A stretch of 64,000 bases of DNA. Origin: Paracoccaceae bacterium (GTDB lineage: Bacteria; Pseudomonadota; Alphaproteobacteria; Rhodobacterales; Rhodobacteraceae). Position numbers and translations under genes: made by a program. Below are positions 1-64,000 of this stretch, in pieces (positions within the stretch are counted from its first letter, which is position 1; every line of letters starts with the position of its first letter). The stretch lies in assembly GCA_018223125.1 (NCBI GenBank), contig JAAEZA010000003.1, positions 1-64,000 of the forward strand. Direction: 5' to 3'. The notes below the pieces were generated by a model. The model did no database searches and had not been told where the DNA came from. It saw nothing but the letters and a program-made list of their open reading frames with translations.

Positions 1-1244
1 CCGCTGCCATCCCCTTCGCTCAACTGACCAAACCTTTGAAAGGCCGCTTGAGCGCTGTCTTCGGGAATGCCGACCCCGTCATCTTCCACAGTCAGAACAG
101 CGAACTGCGCGTCGATCATTGTCTTCACTTTGATCATGGAGAACCCTGCACCGCCATGGGTCAGGGCGTTCTCCAACAGATTGGTGATCACCTCAGCGAT
201 CAGAACCGCGTCGCCCTTGATCGGCAGGGGGGCGGGATACGGTTCAAAATCGAAACCTATATCCCGTGACAGGATCGTTGGCGCGAAATCCCCGCACACT
301 TCGGCAGCAATGGCGTTGAGCTCAAGCGTCTCAAATGTCGGCACTTCGTCGTATCGCAACCGCTCTAGAGACAACAACTGGTTGGCAAGACGTGCAGACT
401 TGCGTGCCGCCACAATCAGTTCCCGTTCTCTCAGACGGCGTTCTTGCGGGTCGCTGACCTCTGGCAAAACCTCAGCCATCGACAGAAGCGCAGAGGCAGG
501 GTTGCGCAGCTGATGCGCCGCGTTGGAGATAAAGACCTGATGATCCTCAATGCTCTGGCGCACCTGCCCGAACAGCCGGTTCAGCGTGTCAACAATTCCA
601 GAAACCTCTGCTGGCACGGCGCGGCGTATATCGCCCAGATCGTCGGGAGACCGGTGCTGGATGGCATCCTGCAAATCGTTCAGGGGCCGCAAGCCGATCT
701 TCACCCCGAACCACACCACCAGGGCAAGGGCAGCCATCAGGCTGGCGATCAATGCAGCCGCGCGCCGCGCCAGCGAAGCGGCAAAGGCTTTCCGGTCACT
801 GTCCCTTTGCCAGACAGTCACAATCCTGTCGCCGGTCAGATTGCCGATGGTTGTGCTTTCCGTCATCCGCAGGACGCGCACAGGCTCGCCCCTGTACTCG
901 GCATTCGTGTAGTTCAGCCTGTTATCGTCCTTTCGGTCTCCGGAAACCGGTGGGTAAGCGTAGCCGGTGATATAGATGCCGCCGGGACCGGTGACATGAT
1001 AAAACAGCTCTCCGCCTCCGGCGTCGGAAACAAAATCCCGCGTGCTGGGCAGCAGCGCATCGCCCCCCGAAATGGCGACATCGCGGGAAATCGCGAGCGC
1101 GGCGGCCAGCAGGCTGCGGTCAAACAGGGTTTCAGAAGTGCGCTGTGCCGCCTCGTAACGCCAGACCCCGAGGATGAAAGACAGCAGCAACAGGGGGGGC
1201 AGGATCATCATGAACAGCCGCGTGCGCAGCGACAATGCGGTCAT
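1..1244 (-). CDS. TctE-like sensor histidine kinase (3' end beyond the window)
   Basis: Inner-membrane histidine kinase read on the minus strand; only the last few C-terminal residues lie outside the window. Membrane segments fall at about residues 10-26 and 161-182, flanking a periplasmic sensor region. The dimerisation/phospho-acceptor box is ISNAAHQLRNPASALL with His near residue 244. The ATPase N box is NLLENALTHG and the G box VEDDGVGIPED. The unusual HQLRNP box resembles the TctE/QseC branch. Its ATG (1244) overlaps the stop of the response-regulator gene in an ATGA, so the two are translationally coupled. Divergent adjacency to a TTT transporter suggests it senses the transported tricarboxylate and drives that promoter, as TctDE does elsewhere. 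The function is inferred from context; the kinase family is certain. Confidence 0.9.
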   Translation of the reverse strand, partial: MTALSLRTRLFMMILPPLLLLSFILGVWRYEAAQRTSETLFDRSLLAAALAISRDVAISGGDALLPSTRDFVSDAGGGELFYHVTGPGGIYITGYAYPPVSGDRKDDNRLNYTNAEYRGEPVRVLRMTESTTIGNLTGDRIVTVWQRDSDRKAFAASLARRAAALIASLMAALALVVWFGVKIGLRPLNDLQDAIQHRSPDDLGDIRRAVPAEVSGIVDTLNRLFGQVRQSIEDHQVFISNAAHQLRNPASALLSMAEVLPEVSDPQERRLRERELIVAARKSARLANQLLSLERLRYDEVPTFETLELNAIAAEVCGDFAPTILSRDIGFDFEPYPAPLPIKGDAVLIAEVITNLLENALTHGGAGFSMIKVKTMIDAQFAVLTVEDDGVGIPEDSAQAAFQRFGQLSEGDGS

Positions 1245-1912
1245 AAGCTATCGACCTCAAGCATATACCCCAGCCCGCGCGCGACCTTGATACGGATACC
1301 GAAAGGCTCCAACCGTTTACGAAGTCGGGACACGTGGGGTTCTATTGCGCTGTCCTCCTGCGCGGCCCCTGTGCCATAGACATGGGTGATCAACTGGGCC
1401 TTGGAAACCAGACGCCCGCGTCGTTCCAGCAGGCATTCCAGCGTCGAAATTTCCTTTCGCGGGAATGCCAATGGCTGTTCATCCTTCAAAAGCTGGCGGT
1501 TTGTGCGGTCAAAGACCAGCGGGCCGATCACGTCGCGGGCCGCAAATTCAAGGTTCTTGCGCCGTGCCATGGCACGCAGCCGTGCCTCCAGTTCGTCCAT
1601 CTCGAAGGGTTTGGTCAGGTAATCATCCGCCCCTGCGTCCAGCCCTGCCACCCGCTCTGACGTTTCTGCCCGTGCTGTCAGCAGGATCACCGGCGTCCCG
1701 TCCCCGCGGCGGCGCAGACGGCGCAGAACCTCCAGCCCGTCACATCCGGGCAGGTTGCAATCAAGCACGATCAGGTCCGCGCCCTCGTGGCGCAGAAAAA
1801 CATCGGCCTCCTCCCCGTCATGCAACAGGTCCACCGCGTGGCCGCGATCCCGCAGCCGGTGCGCGATCCCCAGAGCAAGGGTCTCATTGTCTTCGATGAC
1901 TGCAATGCGCAT
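1241..1912 (-). CDS. OmpR-family response regulator, TctD-like
   Basis: A 223-residue two-domain regulator. The N-terminal receiver has the acidic pair E7/D8, phospho-acceptor D51 (LIVLDCNLPG), T79 and K101 (LTKPFEM). The C-terminal winged helix (about 130-220) ends with the OmpR-type SRLRKRLEP and RGLGYML motifs. It lies upstream of the cognate kinase in an operon with a 4-base overlap and is divergent from tctC. The 149-base divergent region (1913-2061) must hold both promoters, so control of the tctC operon and of itself is the natural inference. The OmpR family is certain; TctD is the likeliest subgroup because of the neighbouring TTT genes. Confidence 0.92.
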   Translation of the reverse strand: MRIAVIEDNETLALGIAHRLRDRGHAVDLLHDGEEADVFLRHEGADLIVLDCNLPGCDGLEVLRRLRRRGDGTPVILLTARAETSERVAGLDAGADDYLTKPFEMDELEARLRAMARRKNLEFAARDVIGPLVFDRTNRQLLKDEQPLAFPRKEISTLECLLERRGRLVSKAQLITHVYGTGAAQEDSAIEPHVSRLRKRLEPFGIRIKVARGLGYMLEVDSL

Positions 1913-2061
1913 GATTGAGAAAAATCCTTATGCGCAAGTTTCGCGCAAGGTTGAAGAGGCAGTATGCCCGCGTTGGAGGAGGGATTCGTTCCCTAACACA
2001 AATCCGAATTTCGGCAGACATGAAAGTCTGACCGCACCAGTATGTCTACGGGAGGACACCT

Positions 2062-3138
2062 ATGACTATCAAGTATTTCGCCGCAACTGCGGCATCCGTA
2101 TTCTGTCTCGCCGCTCCGGCGCTGGCTGAAGTGGATTTTTCAGGCAAGACAATCGAGTGGGTTATCCCCTTCTCGGAAACCGGCGGCTCCGCCAAATGGG
2201 CAAACTTTTTTGCGCCACTTCTGTCCGAAGAACTCCCAGGCAACCCGACTGTTGTTGTAAAGTTCATGCCGGGAGCCGGTTCGACAAAAGGCGCGAACTG
2301 GTTTCAGGAACAAAAGCACGACGAAGGCACGCTGCTGTTTGGCACCTCCGGTTCGACCCAGTTCCCCTACCTGCTGGACGATCCGCGCGTACGCTACGAA
2401 TATAGCGACTGGAATCCTGTGATGGCTTCCGGCACCGGCGGTGTCGCCTATCTGAACCCCACCGACGGCGAGAAATTCGACGGCACAGCCAACAACCTTA
2501 AAGACATCAACTTCATCTACGGCTCGCAGGGCGCAACGCGGCTGGACCTTGTGCCGTTGCTGGCATGGCAAATGCTCGGCATGAACGTAGAGCCGGTTTT
2601 TGGCATCAAGGGACGTGGTGACGGCCGACTGATGTTCGAGCGCGGCGAAGCAACAATCGACTATCAGACATCTTCAAGCTACCTCGGCGCCTCTGCCGAT
2701 CTGGTCGAAAAGGGTCAGGCCGTTCCGATGATGACATGGGGCGCACTGGACGACGATGGCAACATTGTTCGCGACCCCACTTTCCCTGACATCCCGACTT
2801 TCAAGGAAGTCTGCGAAGCCACTGACGGCTGCGAAACCTCCGGCGAGGCATGGGACGCTTGGAAAGCCTTCTTCATCGCCGGTTTTCCAGTGCAGAAAAT
2901 CGCTTTCCTGCCTGCCGGCACGCCTGACGACGTGATCGCCACCTACACAGCGGCCTTTGATGCAGTGCGCAACCGCGACGACTTTGCCAAGATCGCTGAA
3001 AAACGTGTCGGGAAATACCCTGTCTTCGTAGGCGAAGGCGCGGCCAAAGCGACACAACGCGGCACGACTGTCTCTGCAGAGGCAAAAGCCTTTGTCAGCA
3101 ACTGGCTGCAAGAAGCATATGGCGTTTCGCTGAAGTAA
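2062..3138 (+). CDS. tctC: TTT transporter substrate-binding protein (TctC/Bug family)
   Basis: Periplasmic receptor of a tripartite tricarboxylate transporter, 358 residues. A Sec signal peptide spans about residues 1-22 (cleavage after APALA). The mature start IEWVIPFSETGGSAKWANFFAPLL and the later FMPGAGSTKGANWF are Bug-family dicarboxylate-binding loops. The start at 2062 is fixed by a GGGAGG ribosome site a few bases upstream. A GC-rich stem-loop with a following T-run separates it from the permease gene, a common way to make more receptor than permease. The ligand is not shown by sequence; the locus (tcuAB, a PrpF-type isomerase) points to tricarballylate, aconitate or citrate. Confidence 0.9.
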   Translation: MTIKYFAATAASVFCLAAPALAEVDFSGKTIEWVIPFSETGGSAKWANFFAPLLSEELPGNPTVVVKFMPGAGSTKGANWFQEQKHDEGTLLFGTSGSTQFPYLLDDPRVRYEYSDWNPVMASGTGGVAYLNPTDGEKFDGTANNLKDINFIYGSQGATRLDLVPLLAWQMLGMNVEPVFGIKGRGDGRLMFERGEATIDYQTSSSYLGASADLVEKGQAVPMMTWGALDDDGNIVRDPTFPDIPTFKEVCEATDGCETSGEAWDAWKAFFIAGFPVQKIAFLPAGTPDDVIATYTAAFDAVRNRDDFAKIAEKRVGKYPVFVGEGAAKATQRGTTVSAEAKAFVSNWLQEAYGVSLK

Positions 3139-3151
3139 GCGGACCGTTACC

Positions 3152-3174
3152 GGCCCCGGGTCACGCTCGGGGCC
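3152..3174 (+). terminator. Intercistronic stem-loop between tctC and tctAB
   Basis: Perfect 7-bp arms GGCCCCG (3152-3158) and CGGGGCC (3168-3174) with a 9-base loop. A pyrimidine-rich stretch follows, with six T at 3183-3188. It may act as a partial terminator or as an mRNA 3'-end protector favouring the binding protein over the permease. Confidence 0.6.
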
Positions 3175-3212
3175 ACTTTCCCTTTTTTCTCTAACATTTC
3201 GAGGTCGGTGCG

Positions 3213-5243
3213 ATGGATCTGCTCGCAACCGCTCTGCCTGCGCTTGGCCAGGCATGGGCTCTAATTCTGCAACCTTTGGTTCTGGGTTATCTGGTGCTGG
3301 GCGTGGTTATGGGCTTGGCGGTCGGGGTCTTTCCCGGCCTCGGTGGGATCGCTGGGCTATCCCTGCTTTTGCCCTTTATGTTCGGTATGGATCCGGTGCT
3401 GGGTCTGGCGCTGATGATCGGTATGGTCGCGGTGGTGCCGACCTCGGACACCTTCGCTTCGGTCCTGATGGGCATTCCGGGTTCGTCGGCCAGTCAGGCC
3501 ACGGTGCTTGACGGCTTTCCGATGGCCAAAAAGGGCCAAGCCGCGCGGGCGCTTTCTGCGGCCTTCACCTCCTCTCTTTTTGGCGGGCTGGTCGGCGCGG
3601 CTTTCCTGACACTGTTTATCGTTATCGCCCGCCCCATTGTCCTGTCTTTCGGCCTGCCGGAAATGCTGATGATCTCCATCCTCGGCCTGTCGATGGTGGC
3701 GGTGCTGGCAGGGCGCGTCGCCCTGAAAGGACTGGCTGCAGCGGGCCTCGGCCTGCTGATCGGCACCATCGGAGAGGCCGACGCGGGCGGCTCCCTGCGC
3801 ATGGCAACCTATGACATTCCCTACCTGACAGACGGGCTGAAGCTGGTGATCGTGGGCTTGGGCATCTTCGCCGTACCAGAGATCGTATCGCTGCTGCGTC
3901 AGGACCGCGCCATTTCCAAAGAAGCCAGGCTTGGCGCGGGTTGGGGCGATGGCGTGCGCGACTGGGTTGCAAACAAATGGCTGTCGGTGCGCTGCTCGCT
4001 GATTGGCGTGGTCATCGGCATCATTCCGGGCCTAGGTGGGTCAGTCGTGGACTGGATCGCCTACGGGCATGCGGTTCAGACCACCAAGGACAAGTCGAAC
4101 TTCGGCAAAGGCGAAGTGCGCGGCGTGATCGGGCCGGAAAGCTCGAACAACGCGAAAGAGGGCGGCGGTCTGGTCCCTACCCTGCTTTTTGGTATTCCGG
4201 GTTCCGGATCCATGGCGATCTTCATCGGTGCCATTGCACTGCTGGGATCAGGTGAGATCGAAGTTGGCCCTTCGATGCTGCGCGACAATCTCGACATTAC
4301 CTATTCCATCGTCTGGCTTCTGGCGCTGGCCAATGTGGTGGGCACGCTCTTGTGCATCGCAGCCTCGGGCGGCATCGCCAAGCTGACCACCATCCGCTTC
4401 ACCTATCTTGCGCCGTTCCTGTTCATGCTGATCTCCTTTGCGGCGTTCCAATCAGGGCAGAACTTCGAGGACATCCTTGCGCTGTTTGTGATCGGCCTGA
4501 TCGGTATCTTCCTGCGCCGGTTCGACTGGTCGCGTCCGGCCTTCCTGATCGGTTTCGTTCTGTCCAATCCGGTTGAGAAATTCTCGAACCAAGCCTTCCA
4601 GATCGCCTCTTTCCGGTTTCGGAAATCTTTTGAGGAAGGGATGGAATATATTTTCTCCCCGATTGTCATCGTGCTGTTGATCGTCACCGTTGTATCGGTC
4701 GTGCTCGGTCTGCGTCAGGCCAAATCGATCATGGCCGAAGGCGATGTGCAGTCCGGTTCCAAACGCGCACCGCTTGTCTTTCTGCTGCTGATCATGGGTT
4801 ATGTCGTAACTGCGCTGGTCAACGCCTCGCTGATCCCCGACTACAATATGACCGACAAGATCGTACCGCTGGTAGTAGGGGGCATCGCGCTGGCCGCATT
4901 GCTGATCCTGCTGGTGCAGATGATCCTGCGTCCCGAAAGTGACCCGATCTTTGCCGACAAGGAAGTCTCGGGCGAGGACGCGGATGCGCCCTACGGGTTG
5001 TGGAGCACGCTGGCCTGGTTTGCAGGTCTGATCGTCGCCACATACTTCGTCGGATTTATCCTCGCACTCTTGGGCTTTCTGGTCAGCTTCCTGCGGCTCC
5101 GCGCACAGGCGCACTGGCCGAAAACCCTGATCCTGACAGCCCGCGGCATCGCGCTGATGTGCGTCATGGCCGGTGCGCTCAACCGCGACTTCCCACCCGG
5201 TCTGTTGCAGGGCGCAGTCGATCTGCCTTGGCCACTGAACTGA
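3213..5243 (+). CDS. TTT permease, TctA fused to a TctB-type domain
   Basis: Integral membrane permease of 676 residues. Residues about 1-500 are TctA: the family glycine-rich loops VGVFPGLGGIAGLS (near 35-50) and GIIPGLGGSVVDW (near 270), GIPGSSASQ and GIPGSGSMA, and about twelve hydrophobic segments. The remaining ~170 residues carry four more membrane spans (MGYVVTALVNA, LAWFAGLIVATYFVGFILALLGFLVSF) matching the small TctB subunit, so both membrane subunits are one polypeptide. TctA alone is usually about 500 residues, which supports fusion. The ATG at 3213 has a GAGG site upstream. It imports a carboxylate using an ion gradient, with the TctC protein as receptor. Confidence 0.9.
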   Translation: MDLLATALPALGQAWALILQPLVLGYLVLGVVMGLAVGVFPGLGGIAGLSLLLPFMFGMDPVLGLALMIGMVAVVPTSDTFASVLMGIPGSSASQATVLDGFPMAKKGQAARALSAAFTSSLFGGLVGAAFLTLFIVIARPIVLSFGLPEMLMISILGLSMVAVLAGRVALKGLAAAGLGLLIGTIGEADAGGSLRMATYDIPYLTDGLKLVIVGLGIFAVPEIVSLLRQDRAISKEARLGAGWGDGVRDWVANKWLSVRCSLIGVVIGIIPGLGGSVVDWIAYGHAVQTTKDKSNFGKGEVRGVIGPESSNNAKEGGGLVPTLLFGIPGSGSMAIFIGAIALLGSGEIEVGPSMLRDNLDITYSIVWLLALANVVGTLLCIAASGGIAKLTTIRFTYLAPFLFMLISFAAFQSGQNFEDILALFVIGLIGIFLRRFDWSRPAFLIGFVLSNPVEKFSNQAFQIASFRFRKSFEEGMEYIFSPIVIVLLIVTVVSVVLGLRQAKSIMAEGDVQSGSKRAPLVFLLLIMGYVVTALVNASLIPDYNMTDKIVPLVVGGIALAALLILLVQMILRPESDPIFADKEVSGEDADAPYGLWSTLAWFAGLIVATYFVGFILALLGFLVSFLRLRAQAHWPKTLILTARGIALMCVMAGALNRDFPPGLLQGAVDLPWPLN

Positions 5244-5254
5244 GGAGTATGGAA

Positions 5255-6343
5255 ATGACACAGACAGCAATTCCCTATCTCTTCATGCGCGGCGGCACTT
5301 CGCGCGGGCCATATTTCAATCGCGCGGATCTGCCCGAGGATCGTGAAACTCTGGCCGAAGTACTGCTCGCCGTGGTCGGCTCCGGCCATCCGCTGAACAT
5401 TGACGGTATCGGCGGCGGCGCGGCGGTGACCACCAAGGTCGCCATGCTTTCCCCTTCGGACGATGACTGGGCCGATGTGGACTATTTCTTTGCCCAAGTC
5501 TCGGTCGAGGACCGGCTGGTGGATTTCAAACCGACCTGCGGAAATATCCTGTCGGGCGTTGGTCCGGCAGCAGTCGAACTGGGCCTTGTCCAACCCGCCG
5601 GCGATGTAACGGAGGTGAAAATTCACGCTGTTAATACCGGCGCTAAAGTATTGTCCAAAGTGCAGACCCCCAACGGTTTGTTGACTTATGACGGCAACAC
5701 CGAGATCGCTGGCGTGCCCGGTGCCGCTGCTTCCGTGGCGCTGAACTTCATGGGGGTTGTCGGGTCTTCAACCGGAGCCTTCCTGCCGACAGGCAACATC
5801 CGCGATACCTTTGACGAAATCGAAGTTACCTGCATGGATGTGGCCATGCCGATGGTTATCGCCCGCGCCGCGGACTTCGGGCTGACAGGTTATGAAACCG
5901 TTGCCGAACTGGACGCGAACACGGATTTCTTTGCGCGCATGGAGGCAATTCGCCTTCAGGCCGGTGCGGCTATGGGCATGGGCGACGTGACGAAATCCGT
6001 CACGCCGAAGTTCGGCCTGCTGGCTCCTGCCCGATCCGGCGGCACCATCGCCACACGCTATTTCATGCCGTGGAACACGCATCCGTCCATGGCCGTAACC
6101 GGTGCACAATGCCTTGCCTCCTGCGCGCTGACACCCGGCAGTGTGGCGGACGGCTTGCTGGAACGCCCCGCGCAAAGCCCTGCCGAAGTGGTGCTGGAAC
6201 ATGCCTCGGGCACGATTGACGTGCTGGTGGATTACGAAACTGAAAACGGGTTCACGCTGAATTCGGCCGGTCTGGTGCGCACCGCACGCAAACTGGCGGA
6301 TGGCAGGGTTTTTGTTCCGGCGCGAATCTGGGAGGGGCAGTAA
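5255..6343 (+). CDS. PrpF/GalD-family aconitate-type isomerase or tautomerase
   Basis: A 362-residue cytoplasmic enzyme of the PrpF family (diaminopimelate-epimerase-like fold). The opening IPYLFMRGGTSRGPYFNRADLP and the later TCGNILSGVGPAAVELGL match 4-oxalomesaconate tautomerase GalD and methylaconitate isomerase PrpF, which move double bonds in tricarboxylates. The Cys in TCGNI lies in the catalytic region of the family. The start chosen is ATG 5255, seven bases after GGAG (5244-5247); ATG 5249 is too close to that site. It follows the permease by only a few bases and so is co-transcribed. In this locus an aconitate isomerase role (trans/cis) is plausible, but the substrate is inferred. 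Confidence 0.85.
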   Translation: MTQTAIPYLFMRGGTSRGPYFNRADLPEDRETLAEVLLAVVGSGHPLNIDGIGGGAAVTTKVAMLSPSDDDWADVDYFFAQVSVEDRLVDFKPTCGNILSGVGPAAVELGLVQPAGDVTEVKIHAVNTGAKVLSKVQTPNGLLTYDGNTEIAGVPGAAASVALNFMGVVGSSTGAFLPTGNIRDTFDEIEVTCMDVAMPMVIARAADFGLTGYETVAELDANTDFFARMEAIRLQAGAAMGMGDVTKSVTPKFGLLAPARSGGTIATRYFMPWNTHPSMAVTGAQCLASCALTPGSVADGLLERPAQSPAEVVLEHASGTIDVLVDYETENGFTLNSAGLVRTARKLADGRVFVPARIWEGQ

Positions 6344-6344
6344 C

Positions 6345-7319
6345 ATGAGAGTCCATATTCTCGACGACTGGTTCGATACCCTGCGCGGGCTACCCTGTTT
6401 TGATCTGTTGGCAAATCACGAGGTGACTGTCTGGACGGACCATCAGCCTGACGAGGCCATTCTGGCGGACCGTTTGCAGGATGCAGATTGCGTGGTGCTG
6501 TTTCGCGAACGCACGCAGGTTACGCGCGGCCTGCTGGAACGCCTGCCGAACCTGCGCCTGATTTCCCAGCGCGGTGCCTATCCCCATGTGGATGTCGCGG
6601 CCTGCACGGATCAGGGCGTGCTGCTTTGTTCCAACAAGGGTGCGGACGGTGCCAACCATGCGGCGGCAGAGCTAACCTTCGCGCTGATCCTTGCGGCCAT
6701 GCGGCAACTGCCGCAGCAGATGGCCAGCGCCAAGGCGGGCAACTGGCAAATGGGCGTCGGGCGCTCCTTGCGCGGGCGGCGGCTGGGGCTTTACGGCTAC
6801 GGGCGCATCGGGCGTGTTGTGGCGGATTACGCCCGCGCCTTCGGGATGGAGGTTCTCTGGTGGAGTTCCGATGCGGGACGCGCGCGGGCACAAGCCGACG
6901 GCGAACCCGTTGCCACAAGCCGTGCAGCGTTTTTCGGGACATGCGATGTGGTTTCGCTGCATTTGCGCCTGACGCCAGAGACTCGGGGCAGCGTCACAGC
7001 GGAAGACCTTAACGCCATGCCACCCCGATCGGTCCTTGTGAACACCTCGCGGGCCGGACTGATTGCCAAGGGTGCTTTGTTGCAAGCGCTCGACACCGGT
7101 CCATTGGGCGGGGCTGCGGTGGATGTTTTTGACACAGAGCCTTTAAGCGATCCGTCCGATCCGCTGCTGTCACACCCCAAACTGATCGCAACGCCCCATA
7201 TCGGCTTTGTCACCGAAGATGAATTCGACAAGCAGTTCACAGACATCTTTGAACAGGTAAATGCCTTTGCCGACGGTGCGCCGGTTCATATGATCAATCC
7301 TTCCGTCTACGGGCAATAA
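6345..7319 (+). CDS. D-2-hydroxyacid dehydrogenase family protein
   Basis: A 324-residue NAD(P)-dependent dehydrogenase of the D-isomer 2-hydroxyacid (SerA-like) family. The dinucleotide loop GLYGYGRIG lies at residues 148-156. The catalytic trio sits in NTSRAGLI (Arg), FDTEPL (Glu) and TPHIGF (His). It starts one base after the stop of the isomerase gene, so it is the last gene of the tctC operon. Its 3' end runs 26 bases into the convergent abrB gene. It may reduce or oxidise a 2-oxo/2-hydroxy acid formed downstream of the imported tricarboxylate, but nothing in the sequence identifies the substrate. Confidence 0.85.
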   Translation: MRVHILDDWFDTLRGLPCFDLLANHEVTVWTDHQPDEAILADRLQDADCVVLFRERTQVTRGLLERLPNLRLISQRGAYPHVDVAACTDQGVLLCSNKGADGANHAAAELTFALILAAMRQLPQQMASAKAGNWQMGVGRSLRGRRLGLYGYGRIGRVVADYARAFGMEVLWWSSDAGRARAQADGEPVATSRAAFFGTCDVVSLHLRLTPETRGSVTAEDLNAMPPRSVLVNTSRAGLIAKGALLQALDTGPLGGAAVDVFDTEPLSDPSDPLLSHPKLIATPHIGFVTEDEFDKQFTDIFEQVNAFADGAPVHMINPSVYGQ

Positions 7320-8375
7320 ATCCGGCAACCAGCGGTGCGCCGACGATGACCAGCACGATGCGGGTCAGATGGTGGGTGATGACAAAACCCAGATCAGCGC
7401 CGGTTACAATGGCAAGAACCGTCATTTCGGCCTGACCGCCCGGCGCGAAGGCAAGGAAGGCCTCAACCGGTTCACCCAATCCTGCAGCAGTGACAAACGC
7501 CGTAAAACCTGCGGCCAGAACGGCGAGCACCAGCACATAGGCGATCCCTGCCAGCACCACCCGTGTCAGCTCACCCCATGTGACCGTGTCAGCTCACCCC
7601 ATGTGACTCCCAGAAAATGCACACCAATCCCGCAGCCGATAAAGAACTGCGCCGCAAGAATGGCCTCGGCCGGTGGACGGGTGTGGATCAGGCCGGACAG
7701 CGACAGCACGGCGGTGACAATCATGGGGCCAAGGATGGACGCGCCGAACAGGCCGATCCGTTCCCCCCCTTTCCAGCCGATCAGGGCTGCGGCGACCATC
7801 AGGGCCATCTCACCCGGCGGTAGTTCTGCCACCGGTGCACCGATGGGATTGGTCAGCCCTGCCCCGTAAGCCAGCGTCAGGAAAGCAGGCGCAAGGGTGA
7901 CGATAATCAGCACCCGTGTGGCATGGATCAATGACAGCGCACGCGGATCGCCCCCTGCTTCCGCGCCAAAGATCACCATATCCTGCAAGCCCCCCGGCAT
8001 CGCGGCGTAAAAGGCCGTGGGCACATCGAACCCCCAGACATGCCGGAAAAACGGCACGCCGATCAGACCGATAAGCGCGATAAAGACCGGCACCAGCGCC
8101 ACGGACAGCGCCATCTCGGGGAGCTGGTGAAACAGCGCAGGCGTTATCGACGCCCCGACCGCCACGCCAAGGATTGTACGTGCCGCGACCGAGACCTGCC
8201 CGAAACCCTTGATCGGCACATGGGACAATGCCGCAACAAGACAGGCTGCCATAGGACCGAACAGGAAGGGCAGCGGCAGTCCAAGCCCCCAGAACACCCC
8301 CGTTCCCGCACTGGCGAGGATCAAGGTCAATATGCGACGGCGGCTTGCTTGCGAGAAATCTAGAGGGGCCAACAT
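7294..8375 (-). pseudogene. AbrB-family membrane protein frameshifted by a 23-bp tandem duplication
   Basis: Polytopic membrane protein of the AbrB family (sometimes mislabelled ammonia monooxygenase). The first part (8375 down to 7566) encodes 269 residues with the family motifs FLFGPMAACL, YAAMPGGLQDMVIFGAEAGG and a second half containing LGASILGPMIV. It then stops after an aberrant SHGVS tail. The remaining residues (VLAGIAYVLVLAVLAAGF to the terminus) are in another frame. The break is a duplicated 23-mer at 7562-7607. Removing one copy joins GVTWGELTR to VVLAGIAYVL and gives an intact protein of about 352 residues, the normal family length. A function in small-molecule export is only suggested by family; it sits divergent from a GntR gene. 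Confidence 0.85.
7562..7607. repeat. Two perfect 23-bp tandem copies inside abrB
   Basis: The 23-mer starting CGTGTCAGCTCACCCC occupies 7562-7584 and again 7585-7607 with no mismatch. 23 is not a multiple of three, so the duplication shifts the reading frame of the minus-strand abrB gene. Confidence 0.95.
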
Positions 8376-8402
8376 TACCTGTCCTTCCGGTCTTGACTAA
8401 TC

Positions 8403-8434
8403 ATTGCATACTCTTGTATCCAAATGTATGCAAT
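8403..8434. promoter_or_regulatory. Inverted-repeat operator candidate between abrB and the GntR gene
   Basis: Perfect 9-bp arms ATTGCATAC (8403-8411) and GTATGCAAT (8426-8434) are separated by 14 bp. The spacer holds TTGTATCCAA, itself close to the TTGTATACAA boxes recognised by many FCD-type GntR regulators. The position 20 bases ahead of the GntR start and beside the abrB start suggests autoregulation and control of both directions. Confidence 0.6.
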
Positions 8435-8453
8435 AGGCATGGAGAGGCATTTC

Positions 8454-9134
8454 ATGAGCGACGAACACCGCACACCGCAGGGCAACTCTGTCTATGCCCA
8501 ACTGATGGACGAACTGCGCGCCGGACGCCTGAACCCCGGTGACAGGCTGCTGGAAACGGAACTGGCCGAACGGCTTGGCGTTTCCCGCACCCCCGTACGC
8601 GAGGCAATCCGGCAACTGGAGGCAGACGGTGTTGTGACCCATGTCCCGCGCCAGGGGGCGAGCATTCGTGCGCTGGACTATGCCGAGGTGATGGAGCTTT
8701 ACGAAATGCGGGCCGTGCTGGAGGGCACCGCCGCACGGCTGGCGGCCCGTGCCGCCTCGGACATTGAAATCGAAGAATTGCAGGACATGAACCAGTCCCT
8801 CGCTACTTTAGGCAATAAGCCCGAGGCGTTTACCCTTAACCGCCAGTTTCACGCAGCCCTTCTGGATGCCGCCAAGAACCGGTTCCTGACCCGATCAATC
8901 CATACGCTGCAAAAGACGCTGATGATCCTCGGGCCGACGACGCTGACCGACCCAGCCCGCGCCGAACTGGCGGTGGAGGAACACTTTGGCATTCTTGACG
9001 CGATCAAGGCCCGCGATGGGGCGCTGGCCGAAGCGGCCATGCGGGCGCATATCGAAGCGGCCCAACGGGTACGGGTCCGTGCCTTGCGTGCGCAACCCTC
9101 CCGTACCGAAACCTATGACGGAGACCTGATGTGA
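8454..9134 (+). CDS. GntR-family (FadR/FCD) transcriptional regulator
   Basis: A 226-residue regulator. The winged helix occupies about residues 10-72 (SVYAQLMDELRAGRLNPGDRLLETELAERLGVSRTPVREAIRQLEADG, the GntR signature). An all-helical FCD ligand domain follows, with LYEMRAVLEGTAARLAA, NRQFHAALLDAA and a terminal EEHFGILDAIKARD segment whose Asp/His residues typically bind a metal and a carboxylate. ATG 8454 is chosen over upstream ATGs because GGAGAGG lies 7-8 bases before it. Its stop overlaps the GTG start of tcuA (GTGA), so it is translated with tcuAB. It probably responds to tricarballylate or a related acid; in Salmonella the equivalent regulator is instead a LysR protein. Confidence 0.92.
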   Translation: MSDEHRTPQGNSVYAQLMDELRAGRLNPGDRLLETELAERLGVSRTPVREAIRQLEADGVVTHVPRQGASIRALDYAEVMELYEMRAVLEGTAARLAARAASDIEIEELQDMNQSLATLGNKPEAFTLNRQFHAALLDAAKNRFLTRSIHTLQKTLMILGPTTLTDPARAELAVEEHFGILDAIKARDGALAEAAMRAHIEAAQRVRVRALRAQPSRTETYDGDLM

Positions 9135-10516
9135 CCGACACGCCCGATATTGTGGTCATCGGCGGTGGAAATGCCGCGCTTTGTGCTGCAATCACCGCCG
9201 CCGAAAAAGGGGCCCGTGTGCTGATCCTAGAGACCGCACCGAAACCGTATCGGGGTGGCAATTCCCGCCATACACGCAACTTCCGCTGTATGCATCATGG
9301 CCCGCTTGGCCCTTTGGTGGAAAGCTACACTGAAGATGAATACCTCGCCGATCTGATGAAAGTGACGGGCGGCAAGACCGACGAACAGCTTGCACGCCTT
9401 GCCATCCGCACATCCGAGGAATGTCTGCCGTGGATGGAAGAACATGGCGTGCGGTTCCAGCCCTCGCTCTCTGGCACCTTGTCGCTGGCCCGCACAAATG
9501 CCTTCTTCCGCGGTGGCGGCAAAAGCCTTGTGAACGCCTATTACCGCACCGCTGAACAGTTGGGAGTGGACGTGCTTTACGAAGCAGCCGTGACCCATCT
9601 GGAACTGGACGGTGACCGTGTGACGCGGGTGGATTATACCTACGAGGGCAAGGCAAAGAGCCTTTCGCCCAAATCGGTTGTTGTTGCCTCGGGCGGCTTT
9701 CAGGCCGACACCGACTGGCTTGCACGCGCATGGGGGCCAGCGGCGAAGAATTTCCTTATTCGTGGCACGCCCTACAATCGCGGGGTGGTGCTGGCTGATC
9801 TGCTGGACCAAGGCATCGCACAGGTGGGTGACCCGACCCAATGCCATGCTGTCGCCATCGACGGACGCGCGCCGAAGTTCGACGGCGGGATCGTGACGCG
9901 GCTGGACTGTGTGCCCTTCTCCATCGTCGTAAACAAGGACGCGCAGCGTTTTTATGACGAGGGCGAAGATGTCTGGCCCAAACGCTATGCCATTTGGGGC
10001 CGTCTGGTGGCCGCGCAGCCGGAACAGGTCGGTTATGTCATCATTGACGCGAAATCGCTGAACCTGTTCATGCCTTCGGTTTTCCCGCCAATCAAGGCCG
10101 ATACGCTGGCAGAGCTGGCGGATAAGATGGGCCTGCCCGCCGATGCGCTGGAGCAAACGGTGGCCGGGTTCAACGCCGCCTGTGGCGAACAAAGCGGCTT
10201 CCACCCCACCGAACTTGACGGTGTGGCCACCAGCGGAATCACCCCGCCCAAGACCAACTGGGCGCGACCGATCACAGAGCCGCCGTTCTACGGCTATTCA
10301 CTCCGCACCGGCGTCACCTTTACCTATCTCGGGCTGAAAGTGGATGAAAACGCGCAATGTTCCATCGGGGACCGCCCTGTCCGCAATCTCTGGGCGGCGG
10401 GCGAAACCATGGCGGGATCTATCCTCGGTCAGGGGTATCTCGCCGGTTTTGGCATGACCATCGGCACCGTTTTCGGACGTATCGCAGGCAAGGAGGCCGC
10501 AGCCCATGCAAACTGA
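9131..10516 (+). CDS. tcuA: FAD-dependent tricarballylate dehydrogenase TcuA
   Basis: Flavoprotein of 461 residues resembling TcuA, which oxidises tricarballylate to cis-aconitate. The N-terminal FAD loop is DIVVIGGGNAALCAAITAAEKG (residues 5-26). The substrate region has PYRGGNSRHTRNFRCMHHG and LARTNAFFRGGGKSLVNAYY. The C-terminal FAD loop is LWAAGETMAGSILGQGYLAGFGMTIGTVFG, as in fumarate-reductase-type flavoproteins. The start is GTG 9131, overlapping the GntR stop. The last bases overlap the tcuB start. The flavin must be re-oxidised by TcuB. Assignment rests on overall similarity to TcuA/fumarate-reductase-like enzymes plus the adjacent tcuB. Confidence 0.9.
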   Translation: MTDTPDIVVIGGGNAALCAAITAAEKGARVLILETAPKPYRGGNSRHTRNFRCMHHGPLGPLVESYTEDEYLADLMKVTGGKTDEQLARLAIRTSEECLPWMEEHGVRFQPSLSGTLSLARTNAFFRGGGKSLVNAYYRTAEQLGVDVLYEAAVTHLELDGDRVTRVDYTYEGKAKSLSPKSVVVASGGFQADTDWLARAWGPAAKNFLIRGTPYNRGVVLADLLDQGIAQVGDPTQCHAVAIDGRAPKFDGGIVTRLDCVPFSIVVNKDAQRFYDEGEDVWPKRYAIWGRLVAAQPEQVGYVIIDAKSLNLFMPSVFPPIKADTLAELADKMGLPADALEQTVAGFNAACGEQSGFHPTELDGVATSGITPPKTNWARPITEPPFYGYSLRTGVTFTYLGLKVDENAQCSIGDRPVRNLWAAGETMAGSILGQGYLAGFGMTIGTVFGRIAGKEAAAHAN

Positions 10517-11573
10517 TTTCCTTCAGGAAGCCCGCCGTCAGGCCGAAATTTGCAATGCCTGCCGCTATTGCGAGGGCTATTGCTCTGTCTTCCCCGCCCT
10601 GCAGGCCGAACGTGCCTTCTCTGACGGGGATCTGACGCAACTGGCGAACCTCTGTCACAACTGTCGCGGCTGCTATTACGCCTGCCAGTACACCGCCCCG
10701 CACGAATTCGCGCTGAACCTGCCCCAAGCCCTTGCCGACGTACGTCAGGACAGTTGGGAGGAATTCGCCTTCCCCCGCGCAGCAGGCAAAGCCTTCCAGA
10801 AAAACGGCTTCGCTATCGTGCTCGCCACTGTGTTGGGTTTTGCCCTGCTGTTCTGGGCGGCCCGTGCGCTGGCCACTACAGGGGGCGAGGGTTTCTATGC
10901 GGTGCTGTCCCATAATGCGATGGTCGCGATCTTCCTGCCCGCCTTTTTGTTTCCGCTGCTTAGCATCGCTATCGGTCTGCGCCGGTATTGGCAGACGGTG
11001 GGCGGTACCCCTGTCCGCCTGTCACACTTGAGCGGGGCCATTGCCTCTGCTGCCAATATGCGCAATCTTAAAGGCGGCCACGGCGATGGCTGCAACTTTG
11101 AAGACGAAGACCGTTTCACCCATGCCCGCCGCTATGCCCATCAGGCAATCATGTACGGATTCCTTTTGTGCTTTGCTTCGACCAGCGTGGCGACTCTGAT
11201 GCATTATCTGCTGGATATGCCCGCCCCCTACGGTCTGTTCTCTGCGCCGAAAATCCTTGGTCTGTCAGGCGGTGTCCTGCTGGTACTTGGCTGTGGCAAG
11301 ATGGTATGGCTCAAGCTGCGCTCGGACACATCCCTTGGCGCGACCAATGCGTTTGGCGGCGAGATCGCCTTCACGGGGCTGCTGGGATTTGTCGGGCTGA
11401 GCGGGCTCTTGCTTTATGCGGCAAGCAGTTCCGGCTGGATGCCGACCCTGCTGGCGATCCATCTGGGCGCAGTGCTGGCCTTCTTCCTGCTGACCCCTTT
11501 CACCAAAATGGCCCACGGGTTTTACCGGATGGCAGCACTGGTGCGGGATGTGCAACGGCGCGCGGCAGGTTAA
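10506..11573 (+). CDS. tcuB: TcuB, Fe-S/membrane electron carrier for TcuA
   Basis: A 355-residue protein. The N-terminal iron-sulfur domain has two complete CxxCxxCxxxC sets, C16/C19/C22/C26 and C50/C53/C56/C60. It is followed by about six membrane spans (from residue ~105) with conserved histidines that in TcuB are proposed haem ligands (AIMYGFLLCFASTSVATLMHYLL). The role is to take electrons from reduced FAD of TcuA and pass them to the quinone pool. The gene overlaps tcuA by 11 bases. No tcuC-like symporter follows; uptake in this locus is presumably by the TTT system. The 134 bases after the stop hold nothing I recognise. Confidence 0.9.
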   Translation: MQTDFLQEARRQAEICNACRYCEGYCSVFPALQAERAFSDGDLTQLANLCHNCRGCYYACQYTAPHEFALNLPQALADVRQDSWEEFAFPRAAGKAFQKNGFAIVLATVLGFALLFWAARALATTGGEGFYAVLSHNAMVAIFLPAFLFPLLSIAIGLRRYWQTVGGTPVRLSHLSGAIASAANMRNLKGGHGDGCNFEDEDRFTHARRYAHQAIMYGFLLCFASTSVATLMHYLLDMPAPYGLFSAPKILGLSGGVLLVLGCGKMVWLKLRSDTSLGATNAFGGEIAFTGLLGFVGLSGLLLYAASSSGWMPTLLAIHLGAVLAFFLLTPFTKMAHGFYRMAALVRDVQRRAAG

Positions 11574-11707
11574 CGTCCAGCGCACGGGGCCGCCGGACGG
11601 AGTGATCGCACTGCTCCACGCACCGCGTTCCTTAATCGGAAACGACACAGACTGAAATCTGCGGCGTTCGCGGCGCAGGGTGGCGGGCCGTTCTGACGGT
11701 AATCCGG

Positions 11708-12412
11708 TCAGAATATGTGCGAGATGCTCGCTCCGCCATCCTGCGACACGACCTGCCCCGACACAAAGCTTGCATCGTCGCATGTCAAAAGCATCGCCAT
11801 TCCGGCGACCTCTTGCGGGGTGACTTTGCGCCGCGCAGGGGTGACGCGGGTCCAGTCTGACACATGTTCGGGGTCAGGGACCATCCCTGCCGAAACGGCA
11901 CCGGGCGCCAGGGCATTTACCCTGATCCCGTATTCGGACAGCTCCGTTGCCATAACCCGCGTCATGGCCTCGATCCCCGCTTTGGACGCCCCGTACGCCA
12001 GCCGCCCCCTGACACCGTATTTTGCATGGATCGAGGAAATGAACAGGATCCGGCCACCGGTTTCGACCATTTTCTCCGCAACAAGCTGCCCCACCCGAAA
12101 GCTGCCCAGCAGGTTCACATTCAGGACCTCTGAAAATTCTGCTTCCGTCATGGACAAAAGTTCACTGGCACGGAAAATTCCGGCCGAGTGGACCAAAACG
12201 TCAATTCCCCCGAGAATTTCTTCGGCGCTTTCAATCGCATTTGCTACAGACAGACCATCTGCGAAATCGGTTTCGATCCAAGGAACGCTATCGCTTGGCG
12301 CCCGATCAAGATTCACCACACGGTCTCCGCGCGCCAGAAGCGCAGAGATAATGGAAGACCCCAAAGCACCGCTGCCGCCGGTGACAATTGTTCGTAACGG
12401 CCGTTCAGTCAA
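11708..12412 (-). CDS. SDR-family oxidoreductase
   Basis: Short-chain dehydrogenase/reductase of 234 residues. It has the nucleotide loop VTGGSGALG (residues 10-18), HSAG (75-78, in place of the usual NNAG), the active Ser in FISSIH (126-127) and the YGASK catalytic pair Y140/K144. A Rossmann fold ending in VSGQVVSQDGG is typical of classical SDRs. It is the last gene of the hyuA-to-SDR operon and overlaps the upstream GntR gene by 8 bases. The substrate is unknown; it presumably acts on a product of the hydantoinase or TRAP cargo pathway. Confidence 0.88.
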   Translation of the reverse strand: MTERPLRTIVTGGSGALGSSIISALLARGDRVVNLDRAPSDSVPWIETDFADGLSVANAIESAEEILGGIDVLVHSAGIFRASELLSMTEAEFSEVLNVNLLGSFRVGQLVAEKMVETGGRILFISSIHAKYGVRGRLAYGASKAGIEAMTRVMATELSEYGIRVNALAPGAVSAGMVPDPEHVSDWTRVTPARRKVTPQEVAGMAMLLTCDDASFVSGQVVSQDGGASISHIF

Positions 12413-13121
12413 TTTTCACATCCGTTTGCAGCTGGAATCTTTCCGGATCAAAGGTCGCCACGGATATTTCCATCAGGACAGAATTGGTATCGTAAAGCTG
12501 CGCGACAATCCGCAAGGCCGGCGCGTCAACGTCCAGACCGATGATACCGGATATTTCCGCAGGACAGCGGATCGCCTTGGTTGTTTGGCTGACACGCTCT
12601 ACGCTCAGCCCGAATGTTTCTTCGATCGTGCGAAACACCGAAGGGCCGCTGCGCTTAAGAACATGCTCTATCGCGGCGTAGCGGGCGGGCACATAGATCT
12701 GCGTACTGTTGAACGGCAGTTTTTCACCGGGCAAGGTGCGGGTGCCGCTGATTTCCAGCCAGTGATCGGTTTCACTTTCGTATCCCTGAAGCTGGGGAAT
12801 GGCATCGGTCTGAACCGTTTGCGTTCCGGTGAACACCAACTCTGTATCCCGTCCCAGACTCAGCAGTTCATGCAAACCGGTGGTCTTCATGCTGAAGCGG
12901 GATTGCGGGCGGTCTGCAATGATCGTCGTACCAGCCCGTTTCCTGCGTTGCAGGACGCCCTGGCGTTCCAGCTCCGTATAGGCGAGCCGGAGCGTGGAGC
13001 GGCTGACCCCAAGTTCGTTTGCGTAATCCGCTTCCGGTGGCAGCTTCTCCCCCACCCGCAGCTTGCCCGCCTGTATTTGTTGCAACAATGTGTCGGACAG
13101 TTGTTGGTGTAGGGTCGTCAT
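12405..13121 (-). CDS. GntR-family (HutC/UTRA) regulator
   Basis: A 238-residue regulator. The N-terminal winged helix (about 1-70) has LPPEADYANELGVSRSTLRLAYTELERQGVLQRRKRAGT. A UTRA effector domain follows (about 90-235, with the characteristic SGTRTLPGEKLPFNSTQIYVP and DTNSVLMEISVATFDPERFQLQ). Its ATG overlaps the dctM stop in ATGA and its end overlaps the SDR start, so it is translated within the operon it probably controls. The two inverted repeats upstream of hyuA (19697-19734) are the best candidate binding sites. Confidence 0.9.
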   Translation of the reverse strand: MTTLHQQLSDTLLQQIQAGKLRVGEKLPPEADYANELGVSRSTLRLAYTELERQGVLQRRKRAGTTIIADRPQSRFSMKTTGLHELLSLGRDTELVFTGTQTVQTDAIPQLQGYESETDHWLEISGTRTLPGEKLPFNSTQIYVPARYAAIEHVLKRSGPSVFRTIEETFGLSVERVSQTTKAIRCPAEISGIIGLDVDAPALRIVAQLYDTNSVLMEISVATFDPERFQLQTDVKID

Positions 13122-14407
13122 TGCAAAGTCCTCGGCAGCCAGAGCGCCAGTTCGGGGAATATTGCGAGAAGTATAGCAAAGCCGAGCAATATGCCAAAGA
13201 AAGGCAAAGCCGCTTTTGCAATCACACCGATGCTTTCGCCGGTTTGGGACTGGATCACAAACAGGTTGAACCCGATGGGCGGTGTGATCTGGCTGATTTC
13301 AACAGCCACCACAACAAAGATGCCAAACCAGATCGGATCAAACCCAGCCGCTGTAATCAGGGGCAAGGTGATCGGAAGGGTCATCACAATGATCGAGGTT
13401 CCATCAAGGAACATGCCCAAGACAGCGTAAAACACCAGCAGAACCACGATCAGTGCCAAAGGGGACAGGCCGAAAGCGGCAATCTGGGCTGCAATGGCCT
13501 TGGGTATTCCCAAGAAACCGAACGCGGAATTCAAAAGGGCTGCACCAATCACAATCAGCCCGATCATCGCAGAAGTGCGCACAGCGCGGCGTCCGGCAGC
13601 AATCATCGAACCGATACTGAACCGCCCCATCACGACAGAAATCAGAACCGCCCCAAGCACACCTAAAGCGGCCAGTTCGCTCACGCTTGCAAACCCGAGA
13701 TAAAGCGCCCCCATGATCGTGCCAATCAACAGGGCTAAGGGGCCTATATCGCGCAAGCCTGTCAGCAATTCCCTGCGGGTCGGACGCTCTGCTTTGGGTT
13801 GGGTGCCAGTGATGCTCTGATGCAGCGCAATGTAAATCATATAAAGCGCAGCCAGTGTCAGCCCGGGGATCACGCCAGCGATGAACAGTTCCAGAATGGA
13901 TTGTTCGGCCACGACTCCATAGATAATCATGATTATCGACGGCGGGATCAGAAACCCCAGCGTCCCCGCTCCGGCAAGTGATCCCATGGCGAGATTGCGG
14001 TCATATCCACGGGCTTTCAGTTCCGGCAGGCTGACATTGCCCACAATCGCTGTTGTGGCAGCAGATGAACCCGAAACCGCCGCGAACAGTGTCGAACCGG
14101 CCACATTCACATGCAGCAAACCGCCCGGCAAGCGCCCGACCCAAGGTGCCAGCCCCGAAAACAACGACCGGCCCAAACCCGCGCTGACCAGAACCTCGCT
14201 CATCAGAATAAAAAGCGGCAGCGACAGTAAAGGTGTCGGGATCATTGCGCCCCAGATCACCCCACTGCCGAAAATGTCCATCGGAATATTGGGCTTGAAG
14301 ATCGCCAGCATCAGATAACCTGTCGCGAACAGGGACAGTCCGATCCACACCGAACCGGCCAGCAGAACGACGAACAAAAGGCAGGCGACAACGGCTATTT
14401 CAAACAT
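13118..14407 (-). CDS. dctM: TRAP transporter large permease DctM
   Basis: A 429-residue integral membrane protein of the DctM family with about twelve spans. Motifs include PLLSLPLFILMSEVLVSAG, VAGSTLFAAVSGSSAATTAIVG (the SGSS signature loop), GFLIPPSIIMIIYG, and the late GMFLDGTSIIVMTLPITLPL and ITPPIGFNLFVI. The start at 14407 overlaps the dctQ stop by 8 bases; an upstream in-frame ATG at 14440 would add 11 hydrophilic residues and bury deeper in dctQ. With DctQ and DctP it forms a sodium-driven uptake system for an organic acid. Confidence 0.93.
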   Translation of the reverse strand: MFEIAVVACLLFVVLLAGSVWIGLSLFATGYLMLAIFKPNIPMDIFGSGVIWGAMIPTPLLSLPLFILMSEVLVSAGLGRSLFSGLAPWVGRLPGGLLHVNVAGSTLFAAVSGSSAATTAIVGNVSLPELKARGYDRNLAMGSLAGAGTLGFLIPPSIIMIIYGVVAEQSILELFIAGVIPGLTLAALYMIYIALHQSITGTQPKAERPTRRELLTGLRDIGPLALLIGTIMGALYLGFASVSELAALGVLGAVLISVVMGRFSIGSMIAAGRRAVRTSAMIGLIVIGAALLNSAFGFLGIPKAIAAQIAAFGLSPLALIVVLLVFYAVLGMFLDGTSIIVMTLPITLPLITAAGFDPIWFGIFVVVAVEISQITPPIGFNLFVIQSQTGESIGVIAKAALPFFGILLGFAILLAIFPELALWLPRTLQ

Positions 14408-14921
14408 CGGCTTGTTCCTTGTCTTCGCTGCGCCATTCAAACTGGCGGTTGGTCATCCGGCGAATAGCCCGCGCCAGCAGGTCCAGCCAAAACTGTGCAA
14501 ACCCCCACAGAATAACCGCCTGCGGTATCCAGAGCGGCGTCTTTGAAACCGAAGTGGCGAGAATATTGCGCTCAAACGAAACGGAAACTTTCGTCCACAT
14601 GGCTTGCACGATTGCTGCCACAACAACCAGCGCAACAAGGTTCGCCAGAATATCGACCCATTTTGCCACTCCAGCGGGCAGCTTTTCGGTCACCAGCGTG
14701 ATCCGCACGTGCACGGCGGTTCGGATCGCAGGCCCGCAGGCCAGCGCAAAAACGGCTGCCATTGCGTATTGACTGAATTCCCACGTAAAGGAAAAACTGC
14801 GCGCTTGGGCGCGGGCAACGACCTCGGTCAGCATCAAGGCGCAATACCCGAAAATCAGGGCGACGGCTGCAATTTCTGCAAAGCGGGACAAACGGTCTAT
14901 AAGGGTCAGGAAACGGTCCAT
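14400..14921 (-). CDS. dctQ: TRAP transporter small permease DctQ
   Basis: A 173-residue membrane protein with four spans (about 15-36, 48-66, 90-112, 130-152). The family features VVARAQARSFSFTWEFSQYAMAAVFALACGPAIRTAVHVRI are present. It connects the DctM channel to the receptor. It lies between dctP (48-base gap with a strong stem-loop) and dctM (8-base overlap). Confidence 0.9.
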   Translation of the reverse strand: MDRFLTLIDRLSRFAEIAAVALIFGYCALMLTEVVARAQARSFSFTWEFSQYAMAAVFALACGPAIRTAVHVRITLVTEKLPAGVAKWVDILANLVALVVVAAIVQAMWTKVSVSFERNILATSVSKTPLWIPQAVILWGFAQFWLDLLARAIRRMTNRQFEWRSEDKEQADV

Positions 14922-14938
14922 AATGATCGGGATACGCA

Positions 14939-14958
14939 GGGGCGGGCATACCCGCCCC
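14939..14958 (-). terminator. Intercistronic stem-loop between dctP and dctQ
   Basis: Perfect 8-bp arms GGGGCGGG (14939-14946) and CCCGCCCC (14951-14958) with a 4-base loop. No T-run follows on the minus strand, so an mRNA-stabilising or attenuating hairpin is likelier than a full terminator. Confidence 0.65.
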
Positions 14959-14969
14959 CTTGCATCTGA

Positions 14970-15956
14970 TTACTTGCCGGTCTGCGCGGCATAGGCCGCG
15001 ACAACGGCCTCTGCTTCTGGAACGGTCTTGAAGAAATCGGCCCACATGGCCTTGCCAGCTTCGGCCATTTTGGCCTTCAGGCTGTCATCTGCCTTGCTGA
15101 TAACCATACCGTTTTCCACCAGTATCGCGGTTTTGCTTTCGTCTTCCTGCGCAGAGGCCGCCCAGAACTCCGCTTCCATGTCATCGGCAAGCGTCTGGAT
15201 GGTTTCGCGTTCCTGATCGGACAACCCGTTCCACGCATCAAGGTTCACTGTCACAGCATCGGGCGACATGGACCAGTTCAGCGGATTAAAGTTGCCGGTA
15301 AACTGATACAGCTTTGAATTTGCACCGGTTGATGTGGATGTCGCCGCGCCATCAACAGTTCCGGCAGCCACGGCAGTTGCCAGTTCTTCGAAAGGCAGTT
15401 CAACAGGGGCCGCGCCCATCTTTTCAAGGAAGGTAAAGGATGTTGCGTTAAAGGAGCGTATCCGCAGGCCGTTCATGTCATCCGCGCTGACCACAGGCTC
15501 TTTTGTGTAAACACCGGGGGAAGGCCATGGCACGTAATAGAGAACCTTCTGGTTATGGCGTTCAAAGATCGCGTCATAGGTTGGGCCGGCGACCTCAAGC
15601 CATGTTTTCATTTCGTCCTGCCCCTGAATCAGATAGGGCAGAGTGTCGATGCCAAGGAAGGGTTCTTCACCGGCTTGCAGGAAAAGCAGCATGTCCGCCA
15701 TCTGGACAATGCCGTTTTCTACAGCGGACAGTTTTTCGGTGATCTTCACACCTGTCTCACCGGACAGATGGACCGTGATATCGACGCTGCCATCGGTTGC
15801 TTCGCGCACGGCATCGGCAAACGCAATCGCGCTTTGTGCATGAAAGTTGTTGGCGCCCCAAGCCGTTGTCAGATCCCATTTGGTGTCTGCCAGTATTGCT
15901 GATCCAGCTATCGTCAGAGCGGTGGTTGCTGCAAGAATTCTGGTCATTGGTGTCAT
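14970..15956 (-). CDS. dctP: TRAP transporter substrate-binding protein DctP
   Basis: Periplasmic receptor, 328 residues, with a signal peptide of about 23 residues (ILAATTALTIAGSAILA). The DctP fold is shown by WDLTTAWGANNFHAQSAIAFADAVREATDGSVDITVH, the conserved Arg in MNGLRIRSFNATSF that usually salt-bridges a carboxylate, and FEELATAVAAGTVDGA. ATG 15956 is preceded by GGGAGAC, a good ribosome site. The gene sits between hyuB and dctQ. The ligand is unknown; it may be a hydantoin-like or carboxamide compound handled by HyuAB. Confidence 0.92.
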   Translation of the reverse strand: MTPMTRILAATTALTIAGSAILADTKWDLTTAWGANNFHAQSAIAFADAVREATDGSVDITVHLSGETGVKITEKLSAVENGIVQMADMLLFLQAGEEPFLGIDTLPYLIQGQDEMKTWLEVAGPTYDAIFERHNQKVLYYVPWPSPGVYTKEPVVSADDMNGLRIRSFNATSFTFLEKMGAAPVELPFEELATAVAAGTVDGAATSTSTGANSKLYQFTGNFNPLNWSMSPDAVTVNLDAWNGLSDQERETIQTLADDMEAEFWAASAQEDESKTAILVENGMVISKADDSLKAKMAEAGKAMWADFFKTVPEAEAVVAAYAAQTGK

Positions 15957-15994
15957 TGTGTAGTCTCCCGTTGAGTGGTTTTTATGAATTCGGC

Positions 15995-17629
15995 TTATTT
16001 TGAGTTATAGAGTGTTTGGGCGGCCTCCGTAGAGACAAGCCCGTTGGTTAGATCTTCATCCAGCACCTGATCCGGACGGGTGGACGGGTCGCCAAAGCCG
16101 CCGCCACCGGGTGTCTGCAAAATCACGCGCTCCCCCGCGGGAATTTTGTACATGCCCTTATCCGTCACCTGTGTCCCATCGCTGACGGACACCTTGCCTT
16201 TGGCCCCCTTATGGCCGCCCTGCCGCCCTAGGGGTCCGGCCCGCAGACGCTCGAATGCAGCGGCGGACATGAACATGTCCTCGTTTATCCGCGACCCGAT
16301 TTCGATACGTTGACCCAAGCCGCCACGATAGCGACCGGCTCCGCCACTGTCACAAATGAACTCTTTGGAGTGGTAGATCACCGGCGATGCCACCTCGGCG
16401 GCTTCCACCGGAACAGAGCCGACACCAGAGGGGAAGGCTGTGGTGGACAACCCGTCAGATTGCGGCCGCGCGCCCATGCCGCCAAGGGCAACGTTCAGGG
16501 ATGTGAAGGGCGTTTTGCCCGCACCGGAAAGCGACAACGTCCATAAGGCACCCGCACTTTCGGCAAGGACTTCTCCGGGCAGGGCTTGTTCAAGACACCC
16601 CAGCATCAGATCAGGCAAGGCCTGACCGATCACATGGCGCGCGGAAACGGGGCTGGGCCTTTCGGCACTGACCACGAGCCCCGGCTCGGCCGTTATCGTG
16701 ATCGCGTCAAGCGAAGCCTGATTGTTGGGAATTTCAGGTGTCAGCAGCGCACGGATACCAAAAGACGCATAGGCCGCGCTGTAGTTCAGCGGACAGTTGA
16801 TGCCGCGTCCCACCGCTGGTGAAGACCCCGAAAGGTCAACCGCAATAGACCCGTCGGATATTGTCATCTTGGCTTTAAGCTCAATCGGGGCATCATACCC
16901 GTCCAGCATCATTTTGTTTTCATAAACCCCCGCCGGTGCGCGGGCCAATGCCTTCTTTGTCCCGATAGCGGACCGTTCAAAGATGAAGCTGGCAACAGCG
17001 CGTAAATCCGAAAGCCCGTATTCCCCCATCAGATCCAAAAGGCGGTTCACACCCGTATCGTTACAGGACAACAGGGACAGGATGTCGCCGCGCGCTTCAT
17101 GGGGAACGCGGGAATTTGTCGTCACGATCGCAAGAAGGTCTTCGTTAAGCGCCTTTCCGCGGCGCAGATACATAACAGGAAATGTCACGCCTTCCTCGTA
17201 CACGGAATGGGCCTCGGCAGACCAGCCGCGGCCACCAATATCCACGATGTGGCTGGTCGAGGCGAGATAGCCCACAATCCGACCATCCACAAAGGCAGGG
17301 GTGACAACAACAAAGTCGAACACATGTCCGGCCCCGAGCCACGGATCGTTTGTTACCAGCACATCGCCCGGATTCAGCTTCTCAGCCGGAACGAATTCCA
17401 GCATCGCGCGCACAGAAGCAGCCATCGTGTTCACATGCCCCGGTGTTCCCGTTACAGCTTGCGCCAGCATATCTCCGTTCGCATCAAAAACACCGGCAGA
17501 AAGATCGCCTGCCTCGCGCACAATTGCGCCAAAGGCTGCCCGCATCAACGCGTTTGCCTGTTCTTCACAGACCGAAACCAACCGGTTCCACAACACGTTT
17601 TGCGCTACAATATCCAGCTTGTCCTTCAT
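15995..17629 (-). CDS. hyuB: Hydantoinase B/oxoprolinase subunit (HyuB)
   Basis: A 544-residue subunit of the HyuB family. Early motifs are NRLVSVCEEQANALMRAAFGAIVREAGDLSAGVFD and MLAQAVTGTPGHVNTMAASV; GDVLVTNDPWLGAGHVFDFVVVTPAF follows. The middle has GRGINCPLNYSAAYASFGIRALLTPEIPNN, and the end has the glycine-rich GGAGRYRGGLGQRIEI and LQTPGGGGFGDP. With HyuA it forms an ATP-dependent N-methylhydantoinase/5-oxoprolinase-type hydrolase of a cyclic amide. Its start overlaps the hyuA stop by 4 bases. The true substrate cannot be read from sequence. Confidence 0.92.
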   Translation of the reverse strand: MKDKLDIVAQNVLWNRLVSVCEEQANALMRAAFGAIVREAGDLSAGVFDANGDMLAQAVTGTPGHVNTMAASVRAMLEFVPAEKLNPGDVLVTNDPWLGAGHVFDFVVVTPAFVDGRIVGYLASTSHIVDIGGRGWSAEAHSVYEEGVTFPVMYLRRGKALNEDLLAIVTTNSRVPHEARGDILSLLSCNDTGVNRLLDLMGEYGLSDLRAVASFIFERSAIGTKKALARAPAGVYENKMMLDGYDAPIELKAKMTISDGSIAVDLSGSSPAVGRGINCPLNYSAAYASFGIRALLTPEIPNNQASLDAITITAEPGLVVSAERPSPVSARHVIGQALPDLMLGCLEQALPGEVLAESAGALWTLSLSGAGKTPFTSLNVALGGMGARPQSDGLSTTAFPSGVGSVPVEAAEVASPVIYHSKEFICDSGGAGRYRGGLGQRIEIGSRINEDMFMSAAAFERLRAGPLGRQGGHKGAKGKVSVSDGTQVTDKGMYKIPAGERVILQTPGGGGFGDPSTRPDQVLDEDLTNGLVSTEAAQTLYNSK

Positions 17630-19689
17630 GCTTCGCTCCGATCCAGAATAAGATGCCCGTGATCCGACGCGCGCACATTCCAGCCAGGACGAACCAAAGT
17701 GGTCGTCTGGTCTTCGCTCACAACCGCAGGTCCTTGAAAGATGTCATGACCGAGCGAAGACCGTTTCAATATCCGGTAGGTCACCTGTTCCTGCGCGGCC
17801 AGATCGAACACCTGTCGGGTGACAACAGCGCCGCCCCCCGTCTCCGGCTCGAAGGGTTGGGATTTTGGCACGGCCCTTTCCCGCGCGGTGACACTGACAG
17901 AAACCAGTTCGATCGGGATATTATCCAGCGTGAATCCGACGAGGGCATCGTATTTGCTGACAAATTCCGCCTCCAGTCCGGCAACATCCATGTCAAAATT
18001 TTCAGCCGCATGTTCCAGAGCAATCTCAAGCCCCTGCCCCTGATATCGCATCTCGACTTTTACACTCGTATCAATCCGATCTGCAGGAACGGCTTCCTCC
18101 ACGATCGCGCGCACATCCGAAAGCTGATCCGCAACTCTTTGTGACAGCCCGCCGGCATCGACACCCTGCAAGAGCGCCATGACAGAAATCGCACTTTCGA
18201 ATGCGACAGGTGAGCGTAAGAAGCCAACGGCAGATCCGACACCCGCGTTTTGGGGCACGATGATCCGTTTGATGCCCAGTTTTTCTGCGATCCGCGCCGC
18301 GTGGAGCGCACCGCCACCGCCAGACACCAAAAGGTCGAAAGCGGCGATATCATGGCCAAGTTCTATACCATGAACCCGCGCTGCATTCGCCATGGTTTCG
18401 TCGGCCAGTTCTATAATGCCTGCCGCCGCCGTTGCCGTATCCGCAATTCCCATCGGTTCTTGCACATGTTTCGTGATCGCGGCGGGCGCATTGTCGGGCG
18501 CCAGGGAAATCATACCGCCTGCAAACCCTTCAGCTGCAATATTTCCGACCGTCAAATGGGCATCCGTAATCGTCGCATTTTCGCCTCCCCTGCCATAGGC
18601 GGCAGGACCGGGATCAGACCCCGCGCTGCGCGGACCAACCTTCAAACGCCCGAGCGAATCCACGCCCGCGACAGAGCCACCCCCCGCGCCGATTTCCACC
18701 AGCTCTACTGTTGGAACACGCACAGGCAGGCCGCTGCCCTTCACATCCCGCCACGCACGGGCCACTTCAAAGCGCCGTGTTGTTTGGGGATTGCCGTCAC
18801 TGATAAAGCAGATTTTGGCCGTGGTGCCGCCAATATCGAGCGACAACGTTCTGGTAGAACCGACCTCCCGTGCAACATGGGCCGCCAGAGCCACCCCACC
18901 GGCCGGACCGCTTTCCACCAATCGGATCGGATACCGCATGGCCTGTTCAAGCGTGGTCAGCCCGCCACCGGACAGCATCATCAGAAAAGAACCATCAAAG
19001 CCCAACTGGTTCAGTTCCGACTTCAGCGCGCCGAGATATTTAGACATCAGTGGCCGGACATATGCATTTGCACAAACTGTCGAGAACCGCTCGAACTCAC
19101 GGATTTCGCAGGCAACATCGGAACTTTTACAAATGGTAACAGTGTCACCCAAAGTCTTGTGCAGACGGTCCGCGACATAGTCTTCATGTGACGGGTTGCG
19201 GTAGGAATGCAAAAAACCGATTGCAACCGCCTCTACGCCTTCGCTTTGGATCCTGGCCGCCAAAGCGTCGATCTCTGCGTCTTGCGGCGCTTGCAACACT
19301 GACCCGTCTGCCAGAATGCGTTCCCCGAGCCCCAGCCGCAATGGACGCGCAACCAAAGCTTCGGGCATTTCGATGTTCAAGTCATACTGCTCAAAACGCT
19401 TTTCGTAACGGATATCGAGAACATCCCGAAACCCTGCTGTCGTTATAAACGCCGTCTTCGCGCCCCGCCGCTCGATCAGCGCGTTTGTCGCAAGAGTTGT
19501 ACCGTGAATAACCGCCGTAATGTCGGCGTAGCTCTTGCCCAGTTGCGTCAACAACCGGTTCACCCCTTCAAGAGCACCCCTGTCGGGGGAAACCGGCGTA
19601 GTCAAAACCTTGACCGAGGACAGCCCCGTCTCTGTTTCTGCAACAACATCAGTAAATGTGCCGCCAATATCTATCGAAATCTTTATCAT
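17626..19689 (-). CDS. hyuA: Hydantoinase A/oxoprolinase subunit (HyuA)
   Basis: A 687-residue ATP-binding subunit with an acetate/sugar-kinase-like ATPase core. The phosphate-1 loop is KISIDIGGTFTDVVAE (residues 3-18). HGTTLATNALIERRGAKTAFITTAGFRDVLDI is a family signature. The phosphate-2 region is RTLSLDIGGTTAKICFI, and the late adenosine motif is FDLLVSGGGGALHAARIAEKLG. The C-terminal domain (from about 490) is the HyuA tail. It is the first gene of the minus-strand hyuAB-dctPQM-gntR-SDR operon. Two inverted repeats lie 8-45 bases upstream of the ATG, in the promoter region. It acts with HyuB in ATP-driven opening of a cyclic amide. Confidence 0.92.
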   Translation of the reverse strand: MIKISIDIGGTFTDVVAETETGLSSVKVLTTPVSPDRGALEGVNRLLTQLGKSYADITAVIHGTTLATNALIERRGAKTAFITTAGFRDVLDIRYEKRFEQYDLNIEMPEALVARPLRLGLGERILADGSVLQAPQDAEIDALAARIQSEGVEAVAIGFLHSYRNPSHEDYVADRLHKTLGDTVTICKSSDVACEIREFERFSTVCANAYVRPLMSKYLGALKSELNQLGFDGSFLMMLSGGGLTTLEQAMRYPIRLVESGPAGGVALAAHVAREVGSTRTLSLDIGGTTAKICFISDGNPQTTRRFEVARAWRDVKGSGLPVRVPTVELVEIGAGGGSVAGVDSLGRLKVGPRSAGSDPGPAAYGRGGENATITDAHLTVGNIAAEGFAGGMISLAPDNAPAAITKHVQEPMGIADTATAAAGIIELADETMANAARVHGIELGHDIAAFDLLVSGGGGALHAARIAEKLGIKRIIVPQNAGVGSAVGFLRSPVAFESAISVMALLQGVDAGGLSQRVADQLSDVRAIVEEAVPADRIDTSVKVEMRYQGQGLEIALEHAAENFDMDVAGLEAEFVSKYDALVGFTLDNIPIELVSVSVTARERAVPKSQPFEPETGGGAVVTRQVFDLAAQEQVTYRILKRSSLGHDIFQGPAVVSEDQTTTLVRPGWNVRASDHGHLILDRSEA

Positions 19690-19696
19690 GGGCTCA

Positions 19697-19734
19697 TAAA
19701 GTACGTACTTTAAATTAAAGTCAATACTTTAATT
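19697..19734 (-). promoter_or_regulatory. Two adjacent inverted-repeat operators ahead of hyuA
   Basis: Site 1 is a perfect 16-bp palindrome TAAAGTACGTACTTTA (19697-19712). Site 2 has arms AATTAAAGT (19713-19721) and ACTTTAATT (19726-19734) around CAAT. Both share TAAAGT-N4-ACTTTA. They lie directly upstream of the hyuA ATG and so would overlap the promoter or leader. The operon's GntR/UTRA protein is the likely ligand-responsive repressor; the LysR protein transcribed from the other side is the alternative. Confidence 0.65.
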
Positions 19735-19938
19735 CACAGACTCAACCTTCAACCGGCTGCCAAACACGGCGCCCAACCTGTTTGAACGCAAAGCAGCCCC
19801 CAAACAGATGCGGTCCCGTTTCGGAGCTTCGAAACAAACGCATTGCAAACCGGAACGTATTCAGATGTTTTTGCATTGCGTTTTGCCTTACAACTCAACG
19901 GCAGGCACTCACGGAGCAAGGGTCTTGATGAAATCCGA

Positions 19939-20841
19939 ATGAAAGTAACTATTAGCCAACTCCGCGCCTTTATTGCTGTTTCCCGAGAGCGGTCTTTTAC
20001 CCGCGCGGCAGAAGTGCTGAAAATGTCCCAGCCCTCCGTTACGACGGCAATCAAACAACTCGAAGAAGCGCTTGGCCTGACTCTGTTTGACCGCACGACA
20101 AAGACGTTGCGCCTTACCAAACCAAGTGAAAAGTATCTCCCGATACTTGAACGGATACTGAACGATCTTGAATCAACACTGACCGATCTCCACTCGGCAG
20201 CCGAGGGAACGCAAGGGACAGTATCTGTCGCTGTGCTGCCTTCCATTGCGACCAACATCCTGCCCAACACAATTAAAAGCTTTTCGGCAAGCTATCCGGA
20301 TGTTCGCATATCCCTGAGGGACGACAATTCGTTTGGCATCAAGGAACGTGTGGCCAACGGGGAAGTCGATCTTGGCGTGGCAGGCAAGACAGAGCCTTTT
20401 GACGGCCTTTCGTTCGAGCCTTTGTTACGTGACCCTTTTGGTGTGGTAGTGCATAAGGCGCATCCTTTGGGTCAGGACAAAGGGCCGATAACCTGGGCGG
20501 AACTGGACGGGTTCCCCTATATCTCGTTTGCGCAGGATACAGGGATACGCCCGATCCTGGACACTCTTGAAACGGTGCCCGCGAATGTCGCTATTCCCTG
20601 GATCGAAGTTTCCAACATTGGAACGGTCCTGTCACTTCTTCAAACGAACCTCGGTATCGCAGCGCTGCCGCAAATGTCGGTAAATGCGATCGAAAGTGAC
20701 GTTGTATTCCGGACGCTGCTTGATCCGCCACTGTTCAGGGAGTTGGGGATCATTACGCGAAAAGGCCGGTCCCTTGCACCGACAGCACAAAAATTTGTTA
20801 TGCATATAAAAGATGCATTGCGCCCAAACTGGCAGCGCTGA
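19939..20841 (+). CDS. LysR-family transcriptional regulator
   Basis: A 300-residue LysR protein. The winged helix is at residues 1-60 (ISQLRAFIAVSRERSFTRAAEVLKMSQPSVTTAIKQLEEALGLTLFDRT). The co-inducer domain starts with GTVSVAVLPSIATNILPNTIKSF. ATG 19939 is chosen because it begins the family alignment; a longer upstream extension would lack family residues. It is divergent from hyuA and precedes the TAXI transporter genes in the same direction, so it could regulate either. Its ligand is unknown. Confidence 0.9.
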   Translation: MKVTISQLRAFIAVSRERSFTRAAEVLKMSQPSVTTAIKQLEEALGLTLFDRTTKTLRLTKPSEKYLPILERILNDLESTLTDLHSAAEGTQGTVSVAVLPSIATNILPNTIKSFSASYPDVRISLRDDNSFGIKERVANGEVDLGVAGKTEPFDGLSFEPLLRDPFGVVVHKAHPLGQDKGPITWAELDGFPYISFAQDTGIRPILDTLETVPANVAIPWIEVSNIGTVLSLLQTNLGIAALPQMSVNAIESDVVFRTLLDPPLFRELGIITRKGRSLAPTAQKFVMHIKDALRPNWQR

Positions 20842-20930
20842 CCCCTGATCAAATATCCAAAAGCTATCCAAATATAAGCTTCGTCTATATATATAGGATT
20901 TTTATCGGATAAAGTTATAAATTCTGTTGT

Positions 20931-20949
20931 CCGATGCGGACAGCATCGG
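20931..20949. repeat. Inverted repeat upstream of the TAXI receptor gene
   Basis: Arms CCGATGC (20931-20937) and GCATCGG (20943-20949) flank a 5-base spacer. It lies between the LysR stop and the TAXI start, in an otherwise AT-rich stretch (20842-20982) that must hold the TAXI promoter. It could be a regulator site or the 3' hairpin of the lysR message. Confidence 0.4.
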
Positions 20950-20982
20950 CTTAGATTTGAGTCTAACCTAGAGAGGCTTCAA

Positions 20983-21996
20983 ATGACTCACACTCTTAGA
21001 CACCGTATTGCGATGGCTGCCACCGGCATTCTTGCAGCGGCTTCAATTACTTTCGCAACAGCGTCATATGCAGATGATCCCGATTTTCTGAACATTGGCG
21101 GCGGCCCGAGCGGCGGCACCTTTAACGTTGTGGCCACAGGTCTTGGCGATCTGATGCGTCAAACCTTTCCCGACAGTATTATTGGCGTGCAACCCGGTGG
21201 TTCCGGCCCCAACCTTCTGCGGGTTTCCGCAGGCGATGCGGACCTTGGCATCACATCCGCAAGCAATGCCGCGGACGCGTGGGCGGGTCTTGATCCGGCA
21301 ACACCAGACAATCCGATCCAGAATGTGCGCGGGCTCATGACCTTCTTCCCGAGTGCGATCCAGATCTGGGTAGATGCAAAATCCGATATACAATCTATTG
21401 AAGACCTTGTTGGCAAACAAATCAGTGCTGGCCAGCCCGGCCAGACATCTTGGAACGCTTTCAACAACCTGCTCACTGTTCATGGCATGACAATCGATGA
21501 CCTTGAGGCAGACGGCGGCAAAGTCCATCACCTGAGCTGGAAAGAATCCCAGAACGGTTTACGCAACGGCCAGTTGGACGCGGTGATGTGGGTCGCGCTC
21601 TACCCGCATTCCACAGTTCTGGCGACCGAAGCCGCCAGAGAGCTCCGAGTCCTTGAAATTGCCGATGACAAAGCGGATGCCTATCTTGCCGAATACGGAG
21701 GCGGCTTTGAAAAAGTGACCCTGCCCGTAGGACTTTACAAAGGTCAGTCGAAACCAGTGACTTCTGTTGGCACCAAGACATTCTTGTTTGCTTCTGATGC
21801 AATGTCAGACGACACTGCCTATAAAGTGACATCAAGCATCTGGAACAATCTGGACAAATTTCAGAAGACCCATGCTTTGCTGCAATACATCGATGCGGAT
21901 ACAGCGGGCCGTGGCATGCTGGTTCCAATCCACCCCGGTGCGGCCAGATTCTATGAAGAACAAGGCATCGAGATGGATAGTGCGGCTTTGAAATAA
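20983..21996 (+). CDS. TAXI-family TRAP transporter substrate-binding protein
   Basis: Periplasmic receptor of 337 residues. The signal peptide spans about residues 1-30 (MAATGILAAASITFATASYA). The TAXI signature is the mature start FLNIGGGPSGGTFNVVATGLGDLM, then GVQPGGSGPNLLRVSAGDADLGITSASNAADAW. The GAGG-containing ribosome site (AGAGAGGC) sits before ATG 20983. It delivers ligand to the fused permease encoded next; a stem-loop (22006-22035) lies between the two genes. The ligand is unknown. Confidence 0.92.
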   Translation: MTHTLRHRIAMAATGILAAASITFATASYADDPDFLNIGGGPSGGTFNVVATGLGDLMRQTFPDSIIGVQPGGSGPNLLRVSAGDADLGITSASNAADAWAGLDPATPDNPIQNVRGLMTFFPSAIQIWVDAKSDIQSIEDLVGKQISAGQPGQTSWNAFNNLLTVHGMTIDDLEADGGKVHHLSWKESQNGLRNGQLDAVMWVALYPHSTVLATEAARELRVLEIADDKADAYLAEYGGGFEKVTLPVGLYKGQSKPVTSVGTKTFLFASDAMSDDTAYKVTSSIWNNLDKFQKTHALLQYIDADTAGRGMLVPIHPGAARFYEEQGIEMDSAALK

Positions 21997-22005
21997 GCGC
22001 TTCTG

Positions 22006-22035
22006 CTCTCGCAAGGGCCTCCCGCCTTGCGAGAG
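22006..22035 (+). terminator. Intercistronic stem-loop between TAXI receptor and permease
   Basis: Perfect 11-bp arms CTCTCGCAAGG (22006-22016) and CCTTGCGAGAG (22025-22035) with an 8-base loop and no T-run. It probably protects the upstream receptor message or reduces read-through into the permease. Confidence 0.65.
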
Positions 22036-22113
22036 CCTGTTCCCGTATATCTATAGCATCAGCGCGCTGGATCGCTGATTGAACCCCCACACAATGACAG
22101 GAAAACCGGCCCG

Positions 22114-24000
22114 ATGACCGTCAATCTGGACAAAATAATAGCCTTCCTTGCGGTAACAATGGCCCTGTTTCACCTGTTGGTGGCCTCGCCGTTTTTTCTG
22201 TTCCCCGACCTGATCGTGCGCGGGGCGCATCTGCTCTTTTCACTGGTGCTGGGCTTTCTGATCTATCGTTCGACGCGGGGTGGAATTCGCGCTTCGATCG
22301 ACTATGCACTTATAGCTTTATCGGTGATCTGTGTGGGGTATCTGATCGTCAACCACTCTTCGATTGTGGTGCGCCCGCCGTGGACCCGCGCGGCAACACC
22401 GTTCGAGTTGTTCGTCGCCCTTGGTACAGTCTTCGTGGTGCTTGAAATGACCCGCAGGTCACTTGGCATGGCGATCTCGGGGCTATGCCTGTTCTTTATC
22501 GCTTACGGTTTCGCCGGTCCCTACCTGCGGTTCGTGGATTTTCTGCGCCCGCTTGCCCATAAAGGCGTGGGAATCCACGAGTTTGTTGATCAGATGTATT
22601 TCAGTTTTGAAGGTATCTTCGGAGTCGCCCTTGGTGTTTCAACGGATTTCATCTTTCTGTTTGTTGTCTTTGGCGCCCTGCTTCAGGTTATCGGCGGCGG
22701 TGACTTCTTCGTGAATGTCACCAAGTCGGCAACGGGTTCCACCCGTGGCGGACCTGCCAAAATGGCGGTTGTCGCCAGTGCTTTGATGGGCACCATGTCC
22801 GGCAGTTCGGTCGCCAATGTTGCGACCACCGGTGCCATTACCATCCCGATGATGAAGAAACTCGGCTACCCTAAAAACTTCGCCGGCGCGGTTGAGGCTG
22901 TCGCATCGACTGGCGGTCAGATCACCCCGCCAATTATGGGTGCCGCCGCCTTTCTGATGGCCGCAATCCTTGGCATCAGCTATCAGGAAGTGATCACCGC
23001 TGCCGTTCTTCCGGCGTTTCTGTTCTTCGCATCGCTGTTCGTTGCAGTCCATTGGGAAGCACTCAAACACGGGTTGCAGCCATTGGCGAAAAACCAGAAG
23101 GGGGCAACTTGGCGGGATTTCAAGGCAGGTTGGACATTCCTGCTGCCTTTGGTCGTGATTATGACGTTCCTGTTGATGGGCTACACCCCGAGCCTCTGTG
23201 CCTTTTACGGGGTTGTCGCAACAATCATAACGCCGTTCCTGCGCCGCTCGACGATGGTCTCGCCAAACGTGATCGCGAACGGGCTGGAGTTCGGGGCACG
23301 GGCCGCCGTTACCGTTGCAATAGCCTGTGCTTCGGCAGGGATTATCGTCGGGATCGTTCAGATTTCTGGGCTGGGCTTCCGCTTTAGCAGCCTTGTGATC
23401 GCCTTTGCCGACGGCAATCTTTACGTTGCCTTATTCCTCGCGATGATTGCAGCATTCATCTTTGGCATGGGTATGCCCACAACCCCTGCCTACATAATTC
23501 AGGCGACCCTGGTTGCGCCTGCTCTGGTTGAACTGGGGGCAGATCCGCTCGCCGCGCACCTGTTCGTTTTCTACTATGCAGTGCTGGGACAAATCACACC
23601 ACCTGTCGCGGTGGCTGCCTTTGCCGCCGCACCAATCGCCGGAACAAGTGCCACATCTGTGGGCTGGCGCGCGTTTGCCTTGGGCATTCCGGCCTATGTC
23701 ATTCCGTTTCTGTTTGTTGCAAATCCCGAATTGCTGGGACAGGGGGATTGGGGCGCGTTGTTGTTGGTGCTGATACGCTCGGCCATTGCAATCATCTGCC
23801 TGTCGATTGCACTGACCGGATGGATGGGCGGACGTGCACTGGGGTGGATCAGCCGGGGACTTCTACTTTTCGCCGCCGCGCTTCTCGTTACACCGAACCC
23901 GTTGCTCAGCGCTGCAGCCCTGGCAGTGATTGCCGCAGTCTGGGGGTTCCAGCGCTATGGTTCGCAACATTCTATCAAGGAACCCGCACTCAATGACTAA
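22114..24000 (+). CDS. TAXI-TRAP fused 4TM/12TM permease
   Basis: A 628-residue membrane protein. The first ~150 residues form the four-span small subunit (DctQ-like). From about residue 160 the DctM-like channel runs with KSATGSTRGGPAKMAVVASALMGTMSGSSVANVATTGAITIPMMKKLGY, AVEAVASTGGQITPPIMGAAAFLMA, FGMGMPTTPAYII and GQITPPVAVAAFAAA. Fusion of the two permease subunits is usual for TAXI systems. It probably uses a sodium gradient. The stop overlaps the start of the RidA-like gene. Confidence 0.93.
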   Translation: MTVNLDKIIAFLAVTMALFHLLVASPFFLFPDLIVRGAHLLFSLVLGFLIYRSTRGGIRASIDYALIALSVICVGYLIVNHSSIVVRPPWTRAATPFELFVALGTVFVVLEMTRRSLGMAISGLCLFFIAYGFAGPYLRFVDFLRPLAHKGVGIHEFVDQMYFSFEGIFGVALGVSTDFIFLFVVFGALLQVIGGGDFFVNVTKSATGSTRGGPAKMAVVASALMGTMSGSSVANVATTGAITIPMMKKLGYPKNFAGAVEAVASTGGQITPPIMGAAAFLMAAILGISYQEVITAAVLPAFLFFASLFVAVHWEALKHGLQPLAKNQKGATWRDFKAGWTFLLPLVVIMTFLLMGYTPSLCAFYGVVATIITPFLRRSTMVSPNVIANGLEFGARAAVTVAIACASAGIIVGIVQISGLGFRFSSLVIAFADGNLYVALFLAMIAAFIFGMGMPTTPAYIIQATLVAPALVELGADPLAAHLFVFYYAVLGQITPPVAVAAFAAAPIAGTSATSVGWRAFALGIPAYVIPFLFVANPELLGQGDWGALLLVLIRSAIAIICLSIALTGWMGGRALGWISRGLLLFAAALLVTPNPLLSAAALAVIAAVWGFQRYGSQHSIKEPALND

Positions 24001-24484
24001 CGTAAAACAGCATGAACCGGCCGCGGACACACAGCTGAATTCAATCATCAAGAACCTGCCAAAACCCGAAGGAACAAAATACCCCTACGATTTGGTCACC
24101 ATAGAAGGACATACGGCCTATGTGGCGGGGCAAATTCCGAAGAAAGATCGCGGGTTGGCATATGTTGGCGCCGTTGGGGCTGGCATTTCAGTACGGGATG
24201 CGGTGGATGCTGCACGCATCTGCGCGCAACAGGCCATGAGCTGGCTACATCATTCAGCCGGTGGTTTGGAGAACCTGAACAGACTGCTGCGCGTTACCTG
24301 CTATGTTGCCCATGATGATTCTTTTCAAGATATCTCTGCTGTGGCGGACGGAGCATCAAACTGTTTAATTGACGCTCTTGGGACCAAAGGGCGGCACACC
24401 CGGTCCGTGATCGGTGTAAAAAGCCTTCCCAGAAACGCGCCTGTGCTGATTGAGGTTACTGCCGCCCTGAAAAGGCCCGTTTGA
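23993..24484 (+). CDS. RidA/YjgF-family protein
   Basis: A 163-residue RidA-family protein. The family core is LVTIEGHTAYVAGQIPKKDRG, then AARICAQQAMSWLHHSAGGLENLNRLLRVTCYVAHDDSF and RSVIGVKSLPRNAPVLIEVTAAL; the Arg and terminal Glu residues match the deaminase active site. It is longer than RidA (about 128) and resembles the YjgF-like paralogues found in amino-acid or amide catabolic operons. ATG 23993 lies inside the permease gene (8-base overlap), so it is translationally coupled. The role is probably hydrolysis of enamine/imine intermediates or another ring-opened amide derived from the TAXI cargo. Confidence 0.85.
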   Translation: MTNVKQHEPAADTQLNSIIKNLPKPEGTKYPYDLVTIEGHTAYVAGQIPKKDRGLAYVGAVGAGISVRDAVDAARICAQQAMSWLHHSAGGLENLNRLLRVTCYVAHDDSFQDISAVADGASNCLIDALGTKGRHTRSVIGVKSLPRNAPVLIEVTAALKRPV

Positions 24485-24524
24485 TCCAGGAACCGGCCCC
24501 ACCAGAAGCTCGACTGCCTTACGG

Positions 24525-25442
24525 CTACCCTCCCGCACCCATGATTTTGCGAATGGAACCCAATCCTCCCTTTACCAGCGCGGCGAAAGCTTGTGTTCCG
24601 GCTTCGGCGCGGTCAGGGCGGACGTGGAGTTGCAGGGGGATTGGGACGGTCTGGTCGCTCAGGGGGCGTTCGAGACAACCTGATGTGTTAAGCTGGGCAA
24701 TGCAGGCAGGAGCGAGTGTGACGCCAAGACCGGACCCCACAGCGATCAGCACCGCCTGCATGGAGTTTGGCTGTGCCAGAATATCAGGCGAAAATCCCGC
24801 GGCATTACACACGCTGACAACCTGATCGAACAGGTCCGGCGCACCGTCCCGTTGGAACAGAACGAAGGGATGGGTCGACAGCGCAGAGACCGGAAGGCAG
24901 GGTTCCGACGCCAGCGCATGACCTTCCGGCAGGAAAGCAACGAGCCTGTCCGAATAAATGTCCCAGCTTTCAAACCGATCCGCCATTGCCGGGGGAAGCG
25001 GGCGGGACAGGGAAACATCGAGCCGGCCGGCCATCAGTGCTTCGGCCAGTTCGCCGGCAGTCATTTCAAACAGCGAAACCTGAATTTGTGGAAAACGCGC
25101 TGAGAACTCCCGAACAAGAGCGGGTAAGAACGCCTGCACAGCCGAGCCTAGAAACCCGATACGCAGCCGCCCCAATTCGCCGGTTCCCGTCCTTTGCACC
25201 AGAAGGCGCGCGCGTTCTTCTTGGGCAAGGATCTCTGTAGCTTCGCGCAATAAGGTTTCACCGGCAGCCGTGATCCGCACTTCGCGGGTAGAACGCCAGA
25301 ACAGGCTGACACCCAGTTCCTCTTCCAGTTCGGAAATCTGGCGGCTGACTGCAGGCTGCACCATGTTCAACTGGCGTGCCGCCGCAGAGAAGCCTTTGAG
25401 ATTTGCGACGGCGACAAAGGTTTTGAGTGTTCTGATTTCCAT
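24525..25442 (-). CDS. LysR-family regulator, BenM/CatM-like
   Basis: A 305-residue LysR protein. The N-terminal winged helix is MEIRTLKTFVAVANLKGFSAAARQLNMVQPAVSRQISELEEELGVSLFWRST. The ligand domain begins LGRLRIGFLGSAVQAFLPALVREF, a start typical of the CatM/BenM/CbnR branch. It is divergent from an MFS gene, with an ATAC-N7-GTAT operator (25453-25467) just upstream of its ATG. It probably represses itself and controls the MFS gene in response to a small acid. Confidence 0.9.
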   Translation of the reverse strand: MEIRTLKTFVAVANLKGFSAAARQLNMVQPAVSRQISELEEELGVSLFWRSTREVRITAAGETLLREATEILAQEERARLLVQRTGTGELGRLRIGFLGSAVQAFLPALVREFSARFPQIQVSLFEMTAGELAEALMAGRLDVSLSRPLPPAMADRFESWDIYSDRLVAFLPEGHALASEPCLPVSALSTHPFVLFQRDGAPDLFDQVVSVCNAAGFSPDILAQPNSMQAVLIAVGSGLGVTLAPACIAQLNTSGCLERPLSDQTVPIPLQLHVRPDRAEAGTQAFAALVKGGLGSIRKIMGAGG

Positions 25443-25450
25443 GTCACCAC

Positions 25451-25469
25451 TTATACAAATTTTGTATAA
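25451..25469. promoter_or_regulatory. LysR operator (ATAC-N7-GTAT) between lysR and MFS genes
   Basis: TTATACAAATTTTGTATAA is a perfect inverted repeat with 8-bp arms and a 3-base centre. It contains ATAC-N7-GTAT, the known recognition pattern of BenM/CatM/CbnR-type LysR proteins. It starts 9 bases upstream of the LysR ATG. Confidence 0.75.
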
Positions 25470-25595
25470 TTATCATCAATAAGTAACATTTCTCTTATTG
25501 GTCTATCCCTGTTACGTCCCCGTAAAAGCTTAAATACCCTTCGCAGTTGAAGGCAGGCCCCTGTGACCGCCAGATACCGTTTAGGAGACAATTTC

Positions 25596-26795
25596 TTGTC
25601 CAGAACCCCTGCCCCAACGCCATTGTCGCGGCCTTTACTGCTGCTAATGGCGACAGCTATCGCGGCCACTGTGGCCAATCTTTACTACAACCAACCTCTG
25701 CTTCCTTCGATACAGGAGACCTTCAACCTCGGAGACGGAGCTGTGGGAATAATCCCTGCCGCCACGCAACTCGGGTACGCTGCAGCGATCCTGTTGATTT
25801 CTCCTCTGGGCGATGTGATGAGCCGCCGCAGTCTGATCGATTACCTGTCGATCCTGCTGACACTGGCATTGCTTGCCGTTTTCGCTGCACCCGATTTGTT
25901 CGTTCTGGCAACTGCGTTCTTTGCCGTGGGTCTGGGCGCAAATATTACCCAGCAATTACTGCCCATCGGCGCATCTCTTACAGAGCCGTCCCGCAAAGGG
26001 GCTGTCATGGGAACGCTTATGACAGGTTTGACCATCGGCATCCTGTTGTCCCGTACTATCAGCGGTTCAATCGCGGAATACTTCGGTTGGAGATCAGTGT
26101 TCCTGGTCACTGCCGGTTTGGCCGCGCTGTTTGGCATTCTTCTGCACCGGAATCTTCCCGACAACAAACCCAAGGTCTCACTGCCTTATCCGGCCCTTAT
26201 TGCATCAATGTTCGGACTGATCCGAAAACACAGATCCCTGCGGGAAAGTGCCCTGACCGGCGCATTGTGGTTTGCCGCTTTCAACGCGCTTTGGGCAACG
26301 CTCGCCATACATGTCACGAATGCCCCGTTTTCCTACAGCGTTCAGCAGGCGGGTCTGTTCGGACTGGTTGGCATGGCGGGAATTATCGGCGCCAAACTCG
26401 CCGGCCGGATGGTAGACACCTTCGGCCCCGCCCGCATCATCACTGTCGCGCTCGGGCTGGTGGTGTCATCCTTTGTGGTTCTGGCCGTATCGGGCGACAG
26501 TCTCATCGGACTCATCGTCGGGATCATCCTGTTGGACATCGGTGTGTTCGGCGCACAAATTCCCAATCAAGTAAGGGTTTTGTCCATTGATCCCGACGCA
26601 CAAAGCCGGATGAACGCGGTCTATATGCTTGCCTATTACATTGCTGCGGCAGCGGGCTCTGCGCTTGGCGTCAAAGTGATGAGCGTCGCGGACTGGCGCG
26701 GAATGACGTTGTTCGGACTGGCGCTGGCCGGTCTGGCACTGGCCCATCATATGTTGCAGCAACGGGCGCAACACATCGCTGAACAGACAGTATAG
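25596..26795 (+). CDS. MFS transporter
   Basis: Major-facilitator permease of about 399 residues with twelve predicted spans. The N half has ANLYYNQPLLPSIQETF and the loop 2-3 motif SPLGDVMSRRS (a GDxxxRR variant); loop 8-9 is GAKLAGRMVDTFGPARI. It resembles the small-molecule/drug exporter branch. The start is uncertain: TTG 25596 has a strong AGGAGA site seven bases upstream, while an in-frame GTG at 25563 would add 11 residues with a weaker site. It is divergent from a BenM-like LysR and probably under its control. The substrate is unknown. Confidence 0.88.
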   Translation: MSRTPAPTPLSRPLLLLMATAIAATVANLYYNQPLLPSIQETFNLGDGAVGIIPAATQLGYAAAILLISPLGDVMSRRSLIDYLSILLTLALLAVFAAPDLFVLATAFFAVGLGANITQQLLPIGASLTEPSRKGAVMGTLMTGLTIGILLSRTISGSIAEYFGWRSVFLVTAGLAALFGILLHRNLPDNKPKVSLPYPALIASMFGLIRKHRSLRESALTGALWFAAFNALWATLAIHVTNAPFSYSVQQAGLFGLVGMAGIIGAKLAGRMVDTFGPARIITVALGLVVSSFVVLAVSGDSLIGLIVGIILLDIGVFGAQIPNQVRVLSIDPDAQSRMNAVYMLAYYIAAAAGSALGVKVMSVADWRGMTLFGLALAGLALAHHMLQQRAQHIAEQTV

Positions 26796-26962
26796 ACGGC
26801 CCCTTCCTGCAAGAAAAACTGCCGTTTTGTCAGCAAGGGGTGTCAGGCACGGCTTTTGCTGACCTCCCCGCCCCTGCCCTTACGACTTTCAGGCGTCGCT
26901 TTGGGCTTTCACAAAACCGCGCTGCACTCTACACACGCCCATCCCCTGTTCTGGAAAAAGTC

Positions 26963-27505
26963 ATGGCGCAAAAATCTACTATTTATAAACTCGAGCTTTC
27001 CGTGTCCGATATGGACCGCCACTATTACGAGACCCACAAGCTGACCGTTGCAAAACACCCGTCGGAAACCGATGAACGGTTGATGGTCCGTCTTGTCGCT
27101 TTCGCGCTGAACGCCAGTGAACAGCTGGAGCTGACCAAAGGCCTGTCAGATGATGACGAGCCGGACATTTGGCAGAAAAGCCTGAGCGGCGAGCTGGAAT
27201 TATGGGTGGCGCTCGGACTGCCGAGCGAGAAGATCGTGCGCCAGTCCTGTAGCAAGGCCAAAGAGGTAATTATCTACAGCTATGGCAGAACCGCCGAAGT
27301 CTGGTGGGAGAAGATCAAGAACAGCACCACCCGTTTTGACAACCTTCGGGTCGTCCACTTTTCCGAAGCGGATACTCAAGAGCTCGCAAAACTGGCAAAT
27401 CGCACGATGAAGTTGCAGGTCAACATTCAGGACGGCGACGTGATGGTCAGCGTAGACGAAAGCATCGTTTACCTGTCCCAGAGCAAATGGAAAGACACCG
27501 CTTAG
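26963..27505 (+). CDS. yaeQ: YaeQ-family protein
   Basis: A 180-residue protein matching YaeQ over its full length (Escherichia coli YaeQ is 181). It starts with MAQKSTIYKLELSVSDMDRHYY; ETHKLTVAKHPSETDERLMVRLVAFALNA and DIWQKSLSGELELWVALGLPS are family signatures of a PD-(D/E)XK-like fold. The biochemical role of YaeQ is unclear (once linked to suppression of RfaH loss). ATG 26963 is chosen because it begins the family alignment. It is monocistronic and convergent with hipA. The 167 bases upstream hold a weak GC-rich dyad after the MFS stop and the presumed promoter. Confidence 0.9.
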   Translation: MAQKSTIYKLELSVSDMDRHYYETHKLTVAKHPSETDERLMVRLVAFALNASEQLELTKGLSDDDEPDIWQKSLSGELELWVALGLPSEKIVRQSCSKAKEVIIYSYGRTAEVWWEKIKNSTTRFDNLRVVHFSEADTQELAKLANRTMKLQVNIQDGDVMVSVDESIVYLSQSKWKDTA

Positions 27506-27515
27506 ACGGATAAAA

Positions 27516-28932
27516 CTAGGGACGGTTTACCGGTACATTGTCGAAATCCGGCACGTCCATATCAAAACCCGCATTTTCTGACAGATGATGGGCCTGTTGC
27601 CGGATCACATCAGACAGCGCCTTCCCGACAGGACGCGGCAGCGCGGCTGCCCGCGCAAGGGCGGCTTTGATGATGCCAGCACTTCGTTGTGCAAGCGGAC
27701 GCCCGAAGCCTCTGGCACCGATTGCCTTTAAAAACAGGTCCAGATCTGCGGCCCCCACATCATCTGCCATTCGGGCCTTACCGATACGAAACGACATCTC
27801 GTGTGTCACGTCCTCCAGCAGGACCGGATCAATGTCATAGGCCGGTGCCAGTTCGGGACGTTGGCCGGTGTAAAGCAGGGCGTGGTTTTTTGCGTGATTG
27901 TCAGAGTTTCCAAGCAGCATATTGGCAATGGTCATCTCGAAAAAGGCAATCCGCGCTGCACCCGGCAGACGGGTGGCGTTCAGCAATTTTCCAACCGCTT
28001 CGGCTGAGAAGGCTCTTGGGGGATTGCCGTTCCGTTCGTATTTCAGGTGCACCCCCAGCCCGAGCGCCTGACAAAAATCCTCTTGGTGGATACGGTGCAC
28101 TTCCTCCCCCTCAAGGCGCCGGTCAAAGCGTGCAACCAATAGTCCCTGAAGATCGCCGGATCCAAGAACGCAGGTCTGCACAGCGGGATGGGACTGGATG
28201 TCAGACATCACCTGCGTGGCGAGATGTTCACGCGCAACGGTGCGCATCTGGCTGGTGCGGGGAACTTTCAGAATATGCGTGGTCGGTGCGCCGCACCCCT
28301 GTTTTGGCAGCGCAAGGCGGCCATCTTCCAGCCGTGTCAGGGCAATTTTCCCCTGTACGCCTGCAAGCGGGGACGGATCGTCGGTTTCGGCCGGAAGGCG
28401 GCGGTTGTCGCGCAGGGACACCATGATGCGTGCAAGCTCTCCGGTAACTTCTATCGGTCCGGAAACGTCCGACAGGTTCAACGGAACGGAAGGTGATCCG
28501 TCCAGCGGATCGTAATCGGCAGACAGGACGCCCGGACGTTTGACCGGCCCGCTGCCTTTTGGCACGCAACTGATCGCACCCGGACAATCCGCCCCGAGAT
28601 GGAACAGCAGCCCGACAATATCCCGTTCTGACAGGCCGTGGCGCTGCATCACCTGATCGCGCATTTCGTTTTCAAACAGCAGGTTGGAAAAGAACCCCCG
28701 CGTGGCAACGTCCCCGAACGGCGCCTCCTGTACGGGCAGGGATGCGGAAACGGGATGGGGCAAAGCGCGTGGCAACGTCCCCGAACGGCGCGTCCTGTAC
28801 GGGCAGGGATGCGGAAACGGGATGGGGCAAAGCGTCTGTGACATATGCAAAAGACATCTCTCCATCCGGCCCCGAAGAAAGCCGGCCGATTGGCTGTTCT
28901 ACCGCTTCAAGATAGACATCAAGCGTGGTCAT
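27516..28932 (-). pseudogene. hipA: HipA-family toxin kinase frameshifted by a 67-bp tandem duplication
   Basis: HipA toxins are Ser/Thr kinases that inactivate glutamyl-tRNA synthetase or other targets and cause growth arrest. The reading frame opens at ATG 28932, overlapping hipB in ATGA, with MTTLDVYLEAVEQPIGRLSS, and would stop after 86 residues at 28672. The rest (GFFSNLLFENEMRDQVMQRHGLSERDIVGLL onward) lies in another frame. It includes LAGVQGKIALT, VARFDRR, the catalytic loop LLGNSDNHAKNHALLY and LAPAYDIDP. The cause is a duplicated 67-mer at 28701-28834; removing one copy gives an intact protein of 449 residues, the usual HipA length. All kinase motifs are preserved, so the lesion looks recent. 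Confidence 0.88.
28701..28834. repeat. 67-bp tandem duplication inside hipA
   Basis: Copies at 28701-28767 and 28768-28834 differ at a single base (28725 C versus 28792 G, which changes Glu to Asp in VQEAPFGD/VQDAPFGD). 67 is one more than a multiple of three, so the duplication breaks the hipA frame. Confidence 0.95.
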
Positions 28933-29165
28933 ATCCTGCCCGCCGTATCCGGTGCATCCACCTGAATCCTCAGCCCGAGATCGCGGCAGAGCTGCAGGAC
29001 CAGACCGATCCGGGCCGTTTCCTTGCCCTGTTCGATTGCCCGGATTGTCGTTCTGGATATACCTGTCTGAAGCGAAAGATCCTCTTGGGTGATCTTCAAT
29101 GCCTTCCGGCTGCGCCGGATCGCCGTCCCGAGTGATTGAGGGTCCGTTATGGTAAATCCGGTCAT
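28929..29165 (-). CDS. hipB: HipB-like antitoxin, Xre-family helix-turn-helix
   Basis: A 78-residue DNA-binding protein with one helix-turn-helix: LGTAIRRSRKALKITQEDLSLQTGISRTTIRAIEQGKETARIGLVLQLCRDLGL. ATG 29165 is preceded by GGAGG five bases away; an upstream ATG at 29198 lacks a site. Its stop overlaps the hipA start (ATGA). In hipBA modules HipB neutralises HipA and represses the operon through operators upstream, and matching repeats lie at 29185-29252. The antitoxin frame is intact although the toxin frame is not. Confidence 0.88.
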   Translation of the reverse strand: MTGFTITDPQSLGTAIRRSRKALKITQEDLSLQTGISRTTIRAIEQGKETARIGLVLQLCRDLGLRIQVDAPDTAGRI

Positions 29166-29184
29166 TAGAGCCTCCGCAATGGGT

Positions 29185-29252
29185 GCGATCGTTTGCATTT
29201 TGTTTAGATATAGGCGCTACCCTGCAAAATGGCAACGATCGCTTTCATTTTG
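29185..29252. promoter_or_regulatory. Probable HipB operators upstream of hipB
   Basis: GCGATCGTTTGCATTTTG (29185-29202) recurs inverted as CAAAATGGCAACGATCGC (29225-29242) with one mismatch. The second site continues into CGATCGCTTTCATTTTG (to 29252), making a 28-bp dyad centred on CGATCG. The sites are 22 bp apart, a layout suited to cooperative binding by an Xre antitoxin dimer. Confidence 0.6.
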
Positions 29253-29534
29253 AAGGATGAGGCCAGTATCCCGCGAAATGGACACGCTCACGCGCAAAAC
29301 AGCGCAAGCGGTCCCGACACCGGTATAGCGCGGGCGTCCCATTGCGCAGTTTCCCCTTGTCATTAACGTGGTGAAAAAATGTGCATACGACCATCGGAAT
29401 GACGCTCGAAACACCAAGTGATCCCACTCCGGTTGTTGAAGCGTCGCATCTGTTGCTGTGCGCGGAAACCCGTGTTGCATTGCAGCAACGACTCGCCGCA
29501 CGTCGCCCATCATTCCGAGGTATTTTTCGCGCCC
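29253..29534. other. Intergenic region upstream of nasT, with one hexaloop hairpin
   Basis: About 280 bases with no convincing gene. The only structure I see is a hairpin at 29474-29489: arms GTTGC/GCAAC around the hexaloop ATTGCA, which has A at position 1 and G at position 4 as in ANTAR target hairpins. A second partner hairpin and a convincing terminator are not visible, so its meaning is uncertain. The nasT promoter must lie here. Confidence 0.4.
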
Positions 29535-30119
29535 ATGCCCAAAGCGCTGAACATCGTTGTTGTGGAAGAAGATCGCGACCGCGCGATAGCAATTGTGGAC
29601 GCCCTCAAAGAGGCCTGCCCCTGCGATGTCTCCATCATCGGCAACTCCAGCGGGTTGGCCCGAAAGATCGCCGCCTGTTTGCCGGACATCGTCCTGATCG
29701 ACGTCGATAACCCGACCCGCGACATGATGGAAGAACTGACTTTGGCCTCCGGTCCGCTAGAGCGCCCCGTGGCAATGTTTGTCTCCGGCGCGGCTGGCGG
29801 TCTGGCGCAGGCGGCAATCGAGGCTGGGTTTTCTGCATATGTTGTTGACGGACTGTCCCCTGATCGGGTCAAGGCCGTCATGGATACGGCAATCGCCCGT
29901 TTCGCAATGACACGCCAGATGCGCAGTGAACTGGCCGAAACACGGCGCGCACTGGAAGAACGCAAGGTCATCGACCGCGCGAAAGGGCTGCTTATGAAAG
30001 CCAAAGGACTCGACGAGGGGGCAGCCTATGCCTTGCTGCGCAAGGCGGCGATGGATCAGGGGAGGCGGGTTGCCGATGTGGCCGAAGCACTGGTCACTGC
30101 GTCGGGGTTGTTGGGATGA
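29535..30119 (+). CDS. nasT: NasT-type response regulator with ANTAR domain
   Basis: A 194-residue antiterminator protein. The N-terminal pseudo-receiver (about 1-120) keeps acidic residues E11/E12/D13 and D56 (DIVLIDVDNP). The C-terminal ANTAR RNA-binding domain (about 137-192) reads ALEERKVIDRAKGLLMKAKGLDEGAAYALLRKAAMDQGRRVADVAEALV. NasT binds two-hairpin leaders of nitrate assimilation operons and prevents termination when NasS releases it on binding nitrate. ATG 29535 gives the usual NasT length. The nasS start overlaps the nasT stop by 4 bases. The leader upstream of nrtA (31389-31499) is the expected target. Confidence 0.93.
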   Translation: MPKALNIVVVEEDRDRAIAIVDALKEACPCDVSIIGNSSGLARKIAACLPDIVLIDVDNPTRDMMEELTLASGPLERPVAMFVSGAAGGLAQAAIEAGFSAYVVDGLSPDRVKAVMDTAIARFAMTRQMRSELAETRRALEERKVIDRAKGLLMKAKGLDEGAAYALLRKAAMDQGRRVADVAEALVTASGLLG

Positions 30120-31288
30120 ATACTGTTACAATTCCCGTGGCCTTCATGCCTTTGGTGGATGCGGCCCCGTTGGTGATCGCGCAGGAAATGGGTTTCGCCG
30201 AAGCGGAAGGACTGGCGCTTGATCTGATCGCTGCACCGTCGTGGTCTTCGGTGCGCGACATGCTGGCCTTTGGCCGCGTGGATGCTGCGCATATGCTGTC
30301 CCCCATGCCGGTTGCAATGGCGATGGGGCTGGGGGGTGTGACCACCGAAATTTCCGCCGTGTCGGTGCTCTCTGTGAACGGCAACGTAATCGGCGTGGGC
30401 AAACGGCTGGAAGAAGAATTGCGCCGCACCGGATACGGGTTTGACTTCTGCGATCCGATGGCCGCCGCCGCGGCACTGGTGCAGGCCAGCCCGCGCCCTA
30501 TCGTGTTTGGCGTGCCCTTCCCGTTTTCAATGCATGTGGAGTTGCTTCGCTACTGGGCACGGGCCTCCGCGCTCGGCACCGAAGGTGTGGCGATCCGCAC
30601 AGTCCCGCCGCCCCTGATGGCAAGCGCGCTGGCCAACGGTGATGTGGATGCGTTTTGCGTGGGTGAACCTTGGGGCTCGGTCTCGGTAGAACAAGGCGTC
30701 GGCGCGCTGTTGTTGCCTGGCAGTTCGATCTGGAGTTTTGCGCCTGAAAAGGTACTGGCCACCCGCACCAACTGGGCCGTAAGCGAGCCGGATTTGCTGG
30801 GGCGGCTTATGCGGGCGGTCTGGAAGGCAGGACGTTGGCTGGCGGACCCGAGCGCGCGCACCGCTGCAAGCGATCTGCTGTCGCGCAAAGCCTATCTTGA
30901 TGTGCCTTCAGAACTCGTTGATCGCGCGCTTTCGGGGCATCTGACTCTGTCGGGTCAGGGAGAGTTGCGACACGTTGAAAGGTTCCTCGAATTCCACGAG
31001 GGCGCGGTTAATTTCCCGTGGCGCAGTCAGGCAAAATGGATTGCACGGAACCTGTCGAAATCCCTTGGCGCCGGTTCCGGTTTCGACTTGGACAAAGTTG
31101 CAAAAGTGTTCCGCACCGACCTGCACCGGATGCATCTTGGCCGGCTGGACCCCGATCTGCCGGGGGCCTCTGAAAAGGTTGAAGGCGCGATTCCCCATGC
31201 CATGCCCGTGGCCTCTGCCGGAGGTGCGTTGACGTTGATGCCGAACCAGTTTTTCGATGGCCAGATCTTTGACCCCGCACTGAAATGA
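30116..31288 (+). CDS. nasS: NasS nitrate/nitrite sensor (NrtA-like, cytoplasmic)
   Basis: A 390-residue protein of the NrtA/CmpA periplasmic-binding fold but without a signal peptide: it starts directly with TIPVAFMPLVDAAPLVIAQEMGFAEAEGL. The nitrate-site regions (SPMPVAMAMGLGG, IVFGVPFPFSMHVELLRYWA, VDAFCVGEPWGSVSVEQG) parallel those of NrtA encoded downstream. Lack of secretion plus coupling to nasT (ATGA overlap) marks it as the sensor that sequesters NasT until nitrate or nitrite binds. It is not a transport receptor. Confidence 0.92.
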   Translation: MNTVTIPVAFMPLVDAAPLVIAQEMGFAEAEGLALDLIAAPSWSSVRDMLAFGRVDAAHMLSPMPVAMAMGLGGVTTEISAVSVLSVNGNVIGVGKRLEEELRRTGYGFDFCDPMAAAAALVQASPRPIVFGVPFPFSMHVELLRYWARASALGTEGVAIRTVPPPLMASALANGDVDAFCVGEPWGSVSVEQGVGALLLPGSSIWSFAPEKVLATRTNWAVSEPDLLGRLMRAVWKAGRWLADPSARTAASDLLSRKAYLDVPSELVDRALSGHLTLSGQGELRHVERFLEFHEGAVNFPWRSQAKWIARNLSKSLGAGSGFDLDKVAKVFRTDLHRMHLGRLDPDLPGASEKVEGAIPHAMPVASAGGALTLMPNQFFDGQIFDPALK

Positions 31289-31388
31289 ACTTTTTTGCAG
31301 CTTGTTTTCAATGGGTTAAGGAAGAATTCCGGCAGTGGCAAAATTTTAACTTGAGTTCCCGCTGCATTGCAGCATACTCGGCAATACG

Positions 31389-31499
31389 GTCACAACGGTG
31401 TGGCACGTAACGAATTTTCTTCCCTATGACAGGGAAACTTTGAGCAAGGTCGCTCACTCTCTGCCGATGTATGTCGGTGGTTAGTGATCGGCCTTTTTT
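31389..31499 (+). promoter_or_regulatory. ANTAR-type antitermination leader of the nrt-nir-nas operon
   Basis: P1: arms GTCAC/GTGGC (31389-31393, 31400-31404) around hexaloop AACGGT. P2: arms TGAGC/GCTCA (31441-31445, 31452-31456) around hexaloop AAGGTC. Both loops have A1 and G4, the ANTAR rule. A terminator follows: GGTCGCTCACT (31448-31458) can pair with AGTGATCGGCC (31483-31493; one wobble, one mismatch), enclosing CCGATGTATGTCGG, and six T follow (31494-31499). P2 and the terminator share bases and are mutually exclusive. NasT binding P1-P2 should therefore free transcription into nrtA (start 31552). Confidence 0.85.
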
Positions 31500-31551
31500 G
31501 CGTTTTACCGGTCTTCTTCCTGTTCGACCGGCAACCCCCAAAGGATACAAC

Positions 31552-32919
31552 ATGAGACGACTTCTCTTAGGACTCGCCGCCACAACCGCACTGATCAGCC
31601 AGGCCTCTGCCGAGCTGTTGGACCTTGAAAAGGACGAGCTGAAATTCGGTTTCATCAAGCTGACAGACATGGCCCCTCTCGCAGTGGCCTACGAACAGGG
31701 TTACTTCCTTGACGAAGGTCTTTTCGTAACGCTGGAGGCGCAGGCCAACTGGAAAGTGCTGCTTGACGGTGTGATCGACGGCCAGCTTGACGGGGCACAT
31801 ATGCTGGCAGGCCAGCCGCTGGCCGCAACGATCGGCTATGGCACCGAGGCCCATATCGTAACCCCGTTTTCCATGGACCTGAACGGAAACGGTATCACGG
31901 TTTCAAACGAGGTGTGGGACATGATGCGCCCGCATATTCCATCCATGGACGACGGCCGCCCGCAGCATCCGATTTCCGCACAGGCGCTTGTTCCGGTGAT
32001 CGAAGACTTCAATGCCAAGGGCGAGTCTTTCAACATGGGAATGGTCTTTCCGGTGTCCACCCACAATTACGAGCTGCGCTACTGGCTGGCGGCAGGCGGG
32101 ATCAATCCGGGCTATTACAGCCCAGAAAACATCACCGGCCAGATCGGCGCGGATGTGTTCCTGTCCGTAACCCCCCCGCCCCAGATGCCCGCAACGCTGG
32201 AGGCGGGGACCATTCACGGATATTGCGTGGGCGAACCGTGGAACCAGCAGGCGGTGTTCAAAGGGATCGGCGTGCCGGTCATCACCGACTACCAGCTTTG
32301 GAAAAACAACCCTGAAAAAGTGTTCGGCCTGACAGACGGTTTCGTTGAAGAAAACCCAAACACAACCAAAGCCGTTGTTCGCGCGCTGATCCGTGCAGCA
32401 ATGTGGCTGGATGAAAACGACAACGCCAACCGTCCCGCTGCCGTAGAAATCCTCAGCCGTCCGGAATATGTCGGTGCGGATCAGGATGTGATCGCGAATT
32501 CCATGACCGGCTTTTTCGAGTTTGAAAAAGGGGACAAGCGTGACATCCCCGATTTCAACGTCTTTTTCCGCCACAACGCCACCTATCCCTATTACTCGGA
32601 CGCGATCTGGTATCTGACGCAGATGCGCCGCTGGGGCCAGATTGCCGAGCCAAAGTCCGACGACTGGTTCAAGGAAGTTGCCGCAAGCGTCTATCGCCCT
32701 GACATCTATCTGGAGGCTGCACGCTCTCTGGTAGAGGACGACCTAGCGAATGAAGCGGACTTTCCTTTTGACAGCGACGGCTTCAAGGCCCCGACACCGG
32801 CGGCGGATATTATTGATGGCATTCCTTTCGATGGCCGCTCCCCGAACGCCTATCTGGAAAGCCTGCCAATCGGCCTGAAGGGTACGCAAACCGTCGTTGG
32901 CGATCAGGTTCAAGGCTAG
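31552..32919 (+). CDS. nrtA: Nitrate ABC transporter substrate-binding protein
   Basis: A 455-residue periplasmic receptor with a signal peptide of about 20 residues ([20 protein letters not shown]). The NrtA/CmpA fold begins [28 protein letters not shown]. Nitrate-site segments include [35 protein letters not shown] and [21 protein letters not shown] 31552 has AAAGGA upstream. It is the first gene behind the ANTAR leader; a GC-rich stem-loop (32932-32953) separates it from nrtB. Confidence 0.93.
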
Positions 32920-32931
32920 CTGCCACACACG

Positions 32932-32953
32932 GGGGGCGCAGCGCCGCGCCCCC
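32932..32953 (+). terminator. Intercistronic stem-loop between nrtA and nrtB
   Basis: Perfect 8-bp arms GGGGGCGC (32932-32939) and GCGCCCCC (32946-32953), 6-base loop, no T-run. It is likely an mRNA-protecting hairpin giving more receptor than permease. Confidence 0.65.
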
Positions 32954-32981
32954 TCCCCAGTATTACGCAGGAGACAGGTCG

Positions 32982-34058
32982 ATGAGCACAGCCGATCCAG
33001 ATTTCAACACAGTTGCCGCGCGCGAAGCCCGCCGCGAGAGGCTGTTCACCCGAATTAATTCCGCCGACAAATGGTTTCAGGTCATTGGTCTGTCCTGGCT
33101 GACCCCGATCCTGAAAGCGGCAGCCGGTGACAACCCCAAAGCGCAGATCGGTGACATCTGGCGTCTTTTGGGCGTCCCGCTGCTGGCGATTGTCGGGTTT
33201 CTGATGCTCTGGGCGGCGCTGGCCCCCACTGTACAAACGTCCCTCGGCGCGATCCCCGGCCCTGCCCAAGTCTGGAGCGAAGCTGTAAACCTGCACAAGG
33301 ACGCGCAGGCCAAAGCAGAGTCGCGGGCAAAATTCGAAACGCAGGTCGCAACCCTGAACGAACGCCGCGTCGAACAGGGCAAGGAACCGGTCGAGCGGGC
33401 CTACACCGGCGCCCCGAGTTATTACAGCCAGATCTGGACTTCGATCAAAACAGTCTTCTTCGGGTTTCTGATCGCCAGCGCTGTTGCGATCCCGCTGGGT
33501 ATTGCAGCGGGTCTCTCCCCCACTGCCAACGCCGCGCTAAATCCGGTCATTCAAATTTTCAAACCTGTTTCACCACTGGCATGGCTGCCAATTGTAACCA
33601 TGGTAGTGTCGGCCGTTTACACCAACCCCGACGGGCTGTTTGCCAAAAGCTTTCTGACCTCTGCGATCACGGTGACGCTCTGCTCGCTCTGGCCGACGCT
33701 GATCAACACAGCCCTGGGCGTGTCAAGCATCGACAAGGATCTGGTCAACGTTTCCAAGGTGCTCAAGATGAACACCTATACCAAGATCACCAAACTGGTC
33801 CTGCCCTCTGCCCTGCCCCTGATCTTCACAGGCCTGCGGCTTAGCCTCGGTGTCGGCTGGATGGTGCTGATAGCGGCGGAAATGCTGGCGCAAAATCCCG
33901 GTCTGGGTAAATTCGTCTGGGATGAATTCCAGAACGGATCTTCCAGTTCGCTCGCCAAGATCATTGTTGCGGTTCTTACCATCGGCATTATCGGCTTCCT
34001 GCTCGACCGTGTGATGTATGCGCTGCAATCGCTTTTCACCTTCACGAACAACCGGTGA
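32982..34058 (+). CDS. nrtB: Nitrate ABC transporter permease
   Basis: A 358-residue inner-membrane permease. The N-terminal ~60 residues are cytoplasmic and hydrophilic; one span lies near 66-86. A long charged insert (about 98-150) is followed by the binding-protein-dependent transport domain with its EAA-like segment SSIDKDLVNVSKVLKMNTYTKITKLVLPSALPLIFTGLRLSLGVGWMVLI. NrtB proteins of about 280 residues lack the extended N-terminus and insert, which are typical of alphaproteobacterial versions. Its stop overlaps the GTG start of the ATPase gene. Confidence 0.92.
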   Translation: MSTADPDFNTVAAREARRERLFTRINSADKWFQVIGLSWLTPILKAAAGDNPKAQIGDIWRLLGVPLLAIVGFLMLWAALAPTVQTSLGAIPGPAQVWSEAVNLHKDAQAKAESRAKFETQVATLNERRVEQGKEPVERAYTGAPSYYSQIWTSIKTVFFGFLIASAVAIPLGIAAGLSPTANAALNPVIQIFKPVSPLAWLPIVTMVVSAVYTNPDGLFAKSFLTSAITVTLCSLWPTLINTALGVSSIDKDLVNVSKVLKMNTYTKITKLVLPSALPLIFTGLRLSLGVGWMVLIAAEMLAQNPGLGKFVWDEFQNGSSSSLAKIIVAVLTIGIIGFLLDRVMYALQSLFTFTNNR

Positions 34059-35743
34059 GCGACATGAGCATTCTGAAATTCGAAGGTGTTTCGCAAAGTT
34101 TTGGCAGCGGCACCCATGCCACCCATGTGTTGAAAAACATCAATCTGGACGTGCAGGAAGGTGAATTTCTGGTCCTTCTGGGGTTCTCTGGAACAGGGAA
34201 AACCACGCTGATCAACCTGATGGCGGGGCTGGAGCGGCCGAGCAAGGGCAAAGTGACCTTCCGCGGCAAGCCCGTCACCGGCCCCGGACCGGAACGCGGT
34301 GTGATCTTCCAAAGCTATTCGCTGATGCCCTGGCTGACGGTCAGCGGTAATGTGGGGCTGGCGGTGGACACTGTTTTCCCCGGTCTTTCCAAGGCAGAAA
34401 AGGCAGAAAAAACCGCATATTTCGTTAATATGGTCGGGTTGGGCCACGCTGCCAACCGGCGCCCTGCCGAACTGTCGGGCGGAATGCGGCAGCGGGTGAA
34501 CGTGGCGCGGGCACTGGCAATGAACCCCGAAGTGCTGCTGCTGGATGAACCGCTCAGTGCGCTGGACGCCCTGACCCGCGCAAATCTTGCGGATGAGATC
34601 GAGCACATCTGGCAGGCCGACAAAAAGACCTGCGTTCTGATAACAAACGATGTGGACGAGGCGATCATACTGGCCGACCGGATCATCGCGCTCAATCCGG
34701 ACGGGACATTGGGAGAGGAATTCAACGTCACCATCCCGCGCCCCCGTGACCGGATGGATATGAATACCAACGAAACCTTCAAGCGGCTTCGGGCGGATGT
34801 CACCAAATACCTTATGGATGTCGGGATCGAGGCCAAGGTCGAAGGCACCCGCCTTTTGCCGGATGTGACCCCGATCCACGGGCTGCCTGCCGCTGTGTCC
34901 AAGGCCCAAAAAGGCGCGATCCGGCAGCGTTATCTGGATTTCAGCCAGTTGCACAAAGTCTATCCGACACCCAAAGGGCCACTGACTGTTGTGGAGGATT
35001 TCGATCTTAAGGTCGAACGGGGCGAATTCATTTCCCTGATCGGCCATTCCGGCTGCGGAAAATCGACCGTGCTGACAATGGCCGCCGGTCTGAACGAAAT
35101 TTCCCAAGGGGGGATTGTGCTGGACGGGATGCACGTCGAAGGGGCCGATCCGGAACGCGCTGTTGTGTTCCAGTCCCCCAACCTGTTCCCGTGGCTTTCG
35201 GCAAAAGAGAACGTCGCAATCGGTGTGGACAAGGTCTACCCCCGCGCCAGTCAGGCAGAACGGCAGGACGTTGTCGAATACTACCTCGAACGGGTTGGTC
35301 TGGGCGATGCCATGGAAAAACCGGCCAGCGATCTGTCCAACGGAATGCAGCAACGGGTCGGTATCGCACGGGCCTTCGCGCTCAGCCCCAAACTGTTGTT
35401 GCTGGACGAACCCTTCGGGATGCTCGACAGCCTGACACGCTGGGAGTTGCAGGAAGTTCTGATGGAAGTCTGGTCGCGCACCAAAGTCACCGCGATTTGT
35501 GTGACCCATGATGTGGACGAAGCGATCCTGCTGGCCGACCGCGTGGTGATGATGACCAACGGACCGCAAGCAACCATTGGTAAGATCACCAATGTCGATC
35601 TGCCCCGTCCGCGCACCCGCAAAGCCCTGCTGCAACACCCGGACTATTATGCCTACCGGCAGGAGGTGCTCGATTTCCTTGAAGAATACGAGCATGGCGC
35701 AAAGCCGAAACAGCCCACCCCGAAACCCATTGCGGCGGAATGA
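34055..35743 (+). CDS. Nitrate ABC transporter ATPase, two fused ABC domains (NrtCD type)
   Basis: A 562-residue protein with two complete ATP-binding cassettes. Domain 1 (about 1-260) has Walker A GFSGTGKTT, signature LSGGMRQRVNVARAL and Walker B VLLLDEPLSALDA. Domain 2 (about 300-545) has Walker A GHSGCGKST, signature LSNGMQQRVGIARAF and Walker B LLLLDEPFGMLDS. In cyanobacteria NrtC and NrtD are separate; here the two are one chain. Unlike cyanobacterial NrtC there is no NrtA-like regulatory tail. The start is GTG 34055 overlapping the nrtB stop; ATG 34064 is an alternative. Confidence 0.92.
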   Translation: MSDMSILKFEGVSQSFGSGTHATHVLKNINLDVQEGEFLVLLGFSGTGKTTLINLMAGLERPSKGKVTFRGKPVTGPGPERGVIFQSYSLMPWLTVSGNVGLAVDTVFPGLSKAEKAEKTAYFVNMVGLGHAANRRPAELSGGMRQRVNVARALAMNPEVLLLDEPLSALDALTRANLADEIEHIWQADKKTCVLITNDVDEAIILADRIIALNPDGTLGEEFNVTIPRPRDRMDMNTNETFKRLRADVTKYLMDVGIEAKVEGTRLLPDVTPIHGLPAAVSKAQKGAIRQRYLDFSQLHKVYPTPKGPLTVVEDFDLKVERGEFISLIGHSGCGKSTVLTMAAGLNEISQGGIVLDGMHVEGADPERAVVFQSPNLFPWLSAKENVAIGVDKVYPRASQAERQDVVEYYLERVGLGDAMEKPASDLSNGMQQRVGIARAFALSPKLLLLDEPFGMLDSLTRWELQEVLMEVWSRTKVTAICVTHDVDEAILLADRVVMMTNGPQATIGKITNVDLPRPRTRKALLQHPDYYAYRQEVLDFLEEYEHGAKPKQPTPKPIAAE

Positions 35744-35747
35744 GAAC

Positions 35748-38186
35748 ATGAAACAGAAACAGAAAATCGTTGTGATCGGTGCTGGCATGGCGTCGGGTCG
35801 CGTGATTGAAAATCTGGTCGAAACCGCACTGGACGACTTTGACATTACGCTTTTCAACGCCGAACAGCGCGGTAACTACAACCGCATCATGCTCAGCCCT
35901 GTGCTGTCGGGCGAAAAAACCTATGAAGATATCGTCACCCATGACGATGACTGGTATGCGACCCACGGCGTGAATTGCCGCTTCGGCGAACATGTTGTCA
36001 GGATTGATGCGGCGCAAAAAACAGTGGCAGGGCAGAACGGCCCCGTGTCTTATGACAAACTGGTCATCGCCACAGGCTCTGCGCCTTTTATCATTCCGGT
36101 GCCCGGCAAGGATCTGCCCGGAGTGATCACCTACCGCGATCTGGATGACACCAACGCGATGATAAAAGCATCACAGAAAGGCGGCAGTGCGGTTGTCATT
36201 GGCGGCGGATTGCTGGGGCTTGAGGCGGCAGCTGGGCTGGCGGAGCGGGGTATGACTGTAACGGTTGTGCACCTGATGGGTCACCTGATGGAGCGGCAAC
36301 TGGACGAAGCCGCGGGATATTTGCTGCGCCGCGATCTGGAGCGTCGTGGCATTACGATCCGCACCCAAGCCTCTACCAAGGCGATTATCGGAGACGGTCG
36401 CGCCGAAGCTGTGCTGCTTGACACAGATGAATCCCTGCCCGCTGATCTGGTGGTTATGGCTGTCGGCATTCGTCCCGAAACACGGCTTGCAACCGATGCA
36501 GGTCTGGATGTGGCCCGTGGTATTCAGGTCAATGCACAGATGCAGACTTCGGATCCGGACATCTTTGCTGTCGGGGAATGTGTGGAATTCGACGGCAATC
36601 TCTTCGGGCTGGTCGCCCCCCTTTATGATCAGGCAAGGGTGCTGTCCCAAACCCTTATGGGGCAGGGGGCGGCTTTTGTGGTCAAGGATACAGCCACCAA
36701 GCTGAAGGTGACAGGTTGCGATCTGTTCAGCGCCGGTGATTTTGCCGATGGTGAAGGCCGCGAGGATATCGTCCTGCGCGATCCCGCCCGCGGCGTTTAC
36801 AAGCGCCTTGTGATTGAAGAGGATCGTCTGATCGGTGCCGTTATGTATGGCGACACGGCCGACGGAAACTGGTTTTTCCAGTTGATCAAGGACGCAACCG
36901 ATATTGAGGACATGCGGGAAACCCTGATCTTCGGGCCGTCGGCACAGGGGGGCGACACCGTGGACCCGCTCTCAGCCGTTGCAGCATTGCCGCGTGATGC
37001 GGAAATCTGTGGCTGCAACGGCATTTGCAAAGGCACCATTGTGGATGCAATCGAAGGGGGTGCGGGCGACCTTGGGACTGTGCGCGCCACTACCAAAGCC
37101 AGCGCGTCTTGCGGGACTTGTACAGGGCTTGTCGAACAGCTGTTGCAGGTAACGCTCGGGGATGACTTCCAGATGCCGACCGCGCAACCGGTCTGCGGGT
37201 GTTGCGCGTTGACCCACGAAGACTTGCGCCGCCTGATCAAAAGTCAGGAACTGAAAAGTCAGGAAGCGGTCTGGCAGGAACTGGGGTGGAAAACCCGCAA
37301 CGGCTGCCATGTCTGTCGTCCGGCGGTAAACTACTATCTTCTGGCGGACTGGCCGCTGGAATACCGCGACGATCCGCAAAGCCGTTTCGTCAACGAACGC
37401 AAACACGCCAATATCCAGAAAGACGGTACCTTTTCCGTTGTTCCGCGCATGTGGGGCGGGATCACCAATCCGGCAGAATTGCGTGCCATTGCAGATGCTG
37501 CCGACAAATACGACGTCCCGACCGTCAAGGTGACAGGCGGCCAGCGGATCGATCTGCTGGGCGTGAAAGGCGAAGACCTTCCCCTTATCTGGGCCGATCT
37601 GAACAAGGCGGGCTTGGTTTCGGGCCATGCCTATTCCAAGGGACTGCGCACGGTCAAAACCTGTGTCGGGTCCGACCATTGCCGCTTTGGCACACAGGAC
37701 AGCACCGGACTCGGGATCAAGCTGGAACAGATCCTCTGGGGATCATGGACACCCCATAAGGTAAAGCTGGGTGTTTCCGGCTGCCCGCGCAATTGTGCCG
37801 AAGCCACTTGCAAGGATATCGGCATCATCTGCGTTGACAGCGGGTATCAGGTCAGCGTCGCCGGTGCTGCCGGCATGGACCTGAAGGAAACCGAACCCCT
37901 TGGCGATGCGGCCAGCGAACAGGAAGCCATCGACCTGACTATCGCCTTTGTCCAGCTCTACCGCGAAAACGCGAAATACCTTGATCGCGCCTATAAATGG
38001 GTCGCCAAAGTGGGGCTTGATTGGGTCAAATCCCAAGTTGTTGACGACCTGAACGAACGCGCGCGTTTGATCGAAGCTTTTGAACTCAGCCAGTCTGTTT
38101 ACCGGCGCGATCCTTGGGCCGAGGGGGCCAAAGCCGCGCCGTCCTTCCAGCCGCTGGCAGATCTTACACTGGAGGCGGCAGAATGA
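35748..38186 (+). CDS. nirB: Assimilatory nitrite reductase [NAD(P)H] large subunit
   Basis: An 812-residue cytoplasmic enzyme reducing nitrite to ammonium. It has an N-terminal FAD/NAD(P)H module (KIVVIGAGMASGRVIENL, then VVIGGGLLGLEAAAGLAERGM) and a central BFD-like [2Fe-2S] domain (ICGCNGICKG ... ASCGTCTG). A further cysteine stretch (CGCCALTHEDL) precedes the sulfite/nitrite reductase ferredoxin half-domain. The C-terminal sirohaem/[4Fe-4S] motif is TCVGSDHCRFG plus GCPRNCAEATCKD. ATG 35748 gives the family length. Its stop overlaps nirD in ATGA. Sirohaem is supplied by cysG at the end of the operon. Confidence 0.95.
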   Translation: MKQKQKIVVIGAGMASGRVIENLVETALDDFDITLFNAEQRGNYNRIMLSPVLSGEKTYEDIVTHDDDWYATHGVNCRFGEHVVRIDAAQKTVAGQNGPVSYDKLVIATGSAPFIIPVPGKDLPGVITYRDLDDTNAMIKASQKGGSAVVIGGGLLGLEAAAGLAERGMTVTVVHLMGHLMERQLDEAAGYLLRRDLERRGITIRTQASTKAIIGDGRAEAVLLDTDESLPADLVVMAVGIRPETRLATDAGLDVARGIQVNAQMQTSDPDIFAVGECVEFDGNLFGLVAPLYDQARVLSQTLMGQGAAFVVKDTATKLKVTGCDLFSAGDFADGEGREDIVLRDPARGVYKRLVIEEDRLIGAVMYGDTADGNWFFQLIKDATDIEDMRETLIFGPSAQGGDTVDPLSAVAALPRDAEICGCNGICKGTIVDAIEGGAGDLGTVRATTKASASCGTCTGLVEQLLQVTLGDDFQMPTAQPVCGCCALTHEDLRRLIKSQELKSQEAVWQELGWKTRNGCHVCRPAVNYYLLADWPLEYRDDPQSRFVNERKHANIQKDGTFSVVPRMWGGITNPAELRAIADAADKYDVPTVKVTGGQRIDLLGVKGEDLPLIWADLNKAGLVSGHAYSKGLRTVKTCVGSDHCRFGTQDSTGLGIKLEQILWGSWTPHKVKLGVSGCPRNCAEATCKDIGIICVDSGYQVSVAGAAGMDLKETEPLGDAASEQEAIDLTIAFVQLYRENAKYLDRAYKWVAKVGLDWVKSQVVDDLNERARLIEAFELSQSVYRRDPWAEGAKAAPSFQPLADLTLEAAE

Positions 38187-38512
38187 ACTGGATCGACGTA
38201 GGTGCCATAGAGGACATTCCCCTGCGCGGGGCCCGCAAGATCAAGACAGCCCTTGGCTGTGTCGCGATCTTCCGGACCGGCCTGCAGGAAGTCTTTGCAG
38301 CATCAAACCTGTGTCCACATAAGGGCGGGCCCCTGTCTGAAGGGATCATCCACGGTCAGTCCGTAACCTGTCCCTTGCACAACTGGGTGTTCGACCTGAA
38401 CAGCGGGCAGGCACAGGGCGAAGATGCTTCAATTCCCACTTTCCCCGTTGCAGTACGAGACGGCCGCATTTTGCTCGACGGCACCGAACTGGCCAAGCGG
38501 AGCGCGGCGTGA
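38183..38512 (+). CDS. nirD: Nitrite reductase small subunit, Rieske-type
   Basis: A 109-residue Rieske [2Fe-2S] protein with both ligand pairs intact: C44-x-H46 (NLCPHKGG) and C63-x2-H66 (CPLHNW). Many stand-alone NirD subunits lack these ligands, so this one probably carries a real cluster. The ATG at 38183 overlaps the nirB stop (ATGA), and its stop overlaps the nasA start region. It is likely an electron carrier or structural partner for NirB, and conceivably also for NasA. Confidence 0.93.
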   Translation: MNWIDVGAIEDIPLRGARKIKTALGCVAIFRTGLQEVFAASNLCPHKGGPLSEGIIHGQSVTCPLHNWVFDLNSGQAQGEDASIPTFPVAVRDGRILLDGTELAKRSAA

Positions 38513-41142
38513 TGGACGGGACGTCTGCACCCGCGATCCGCTCCACCTGCCCCTATTGCGGGGTCGGCTGCGGTGTGCTGCTGCGCCCCGACGGACAGGG
38601 TGGGCTTGACGTGCAGGGCGATCCGGATCACCCCGCAAACTTCGGGCGTTTGTGTTCCAAAGGATCCGCCCTTGGCGAAACCGTCGGACTAAAGGGCCGC
38701 CTGCGGGCACCCCTTATGGACGGGAAGGTTTCGGATTGGGACACAGCGCTGCAACATGTGGCTGACAGGTTTTCACAGTCAATCGCAGAACACGGCCCCG
38801 ACAGTGTTGCCTTCTATGTGTCCGGCCAGATGCTGACCGAAGATTACTATGTCGCCAACAAACTGATGAAGGGGTTCATCGGGTCGGCGAATATCGACAC
38901 AAATTCACGGCTTTGTATGGCGTCATCCGTCGCGGGACACAAACGTGCCTTTGGCAGCGACACCGTTCCGGGAACCTATGAAGATATTGACGAAGCCGAT
39001 CTGGTGGTGCTGGTCGGGTCCAACCTTGCATGGTGCCATCCGGTCCTGCACCAGCGCCTGCTGGCCGCCCGAAAAGCCCACGGTACAAGGATCGTTGTAA
39101 TAGATCCGCGCCGGACCGCCAGTTGCCACGAAGCAGACATGCATCTTGCCTTGCAGCCCGGTTCGGATGTGGCCCTGTTCAACCGCCTGCTGGTCGCGCT
39201 TCACGAAAAGGGCGCGGTGGATCAGGACTATCTGACCCGTACCACAGGGTTTGACACCGCCCTTGATGCGGCCCGTCAGGACACCCCGTCACAAACCGGA
39301 TTGTCCGAAGCCGAAATTGACGCGTTTTGCGATCTTTGGGCACGCACCCGAAAGGTTGTGACGGTCTATTCCCAAGGGGTGAACCAGTCCACTTCGGGGG
39401 CGGACAAGGTCAATGCCATCCTGAACTGTCATCTGGCCACGGGGCGTATCGGCAAGGCGGGCATGGGGCCGTTTTCGGTCACCGGCCAGCCCAACGCAAT
39501 GGGAGGACGCGAAGTCGGTGGGCTTGCCAATATGCTGGCCTGCCATCTTGATCTGGAAAACGCTGATCATCGCTCTGCCGTACGGCAGTTCTGGGAGGCG
39601 CCAGCAATACCGGACAGGGCAGGACTGAAGGCTGTTGATATGTTCCGCGCTGTGGCCAGCGGACAGATCAAGGCACTGTGGATCATCCACACCAATCCCG
39701 CCGTCACCATGCCCGAGGCCGACAGCGTGCGCGATGCCATCGCAAACTGCCCCTTTACGGTCGTCAGCGACATCACCGGCCAGACAGACACGGCGCGGCT
39801 GGCGGATGTCCTGCTGCCCGCCACCGCCTGGGCGGAAAAGGAGGGCACCGTCACCAATTCCGACCGCACCATCAGCCGCCAGCGCCGCGCCCTGCCTGCC
39901 CCCGGAACAGCACGCCCCGACTGGGATATCCTAGCCGAAGTCGGCAGGCGCATGGGTTTTGTTAAGGCTTTTGATTATGCCAACGAGGCTGAGATTTTCC
40001 GTGAACACGCGGCGTTGTCAGGCATCGCAGGGCAGTTCGGACGGGATTTCGACATCTCCGGACTGGCGGCAATTTCGGACTCCGGTTATGCGGATCTTGA
40101 ACCACAATCCTGGCCGGTATCCAAGTCCCGCCGTGGTGGCCGGTTCTTTGCCGAAGGGGGTTTTTATCACGCTGATGGCAAGGCCCGACTGCTGCCGGTT
40201 GGGTGGCAACCCCCTGCCGCGCGAACGACCCGACGGTTTCCCTACCGTCTGAACACCGGACGCACGCGGGATCAGTGGCACACAATGACGCGCTCCGGCC
40301 TAAGCCCGCGGCTGTCGGCCCATCTGCCAGAGCCATTTCTTGAAATTCACCCCGATGACGCGGGCGATCTCGGCGTGGGTGCCGCTGACCTGCTGCGCAT
40401 CACCAGCCCCACGGGCACTGCCATCCTGCGTGCGCTGATCACCGACGCGGTGCAGCGGGGGCAGGTTTTTGCGCCCATTCACTGGACCGGCGAAACCGCA
40501 CCCTCTGGACGGGTGGATGCGTTGGTTGCTGCGGCCTGTGATCCGGTGTCAGGCCAACCCGAAAGCAAGGCGAGCGTGGTAGATGTAAAACCCTACCGCG
40601 CAGGCTGGTACGGTTTTGCGGTTTCAAGCGGGCCGATGGCATTGAACAGCGACTATTGGGCACTGGCACGCACAACACAAGGCTATCGCGCAGAGCTGGC
40701 CGGTACAGACACTGTTGCGGACTGGGTGAGCGAAGCACAGCGCCTGTTTGGCACCACCGATTGCGAAGTGTCTTCCGTCACAGATTCCAAACACGGAACC
40801 GCCCGCATCGTGCTGAGCAAGGACGGCGTGTTAAACGGCGCGTTGTTTGTGTCGACAACTCCGGTGGCCGTGATGCGCGATTATCTGACCTCCCTGCCCG
40901 GCACACCCGCACCGGATGCCCTGTCGGGACGCAACAGAAGCGATGCGCCAAACCCCGGCCCGATCCTTTGCTCCTGTTTTGGCATCGGTGTGAACACCAT
41001 TGTTAACGCCATCGAGCTGCAAGGATTACTGAGTGTGGATCACGTAGGCGAGGCCCTTGGAGCCGGCACAAATTGCGGGTCTTGCAGGCCGGAAATCGCC
41101 ACCTTGTTACAGGGCCTCAACCAGAAGGAAGCCGCCCAATGA
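38512..41142 (+). CDS. nasA: Assimilatory nitrate reductase catalytic subunit
   Basis: A molybdenum bis-MGD enzyme of 876 residues reducing nitrate to nitrite in the cytoplasm (no Tat signal). The N-terminal [4Fe-4S] ligands are C13, C16, C20 and C48 (CPYCGVGCG ... LCSKGSALGE). The Mo ligand is the Cys of NSRLCMASSV (C135). The molydopterin dinucleotide-binding domain is about 610-740. The C-terminal BFD-like [2Fe-2S] domain ends CSCFGIGVNTIVNAI ... NCGSCRPEI. ATG 38512 shares one base with the nirD stop; GTG 38509 immediately before it is an alternative. Confidence 0.94.
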   Translation: MDGTSAPAIRSTCPYCGVGCGVLLRPDGQGGLDVQGDPDHPANFGRLCSKGSALGETVGLKGRLRAPLMDGKVSDWDTALQHVADRFSQSIAEHGPDSVAFYVSGQMLTEDYYVANKLMKGFIGSANIDTNSRLCMASSVAGHKRAFGSDTVPGTYEDIDEADLVVLVGSNLAWCHPVLHQRLLAARKAHGTRIVVIDPRRTASCHEADMHLALQPGSDVALFNRLLVALHEKGAVDQDYLTRTTGFDTALDAARQDTPSQTGLSEAEIDAFCDLWARTRKVVTVYSQGVNQSTSGADKVNAILNCHLATGRIGKAGMGPFSVTGQPNAMGGREVGGLANMLACHLDLENADHRSAVRQFWEAPAIPDRAGLKAVDMFRAVASGQIKALWIIHTNPAVTMPEADSVRDAIANCPFTVVSDITGQTDTARLADVLLPATAWAEKEGTVTNSDRTISRQRRALPAPGTARPDWDILAEVGRRMGFVKAFDYANEAEIFREHAALSGIAGQFGRDFDISGLAAISDSGYADLEPQSWPVSKSRRGGRFFAEGGFYHADGKARLLPVGWQPPAARTTRRFPYRLNTGRTRDQWHTMTRSGLSPRLSAHLPEPFLEIHPDDAGDLGVGAADLLRITSPTGTAILRALITDAVQRGQVFAPIHWTGETAPSGRVDALVAAACDPVSGQPESKASVVDVKPYRAGWYGFAVSSGPMALNSDYWALARTTQGYRAELAGTDTVADWVSEAQRLFGTTDCEVSSVTDSKHGTARIVLSKDGVLNGALFVSTTPVAVMRDYLTSLPGTPAPDALSGRNRSDAPNPGPILCSCFGIGVNTIVNAIELQGLLSVDHVGEALGAGTNCGSCRPEIATLLQGLNQKEAAQ

Positions 41143-42086
41143 GCCTTGCCGAACATGTGCGCACGCTGGGGCGCGGTACGGGACGGTCCCGTTCCCTGAC
41201 ACAGGATGAAGCCCATGATGCAATGCGCGACATGCTGGACCCTGACACCGCACCCGAAGCCATAGGGGCGCTGTTGATGTTGTTACGTATGAAGGGCGAG
41301 ACCGCGCAGGAAATCGCAGGACTGGTCTCTGCCGCGCAAAGCACTTTGCCTGTCTTGCCACAGGTTGATCTCGACTGGCCCAGCTATGCCGCCGGACGGA
41401 CCCGCGGTGCACCGTGGTTCCTGATGTCGGCCAAACTGGTCGCGCAGGCGGGCCATAAAGTCCTGCTCCACGGCTGGAACGGTCAGGACGTTAAAATCCG
41501 CAAAGGGTTGCAGGAGGCTGGCATCGGGACGGCCGAAACGCTGGACGCCGCAGCGCAGATGTTGGAACGGGACGGCATCGCCTATCTGCCCTTGGAAGTC
41601 GCGCATCCCGCCCTGTTCCATTTGTTAAACCTGCGGTCGGTTCTGGGATTGCGATCCTGCATTAACACGGTCTGCCGCATGCTCAACCCCGGCGCGGCAC
41701 CTGCCAGTGTGCAGGGTGTATTTCACCCGTCCTACCGGCTGTTACAAGCAGATGCCGCGGCACTTCTGGGCTGGGAGAACCTGACCGTAATCAAAGGCGG
41801 TGGCGGGGAATTCGAACGCCATCCCGCAAAAGATATAGCAGGTTTCGGCCTTCGCGCCGGTGTCCCGTGGGACGGCATCTATCCGGCGATCCGCCCTGAA
41901 ACACGCCGCCTTAACGAACCACAGGACGCGGCGACAAAGCCGTGGGACCCGACCGCCCCGACAGATTTCGAGGCCGATGTCATCACCGGAACTGCGGCAG
42001 CGGCGCTTGACAGTCTCGGGGTGAAGGACAGCGCAGAGTTCGCCCGATCCCTTTGGGACACACGCCCCTTTGGCAAAGCAGCATAA
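41139..42086 (+). CDS. TrpD2/YbiB-like glycosyltransferase-family protein
   Basis: A 315-residue protein of the anthranilate phosphoribosyltransferase fold. The helical N domain carries SLTQDEAHDAMRDMLDPDTAPEAIGALLMLLRMKGET. The PRPP-like loop region is degenerate (KVLLHGWNGQDVKIRKGLQEAGIG replaces the usual glycine-rich GTGGD). A late KGGGGEFERHP segment follows. It is closest to the YbiB/TrpD2 group, which binds nucleic acid rather than making tryptophan precursors. It overlaps nasA (ATGA) and precedes cysG, so it is firmly inside the nitrate operon. Its function there is unknown; a role in cofactor or regulation is possible. Confidence 0.75.
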   Translation: MSLAEHVRTLGRGTGRSRSLTQDEAHDAMRDMLDPDTAPEAIGALLMLLRMKGETAQEIAGLVSAAQSTLPVLPQVDLDWPSYAAGRTRGAPWFLMSAKLVAQAGHKVLLHGWNGQDVKIRKGLQEAGIGTAETLDAAAQMLERDGIAYLPLEVAHPALFHLLNLRSVLGLRSCINTVCRMLNPGAAPASVQGVFHPSYRLLQADAAALLGWENLTVIKGGGGEFERHPAKDIAGFGLRAGVPWDGIYPAIRPETRRLNEPQDAATKPWDPTAPTDFEADVITGTAAAALDSLGVKDSAEFARSLWDTRPFGKAA

Positions 42087-42099
42087 AAGGAGACACTCC

Positions 42100-43488
42100 A
42101 TGAAAGCCTTTCCCATGTTCATTCGCACTTCGGGGCGCAGGGTTGTCGTTATCGGTGGTGGCGAAACAGCGGCGCAAAAGGTCCGGCTTTTGCTGAAAAC
42201 GGATGCCACACTTGTGATCGTCGCATTGCAGTTGGAGGACGAACTGTCCGATCTGGTCCGGCGCGAACGTGCGCAGCATGAACCCGAACTGACCACCGGC
42301 GTTCTCAACGGGGCAGCGATGGTTTTTGTCGCAACAGGTTGCCCTGCTCTGGACCGGGCCGCCCATACGCTCGCTAAAGCCGCAGGTTGCATGGTGAATG
42401 TGGTGGACCAACCCGAACTCTGTGACATGGCGACCCCTGCCATCGTGGATCGAGACCCGATCATCGTAGCCATTGGCAGCGAAGGCACCGCTCCTGTCCT
42501 GACCCGCGAAATCAAGACCCGACTGGAACACATCCTGCCCCAAACCCTTGGCGGGCTTGCCGCACTGGCAGGACGGCTGCGGACCAGTGTCAGCCGCGCC
42601 ATTCCCGAGACAAGGCGCCGTGCCTTCTGGGCGTGGGTCTTTAAAGGCGGACCAAGAGACAACTGGGTGCGGGGTGCTGAACGTCAAGCCACCCGTGACA
42701 TCAAATCTGCCATCCGGAACGGCGGTGCACCGGAATCCACAGATACCGGCCATATCGCATTGGTCGGAGCAGGACCGGGCGCACGGGATCTTCTGACCCT
42801 GCGGGCCGTGCAGCGGTTGCAGGAAGCGGATGTGATCTTTTACGACAGACTTGTTGAAACAGAGGTGCTGGAGCTTGCCCGCCGTGATGCGGAACGGATT
42901 TTTGTCGGCAAACACGTTGGTGCCCATCAATGGCCCCAAGACCGCATTAACAGCGTCATCGTTGCCGAGGCCCGCAAGGGCCGCCGCGTGGTACGATTGA
43001 AATCCGGTGACCCCGGCGTTTTTGGCCGTGCGGGCGAAGAAATCGCCGCTGCCGACGCTGCAAGTATTCCGGTCGAGATCGTGCCCGGTGTCACCGCGGC
43101 CTGCGCCGCAGGCGCCAGCCTGACCCGCAGCCTGACACAACGCGGGATTGCCGACACGCTGGTTCTGGCAACAGGGACAGGCTGCGCCGATGATCCGGTG
43201 CCAAACGGAACACGCCTGTCCGGGCCGGGCACCGTGACAGCGCTTTATATGTCCGTGCGACAGGCCGCCCGTCTTGCCGAGCACTGGATCCGTCAGGGGA
43301 TTCCCTCCGAAAGCAGGGTCGATATTTGCGCTGATGTTTCCAAAAAGAACGAGCGGCATATCCGTGCAACAGTGTCGTCCCTGGCACACAGCATTACCGA
43401 AAACGGTATAACCGGATGCGCAATTGTTCTTGTCACATGGCCAAAACACGCAGCGGCGCAAACAGCCACGTTACACGCCGCCGAATAA
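42100..43488 (+). CDS. cysG: Sirohaem synthase CysG
   Basis: A 462-residue trifunctional enzyme turning uroporphyrinogen III into sirohaem, the cofactor of NirB. The N-terminal dehydrogenase/ferrochelatase domain (about 1-200) starts GRRVVVIGGGETAAQKVRLLL. The C-terminal SAM methyltransferase (about 215-450) has IALVGAGPGARDLLTLRAVQRLQEADVIFYDRLV, VRLKSGDPGVFGRAGEE and EIVPGVTAACAAGA. An AGGAG site precedes ATG 42100. It is the last gene of the nitrate operon; the 57 bases to the next (convergent) gene hold no clear terminator. Confidence 0.95.
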   Translation: MKAFPMFIRTSGRRVVVIGGGETAAQKVRLLLKTDATLVIVALQLEDELSDLVRRERAQHEPELTTGVLNGAAMVFVATGCPALDRAAHTLAKAAGCMVNVVDQPELCDMATPAIVDRDPIIVAIGSEGTAPVLTREIKTRLEHILPQTLGGLAALAGRLRTSVSRAIPETRRRAFWAWVFKGGPRDNWVRGAERQATRDIKSAIRNGGAPESTDTGHIALVGAGPGARDLLTLRAVQRLQEADVIFYDRLVETEVLELARRDAERIFVGKHVGAHQWPQDRINSVIVAEARKGRRVVRLKSGDPGVFGRAGEEIAAADAASIPVEIVPGVTAACAAGASLTRSLTQRGIADTLVLATGTGCADDPVPNGTRLSGPGTVTALYMSVRQAARLAEHWIRQGIPSESRVDICADVSKKNERHIRATVSSLAHSITENGITGCAIVLVTWPKHAAAQTATLHAAE

Positions 43489-43545
43489 GAGAGCATATGC
43501 TGTTCGGTCGTATTTTCGTTTTTCCCTAAGCCTGCGTGAAGAACG

Positions 43546-44640
43546 TTAACAGAAAGCGCCTGAAACCGCGTTTCCTTGGGCATCAAACAGCATCATGTCG
43601 CGGGGTGAAAAACCGATTTCCAGTTTTGTACCAGCCGCAAGATTGTGTTGGCCTGCCAGTCGGGCTGTCACCGTCCGACTGGCCGCTGGTGCCACGCCAA
43701 GGTCAAGGTCGACGAGTGTTTCTGCGCCCAATGCCTCCACGAAACGAACACCGCCGGAAATCCGGATCTGGTCGGATGCGGTCTTTACGGGTGTTATGTG
43801 CTCCGGGCGAATTCCAACGGTGACCGGACCACTTGCCGTCATCGGGTTTAATGGAATTTCCATGCTCTCTGCCACAAATCGGGCGCTGCCATTTTCGTGG
43901 ACACACTCACCGTCAATGAAGTTAGTCGGCGGAGAGCCAAGGAATGACGCGACAAATTTGCTGTTGGGATTGCGGTACAGTTCCATCGGCGTACCAACCT
44001 GCCGGATACGTCCGCCTTCCATAACCACAATCCGGTCCGCCATTGTCATGGCTTCGATCTGGTCATGTGTCACATAAACGGTCGTCGTGCCCAGATTCTG
44101 TTGCAACTTGCGGATTTCCACCCGCGCAGAGTGGCGCAATTTTGCGTCAAGATTGCTGAGCGGTTCGTCAAACAAAAACGCCTGCGGATTGCGAATGATT
44201 GCACGGGCCACAGCTACCCTTTGCCGTTGCCCCCCAGATAAAGCGCGTGGCTTGCGTGACAGCAAGTGATCAATGCCGAGCAAAGCCGCTGCCTGTTGAA
44301 CCTGCCGTGCTATTTCGCTCTTTGGCACCTTTTGCAGGGTAAGCGCAAAAGAGATGTTTTCAGCTACAGTCATATGCGGATAGAGCGCGTAGGACTGGAA
44401 CACCATTGCCAGAGCACGGGATTTGGACGGAACATCGGTGATGTCCTGCCCGCCAAGATAAATGCGTCCCCCTGTCGGTTGCTCCAGCCCTGCAAGCATG
44501 CGCAAGGACGTGGTTTTGCCGCATCCCGAAGGGCCGACAAGAACGACAAATTCTCCATCTGCGATTTCCAGATTGAAATCTGCCACCGCTTGCGAGGCCT
44601 CATAAAATTTATTGATGTTCCGAAACGAGATAGAAGCCAT
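43546..44640 (-). CDS. ABC transporter ATPase, UgpC/MalK family
   Basis: A 364-residue ATPase with Walker A GPSGCGKTTSLRMLAGL, signature LSGGQRQRVAVARAI and Walker B AFLFDEPLSNLDAK. The C-terminal ~125 residues form the regulatory OB-fold (VTVGIRPEHI). It is the last gene of a four-gene carbohydrate- or glycerophosphate-type ABC operon (binding protein, permease, permease, ATPase), 3 bases after the second permease. Confidence 0.92.
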   Translation of the reverse strand: MASISFRNINKFYEASQAVADFNLEIADGEFVVLVGPSGCGKTTSLRMLAGLEQPTGGRIYLGGQDITDVPSKSRALAMVFQSYALYPHMTVAENISFALTLQKVPKSEIARQVQQAAALLGIDHLLSRKPRALSGGQRQRVAVARAIIRNPQAFLFDEPLSNLDAKLRHSARVEIRKLQQNLGTTTVYVTHDQIEAMTMADRIVVMEGGRIRQVGTPMELYRNPNSKFVASFLGSPPTNFIDGECVHENGSARFVAESMEIPLNPMTASGPVTVGIRPEHITPVKTASDQIRISGGVRFVEALGAETLVDLDLGVAPAASRTVTARLAGQHNLAAGTKLEIGFSPRDMMLFDAQGNAVSGAFC

Positions 44641-44643
44641 TTG

Positions 44644-45462
44644 TTATCCTTTGAGTCCGGAAGACACAAAAGTGTCCATGACCCTTCGTTGAAAAAACAG
44701 AAACACAGCTATCGCAGGCAAGCTGGCGACAATGATACCCGCCATCAAGGCGCCGTAATCGTTCATGTCTTCTTGCAGGAACTCGCGCAGTCCGATCTGG
44801 ATGGTACGGGATTGCGCACTTTCGGTGACAAGAAGAGGCCAGAAGTATTCGTTCCAGCTGTCGATGAAAATGATGATCGTCAGAGCGGCGAGGGCAGGCC
44901 CCAGATTGGGCACAATCACCCGCCACAAGGTCGTCCAGTGTCCGGCCCCGTCCATCTGGGCGGCGTCGATCAACTCGTTCGGGAAAGACATCATATGCTG
45001 GCGGAGCAGAAACACCGCAATCGGGGTGGCAAGGTTGGGCACAATCAGCGCCCACCACGTATCAAACCAACCCAGCTGTGCCATCATGATATAGATCGGC
45101 AACATGGTCAGCACCTGCGGGATCATCATCGCCCCCAGAACCAGGCCGAACAACGCATCGCGATAGGGAAACCGGAACCGTGCAAAGGCGTAGGCCGCAA
45201 GAACCCCGATCACCAATTGCCCGATCACCCGCAGAAATGTGGTGCCGGAAGAGTTCCAGATGTACCAGCCGAAGGCGGTCTTCTCAAACAACCGCTTGAA
45301 GTTTTCAAGCGTTGGCGCTTGCGGCAAAAGCCCGCCTGCATAGATCTCATTCATAGGTTTGAAGGCGGTGGTCAGCACAATTGCCATCGGAAAAAGGATC
45401 GAAAGGCAGATCGCCAGCAACACGATATGTCCGGCAATACACATAGGTCGGGAAAGTTGCAT
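44644..45462 (-). CDS. ABC transporter permease, UgpE/MalG-like
   Basis: A 272-residue permease with six spans and the EAA loop NELIDAAQMDGAGHWTTLWRVIVPNLGPALAALTI. The N-terminal segment MCIAGHIVLLAICLSILFPMAIVLTTAFK is typical of the second permease of CUT1 systems. It lies 6 bases after the first permease gene. Confidence 0.92.
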   Translation of the reverse strand: MQLSRPMCIAGHIVLLAICLSILFPMAIVLTTAFKPMNEIYAGGLLPQAPTLENFKRLFEKTAFGWYIWNSSGTTFLRVIGQLVIGVLAAYAFARFRFPYRDALFGLVLGAMMIPQVLTMLPIYIMMAQLGWFDTWWALIVPNLATPIAVFLLRQHMMSFPNELIDAAQMDGAGHWTTLWRVIVPNLGPALAALTIIIFIDSWNEYFWPLLVTESAQSRTIQIGLREFLQEDMNDYGALMAGIIVASLPAIAVFLFFQRRVMDTFVSSGLKG

Positions 45463-45468
45463 CTGAAC

Positions 45469-46416
45469 CTACTGTTGATATTGGGCGCGCCGGTCCAGCA
45501 CGCGAAATTGCACGAAAGCCATGATCATCAGGAACCCGAACAGGATCATGGTTCCCGCAGCACCGCCCCCGACATCAAAGGTCACAAAGCTGTATTGATA
45601 GATCATGTAAAACAGGTTGGTGGTCGAATTGGACGGTCCCCCTTCGGTCATCAGATCAATCGGGGTGAACACTTGCTGCATGGTGAAAATGATCGTCGAG
45701 ATTGCAACAAAGGTCAGGGTCGGGGTCAAAAGCGGCCAGATCAGGCGGCGGAAGATGGTGACATCGCCGGCCCCGTCCATGCGCATGGCTTCAATGAATT
45801 CTTTGTTAATGCTGGCCAGACCCGCCAGATAGATTAATACGTTGAACCCCAGAACCTTCCATGTGGAGATGCCGATGATCACCCAAATCGCGGCGTCCGG
45901 ATCGGCGAGAAGATTGGGAAACCGCAGCCCGAGTTCTGCGAATATGACCTTAGCATATCCAAAAATCGGGTTGAGAATCCACAAGAAGGCGATGCCCACA
46001 ACCACGAAGCTGATCAATGTCGGCATAAACAGGATGGCGCGATAAAGATGGCCTCGCTGTCCCATGGACCACAGGAAAACGGCGACCGGAATGGGCAGAA
46101 GAACCTTCAGCGGAATCGATGCGCCGATATAGATCAGCGTGTTCAGCAAAGCCGCTTGGAACAGGGTTGAACCCGTGACCCGTCCGTAGTTTTCCAAACC
46201 AACAAATTCCGCTGGCTGGCTTGGGTTCAGGTTCCAGTCAATCAGGCTGAGGTATGCGGTCTGCAACAGGGGCCAGTAGGTGAACACACCCAAAAGCAAC
46301 AATGTGGGCGCAAGATAAAGCCACGGCACCAAAGCAGTAGCACGCACCCGCTTTGTGATCGGCGCGGCTTGCAGCGGGGCGGCCCGAACTGGGGCCGCTC
46401 CGCGTACAATATTCAT
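45469..46416 (-). CDS. ABC transporter permease, UgpA/MalF-like
   Basis: A 315-residue permease with six spans. The start of the membrane part, WLYLAPTLLLLGVFTYWPLLQTAYLSL, and the EAA loop NKEFIEAMRMDGAGDVTIFRRLIWPLLTPTLTFVAI fit the CUT1 first permease. ATG 46416 is chosen because it lies 17 bases after the binding-protein stop; an upstream in-frame start would overlap that gene. Confidence 0.92.
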   Translation of the reverse strand: MNIVRGAAPVRAAPLQAAPITKRVRATALVPWLYLAPTLLLLGVFTYWPLLQTAYLSLIDWNLNPSQPAEFVGLENYGRVTGSTLFQAALLNTLIYIGASIPLKVLLPIPVAVFLWSMGQRGHLYRAILFMPTLISFVVVGIAFLWILNPIFGYAKVIFAELGLRFPNLLADPDAAIWVIIGISTWKVLGFNVLIYLAGLASINKEFIEAMRMDGAGDVTIFRRLIWPLLTPTLTFVAISTIIFTMQQVFTPIDLMTEGGPSNSTTNLFYMIYQYSFVTFDVGGGAAGTMILFGFLMIMAFVQFRVLDRRAQYQQ

Positions 46417-46433
46417 ATCAAGCCGTTGCTGGT

Positions 46434-47708
46434 TCACTTGTTCGCTGCCAGTGCTGCGTTCACCTTGGCCACTGCTTCGGGTACAATTTCCGATGCGGGG
46501 CGTTTGGCTGCCCAAAGTTCGTCCAGCATGGCGCGGACCTCTGTTTGCGCTTCCAGCGTGCCCTTGGCAGGCCAGACATTCGTTGGAACCGTCTGGGACA
46601 TTTGTTCGATCACAGGGGTCACAAAAGGGAATGCGTCAACGTATTCCTGCATGGCCGGATCGCTTAGCGGGTCTTGGATCACAGGCATGTAACCTGATGC
46701 GCGGGACCAGCGGTTTGCGATTTCTTTTTGCGAAATAAACCGCAACAAAGCCATGGAGGCAGCCTGCTTTTCGGCATCTTTGGAATACAGCATCAGGGCC
46801 GCGCCAGAGTTATTCACACGGCGCGGTGCATCCCCGAACAGCGGGTAATTCCCGACACCCAGTTCAAACTTGTCTTCCGAGGCAGCTACAGCCGCACGAA
46901 GGGCCGCGGAAGAGGTGATATACATCCCCATTTGCCCGCCCATGAAAGCGCCGCTCCAGTCACGGTCTGTTGCGATTGGCATCATGCCGTTTTTGGCCAT
47001 ATCCTGCCAGTTTTGCAGTGCAGCGATACCTTCGGGGCTGTCAAATTGTGCCTCTGTTCCATCGCTGTTCAGATAGGTCGCGCCTGCATTAGTGACCATA
47101 ACCATGGTGCCGTAATCCCCCATGGACGCATGCAAATGCGCACCGCCGGGTTTGCCGGTTTTTTCAGTGATGGTTTTACCCGTGTCAAGAAACTCCGCCC
47201 ATGTGGTTGGTGGTGTTTCGGGATCAAGACCGGCTTGTGTGAAGATGTCTTTGTTATAATACATCATCGGTGTGCCATAGGCGTGCGGGATCGCATAAAC
47301 CGCATCACCATCACGACCAAGATCCAGAAAGTTCGGCAGATACCCGTCAAGCCATGCCGTGTCACCTTGCGACGCTTCAACGAGATCAACTGCATCGGTG
47401 TTGTTCAGGAAGTAGACGATATTTTTGCCAATAACTGTCGCAACATCCACTGGACGTCCGGCAGCAAGCGCGGCTTGAACTTCGGCAGTGATTTGTTGGG
47501 ACTGGGCGTAGATATCTTTGACATCAACGTCTTCGTTTTGAGCTTCGAACTCATCAAGGATGGCGCGGAGGGCTTCGTAATTACCCCCCGATTGATAGTG
47601 GTAAAAGGTGATTTCAGTGTCGGCAGCGGCTTGGCTCATCGCGCCAAGGGAGGCAGCAACAGCCAGACCCGCGCCAAGAGTGGCAGATTTGAGTGAGAAG
47701 GACAGCAT
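46434..47708 (-). CDS. ABC transporter substrate-binding protein, UgpB-like
   Basis: A 424-residue periplasmic receptor with a signal peptide of about 28 residues (ATLGAGLAVAASLGAMSQAAA). The start of the mature protein, TEITFYHYQSGGNYEALRAILDEFEAQN, and later YNKDIFTQAGLDPETPPTTWAEFLDTGK are family 1 (CUT1) features, with UgpB as the closest style. ATG 47708 has GGAG nine bases upstream. It is the first gene of the operon, divergent from the phosphodiesterase gene across a TetR-like operator. The ligand is inferred to be a glycerophosphodiester or related phosphate compound from the neighbouring phosphodiesterase and phosphatase. Confidence 0.9.
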   Translation of the reverse strand: MLSFSLKSATLGAGLAVAASLGAMSQAAADTEITFYHYQSGGNYEALRAILDEFEAQNEDVDVKDIYAQSQQITAEVQAALAAGRPVDVATVIGKNIVYFLNNTDAVDLVEASQGDTAWLDGYLPNFLDLGRDGDAVYAIPHAYGTPMMYYNKDIFTQAGLDPETPPTTWAEFLDTGKTITEKTGKPGGAHLHASMGDYGTMVMVTNAGATYLNSDGTEAQFDSPEGIAALQNWQDMAKNGMMPIATDRDWSGAFMGGQMGMYITSSAALRAAVAASEDKFELGVGNYPLFGDAPRRVNNSGAALMLYSKDAEKQAASMALLRFISQKEIANRWSRASGYMPVIQDPLSDPAMQEYVDAFPFVTPVIEQMSQTVPTNVWPAKGTLEAQTEVRAMLDELWAAKRPASEIVPEAVAKVNAALAANK

Positions 47709-47799
47709 GGAATTTCTCCGGTTGGAAAGAAGGAACAGTCGGCTTCTCCCACCAATTGATTGCGCTTTTTCAACACGGTCATGACGCTTCTGTAAAAAT

Positions 47800-47815
47800 G
47801 AACGAATATTCATTC
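47800..47815. promoter_or_regulatory. TetR-type operator candidate in the ABC/phosphodiesterase divergent region
   Basis: GAACGAATATTCATTC is a 16-bp palindrome with one mismatch per half-site pair (consensus GAATGAATATTCATTC), a pattern common for TetR-family operators. It lies midway between the divergent starts at 47708 and 47893. The tetR gene is three genes downstream on the plus side. Confidence 0.6.
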
Positions 47816-47892
47816 TGTCGCAAAACCGTAACCTGATCTTGTTACCACCCTCAAAAGAAACTCCCCCTATCGGGAAAAAGAAGAGGTATATT

Positions 47893-48723
47893 TTGGACAC
47901 TTTCACGCTGATACAAATCACTGACACCCACCTGTCCCGCGAACGGCCGGAATTTCTGCCCAACTTTGAAGTGGCCGCAAATATCATCGGGCAAACAAAG
48001 CCCGACCTGATTGTGCATACGGGCGATATAGCCGTAGAAGCGACTTTGCGCAGCGATGATCTGCTGTTTGGCAAAGAGGCAATGGACAGCCTGAACACGC
48101 CTTACCGTGCTATTCCGGGCAATCATGATGTGGGCGACAACCCTTCAGATAACAATTATATGCCCCCCACACCTGTGAGCGAGTCACTGGTTCAAACCTA
48201 TGAAAGCCACTTTGGTCCGGATCACTGGTCGCTGGATCAGGGCGGGTGGCGGCTGATCGGGTTGAATGCCCAATTGTTCAGTTCCGGATTAGCGCGCGCG
48301 GATCAACAGCACGACTGGCTGGTTCAATCACTAGAGGAAAGTGCCGGTAGGCCGGTTGCTGTTTTCTGTCACAAGCCCCTGTTGCGCGACCACATCGAGG
48401 AGGCGGCAGAGGTGCCTTATCGCTATGTGCCGATGGTCGATCGCGCGCCACTTGCCGCAGCACTGGACGCCGCTGATGTCCGTCTGTTTGCATGCGGCCA
48501 CGTGCATCAGGCCCGCGACCACTGGCGGGGCAACACGCGGCATGTCTGGTGCCCAGCCACGGCATTCACGATGCCCGATTCCATTCAGCCCCGCGTTGGA
48601 GATAAACGCTGTGGGTTAACGTCTTATCGGTTTTCACCAAACGGCGTTCAGGTTGAAATGCAGTTCCCGCAGACAATGAGCCATCCGGAAGTCGGCGTAT
48701 TGAGAAAAGTCTATGCTATCTGA
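47893..48723 (+). CDS. Calcineurin-like phosphodiesterase (CpdA/Icc type)
   Basis: A 276-residue cytoplasmic metallo-phosphoesterase with all five blocks: D11-x-H13 (ITDTHLS), D45 (HTGDIA), N77/H78 (PGNHDV), CHKP, and GHVHQ. The order matches cyclic-nucleotide or glycerophosphodiester phosphodiesterases of the CpdA/GpdQ group. The start chosen is TTG 47893, seven bases after AGAGG; an earlier TTG (47839) would add 18 unmatched residues. It is first in an operon with a tyrosine-phosphatase-like protein and TetR, divergent from a UgpB-type ABC importer. The substrate is probably the imported phosphodiester. Confidence 0.88.
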   Translation: MDTFTLIQITDTHLSRERPEFLPNFEVAANIIGQTKPDLIVHTGDIAVEATLRSDDLLFGKEAMDSLNTPYRAIPGNHDVGDNPSDNNYMPPTPVSESLVQTYESHFGPDHWSLDQGGWRLIGLNAQLFSSGLARADQQHDWLVQSLEESAGRPVAVFCHKPLLRDHIEEAAEVPYRYVPMVDRAPLAAALDAADVRLFACGHVHQARDHWRGNTRHVWCPATAFTMPDSIQPRVGDKRCGLTSYRFSPNGVQVEMQFPQTMSHPEVGVLRKVYAI

Positions 48724-49468
48724 TCCCCCCACCTGCCTTATGCCCAGTCTGGGCAATTTTCGCGATCTGGGCGGGGTCTCCCTTGGGGGGCGACGGTTAA
48801 AACACGGGCTGTTCTTTCGCAGTCCGCGTCTTACTGATCTGTCAGATACCGATTTGGCTTGGCTTAACCAACAAAACATCGAAACGATCGTGGATTTTCG
48901 CGGTAAGGGTGAACGCAACGCGGCCCCTTTGATGCTTGGCACGGACCTTATGGCAAGGCGGTTGTCTTTGCCGATAGAACCGACAATGGGCAATCGCCTT
49001 CGCAAGCTTTCCGAACAAAACCAACGTAATGATGCGGCGGCGTCCACCGCCATAACTGCATCTTACCGCGCCTATGTTCAGGACAATCTTGATGTGTTTG
49101 CAGCGTTCTTGCAGATCTGCGCCCGTTCCGAAGGGGCGGTCGTGTTCCACTGTTCTGCAGGCAAGGACAGAACGGGATTTGCGGCCGCTTTGCTCTTGTC
49201 CGCATTAGGGGCCAGTTGGGACGACATCATCAAAGATTATTTGCGCACCCGAACAGACTGGCAGATCCCGCATGACATCCGCGCCGAGGCCAGCGCCGCA
49301 GGACTTGATCTCTTGCTTGGGGTCGAGCCCTGCTATCTTGAAGGCGCATTTCACGAGTTGTATCTGATGGGCGAGACGGCAAAGTCTTTTGCACATTCCG
49401 CAGTAGGCGGAGCAAAGAGTTTTGAACAGTTTTTTCAGCGTGTTACTGAGCCTCTGGCAAGCGAATAG
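48713..49468 (+). CDS. Tyrosine/dual-specificity phosphatase-like protein
   Basis: A 251-residue phosphatase of the bacterial tyrosine-phosphatase group (Pfam Y_phosphatase3 style). The P-loop HCSAGKDRTG has catalytic C147 and R153. NFRDLGG (15-21) and FRSPRLTDLSDTDLAWL are N-terminal family marks; the KDRTG loop is linked to activity on phosphoinositides or small phosphates as well as proteins. The gene overlaps the phosphodiesterase by 11 bases. In context it could remove phosphate from the product of the phosphodiesterase. Confidence 0.87.
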   Translation: MLSDPPTCLMPSLGNFRDLGGVSLGGRRLKHGLFFRSPRLTDLSDTDLAWLNQQNIETIVDFRGKGERNAAPLMLGTDLMARRLSLPIEPTMGNRLRKLSEQNQRNDAAASTAITASYRAYVQDNLDVFAAFLQICARSEGAVVFHCSAGKDRTGFAAALLLSALGASWDDIIKDYLRTRTDWQIPHDIRAEASAAGLDLLLGVEPCYLEGAFHELYLMGETAKSFAHSAVGGAKSFEQFFQRVTEPLASE

Positions 49469-49508
49469 GGTAATGATGACAACTTTAAACTGTACAGAGG
49501 AAACACCG

Positions 49509-50081
49509 GTGACAGTGGTGAACGACAAGCGTTCACGGATTTTGGCCGCGACTGCCAGATTGATCGTGCAATACGGACTGGAATTCCCCATGTCCCGGAT
49601 ATCAAAAGAGTCCGGTATCGCAGTCGGGTCGATCTACAATTACTTTCCTTCCAAGAAAGATCTGGTGTTTGGCGTTTACCAACATCTTGCAACGCAAATC
49701 AACGATGCACTGACCACTGCCGAGGACGACTGCATAGACGATCCCAAAGCGCTTGTTATGAACTACATTCACAGCTATATTGATTTTTTCTGGGCTGATG
49801 CCGAGCGTGCGATCCTGTTTGAGTATCTTACCAATGCGCCAGTCATGGAAACACCGGAAATAGCCGAAGTGTTTGCGCCGCTAAGGGAATACAACAGAAC
49901 CATCTTCGCGAATGCTCAGGCGGCAGGCTTGTTGAAACCCTTCGCGCCAAGATCGATGGCCGGTTTTGTCGGGGGGGGTATTCGCAATGCGTTGAAATGG
50001 CATCGCACCGCCGAACAGCACTTAAGTGACCAGCAAAAGCACGACATCGCACAGATGAGTTGGGCAACAATTGCCGCCTGA
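49509..50081 (+). CDS. TetR-family transcriptional regulator
   Basis: A 190-residue regulator with an N-terminal helix-turn-helix: KRSRILAATARLIVQYGLEFPMSRISKESGIAVGSIYNYFPSKKDLVFGVYQHL. The C-terminal helical domain has no recognisable ligand signature. The start is GTG 49509 after GAGGAA; ATG 49473/49476 upstream is an alternative adding 12 residues. It is third in the phosphodiesterase operon and is the best candidate to bind the palindrome at 47800-47815. Confidence 0.88.
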   Translation: MTVVNDKRSRILAATARLIVQYGLEFPMSRISKESGIAVGSIYNYFPSKKDLVFGVYQHLATQINDALTTAEDDCIDDPKALVMNYIHSYIDFFWADAERAILFEYLTNAPVMETPEIAEVFAPLREYNRTIFANAQAAGLLKPFAPRSMAGFVGGGIRNALKWHRTAEQHLSDQQKHDIAQMSWATIAA

Positions 50082-50143
50082 CCGGCCAGACATGCAACCG
50101 TTCGGGGCACAGTTCCGTACCCCGCATTGTACGATCTAAAGCT

Positions 50144-50170
50144 GAACCGGACATCGCAATTGTCCGGTTC
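50144..50170 (+). terminator. Strong hairpin downstream of tetR
   Basis: Perfect 10-bp arms GAACCGGACA (50144-50153) and TGTCCGGTTC (50161-50170) with a 7-base loop, followed by the pyrimidine stretch TCTCTTC rather than a pure T-run. It is the likely end of the tetR transcript. The next ~170 bases show nothing else I recognise. Confidence 0.6.
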
Positions 50171-50340
50171 TCTCTTCAAATCGCCTTGCCCTGAACGGCT
50201 CTGTTTGTCTGTCCACGACTGGGATAAAACCGTACTTCGCCATTGCAGCCACGCTTGTCTGACGTCAGCCCCTATGGGACGGAATTGAGGATTTGAACAA
50301 CGGAGGATTTCTGGTTCATCGTAAACGTCGAGGAGTGAAG

Positions 50341-50724
50341 ATGAACCCGTAAAGCTTCGTTTGAAAAGCTGGTCAAAACGATCCGCCGCAAGACGCGGCA
50401 AACCTATTCGTCTGAAGAGAAGATCCGTACTGTTTTAGCGGGGCTTCGCGGCGAAGAGACTATCTCGGTTTTATGCCGCCGCGAGGGCATCTCCGAGCGC
50501 TCGTACTACAGCTGGTCAAAGGAATTTCCCGAGGCTGGAAAACCGTCTGCTCAAAAAAAGCATGACAGGGGCTGGGGAGTTCGAGGGATGAGGTATCCCG
50601 CGCACCAGATTATGTGGTGATCAAAGCGACCGAAGGGTTCACGGCCCAAACCACGGCTATTAACGAGATGTGGCAGACAGACTTCACCTACTTCAGGACT
50701 GAGCTAATGCCTGCTGCCACATAA
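50341..50724 (+). pseudogene. Remnant of an IS3-family insertion sequence
   Basis: Two broken pieces of an IS3-type transposase. The orfA part reads KTRQTYSSEEKIRTVLAGLRGEETISVLCRREGISERSYYSWSKEF (helix-turn-helix domain) and runs to a stop near 50620. The orfB part, in another frame, reads TAQTTAINEMWQTDFTYF, which includes the first DDE aspartate, then ends at a stop at 50722. Most of both genes is missing and no terminal inverted repeats are visible. It lies directly upstream of the B12 riboswitch and marks past rearrangement. Confidence 0.8.
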
Positions 50725-50862
50725 CTGCATAGAATAGAACCGGTTATAAAATTTCTTCCGGTCAACGCACTCATAGATTTGGAAAAACGTTGCAGACAAC
50801 TAAATTGTTTCCTTTTCAAATTAGTCACCCGCTTGTAGCATTTAGACACTTCGGTCCGAGCG

Positions 50863-51030
50863 GTTCGCCGTCTGGTTTAAAGGGAACGTGGTCCGGTCCT
50901 CTGACCAACTCCACGACTGCCCCCGCAACTGTAGGCGGAGAGCGAAGCCGGTATATGCCACTGTCACGCATCGCGTGGTGGGAAGGTCCGGCCAAGCATC
51001 GACCCGCGAGTCAGGAGACCTGCCGAGGTT
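50863..51030 (+). promoter_or_regulatory. Cobalamin riboswitch (adenosylcobalamin aptamer)
   Basis: The conserved core runs in order: AAAGGGAACGTGGT, CCACGACTGCCCCCGCAACT, GTAGGCGGAGAGC, the B12 box GCCACTG (50957-50963), GGGAAGGTCC and CGAGTCAGGAGACCTGCC (to 51024). This matches the AdoCbl riboswitch used upstream of btuB. The expression platform lies in 51031-51169, where GCGGA-GCT-TCCGC and GGTG-TTTT-CACC hairpins can form. It should shut down btuB and the following B12 ABC genes when cobalamin is plentiful. Exact ends are approximate. Confidence 0.92.
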
Positions 51031-51169
51031 TTCACCCTGTCCGGGCGCGAGGGGCGTCAGGGCTGCGGAGCTTCCGCTTGTGGTGTTTTCACCGTCTGCG
51101 GGGGGCTTTTCTCTCAAATGACACGTCAACGTCTATCGTCCCGATTGGGGCGTATCCGAGGGTTTATCT

Positions 51170-53035
51170 ATGCTCCGTTCATCTCTTTTGGCTTCTGTGG
51201 CCATCTCTCCATTCTTTTTTTCATCCGCGTCAGCCCAAGACGTATTCGACTTGGGCGAAATCATCGTCAGCGGCGGGCTGTCTCCGATCGAGGCTGATGC
51301 CTTGGGCCGTGCGGCCAGCGTGGTCACGGCACAGCAGATCGAGGAACGTGGCATCGCGACGGTGCAGGATGCCTTGCGCGCCCTACCGGGCGTGTCGGTC
51401 AACGGGTCCAGCAACACGTTCACCCAAGTCCGCATACGGGGCGGTGAGGCCAACCACACGCTGATCTTGATCGACGGGATCGAGGCAGCGGGGGGCGACG
51501 GCGAATATATTCTCAGCGGACTGGAGACAGCGAACATCGAACGCATCGAAGTGCTGCGCGGGCCGCAGTCGGTCTATTATGGATCGAACGCATCGGCGGG
51601 GGTGATCAACATCATCACCCGTAAAGGCGAGACCGGCGATACCTATTCGACCACACTTGAAGTTGGTGATGCGACAACTGCGACGGCTTTTGTCTCACGC
51701 AGGAACGAGCGGGGCGGGCTGTCCTTCTCATTCTCGCATACCGATGATCGCGGGTATGACCAGTCGGGTGACGGCGGCGAAAAGGATGGGCTGGAACGCA
51801 CCACCGCGATCCTGTCGGGCGACTATCTGGTGACCAACGACCTGACGCTCGGATTCACCATGCGCCGGGCGGAAGAAGAATACGATACCGATCCGTCCCC
51901 GTTCGGCGCTGTGGATGCTGACAGCTATGTGGTCGATGATCCGACCACCGGTGCCACCCGCGATGAATGGACCGCAGGTATCTATGCAGAATACGCGATG
52001 ATGGACGGGCGACTGACGCACCGATTGTCATTTGAGAAAACGGAATATGAATCTACCTTCAACGGTGGTGCGCCTACCACAACAGACAGCGAGGCGCTTA
52101 AGTATCGCCTGAGCTTCGGCTTGGACGGACGCGCAGTGGCCGACGCCGATCACCTGCTGAACCTGCTTCTGGAAAACGAGAAGGACAGCAGCAGCTCCAA
52201 TCCGCTGTTCGGGCGCGAAACCACGTCCGTTGCTCTGGAATATCGCGGCAGCTTTGCAAACGGTCTTGATGTGCAGGCAGGCGCGCGGTTCGACGACAAC
52301 GATGTGTTCGAGGATGCAACCACGTGGAACGTCGGGCTGTCTTATCGGATTCCCGACACAGGTGTTCGGCTCCATGCGTCTGCGGGCACTGGAATCGTGA
52401 ATCCATCCTATTTTGAGCTTTATGCCGACGCCTTTGGTTACACCGGAAACCCGAACCTGAGCCCCGAGCGGAACAAGAGCTTAGACATCGGGGCCGAGTT
52501 CGCTGTGTTTGATGGGCGCGGACGCATTGACGTTACCTATTTTAATGAGACGCTAACGGATGAAATTACGCCGGTCAGCACCGGAACGGGGACTTTTACC
52601 TATGAAAACCAGGCAGGTGACAGCGATCGTCAAGGCCTTGAAGTGTCGGGCACGATGCAGGCGACAGATAACCTCGCCTTGCGGCTGGGCTACACTTATA
52701 TCGACTCCAAGAACCCCAATGGCAGCGTCGAGGTTCGCCGCCCCCGTCACGAGTTTGCTCTCGGGGCCACGCTCGATGCCTTCGGCGGGCGCGGCACGGT
52801 TTCAGCGGATATCCGGAATCTGTCAGGTAACTTCGATTCGCAGTTCTTCGGGACCTTCGCCACGGCGGAACTGCCTGCATATACGACTGTTGATGTTGCA
52901 ACACGCTATAAGCTGACCGACACGCTGACCTTGAACGGACGCATTACAAACCTGTTTGATGATGATGCCGTCGATGTCTGGGGCTTCGCGTCACGGGGCC
53001 GTGCGGCTTATGTTGGCATCAGTGCGCGTTTCTAA
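51170..53035 (+). CDS. btuB: TonB-dependent vitamin B12 receptor BtuB
   Basis: A 621-residue outer-membrane beta-barrel. The signal peptide ends near residue 23 (FFFSSASAQ). The TonB box region is LGEIIVSGG. The plug domain (about 40-160) has VVTAQQIEERGIATVQDALRALPGVSV and IEVLRGPQSVYYGSNASAGVINIITRKG. The barrel ends with the C-terminal aromatic F (ARF). It follows a cobalamin riboswitch and is followed by B12 ABC genes, so cobalamin or cobinamide is the cargo. It needs TonB-ExbBD energy; the local copies of those genes are broken, so a distant TonB system must serve it. Confidence 0.94.
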   Translation: MLRSSLLASVAISPFFFSSASAQDVFDLGEIIVSGGLSPIEADALGRAASVVTAQQIEERGIATVQDALRALPGVSVNGSSNTFTQVRIRGGEANHTLILIDGIEAAGGDGEYILSGLETANIERIEVLRGPQSVYYGSNASAGVINIITRKGETGDTYSTTLEVGDATTATAFVSRRNERGGLSFSFSHTDDRGYDQSGDGGEKDGLERTTAILSGDYLVTNDLTLGFTMRRAEEEYDTDPSPFGAVDADSYVVDDPTTGATRDEWTAGIYAEYAMMDGRLTHRLSFEKTEYESTFNGGAPTTTDSEALKYRLSFGLDGRAVADADHLLNLLLENEKDSSSSNPLFGRETTSVALEYRGSFANGLDVQAGARFDDNDVFEDATTWNVGLSYRIPDTGVRLHASAGTGIVNPSYFELYADAFGYTGNPNLSPERNKSLDIGAEFAVFDGRGRIDVTYFNETLTDEITPVSTGTGTFTYENQAGDSDRQGLEVSGTMQATDNLALRLGYTYIDSKNPNGSVEVRRPRHEFALGATLDAFGGRGTVSADIRNLSGNFDSQFFGTFATAELPAYTTVDVATRYKLTDTLTLNGRITNLFDDDAVDVWGFASRGRAAYVGISARF

Positions 53036-53870
53036 AGCGATACGGGCGCTATGCCTTGCGGGCGCGCTGGTGGGTGGGCCCGTTGTCGGGGCGGCGGATA
53101 TGCCGACAAGGGTTGTTTCGATGAACCTTTGCACCGACCAGCTTGCCATGATGGTGGCAGGCGAAGGGCAACTGATGTCCGTGTCCTATCTGGCCTCCGC
53201 CCCCCGCAGTTCGGCAATGGTAAAACAGGCAGCACGTTTCCAAGCCAATCACGGGTTGGCCGAAGAAATTTATCTGATGCAGCCCGATCTGGTGATTGCA
53301 GGCAGTTTCAGCACACGGGCGACCGTGGATATGCTCAAACGGCTGGGCATTCCGGTGGTCGTGGTCGACCCCGCCTATTCGCTGGAGGATGTGCGGGCAA
53401 GGCTGACACAGATGGGGGAGGTTCTGGGCCAGCAGGATCGCGCAGCGCAGTTGGTTACTGACTTTGATGCTCAACTGGCGGCCTACCGGTCTGACATAGA
53501 GACCCGCCCCCGCGCGGCCCTCTACTATGCCAATGGCTACACCTCTGGCGATAAGACGTTGGCGGGGCAAATCCTTGCGACAGCCGGTCTGGCAAACATC
53601 GCGGCAGAGCAAGGGTTTAGTGCAAGTGGTATCATTCCGCTCGAAGTTCTGGCAATGGCCCAACCCGATACGGTTATCACCAGCCGTCCGTATCCGGCCG
53701 CATCGCGGGCAGAAGAGGTCAAAGGTCATCCAGTAATCGAGGCGCTGCGTCGCTCTCGCCCCGAAGCGTCCATGACGGACAGTGATTGGGTCTGCGGCAC
53801 GCCTTTCGTGTTGCGGGCCATTGACGATATGGTCGCGCTACGCCGTGAGATGCAGGACGCTCGACAATGA
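53010..53870 (+). CDS. btuF: Vitamin B12 ABC transporter substrate-binding protein BtuF-like
   Basis: A 286-residue periplasmic receptor of the BtuF/FecB class (helical backbone fold). The signal peptide is about 1-38 (AIRALCLAGALVGGPVVGA). Core motifs are RVVSMNLCTDQLAMMVA, QPDLVIAGSFSTRATVDMLKRLGIPVVVVDPAYSLEDVR and AQPDTVITSRPYPA. The start is uncertain: ATG 53010 or GTG 53022, both inside the btuB 3' end. The end overlaps btuC by 4 bases. Confidence 0.9.
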   Translation: MLASVRVSKAIRALCLAGALVGGPVVGAADMPTRVVSMNLCTDQLAMMVAGEGQLMSVSYLASAPRSSAMVKQAARFQANHGLAEEIYLMQPDLVIAGSFSTRATVDMLKRLGIPVVVVDPAYSLEDVRARLTQMGEVLGQQDRAAQLVTDFDAQLAAYRSDIETRPRAALYYANGYTSGDKTLAGQILATAGLANIAAEQGFSASGIIPLEVLAMAQPDTVITSRPYPAASRAEEVKGHPVIEALRRSRPEASMTDSDWVCGTPFVLRAIDDMVALRREMQDARQ

Positions 53871-54850
53871 CGCGGCTGGCACTCCTATTATCGACGCTGG
53901 TCCTTGCACTATTTATCGCTGCCCTCGTTGTTGGTCCGGCAGATATCGGAATTTACCAAAGTCTGAAGGCGCTGTTCGTAGATGACGAAGGCCCGATGAC
54001 GCTCGTGATGCGCGAAGTCCGGCTGCCCCGTGCCCTTCTTGCGGTGATGATCGGCGGGTCGCTTGGTCTGGCCGGGGCCGCGATGCAGGGCTATCTGCGC
54101 AACCCGCTGGCCGATCCGGGCCTGATCGGTGTATCGGGGTCTGCCGCTTTGGCCGCGGTGCTGGCGATCCAGACAGGGTTGGCCGCAAGCTTTGCCTTTG
54201 GTCTCCCATTGTCTGCACTTGCGGGCGCATTGATCGGCGTGTTTCTGGTGCTGGTATTGGCTGGCCCGCGCGGCTCGTCTCTGACGCTGATCCTTGCGGG
54301 TATCGCGATATCGGCGCTGGCGGGTGCGTTTACATCGCTAGTGCTGAACCTGTCACCCAACCCCTTTGCCGCAAACGAGATCGTATTCTGGATGATGGGA
54401 TCACTCGCGGACAAGTCCATGACCCATGTCTGGGTCGCCTTGCCGCTGATCGTGCTCGGGGCGCTGATGCTGGCGACAATGGCGCGCGGGCTGGATGCCT
54501 TGACGCTGGGCGAGGATGCGGCCGAGGCGATGGGGATCGGCTTGCGCAGGATCCGTCTGACGCTGATCTTTGGGACAGCCGCCGTCGTTGGCGCATCGAC
54601 TGCCGTGGCAGGAGCCATCGGCTTCGTCGGCCTTGTCGTGCCGCACCTGCTGCGCCCCTTTGTCGGCGCGAGGCCGAGCAGGCTTTTGTGGGCATCGGCA
54701 TTCGGTGGGGCCGCGATGCTGCTGGCCGCAGATATTGCCGTGCGCGCAATCTTGCCCGCACGCGATCTGAAACTGGGTGTCGTGACCGCATTGGTGGGCG
54801 CACCCCTGTTCCTGCATTTGATATACCTCACGCGGAGGGAAGGTCTATGA
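53867..54850 (+). CDS. btuC: Vitamin B12 ABC transporter permease BtuC-like (FecCD family)
   Basis: A 327-residue permease with about ten spans. Family motifs are VRLPRALLAVMIGGSLGLAGAAMQGYLRNPLADPGLIGVSGSAAL, LILAGIAISAL and GFVGLVVPHLLRPFVG (the loop that contacts the ATPase). It is coupled to the receptor and ATPase genes by ATGA overlaps. Confidence 0.93.
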   Translation: MTRLALLLSTLVLALFIAALVVGPADIGIYQSLKALFVDDEGPMTLVMREVRLPRALLAVMIGGSLGLAGAAMQGYLRNPLADPGLIGVSGSAALAAVLAIQTGLAASFAFGLPLSALAGALIGVFLVLVLAGPRGSSLTLILAGIAISALAGAFTSLVLNLSPNPFAANEIVFWMMGSLADKSMTHVWVALPLIVLGALMLATMARGLDALTLGEDAAEAMGIGLRRIRLTLIFGTAAVVGASTAVAGAIGFVGLVVPHLLRPFVGARPSRLLWASAFGGAAMLLAADIAVRAILPARDLKLGVVTALVGAPLFLHLIYLTRREGL

Positions 54851-55605
54851 GACTGTTGACCCTCACTGATTTTGGCGTCACCCGTCGCAAACGGGATATC
54901 CTGCGCGGGGTGAACCTGAGCGTCGGAACCGGAGAGCTGGTCGGCATTATCGGCCCGAACGGTGCAGGCAAAACAACTCTGATGCGTGCCGCGTTGGGCC
55001 TGATCGACTGCATCGGTCACAGTTCTATCTGTGCTTTATCCCCGCGAGAGCGTGGCCGCGCGGTCGCATGGATGCCGCAATCGCGCGAGATTGCGTGGCC
55101 TGTGGATGTCGAAACGCTGGTGATGCTGGGCCGGACACCACACTTCGTCACGGGTCAGCGGCCCCGTGACGAAGATCTTGCCGCCGTGGCACGCGCGATG
55201 CAGCGTATGGATCTGACCGAGTTCAAGGGTCGAACAGCAATGCGGCTGTCAGGCGGCGAACAGGCCCGTGTTCTGATCGCAAGGGCACTGGCACAGGAAA
55301 CACCGCTTCTGATGGCGGATGAACCCATTGCTGGCCTCGACCCCGCGCATCAGATTGCAACCATGCGGTCCTTTGTTGATTTGGCGCGGGACGGCCATTC
55401 CGTCATCGTGTCCCTGCATGATCTGGGCCTTGCCGCCCGCCATTGCGCCCGGCTGATCGTGATCGACAAGGGAGGCATTGCCGCCGATGGCCCGCCACGC
55501 GATGTGTTGACCCCCGCTCTTGTGCGAGGAACATTCGGGATCAGGGCCTATCTTGAATCGACACCGGACGGGTTTGTGTTTCAGCCGCTGGAGGTGGTGG
55601 CATGA
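54847..55605 (+). CDS. btuD: Vitamin B12 ABC transporter ATPase BtuD-like
   Basis: A 252-residue ATPase with Walker A GPNGAGKTT (residues 36-44), signature LSGGEQARVLIARAL, Walker B LLMADEPIAGLDP and switch His in VSLHDLGLAARHC. It is the last clearly intact gene of the B12 operon. Its stop overlaps the start of the truncated cbiZ. Confidence 0.93.
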   Translation: MRLLTLTDFGVTRRKRDILRGVNLSVGTGELVGIIGPNGAGKTTLMRAALGLIDCIGHSSICALSPRERGRAVAWMPQSREIAWPVDVETLVMLGRTPHFVTGQRPRDEDLAAVARAMQRMDLTEFKGRTAMRLSGGEQARVLIARALAQETPLLMADEPIAGLDPAHQIATMRSFVDLARDGHSVIVSLHDLGLAARHCARLIVIDKGGIAADGPPRDVLTPALVRGTFGIRAYLESTPDGFVFQPLEVVA

Positions 55606-55719
55606 GCAATGTCATCCTTGCGCGGCCGTGGCTGATGTTCGATCTGGGCCACGACATGCAGGTGCTGAGCTGGGCCATCAACCGCCCCGGTTTTGTCAAG
55701 GCACGGCGCATCGCCCGAG
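55602..55719 (+). pseudogene. cbiZ: cbiZ fragment (adenosylcobinamide amidohydrolase, N-terminus only)
   Basis: Begins MSNVILARPWLMFDLGHDMQVLSWAINRPGF, which resembles the start of CbiZ, the amidohydrolase that salvages cobinamide. After about 39 residues similarity ends abruptly and the frame runs into unrelated sequence, stopping at 55841. The start overlaps the btuD stop (ATGA), as expected for a former member of the operon. Most of the gene (about 180 residues) is missing, apparently by deletion with a junction near 55720. Confidence 0.65.
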
Positions 55720-55960
55720 GGACCGCACACCCACGTGCTGCCAAAGTTGCTGCGCGCGGGTCGGACGCATTCTGCAAACACGCCCATACCCGTAGGCTGG
55801 GTGCCCTGTGCAGGCTTCCATCCCGAAAACCCTGTTTTTGATCGTATGGGACAGGATAAGGACTTTAATCGCGCGGCCTTTGATGCGTTTCAGACACTGC
55901 TGCGAGCATGGGGACCGCAAGAATATCTAACGGCAAAAGCAACCTGTTGGGCGGCACTAG
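55720..55960 (+). pseudogene. Fragment of an unrecognised gene
   Basis: One frame reads GPHTHVLPKLLRAGRTHSANTPIPVGWVPCAGFHPENPVFDRMGQDKDFNRAAFDAFQTLLRAWGPQEYLTAK, with codon use like neighbouring genes, so it looks like a real protein remnant. It has no start of its own and is joined directly to the cbiZ fragment. I do not recognise the family. The frame stays open to 56256, but the later part overlaps exbB-like sequence in a different frame and is probably meaningless. Confidence 0.5.
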
Positions 55961-56563
55961 AGCAAGGTCAGGAAGCGGAAAGCACATCTGAGCCCGGCAC
56001 GTGTCGGGATTGGTGGTCTATCCGTTCTGACGCAGGCGATTATCCTTTGGAAACTCTGGCGGCTTGCCTTGTCCGGCGCATGATCTTCGCGCAAGGCGCA
56101 CCGGATCGTGGCAACTGGCAGTGTCGAAGCGCCTGTTCATCGCACCGTCCGCGCACGCTTCGTCGCTGGTACGCTCGAGGCGCGTGGGCTTCCCGATATG
56201 CTGTCCCGCGAGGAGGTGATGTGCTTGGCGGCACAGGAGCTTGCGGCTTTGCGTAGTGGATTGCGACCGCTTGAACTGATCGTGACCATCGCGCCATTGA
56301 TTGGACTGTTTGGCACGGTTCTGGGTATGATCGAGGCTTTTCAGGGGCTTGAAACAAGTGGTAGTCAGGCCGACCCGTCCGTCCTTGCGGGCAGCATCTG
56401 GGAGGCGCTGCCGACCACCGCCGCAGGCTTGGCCGTGGCGTTTCCTGCCGCCGTGGCGCTCAGTTGGTTCTAGGGGATTGCCGAGCGGGTGCAGATGGAC
56501 ATGGAAGACATGGCGACACGGCTGTTCACACAACCGCCGGAGCAACACAGGCGGGCTGCCTGA
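55961..56563 (+). pseudogene. exbB: exbB-like proton-channel gene with in-frame stops
   Basis: A single frame carries an ExbB/TolQ-type protein: first membrane span GIGGLSVLTQAIILWKLWRLALSGA, then a TGA at 56081-56083. SSRKAHRIV to ELAALRSGLRPLELIVTIAPLIGLFGTVLGMIEAFQGLE and LPTTAAGLAVAFPAAVALSWF follow. A TAG comes next at 56471-56473, then GIAERVQMDMEDMATRLFTQPP to the natural TGA (56561-56563). The coding sequence is otherwise in register, so two nonsense changes have killed it. No start codon is visible because the upstream boundary was lost. It should have powered TonB for B12 uptake. Confidence 0.75.
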
Positions 56564-57267
56564 TGTTCAGCTTCGCCAGCACCGAAGCCATCTCCGCCAT
56601 GGTTGCCGAATGGGATCGACCGGTTGAAGTTCTCCAGAAGGTTGCCACTCCCGAACCGGTCATGCCAACCACATAGCAGGATCAACGGCCAAGGTCATTC
56701 GTGCAACCCGGACCAACCCGGCAGGCTGCAACACTCACAATGGCTCCCTTGCCTTTAAGCAGCGACAGCCTTCCGGCCGTTGACATGACTGTGCCACCGC
56801 CGTCCACTTTGGCTGTTGCGACATCGGTGCGCCCAAAAGAGCGACCTTCTCGGCCTACAGAGCCGCGTTCTACACCTTCCGCCCCGACACAAGCTGCGCC
56901 TCGACAGACCGCTGCCGGATCAGGTCAGAACCAAGCATCCGGCAATGATGGTGCCGCTGCGGCTCCGGCCCAAAGGCAATCACCGAACCCCGCTCTCATG
57001 GCCCAGTGGGGCACCGTTATCCGTGCCGCGGTGGAACGCCGCAAAAGATATCCTGCGGGCACATGCAACCATGGGACAGTGACATTGTCGATTGCGGTAT
57101 CCTCAACAGGTGCGCTGTCGTCTGTCGTCGTCCGGAGATTATCGGGGGATGCGGAGCTGGATCAAGCGGCTTTATCCGCCGTTAGGCGCGCCCGCTTCAC
57201 AGCCGCACCTTATGGACTGCCTTCTGGAGTGCATCGTTTTTTGCTGCCGATCACGTTTGATCCGTAG
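56563..57267 (+). pseudogene. tonB: tonB-like gene with in-frame amber stop and missing N-terminal anchor
   Basis: The frame starting MFSFASTEAISAMVAEWDRP meets TAG at 56674-56676 (probably from CAG). It then continues in the same frame through a proline/alanine-rich linker into a TonB C-terminal domain (PNPALMAQWGTVIRAAVERRKRYPAG, GTVTLSIAVSSTGALSSVVVRRLSGDAELDQAALSAVRRARFTAAP). The N-terminal membrane anchor of TonB is absent. The opening MFSFA looks like an ExbD start fused by deletion to TonB, removing exbD entirely; that is inference. The start overlaps the exbB stop (TGATG). Confidence 0.7.
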
Positions 57268-57583
57268 ATAAGCCGCTCACGAATTGCTGATATCCAGCTA
57301 ATTTAGATTTTCGCACTCTCCCGCAAACGACCCCTATACTGTGTTTGTTGGAATGGTCGCTTCTTTGTCAGTGGGCTGCAACTATATTTCCGACCATGCA
57401 GCAATATCCACATTGCAGGAATTTATTCCTACAGCCTACGAATTCATTTGAATTCTGCAAGTTTGAGGCAGGCCATTCACTTTAAGCGAAATAACATTCA
57501 TACAAATAGATTATATGAAAAATACTAGGCGGGGCATCTGGCAGGAAGCGGAGTCGCGGTTAAATAATCGCGCACAAAAAGAC
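57268..57583. other. Intergenic AT-rich region
   Basis: About 316 bases between the decayed tonB and the 3' end of the minus-strand kinase gene. It is visibly richer in A and T than its surroundings. A short dyad GAATTCATTTGAATTC and a weak CGCGGTT/AATCGCG dyad near 57550 are present, but no open frame, RNA gene or T-run terminator that I can defend. Confidence 0.5.
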
Positions 57584-58471
57584 TTAGGTACATTTTGTTA
57601 TTGCGCCTCTTGTTCCAACGACCTCCAGCGCGCAGAGGTGGCCTGTTTCAAGCGCCGTTGCCATGTCGCCGTTTTGAAGAAACGCCCCTAGAAACGCGCC
57701 GTTAAAACTGTCTCCGGCCGCTGTGGTATCCACCACAATTGCGGCTTTCTGATAAGGTCCGCAGATTCCAAGCCCCGTGTCCAAAGGCAAAGGTCCCAGC
57801 GCGCCCCGTTTCAATGCGCCGCAAGTGACTCCCCAGCTATTCAAGCGGTCCAGAACCTGTTGTTCTGTGCTGTCCGCAAAGAGCAGCATTTCGTCATCCA
57901 CAGAGGGAAGCCCTATGTCTGTGAGCTGCCACGCGGTTTTGATGGCAGATTGTGCTGTGGCCACATCGGGCCAAAGTTTCGGGCGATAATTTGAATCAAA
58001 AACCACCGTTTTTCCGGAACCCTCCAGCCAGTCCAGAAACGCCGCCCTGACGTCTTCGGGTAAAATCGCCAGTGTGATTGCCGAAAAGTAGATCACGCCA
58101 AAAGGCAAAAGGCACTCAAAACCATCGCAGAACAAGGACCGCGCCGCGGAATTTTCACGCCAATACAGAAACGAGCGTTCGCCATCAGGGGAGGTGTCGA
58201 TTGCATAGAGTCCCGGAAGCAAACTGGGATGCCGACTGATGGCTTCAACCCCGACCCCTTCGTCAGCGATGAATCCCATCAAACGGTCTGAAAAACTGTC
58301 TTCGCCCAGTGTGGTGACATAAGAAACCCTGTGTTCCGCGCCAAGATTGCGACGCAGATAAATGGCAGTGTTGAGCGTGTCTCCGGCGAAGTTGACACAA
58401 GGTATGGCCCCGTCAAAGGACAGCTCGATCATGGCCTCGCCGATGCAGGCAATTTTCAATGGGTCAGGCAA
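57584..58471 (-). CDS. PfkB-family sugar kinase, KdgK-like
   Basis: A 295-residue ribokinase-fold enzyme, probably 2-keto-3-deoxygluconate kinase. The opening LKIACIGEAMIELS, the substrate region VNFAGDTLNTAIYLRR, and the C-terminal ATP/anion-hole motif VDTTAAGDSFNGAFLGAF (catalytic Asp in AAGDSF) are diagnostic. The start is TTG 58471 after GGAAG; a longer frame to 58618 would run into the upstream oxidoreductase gene. It closes the uxaC-TRAP-oxidoreductase operon and would phosphorylate the KDG made from hexuronates. Confidence 0.85.
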   Translation of the reverse strand: MPDPLKIACIGEAMIELSFDGAIPCVNFAGDTLNTAIYLRRNLGAEHRVSYVTTLGEDSFSDRLMGFIADEGVGVEAISRHPSLLPGLYAIDTSPDGERSFLYWRENSAARSLFCDGFECLLPFGVIYFSAITLAILPEDVRAAFLDWLEGSGKTVVFDSNYRPKLWPDVATAQSAIKTAWQLTDIGLPSVDDEMLLFADSTEQQVLDRLNSWGVTCGALKRGALGPLPLDTGLGICGPYQKAAIVVDTTAAGDSFNGAFLGAFLQNGDMATALETGHLCALEVVGTRGAITKCT

Positions 58472-58526
58472 AGCAGGCTTCCATATTCTGTTGGTTGCAG
58501 GTGATATGACAGGACCGCCGCAGGCA

Positions 58527-59534
58527 TCAGCTTCGTGTGGCCTGCGCCTGCGCCTGAATTGCCAGTTCACACACCCTAAAGGTGCGCGATTGCGGGCAGG
58601 CTGTTTCAGATCGGTCACGCATGTCTACCAGTAGATCGCTAAAATACGGCAGCTCCGCATCTGCGCAATCTATATATTCGCAGCGATCTTTATTCACCAA
58701 AAACAGATGGTTGTCACCTGAGCGCCCGTCCACATCCACATATTTGCGCAGTTCGATTGTGCCTTGGGTTCCGGTTATGAACAACCGTCCATCGCCCCAG
58801 TTCGGCAAGGCATCTGCCGTGTACCAATCAACCCGAATGAACCCTTGTGCCGTGCCCGAACGCAATGCAAGCGTGCCGAAATCCTCGAATTCGGGGTGGT
58901 CGGGGTTGGCGAAATTACCGACGGTGGACAGGGTGATCTCGGCGTCCTCATTGCCAGTCAGATGCAGGAACTGCTCGATCTGGTGTGATGCAATATCGGT
59001 TAGAATGCCGCCGTAAGTGGCCGCGTCAAAAAACCAGTCAGGGCGGGACGGCGCATTCAGGCGGTGCGGGCCAAGCCCTGTGGTGTGGATGACTTTGCCG
59101 ATGGCGCCTTCGGCCACAAGCTTAGCGGCGACGGTGACGGCGGGAACCTCGAAGCGTTCCGAAAAGTTGACCGACCATATCCGGCCCGTTTCGCGCACTG
59201 CCTCGCGCAGGCGCGCAACCTCGTCCAGAGTGATACAGCCGGGTTTATCAACCATCACGTCTTTGCCGGCACGCATGGCCTTGATGGCCAAATCCGCGCG
59301 TTTGTCCGGCCGGCAGGCGATCAGGACCAGAGCAATACTCGGGTCGTTCAGGATCGCATCCAGATCCTGTATGCGCGGCGCATCGGGAAAGCGTTTGACA
59401 AAACCCTCTACGGGTTGGGGTTCGCCTTCGGTCCACCATCCGGCCAGTTCTGCCCCTGCGTCGATCATACCCTGGGACATGCCATAGATGTGGCGGTGAT
59501 CCAGTCCTAAGGCGGCAAAACGCGGATTATTCAT
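58527..59534 (-). CDS. Gfo/Idh/MocA-family oxidoreductase
   Basis: A 335-residue NAD(P)-dependent sugar or polyol dehydrogenase. The N-terminal Rossmann part lacks the classical GxGxxG at the very start (FAALGLDHRHIYGMSQGMIDAG), an unusual variant. The conserved DKPGCITLDEVARLREA (EKP-like motif, here DKP) and the C-terminal GGILTDIASHQIEQFLHLTG (substrate His) follow. The start shares one base with the stop of the preceding oxidoreductase (TGATG). The substrate is probably a uronate or sugar derivative. Confidence 0.87.
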   Translation of the reverse strand: MNNPRFAALGLDHRHIYGMSQGMIDAGAELAGWWTEGEPQPVEGFVKRFPDAPRIQDLDAILNDPSIALVLIACRPDKRADLAIKAMRAGKDVMVDKPGCITLDEVARLREAVRETGRIWSVNFSERFEVPAVTVAAKLVAEGAIGKVIHTTGLGPHRLNAPSRPDWFFDAATYGGILTDIASHQIEQFLHLTGNEDAEITLSTVGNFANPDHPEFEDFGTLALRSGTAQGFIRVDWYTADALPNWGDGRLFITGTQGTIELRKYVDVDGRSGDNHLFLVNKDRCEYIDCADAELPYFSDLLVDMRDRSETACPQSRTFRVCELAIQAQAQATRS

Positions 59535-60571
59535 CAGAGGCCCCCTACTTCAGCCATTGTTCCTGTCGCACCCGAGCGGATCAGCGCATCTATCAACGCG
59601 TGGACCCGCAAGGCTTCGCGCCCTGAAATACGTGGCGCGCGGGTGTCGCGAATGGCGGTGGCGAAGTCTTCGATCAGATCGCGGTGCCAGTCACAAGGAA
59701 AAGCCATCGGATCTGCCCCGCCCCCCGTGCCGGAAACATCCCCGACGGTTTCTGTGCGGCCATCGCGCCACGTCACTGTCAGATGCCCGCCTTTCAGCAC
59801 CGCAGTTCCCAAGGTTCCGTCCAGAACCAGACGTTCTTCCTCGCCGGGGTAGGTTGCGGTGGTTGCAACAGCAGATCCCACGGCACCGCTGGCAAACTGA
59901 ATGCCGCCCACCGCGAAATCTTCGGTTTCCATTTGGTGCATTCGGGTGGTTGCTGTGAAGGCTTGCACCGATTTCGCAGGTCCGGTCAGGCTTAGCATCA
60001 GGTCAAGCACGTGAATCGCCTGGGAAATCAGAACGCCGCCCCCATCCCGCGCGAGCGTCCCACGCCCCGGAACATCATAGTAGTCCTGATCCCGCCACCA
60101 CGGGATTTCCGCCCGCACCAGCGCGAGTTCCCCGAGTGCACCTTTGTCGATCAACTCACGCAACCGCAGCGCTGCCTTACGAAATCTGTGCTGAAAGACG
60201 ATGCCAAGCAGAACGCCCTGTGCGTCGCATTCCGCCACGATATCCTGTGCCGCCTTTAATGTGCGTTCAATCGGCTTTTCCATCAGAACATGTTTGCCCG
60301 CAGCAGCCATCTGGCTGACAATCTCGGCCCGTTGGTTTGGCGGGGTTGCGATGATCACACCGTCGGTATTCGGGTCCGTTGCGATAGCATCAAGGCTGTC
60401 AAAAACAGGAAATCCGAACGCCTTTTCCACTGCTTCTGCTTTTGCGCGCGTGCGATTGTAGACGCCAGAAACGGTAACGCGGCCTTTCAGCTCGGCTAAA
60501 GCGTCCAAATGGGGTTTCGTCGCCATGCCAAGGCCGATCACGGCAAGGCGGGCAATTGGTTTATCTGTCAT
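59534..60571 (-). CDS. Gfo/Idh/MocA-family oxidoreductase
   Basis: A 345-residue dehydrogenase with a regular nucleotide loop LAVIGLGMATKPHLDALAEL (G-L-G at 12-14). The catalytic Lys is in LMEKPIERTLKAAQDIVAEC (EKP), and the substrate His region is GGGVLISQAIHVLDLMLSLTG. It is a second, distinct family member next to the first; paired Gfo/Idh/MocA genes are common in sugar-acid operons where one oxidises and the other re-reduces a derivative. Confidence 0.9.
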   Translation of the reverse strand: MTDKPIARLAVIGLGMATKPHLDALAELKGRVTVSGVYNRTRAKAEAVEKAFGFPVFDSLDAIATDPNTDGVIIATPPNQRAEIVSQMAAAGKHVLMEKPIERTLKAAQDIVAECDAQGVLLGIVFQHRFRKAALRLRELIDKGALGELALVRAEIPWWRDQDYYDVPGRGTLARDGGGVLISQAIHVLDLMLSLTGPAKSVQAFTATTRMHQMETEDFAVGGIQFASGAVGSAVATTATYPGEEERLVLDGTLGTAVLKGGHLTVTWRDGRTETVGDVSGTGGGADPMAFPCDWHRDLIEDFATAIRDTRAPRISGREALRVHALIDALIRSGATGTMAEVGGL

Positions 60572-60581
60572 ATCACGTTCC

Positions 60582-62432
60582 TTAAGGACCGAACCACTGG
60601 ATCGGTAGCAGAGTAATTTGCGGGATCATCGTTACCAAAATCAACACGATCAGCAGCGCGCCGATAAAGGGAAGGATTGCCCGAAAGACCGAGGTTGAAG
60701 GTGCGCCGCCCACACGGGCTGTGGTAAAGACAAGAACCCCCAAAGGCGGTGTCAGCGCGCCGATGACAAGGTTCATCACCATGATAATCCCGAATTGCAG
60801 CGGATCGACACCAGCGGCAATAACAACGGGTACAAGAATGGGCACCAGGATCACCATGGCGGCAATCATTTCAATGAACAGGCCCACAAAGATCAGGAAC
60901 AGGTTGATCAGCAATAGCAGGAAGAACTTGTTACCTGTCAGCGCCGCCAGCCATTCGGCAATCTTTTGTGGTGTTTGCTCGAACGTTAAAATCCATGCAA
61001 AGGGCGAGGCTGCGGCGATGATGACAGCAACAGCGACCGTGTCTTCGACCGCTTCGCGAAACGCCCCGGACAGGTTCGCAGCGGTCAGGCCCCGATAGAT
61101 GACCGCACCGCAGAACAGCGCAAAGACAAAGGCCATTGCGCCTGCTTCGGTGGCTGTGAAAATACCAAAGCGCACACCACCAACGATCATGACAGGCAGG
61201 CATAACGCAGGAGTTGCCAGCCAGAAAGACCGCCAGCGCGTTGATCCGTTCGACCGTTCCTTGGTGCCGCCAAACCCTTTGCGCACCGAAATGATCCACG
61301 CCACAAAGGACAGCGCCAACGCAACCATCAGGCCGGGTAAAATAGTGCCTACAAACAAGGCGCCCACAGATACGGACGCAAGGGCCGCATAGATGATCAA
61401 CCCAAGACCGGGCGGGATCATATTCGCCAAGGTAGAGGATGCCGCCGTCAGTGCGCAGCTAAAACTACGGGTGTAGCCGTGTTTTTCCATTTCCGGCACC
61501 AACAGTTTCGCCGTGGCAGAGGCATCCGCCGTAGACGACCCCGAAACACCCGCCAGCATGACGTTTGTAACGATATTGGCTTGCGCCAGACCGCCGCGAA
61601 AATGACCGACCAGATGATAGGCCAGATCCACAATCCGCACAGTGATCCCGCCTACATTCATCACCGCCGCGGCAAGAATAAAGAAAGGGATCGCCAGCAA
61701 GGTGAATGAATTCAAAGCACCCGACATGTTTTGGGTGATTGTCACCAGCATCAAAGGCGGCAGCGGGGTCAGACCCGCAAATGATCCAATGACAAGCGCG
61801 TAAACGATTGGCACTTCTGCGAAGATCAGAAACATGGTCACGATCATCAGGATCGTCGTGCTGCTGGCCTCTCCAAACAAGGCACCACCTGCTTCACGCA
61901 GGGCAAAATACCCCACAAGACCCGCGATCAAGGTTGCAGCACCGCTCCACCATGCAAACCCGCGAACAGGGGCGCTTAGGAATAACAGCCCGATTGCACC
62001 ACCAACAGGAACCGCCATGAACAAGTAGCGCAGTGGCACACGTAATGCGGGCATGACCTGCATTGTGCGGTTCATAAAATCAATGCCGTGAACCACAAGG
62101 ATGATACAGGCAATCACTGTCATCACTTTCAGAAACAGCCCGTGGTACGCCTGGGTCTTAATCGACATTTTTGGAAGAAATAACGAAATTGCAATGTGTC
62201 GATCCCGAAAGCTGAGCACCGCCATGCCAAGGAAAACCGCCCACACAAAACAGAATTGTGCGGCCTCTTCCGGCCAGGGCAGGGATGCGTTCAAAATATA
62301 GCGGCAGAACACCTGCAAAACGACCACACAGGTTGCGCAAAGCATCAGTACAACGGCGATGGTTTCCAGCGTGCGATCAAGCATGCGATACAGGCGCGCT
62401 GGCGCGCTTCCTGTCGGGGTCACGTGGTCCAA
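60582..62432 (-). CDS. TRAP transporter fused permease (DctQ-DctM)
   Basis: A 616-residue membrane protein. The first ~190 residues have the four spans and WPEEAAQFCFVWAVFLGMAV signature of DctQ. The rest is DctM with MLAGVSGSSTADASATAKLLVPEMEKHGY, IPPGLGLIIYAALASVSVG and GALTPPLGVLVFTTARVGG. The start is TTG 62432, six to eight bases after an AGAGGAG site; the frame stays open to 62492 but without a ribosome site. It pairs with the DctP protein encoded just upstream and would import a hexuronate or similar acid. Confidence 0.92.
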   Translation of the reverse strand: MDHVTPTGSAPARLYRMLDRTLETIAVVLMLCATCVVVLQVFCRYILNASLPWPEEAAQFCFVWAVFLGMAVLSFRDRHIAISLFLPKMSIKTQAYHGLFLKVMTVIACIILVVHGIDFMNRTMQVMPALRVPLRYLFMAVPVGGAIGLLFLSAPVRGFAWWSGAATLIAGLVGYFALREAGGALFGEASSTTILMIVTMFLIFAEVPIVYALVIGSFAGLTPLPPLMLVTITQNMSGALNSFTLLAIPFFILAAAVMNVGGITVRIVDLAYHLVGHFRGGLAQANIVTNVMLAGVSGSSTADASATAKLLVPEMEKHGYTRSFSCALTAASSTLANMIPPGLGLIIYAALASVSVGALFVGTILPGLMVALALSFVAWIISVRKGFGGTKERSNGSTRWRSFWLATPALCLPVMIVGGVRFGIFTATEAGAMAFVFALFCGAVIYRGLTAANLSGAFREAVEDTVAVAVIIAAASPFAWILTFEQTPQKIAEWLAALTGNKFFLLLLINLFLIFVGLFIEMIAAMVILVPILVPVVIAAGVDPLQFGIIMVMNLVIGALTPPLGVLVFTTARVGGAPSTSVFRAILPFIGALLIVLILVTMIPQITLLPIQWFGP

Positions 62433-62449
62433 AACTCTCTCCTCTTTGT

Positions 62450-62483
62450 TTTCTGCCCCGCAGATTGCGCTGCGGAACAGAAA
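62450..62483 (-). terminator. Intercistronic stem-loop between dctP and the fused permease
   Basis: A two-part stem: TTTCTG...CAGAAA outer (62450-62455, 62478-62483) and CCGCAG...CTGCGG inner (62458-62463, 62470-62475) with a 6-base loop and symmetric 2-base internal loops. It sits just upstream of the permease ribosome site. Confidence 0.65.
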
Positions 62484-62492
62484 CAAAACCAA

Positions 62493-63518
62493 TTAACCAA
62501 GCGCGCGGATCTTTGCGATCATTGCGGCAGTTTCAGGGCTGGTCGCGCCGAATTCTTCAAAAAGACCGGCGGATTTTTCTTCCCATTTGGCTTTTTCAGC
62601 AGCGGGGAACGGATTCACGATACAGCCTTCGGCTTTCAGGTCTTCAAGGGCCTGATCCGCTCCTGCCCGATTGATGCTGCGTTGCTCTGCAAAGGCTTCT
62701 CGGGCAGAAGTCCGGCACAACTCTTGCAGATCGGCAGGCAGGCTATCCAGCCACGCAGCATTCATCCGGATCGCTTTGGGCAGGAACCAGTGATAGGTCG
62801 GCAGAACGTATTTTGCCTGTTCGTGCCATTTGAACCCAAGAATAGAAAAGTAGTCGGAATCCAGACCGTCGATAACACCGGTAGACAGGGCGGAATACTG
62901 TTCGGAATAGGGCAGCGGTGTCGGGTTTGCGCCAAGGGCTTTCCAGAAATCTACCCAGATGCGCACTTCGGGCACCCGTAGCTTGACCCCTTGCAGGCTT
63001 GCCAGATCGGTCACCGGAACTTTGGTCAGCAGGTGGCGGAAGCCGACTTCGCCATAAGCGATGAATTCGACGCCGGTTTTTTCCCGTGCGATCTGGCTGA
63101 TTTCCTGCCCGATGTCGCCTTGCAGAACCGCATCAACGTGGGCTTCGTTTTTGTAGATAAAGCCGGGAGCGCCTGCTGTTGCGGCGATTTCAGGTGCGAT
63201 GGCTTCTTCACTGTCAGGGCCTGCGGCGGTGACCTGAATTGTCCCGATGCGGCTCATTTCGAGAAGCTGTGCAAGGCCACCCAACTGACTGGCTGGGAAA
63301 TGCTGCGCGTCAATGCGTCCTTCGCTGCGTTCGTTCAGCATGGTGGTCCATTTGTCGAACGCATTGGTAAACGGTGACCCGATGGCTTCGGAGTGGGCAA
63401 TTTTACAGACGAATTTATCCTGTGCCCAAGCTGTGCGCATCAAAGCAGGCGTCGCCAGTGCCGCGGCCCCAAGCTGGAGCACGCTGCGGCGTGCGAAAGT
63501 GGTTCTCTTGGTTGTCAT
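62493..63518 (-). CDS. dctP: TRAP transporter substrate-binding protein DctP, Tat-type signal
   Basis: A 341-residue receptor. The N-terminus MTTKRTTFARRSVLQLGAAALATPALMRTAWAQ carries a twin-arginine motif (ARRSVLQ) rather than a plain Sec signal, so export folded by Tat is likely. DctP-family core: DKFVCKIAHSEAIGSPFTNAFDKWTTMLNERSEGRIDAQHFPASQLGG, the conserved Arg in LQGVKLRVPEVRIW, and YSALSTGVIDGLDSD. ATG 63518 has a GGGAGAG site. The operon context with uxaC and KdgK suggests glucuronate/galacturonate-type ligands. Confidence 0.9.
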   Translation of the reverse strand: MTTKRTTFARRSVLQLGAAALATPALMRTAWAQDKFVCKIAHSEAIGSPFTNAFDKWTTMLNERSEGRIDAQHFPASQLGGLAQLLEMSRIGTIQVTAAGPDSEEAIAPEIAATAGAPGFIYKNEAHVDAVLQGDIGQEISQIAREKTGVEFIAYGEVGFRHLLTKVPVTDLASLQGVKLRVPEVRIWVDFWKALGANPTPLPYSEQYSALSTGVIDGLDSDYFSILGFKWHEQAKYVLPTYHWFLPKAIRMNAAWLDSLPADLQELCRTSAREAFAEQRSINRAGADQALEDLKAEGCIVNPFPAAEKAKWEEKSAGLFEEFGATSPETAAMIAKIRALG

Positions 63519-63606
63519 GTCTCTCTCCCTTGGTTTTCTGCAAACCGGCATAAAATCCGGATCAGCAAGTTTTTGATCGTGCCAAAGCGCGACCACGATT
63601 AATCTT

Positions 63607-64000
63607 TCAAAGCTGGTAAGCCTGTTTCGCCAGCCCGTGAGCCAGCAATTCGGCAATCTCGAATGCCTCGGTTTCCTCAAGCCGATGGCTTACGATCATT
63701 TCGGCAAGCCAGCCGCTATCCACACGCCGCGCCACGTCATGACGGGCCGGAATTGAACACAAAGCCCGCGTGTCGTCATTAAAGCCGACCGTGTTATAGA
63801 TCCCCGCCGTTTCCATCGCCATTTCGCGAAAGCGGCGCATGCCCTCATAGCTGTCGTGAAACCACCACGGCGGGCCAAGCCGCAAACAGGGCCAGACCCC
63901 TGCCAAGGGGGCCAGCTCGCGGGAATATGTGGTCTCGTCCAGCGTGAACAGGATCAGGGTCAAACGCGGGTCCAGTCCCACCGCATTCAGCAGGGGGCGC
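63607..64000 (-). CDS. uxaC: Uronate isomerase UxaC, C-terminal part
   Basis: The last ~130 residues of UxaC, running off the right edge. GLDPRLTLILFTLDETTYSRELAPLAGVWPCLRLGPPWWFHDSYEGMRRFREMAMETAGIYNTVGFNDDTRALCSIPARHDVARRVDSGWLAEMI is the highly conserved C-terminus of glucuronate/galacturonate isomerase. It is read on the minus strand and is the upstream gene of the TRAP-oxidoreductase-kinase operon. It converts hexuronates to fructuronate or tagaturonate. Confidence 0.93.
   Translation of the reverse strand, partial: RPLLNAVGLDPRLTLILFTLDETTYSRELAPLAGVWPCLRLGPPWWFHDSYEGMRRFREMAMETAGIYNTVGFNDDTRALCSIPARHDVARRVDSGWLAEMIVSHRLEETEAFEIAELLAHGLAKQAYQL

Follow-up and report, generated by a model that had tools for sequence, protein, structure and literature searches.

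The 263-nt gap between nasS and nrtA in the window (the whole 64,000-nucleotide stretch of Paracoccaceae DNA that was analysed) very probably carries a NasT-dependent, nitrate-responsive transcription antitermination leader. Leaders of this kind are known, having been established in P. denitrificans and Bradyrhizobium diazoefficiens (PMC5424462, PMC3795266, and PMC6759348, in the available portions of these papers). The case made here is built on the anatomy of the sequence, the mutual exclusion of two folds, conservation among relatives, covariation in the first hairpin (P1), and the presence of a single cognate ANTAR gene. A third hairpin, placed between P1 and the antiterminator hairpin (P2), sets the architecture of the leader apart from those described in the literature searched; it may act as a spacer or as a further contact for NasT.

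The nas locus

The proposed reader of the leader is encoded by nasT (29535-30119, + strand; the start codon is our choice), the product of which has a C-terminal ANTAR domain (PF03861, E 2.8e-21). In a profile search, it was the sole ANTAR match across the window's own 3.9-Mb assembly, and its relatives of solved structure include 1s8n, a putative antiterminator, and NasR (4akk). The next gene, nasS (30116-31288, +), encodes an NrtA-like protein (PF13379, E 2e-60) similar, among solved-structure sequences, to the nitrate-binding NrtA and to the CmpC regulatory domain. By analogy with P. denitrificans (PMC5424462 and PMC3795266, available text), NasS is the expected nitrate/nitrite sensor that would keep NasT inactive.

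The gap following nasS contains four RNA elements and leads to nrtA (31552-32919, +; PF13379, E 1.4e-91), the first gene of the operon proposed to be controlled. Downstream lie an nrtB-type permease and an nrtCD-type ATPase (32982-35743, +; TIGR01183 under and TIGR01184 over the cut-off), followed by nirB, nirD, and a molybdopterin oxidoreductase (35742-41142, +; TIGR02374 and TIGR02378 over the cut-off). The oxidoreductase matches NasC-type and Fdh models solely under the cut-off and is likely the assimilatory nitrate reductase. Close behind it is a glycosyl-transferase-family gene (41136-42086, +; PF02885, PF00591), which may be part of the nitrate operon. Upstream of nasT, a HipA-like gene (27516-28865, - strand; PF07804, PF13657) is convergent with a YaeQ gene (26840-27505, +). 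Elsewhere in the window, a cobalamin riboswitch was found at 50835-51041 (+), scoring 118.7 bits where the gathering score is 31.5.

Anatomy and folding of the leader

P1 (31386-31408, +), delineated by folding and covariation, has a core in which GTCAC (31389-31393) pairs with GTGGC (31400-31404) around the loop AACGGT (31394-31399); three extra pairs, 31386-31388 with 31406-31408, extend the stem beyond a bulged A31405. In P2 (31441-31456, +), the folds pair TGAGC (31441-31445) with GCTCA (31452-31456) around the loop AAGGTC (31446-31451). Both hexaloops are closed by a C:G pair. The intrinsic terminator (31446-31499, +) consists, according to the folds, of a 5' arm at 31446-31458, a 3' arm at 31483-31495, and a T-run at 31494-31499. 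Its pairing joins 31446-31452 and 31454-31458 with 31483-31487 and 31489-31495 and encloses an inner hairpin at 31461-31480. The loop and 3' arm of P2 are therefore also the terminator 5' arm, and in folding, P2 and the terminator are mutually exclusive.

The order in which the two structures appear was followed in folds of the nascent chain. With 3' ends at 31458, 31463, 31470, and 31478, the chain folds into P1, the middle hairpin, and P2; when it ends at 31485, P2 is one pair short, and at 31492 and 31499, the terminator stem stands in place of P2. The full-length fold of 31384-31505 reaches -47.3 kcal/mol with the terminator, compared with -36.1 with P2 enforced, and the fold of 31380-31505 has a z of -4.46 against shuffles. 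From the T-run to the nrtA ATG there are 52 nt. A simple terminator scan of 29000-33000 returned three sites vs 4.7 in shuffles, i.e., no excess; one of the three is a shorter stem, 31473-31492, ahead of the same T-run.

The preliminary description had proposed two hexaloop hairpins with A1 and G4, NasT and NasS encoded directly upstream, and the loop and 3' arm of P2 as an alternative terminator 5' arm followed by six T. The hexaloops are confirmed by both the sequence and the folds, the regulators by the PF03861 and PF13379 matches, and the six T are those of 31494-31499, while the alternative pairing is borne out by folding with and without the P2 constraint, in which the two structures exclude each other. 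Its coordinates were right to about 2 nt (the loop and 3' arm of P2 actually span 31446-31456). It had also called the leader complete, which holds for the two ANTAR hairpins and the terminator and misses a conserved third hairpin at 31420-31436.

Conservation among relatives

We compared 180 regions downstream of NasS, including the window's own and with some genomes represented twice. They comprise 11 of the 30 loci of a same-genus search (the window's included), 29 loci and 60 fetched regions drawn from 155 genomes with a NasS match, and 80 of 568 confirmed loci. These last 80 carry genus names that we take to be those of Rhodobacteraceae in the wide sense, or are named plainly "Alphaproteobacteria".

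A letter-pair scan sought a hexaloop hairpin of at least four pairs, the loop and 3' arm of which can pair with an arm farther downstream that leads into a T-rich tail. Hairpins with A1 and G4 that overlap a terminator in this way were present in 173/180 regions, vs 5.1 (sd 2.0) in shuffles, and a few of these picks are P1 or another loop, not P2. Of the 15 remaining letter combinations at loop positions 1 and 4, none was found in more than 8/180 regions. The scan recovers the ANTAR signature without presupposing it. A P2-specific pattern located P2 in 176/180 regions and found none in the remaining four (L011, L012, L114, and L182). Since the P1 and P2 patterns required A1/G4, the A1/G4 counts derived from them hold partly by construction, and the fair test is the letter-pair control. 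An earlier scan was stricter in that it demanded perfect stems in P1 and P2 as well as the terminator; it selected 73 of 100 regions, including a few wrong picks. Because these relatives are not mutually independent, all expectations from shuffles overstate significance somewhat. Four of the 176 relatives (L004, L047, L075, and L190) have G at loop position 1 of P2, which makes them natural probes of the strictness of the ANTAR rule.

Among the 176 regions with P2, 166 also have P1 and 161 pass a spacing filter; these reduce to 139 distinct and 131 non-redundant leaders. In these 131 leaders, the top-ranked of 2850 column pairs is the P1 pair 31391-31402, which occurs as GC (56), AT (29), CG (26), TG (9), GT (7), and TA (4), and P1 pairs occupy ranks 1-4. 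Ranks 5 and 6 are non-pairing columns; therefore, shared ancestry shows in the ranking. RNAalifold, run on the MAFFT alignment of the 131 leaders, recovered P1 and P2 and did not recover the middle hairpin.

A 45-sequence MAFFT alignment including the window gave double-sided changes in 12 of the 18 pairs of the three-hairpin structure, with a covariation score of 0.429 vs 0.183 in shuffled alignments and at most 0.144 with slid partners. The C:G closing pair is kept in 44/45 sequences in P1 and 45/45 in P2. The preliminary description had looked to compensatory changes in both hairpins. For P1, this expectation was matched by double-sided changes in 7/8 pairs. In P2, two of the five pairs never vary and one has a double change; being nearly invariant, P2 is little testable by covariation, and such invariance is expected for a stem that is also obliged to fit the terminator.

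It had further proposed a search with an ANTAR covariance model; with models built from leaders of this class, the search succeeded. We used two such models, R1, which includes the window, and R2, built from 30 relatives without it. R2 matched the leader with E 5e-11 in a small set and E 1.9e-9 across the whole own genome, where its next-best site had 0.09; for R1, the values across the genome were 6.6e-10 and 2.5. With next-best matches at E 2.5 for R1 and 0.09 for R2, no second NasT target was found in the genome. A weak match at 32928-33005, between nrtA and nrtB, was likewise discarded as an ANTAR site: it scores 14-16 bits, is G+C-rich, and shows by eye no pair of ANTAR hexaloops. In Rfam, no ANTAR-type family matches the leader; the hits over it are confined to two microRNA families, with E values of 0.17 and 9 that are at the level of chance.

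Across 148 relatives, R1 found matches with E<=0.05 in 32 genomes, 25 of which reach E<=1e-3. A NasS homologue is present in 23 of these 25; in the remaining two, G032 and G113, an ANTAR gene lies no more than 1.5 kb from the match. Three of the seven weaker genomes (E 0.002-0.042) have a NasS homologue (G071, G094, and G105). The other four matches look like chance, because an ANTAR gene is absent from three of these genomes and lies on a different contig in the fourth.

In G032 (contig C2, 564311-564723; L223 and L265), about 180 nt separate the end of the ANTAR domain from the leader, too little for a nasS-sized gene. The NasS search in this genome returned an NrtA-like match downstream only, that is, a NasT switch without an adjacent NasS. 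Within the window's genus, 32 other genomes were searched for NasS: one has it at 97% identity and seven at 37-46% (one partial), two have weak or NrtA-like matches only, and 22 have none, while another genus reaches 80%. This patchy distribution suggests transfer or repeated loss.

The middle hairpin

The linker between the P1 and P2 stems is 36 nt long, and 17 of these nucleotides form the middle hairpin (31420-31436, +), with the stem TTCCCT/AGGGAA and the loop ATGAC. It is supported by folding, an excess of linker hairpins, and moderate covariation. To the 131 leaders we added 28 of 40 further regions (those in which P1 and P2 were found; 12 were without) and Rhodobacter sp. CZR27 (L240), for a total of 160 linkers. 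Hairpins of at least four Watson-Crick pairs occur in 132/160 linkers, vs 32.8 expected from shuffles. An A1/G4 hexaloop hairpin is present in 19/160 (0.9 expected), and in 10/160 it is closed by C:G (0.2 expected). Examples are CCCGC-AAGGAC-GCGGG in CZR27 and CCGC-AARGAT-GCGG in L288, L289, L291, and L298. The commoner form is a seven-base loop (95/160), which has G at position 4 in 88 cases, A at position 5 in 66, C or T at position 6 in 83, and A at position 1 in 56; positions 2, 3, and 7 are more variable. The window's middle loop is not a clean ANTAR loop, since it has T at position 1.

Taken alone, the middle helix covaries to a moderate degree. Indeed, its covariation score of 0.222 exceeds the shuffled value of 0.141 (reached in 0/500 shuffles), and double-change cells number 23 vs 10.8 (1/500), while further pair types show no clear excess (10 vs 9.2; 190/500). 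Since CCC/GGG is repetitive, the helix slid by -1 still scores 0.194. Among the 2850 column pairs, two from this helix take places 10 and 15, beneath some unpaired columns that probably reflect clades. Support for the middle hairpin comes mainly from the linker-hairpin excess. In two Rhizobiaceae (L254 and L255), the R2 model found no leader; by eye, the loop distance from P1 to P2 is 47 nt there, if 3-bp hairpins of the form GAC-AYCGAC-GTC are taken as P2. In the literature searched, which included the available text of PMC5424462, PMC3795266, PMC3369931, PMC6759348, PMC8164766, PMC7496416, PMC12542648, PMC5596199, and PMC10888616, we found no description of a third hairpin; such leaders may have been listed earlier.

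Predicted promoter and PhaR-type palindromes

A putative -35 element, TTGAGT (31351-31356, +), and a putative -10 element, CATACT (31373-31378, +), precede P1. They lie near the places where, counted from the P1 loop, the relatives have a TTG-rich peak (-45 to -43) and a stretch rich in A/T (-21 to -17). From these sequences, the transcription start is predicted at about 31384-31386, upstream of P1, which would place P1 at the 5' end of the transcript. A strict sigma-70 consensus scan of 29000-33000 returned no promoter.

Between the two putative elements, and overlapping the -10, is a PhaR-type palindrome, CGCTGCATTGCAGCA (31360-31374), which agrees at 15/15 positions with YGCYGCRNYGCRGCR. 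The sequence CTGCATTGCAG fits the S. meliloti PhaR motif NYGCRNYGCRN (from the available text of PMC12542648), and the palindrome resembles PhaR boxes (TGC-rich, YGCRNYGCR) in general. A second palindrome (29473-29487; 14/15) lies 55 nt upstream of nasT. Sites with at least 13/15 agreement with YGCYGCRNYGCRGCR are found upstream of P1 in 93/130 leaders vs 6.7 expected, and upstream of nasT in 25/80 usable regions vs 7.4 expected. The looser YGCRNYGCR occurs in 78/131 leaders (14.4 expected) and CTGCN3GCAG in 29/131 (0.38 expected). Measured from the P1 loop, the positions cluster at about 27-28 and 80-82 nt upstream, and others lie in between.

In its own genome, the perfect palindrome occurs at 13 places and the pattern read backwards at none. 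One copy sits 38 nt after a phaC ORF and about 650 nt ahead of the PhaR (PF07879) domain, which puts a 15-mer of this class between phaC and phaR. Others are upstream of the crotonyl-CoA carboxylase/reductase gene and of urtA, and another is about 750 nt upstream of the gene for 3-oxoacid CoA-transferase subunit B. Not every copy need be a site, because 7/13 are located within an open frame, whether real or spurious, of 90 codons or more. Judging from the motif and the gene neighbours, we regard 31360-31374 as a candidate PhaR site; none of the literature searched reports PhaR at nas promoters.

Comparison with known systems

In P. denitrificans, NasS senses nitrate/nitrite, the NasS-NasT complex dissociates, and NasT binds the nasA leader RNA (PMC3795266 and PMC5424462, available text). 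As in the window, nasT-nasS is described directly upstream of the leader, whereas the first gene is nasA there and nrtA here. Two hairpins, HI and HII, are placed 137 bp and 91 bp upstream of nasA in the text seen of PMC5424462. Changing HI severely lowered expression and its replacement cost growth on nitrate (PMC3795266, PMC5424462), whereas induction was almost unimpaired by a 3-base change in HII (PMC5424462).

We compared these accounts with the leader of P. denitrificans HAMBI_2443 (L239, outside the 160 linkers). As in the window, P1 is there, as an AACGGC hexaloop hairpin. Unlike in the window, the hairpin at P2 spacing has a GACGAT loop, with G1, and by eye no T-run follows. The middle hairpin, TCGC-AATGAT-GCGG, has an AATGAT hexaloop, whereas the published accounts speak, in their available parts, of two hairpins (PMC3795266, PMC5424462). 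The loops of P1, the middle hairpin, and the G1 hairpin start 155, 130, and 107 nt before the nasA ATG. With the arms taken into account, HI probably corresponds to P1 and HII to the hairpin at the P2 position, which leaves the middle hairpin over; HAMBI_2443 differs from the strain of PMC5424462. That the HII mutation spared induction would fit NasT on P1 and the middle hairpin, and equally well a mutation that weakens the terminator.

More in general, an ANTAR dimer reads A1 and G4 of two C:G-closed hexaloops and holds P2 against the terminator (PMC3369931 and PMC7496416, available text). The window shares with the two-hairpin motif of EutV, NasR, and AmiR targets (Ramesh 2012, PMC3369931) the two short A1/G4 hexaloop hairpins and a P2 that overlaps the terminator, and with the NasR SELEX results the C:G closing pair (PMC7496416). 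It has every RNA feature of an ANTAR leader except a short linker. Indeed, its 36-nt linker with a third hairpin differs from the 5-12 nt of the E. faecalis eut leaders, in which a 14-nt linker already harmed induction (PMC3369931), and from the 2-25 nt of a published actinobacterial curation. In the available text of these sources, a short linker characterises the described ANTAR members, and nothing there makes it a requirement for NasT leaders. In Bradyrhizobium diazoefficiens, NasT antitermination is reported for nos and nap, and NasT-type hairpins are predicted before nirA and other genes (PMC6759348, available text). NasT affects many genes there, while a single strong model match was found here.

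Proposed mechanism and alternatives

NasS sensing, NasT binding, and antitermination in the cell would proceed as in the studied relatives. Transcription would start just ahead of P1. With no nitrate or nitrite, NasS would hold NasT, the longer terminator hairpin would displace P2, and RNA polymerase would halt at the T-run before nrtA. In the presence of nitrate or nitrite, freed NasT would bind P1 and P2 at their A1/G4 hexaloops and keep P2 closed; the terminator could then not form, and the nrtABCD-nirBD-nasA operon would be transcribed. As part of the leader, the middle hairpin would fold up the 36-nt linker and may give NasT a third contact.

The promoter-like arrangement and the PhaR-type palindrome directly upstream, together with the NtrBC control of nas genes reported in P. 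denitrificans (PMC5424462, available text), could also be read as control of the nas operon at initiation only, with an ordinary intrinsic terminator and fortuitous hairpins behind the promoter. This is contradicted by the strong A1/G4 control, the P1 covariation, and the co-occurrence of the leader with NasT/NasS, and we consider it very improbable. More improbable still is a small-molecule riboswitch or a translation-level control element unrelated to ANTAR, given the lack of an Rfam match, the 52 nt between T-run and nrtA ATG, the ANTAR loop signature, and the cognate gene. NasT-dependent antitermination is thus the reading we retain for the leader as a whole.

For the middle hairpin, the readings are less settled. 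It could be a mere spacer: with the linker shortened, a NasT dimer would reach both P1 and P2, and the loop itself would go unrecognised. The distance from the P1 to the P2 loop is 46-52 nt in 146/166 leaders, by eye Rhizobium sp. AB2/73 (L255) keeps a similar spacing with an unrelated loop on its linker hairpin, and T occupies position 1 of the window's own seven-base loop. Against a mere spacer stand the strict A1/G4 hexaloops in 19/160 linkers and the make-up of the seven-base loops, in which G occupies position 4 in 88/95 and C or T position 6 in 83/95, with more variation at positions 2, 3, and 7; we hold the spacer reading possible, somewhat short of an even chance. The same strict hexaloops, above all the ten closed by C:G (L240, L288, L289, L291, and L298 among them) and that of P. 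denitrificans L239, would instead fit a third contact for NasT, offering alternative or cooperative sites, and freed NasT is reportedly about hexameric in P. denitrificans (PMC3795266 or PMC5424462, available text). Such a contact is rather doubtful, as 141/160 linkers, the window's included, are without a strict A1/G4 hexaloop hairpin and A stands at position 1 in only 56/95 seven-base loops. An RNA-polymerase pause hairpin was also considered.

A wider reading joins these elements: alphaproteobacterial NasT leaders would be three-hairpin ANTAR RNAs, and a PhaR site at the same promoter would gate transcription of the switch. The middle hairpin would be a true A1/G4 hexaloop in Rhodobacter-type leaders and in many others a derived loop of seven bases, often [A/G]NNGAY plus one; oligomeric NasT would grip P1 and the middle hairpin or P1 and P2, and carbon storage would gate how often the nitrate switch is transcribed. 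Taken as a whole, this is unlikely, and we offer it as a tentative proposal.

The 131 non-redundant aligned NasT leaders, with their clean P1 covariation, are sufficient to build an RNA family model. An element present in most of these leaders is missing from the two-hairpin view of ANTAR targets. If the palindrome is bound by PhaR, nitrate assimilation would be tied to polyhydroxybutyrate storage in these bacteria.
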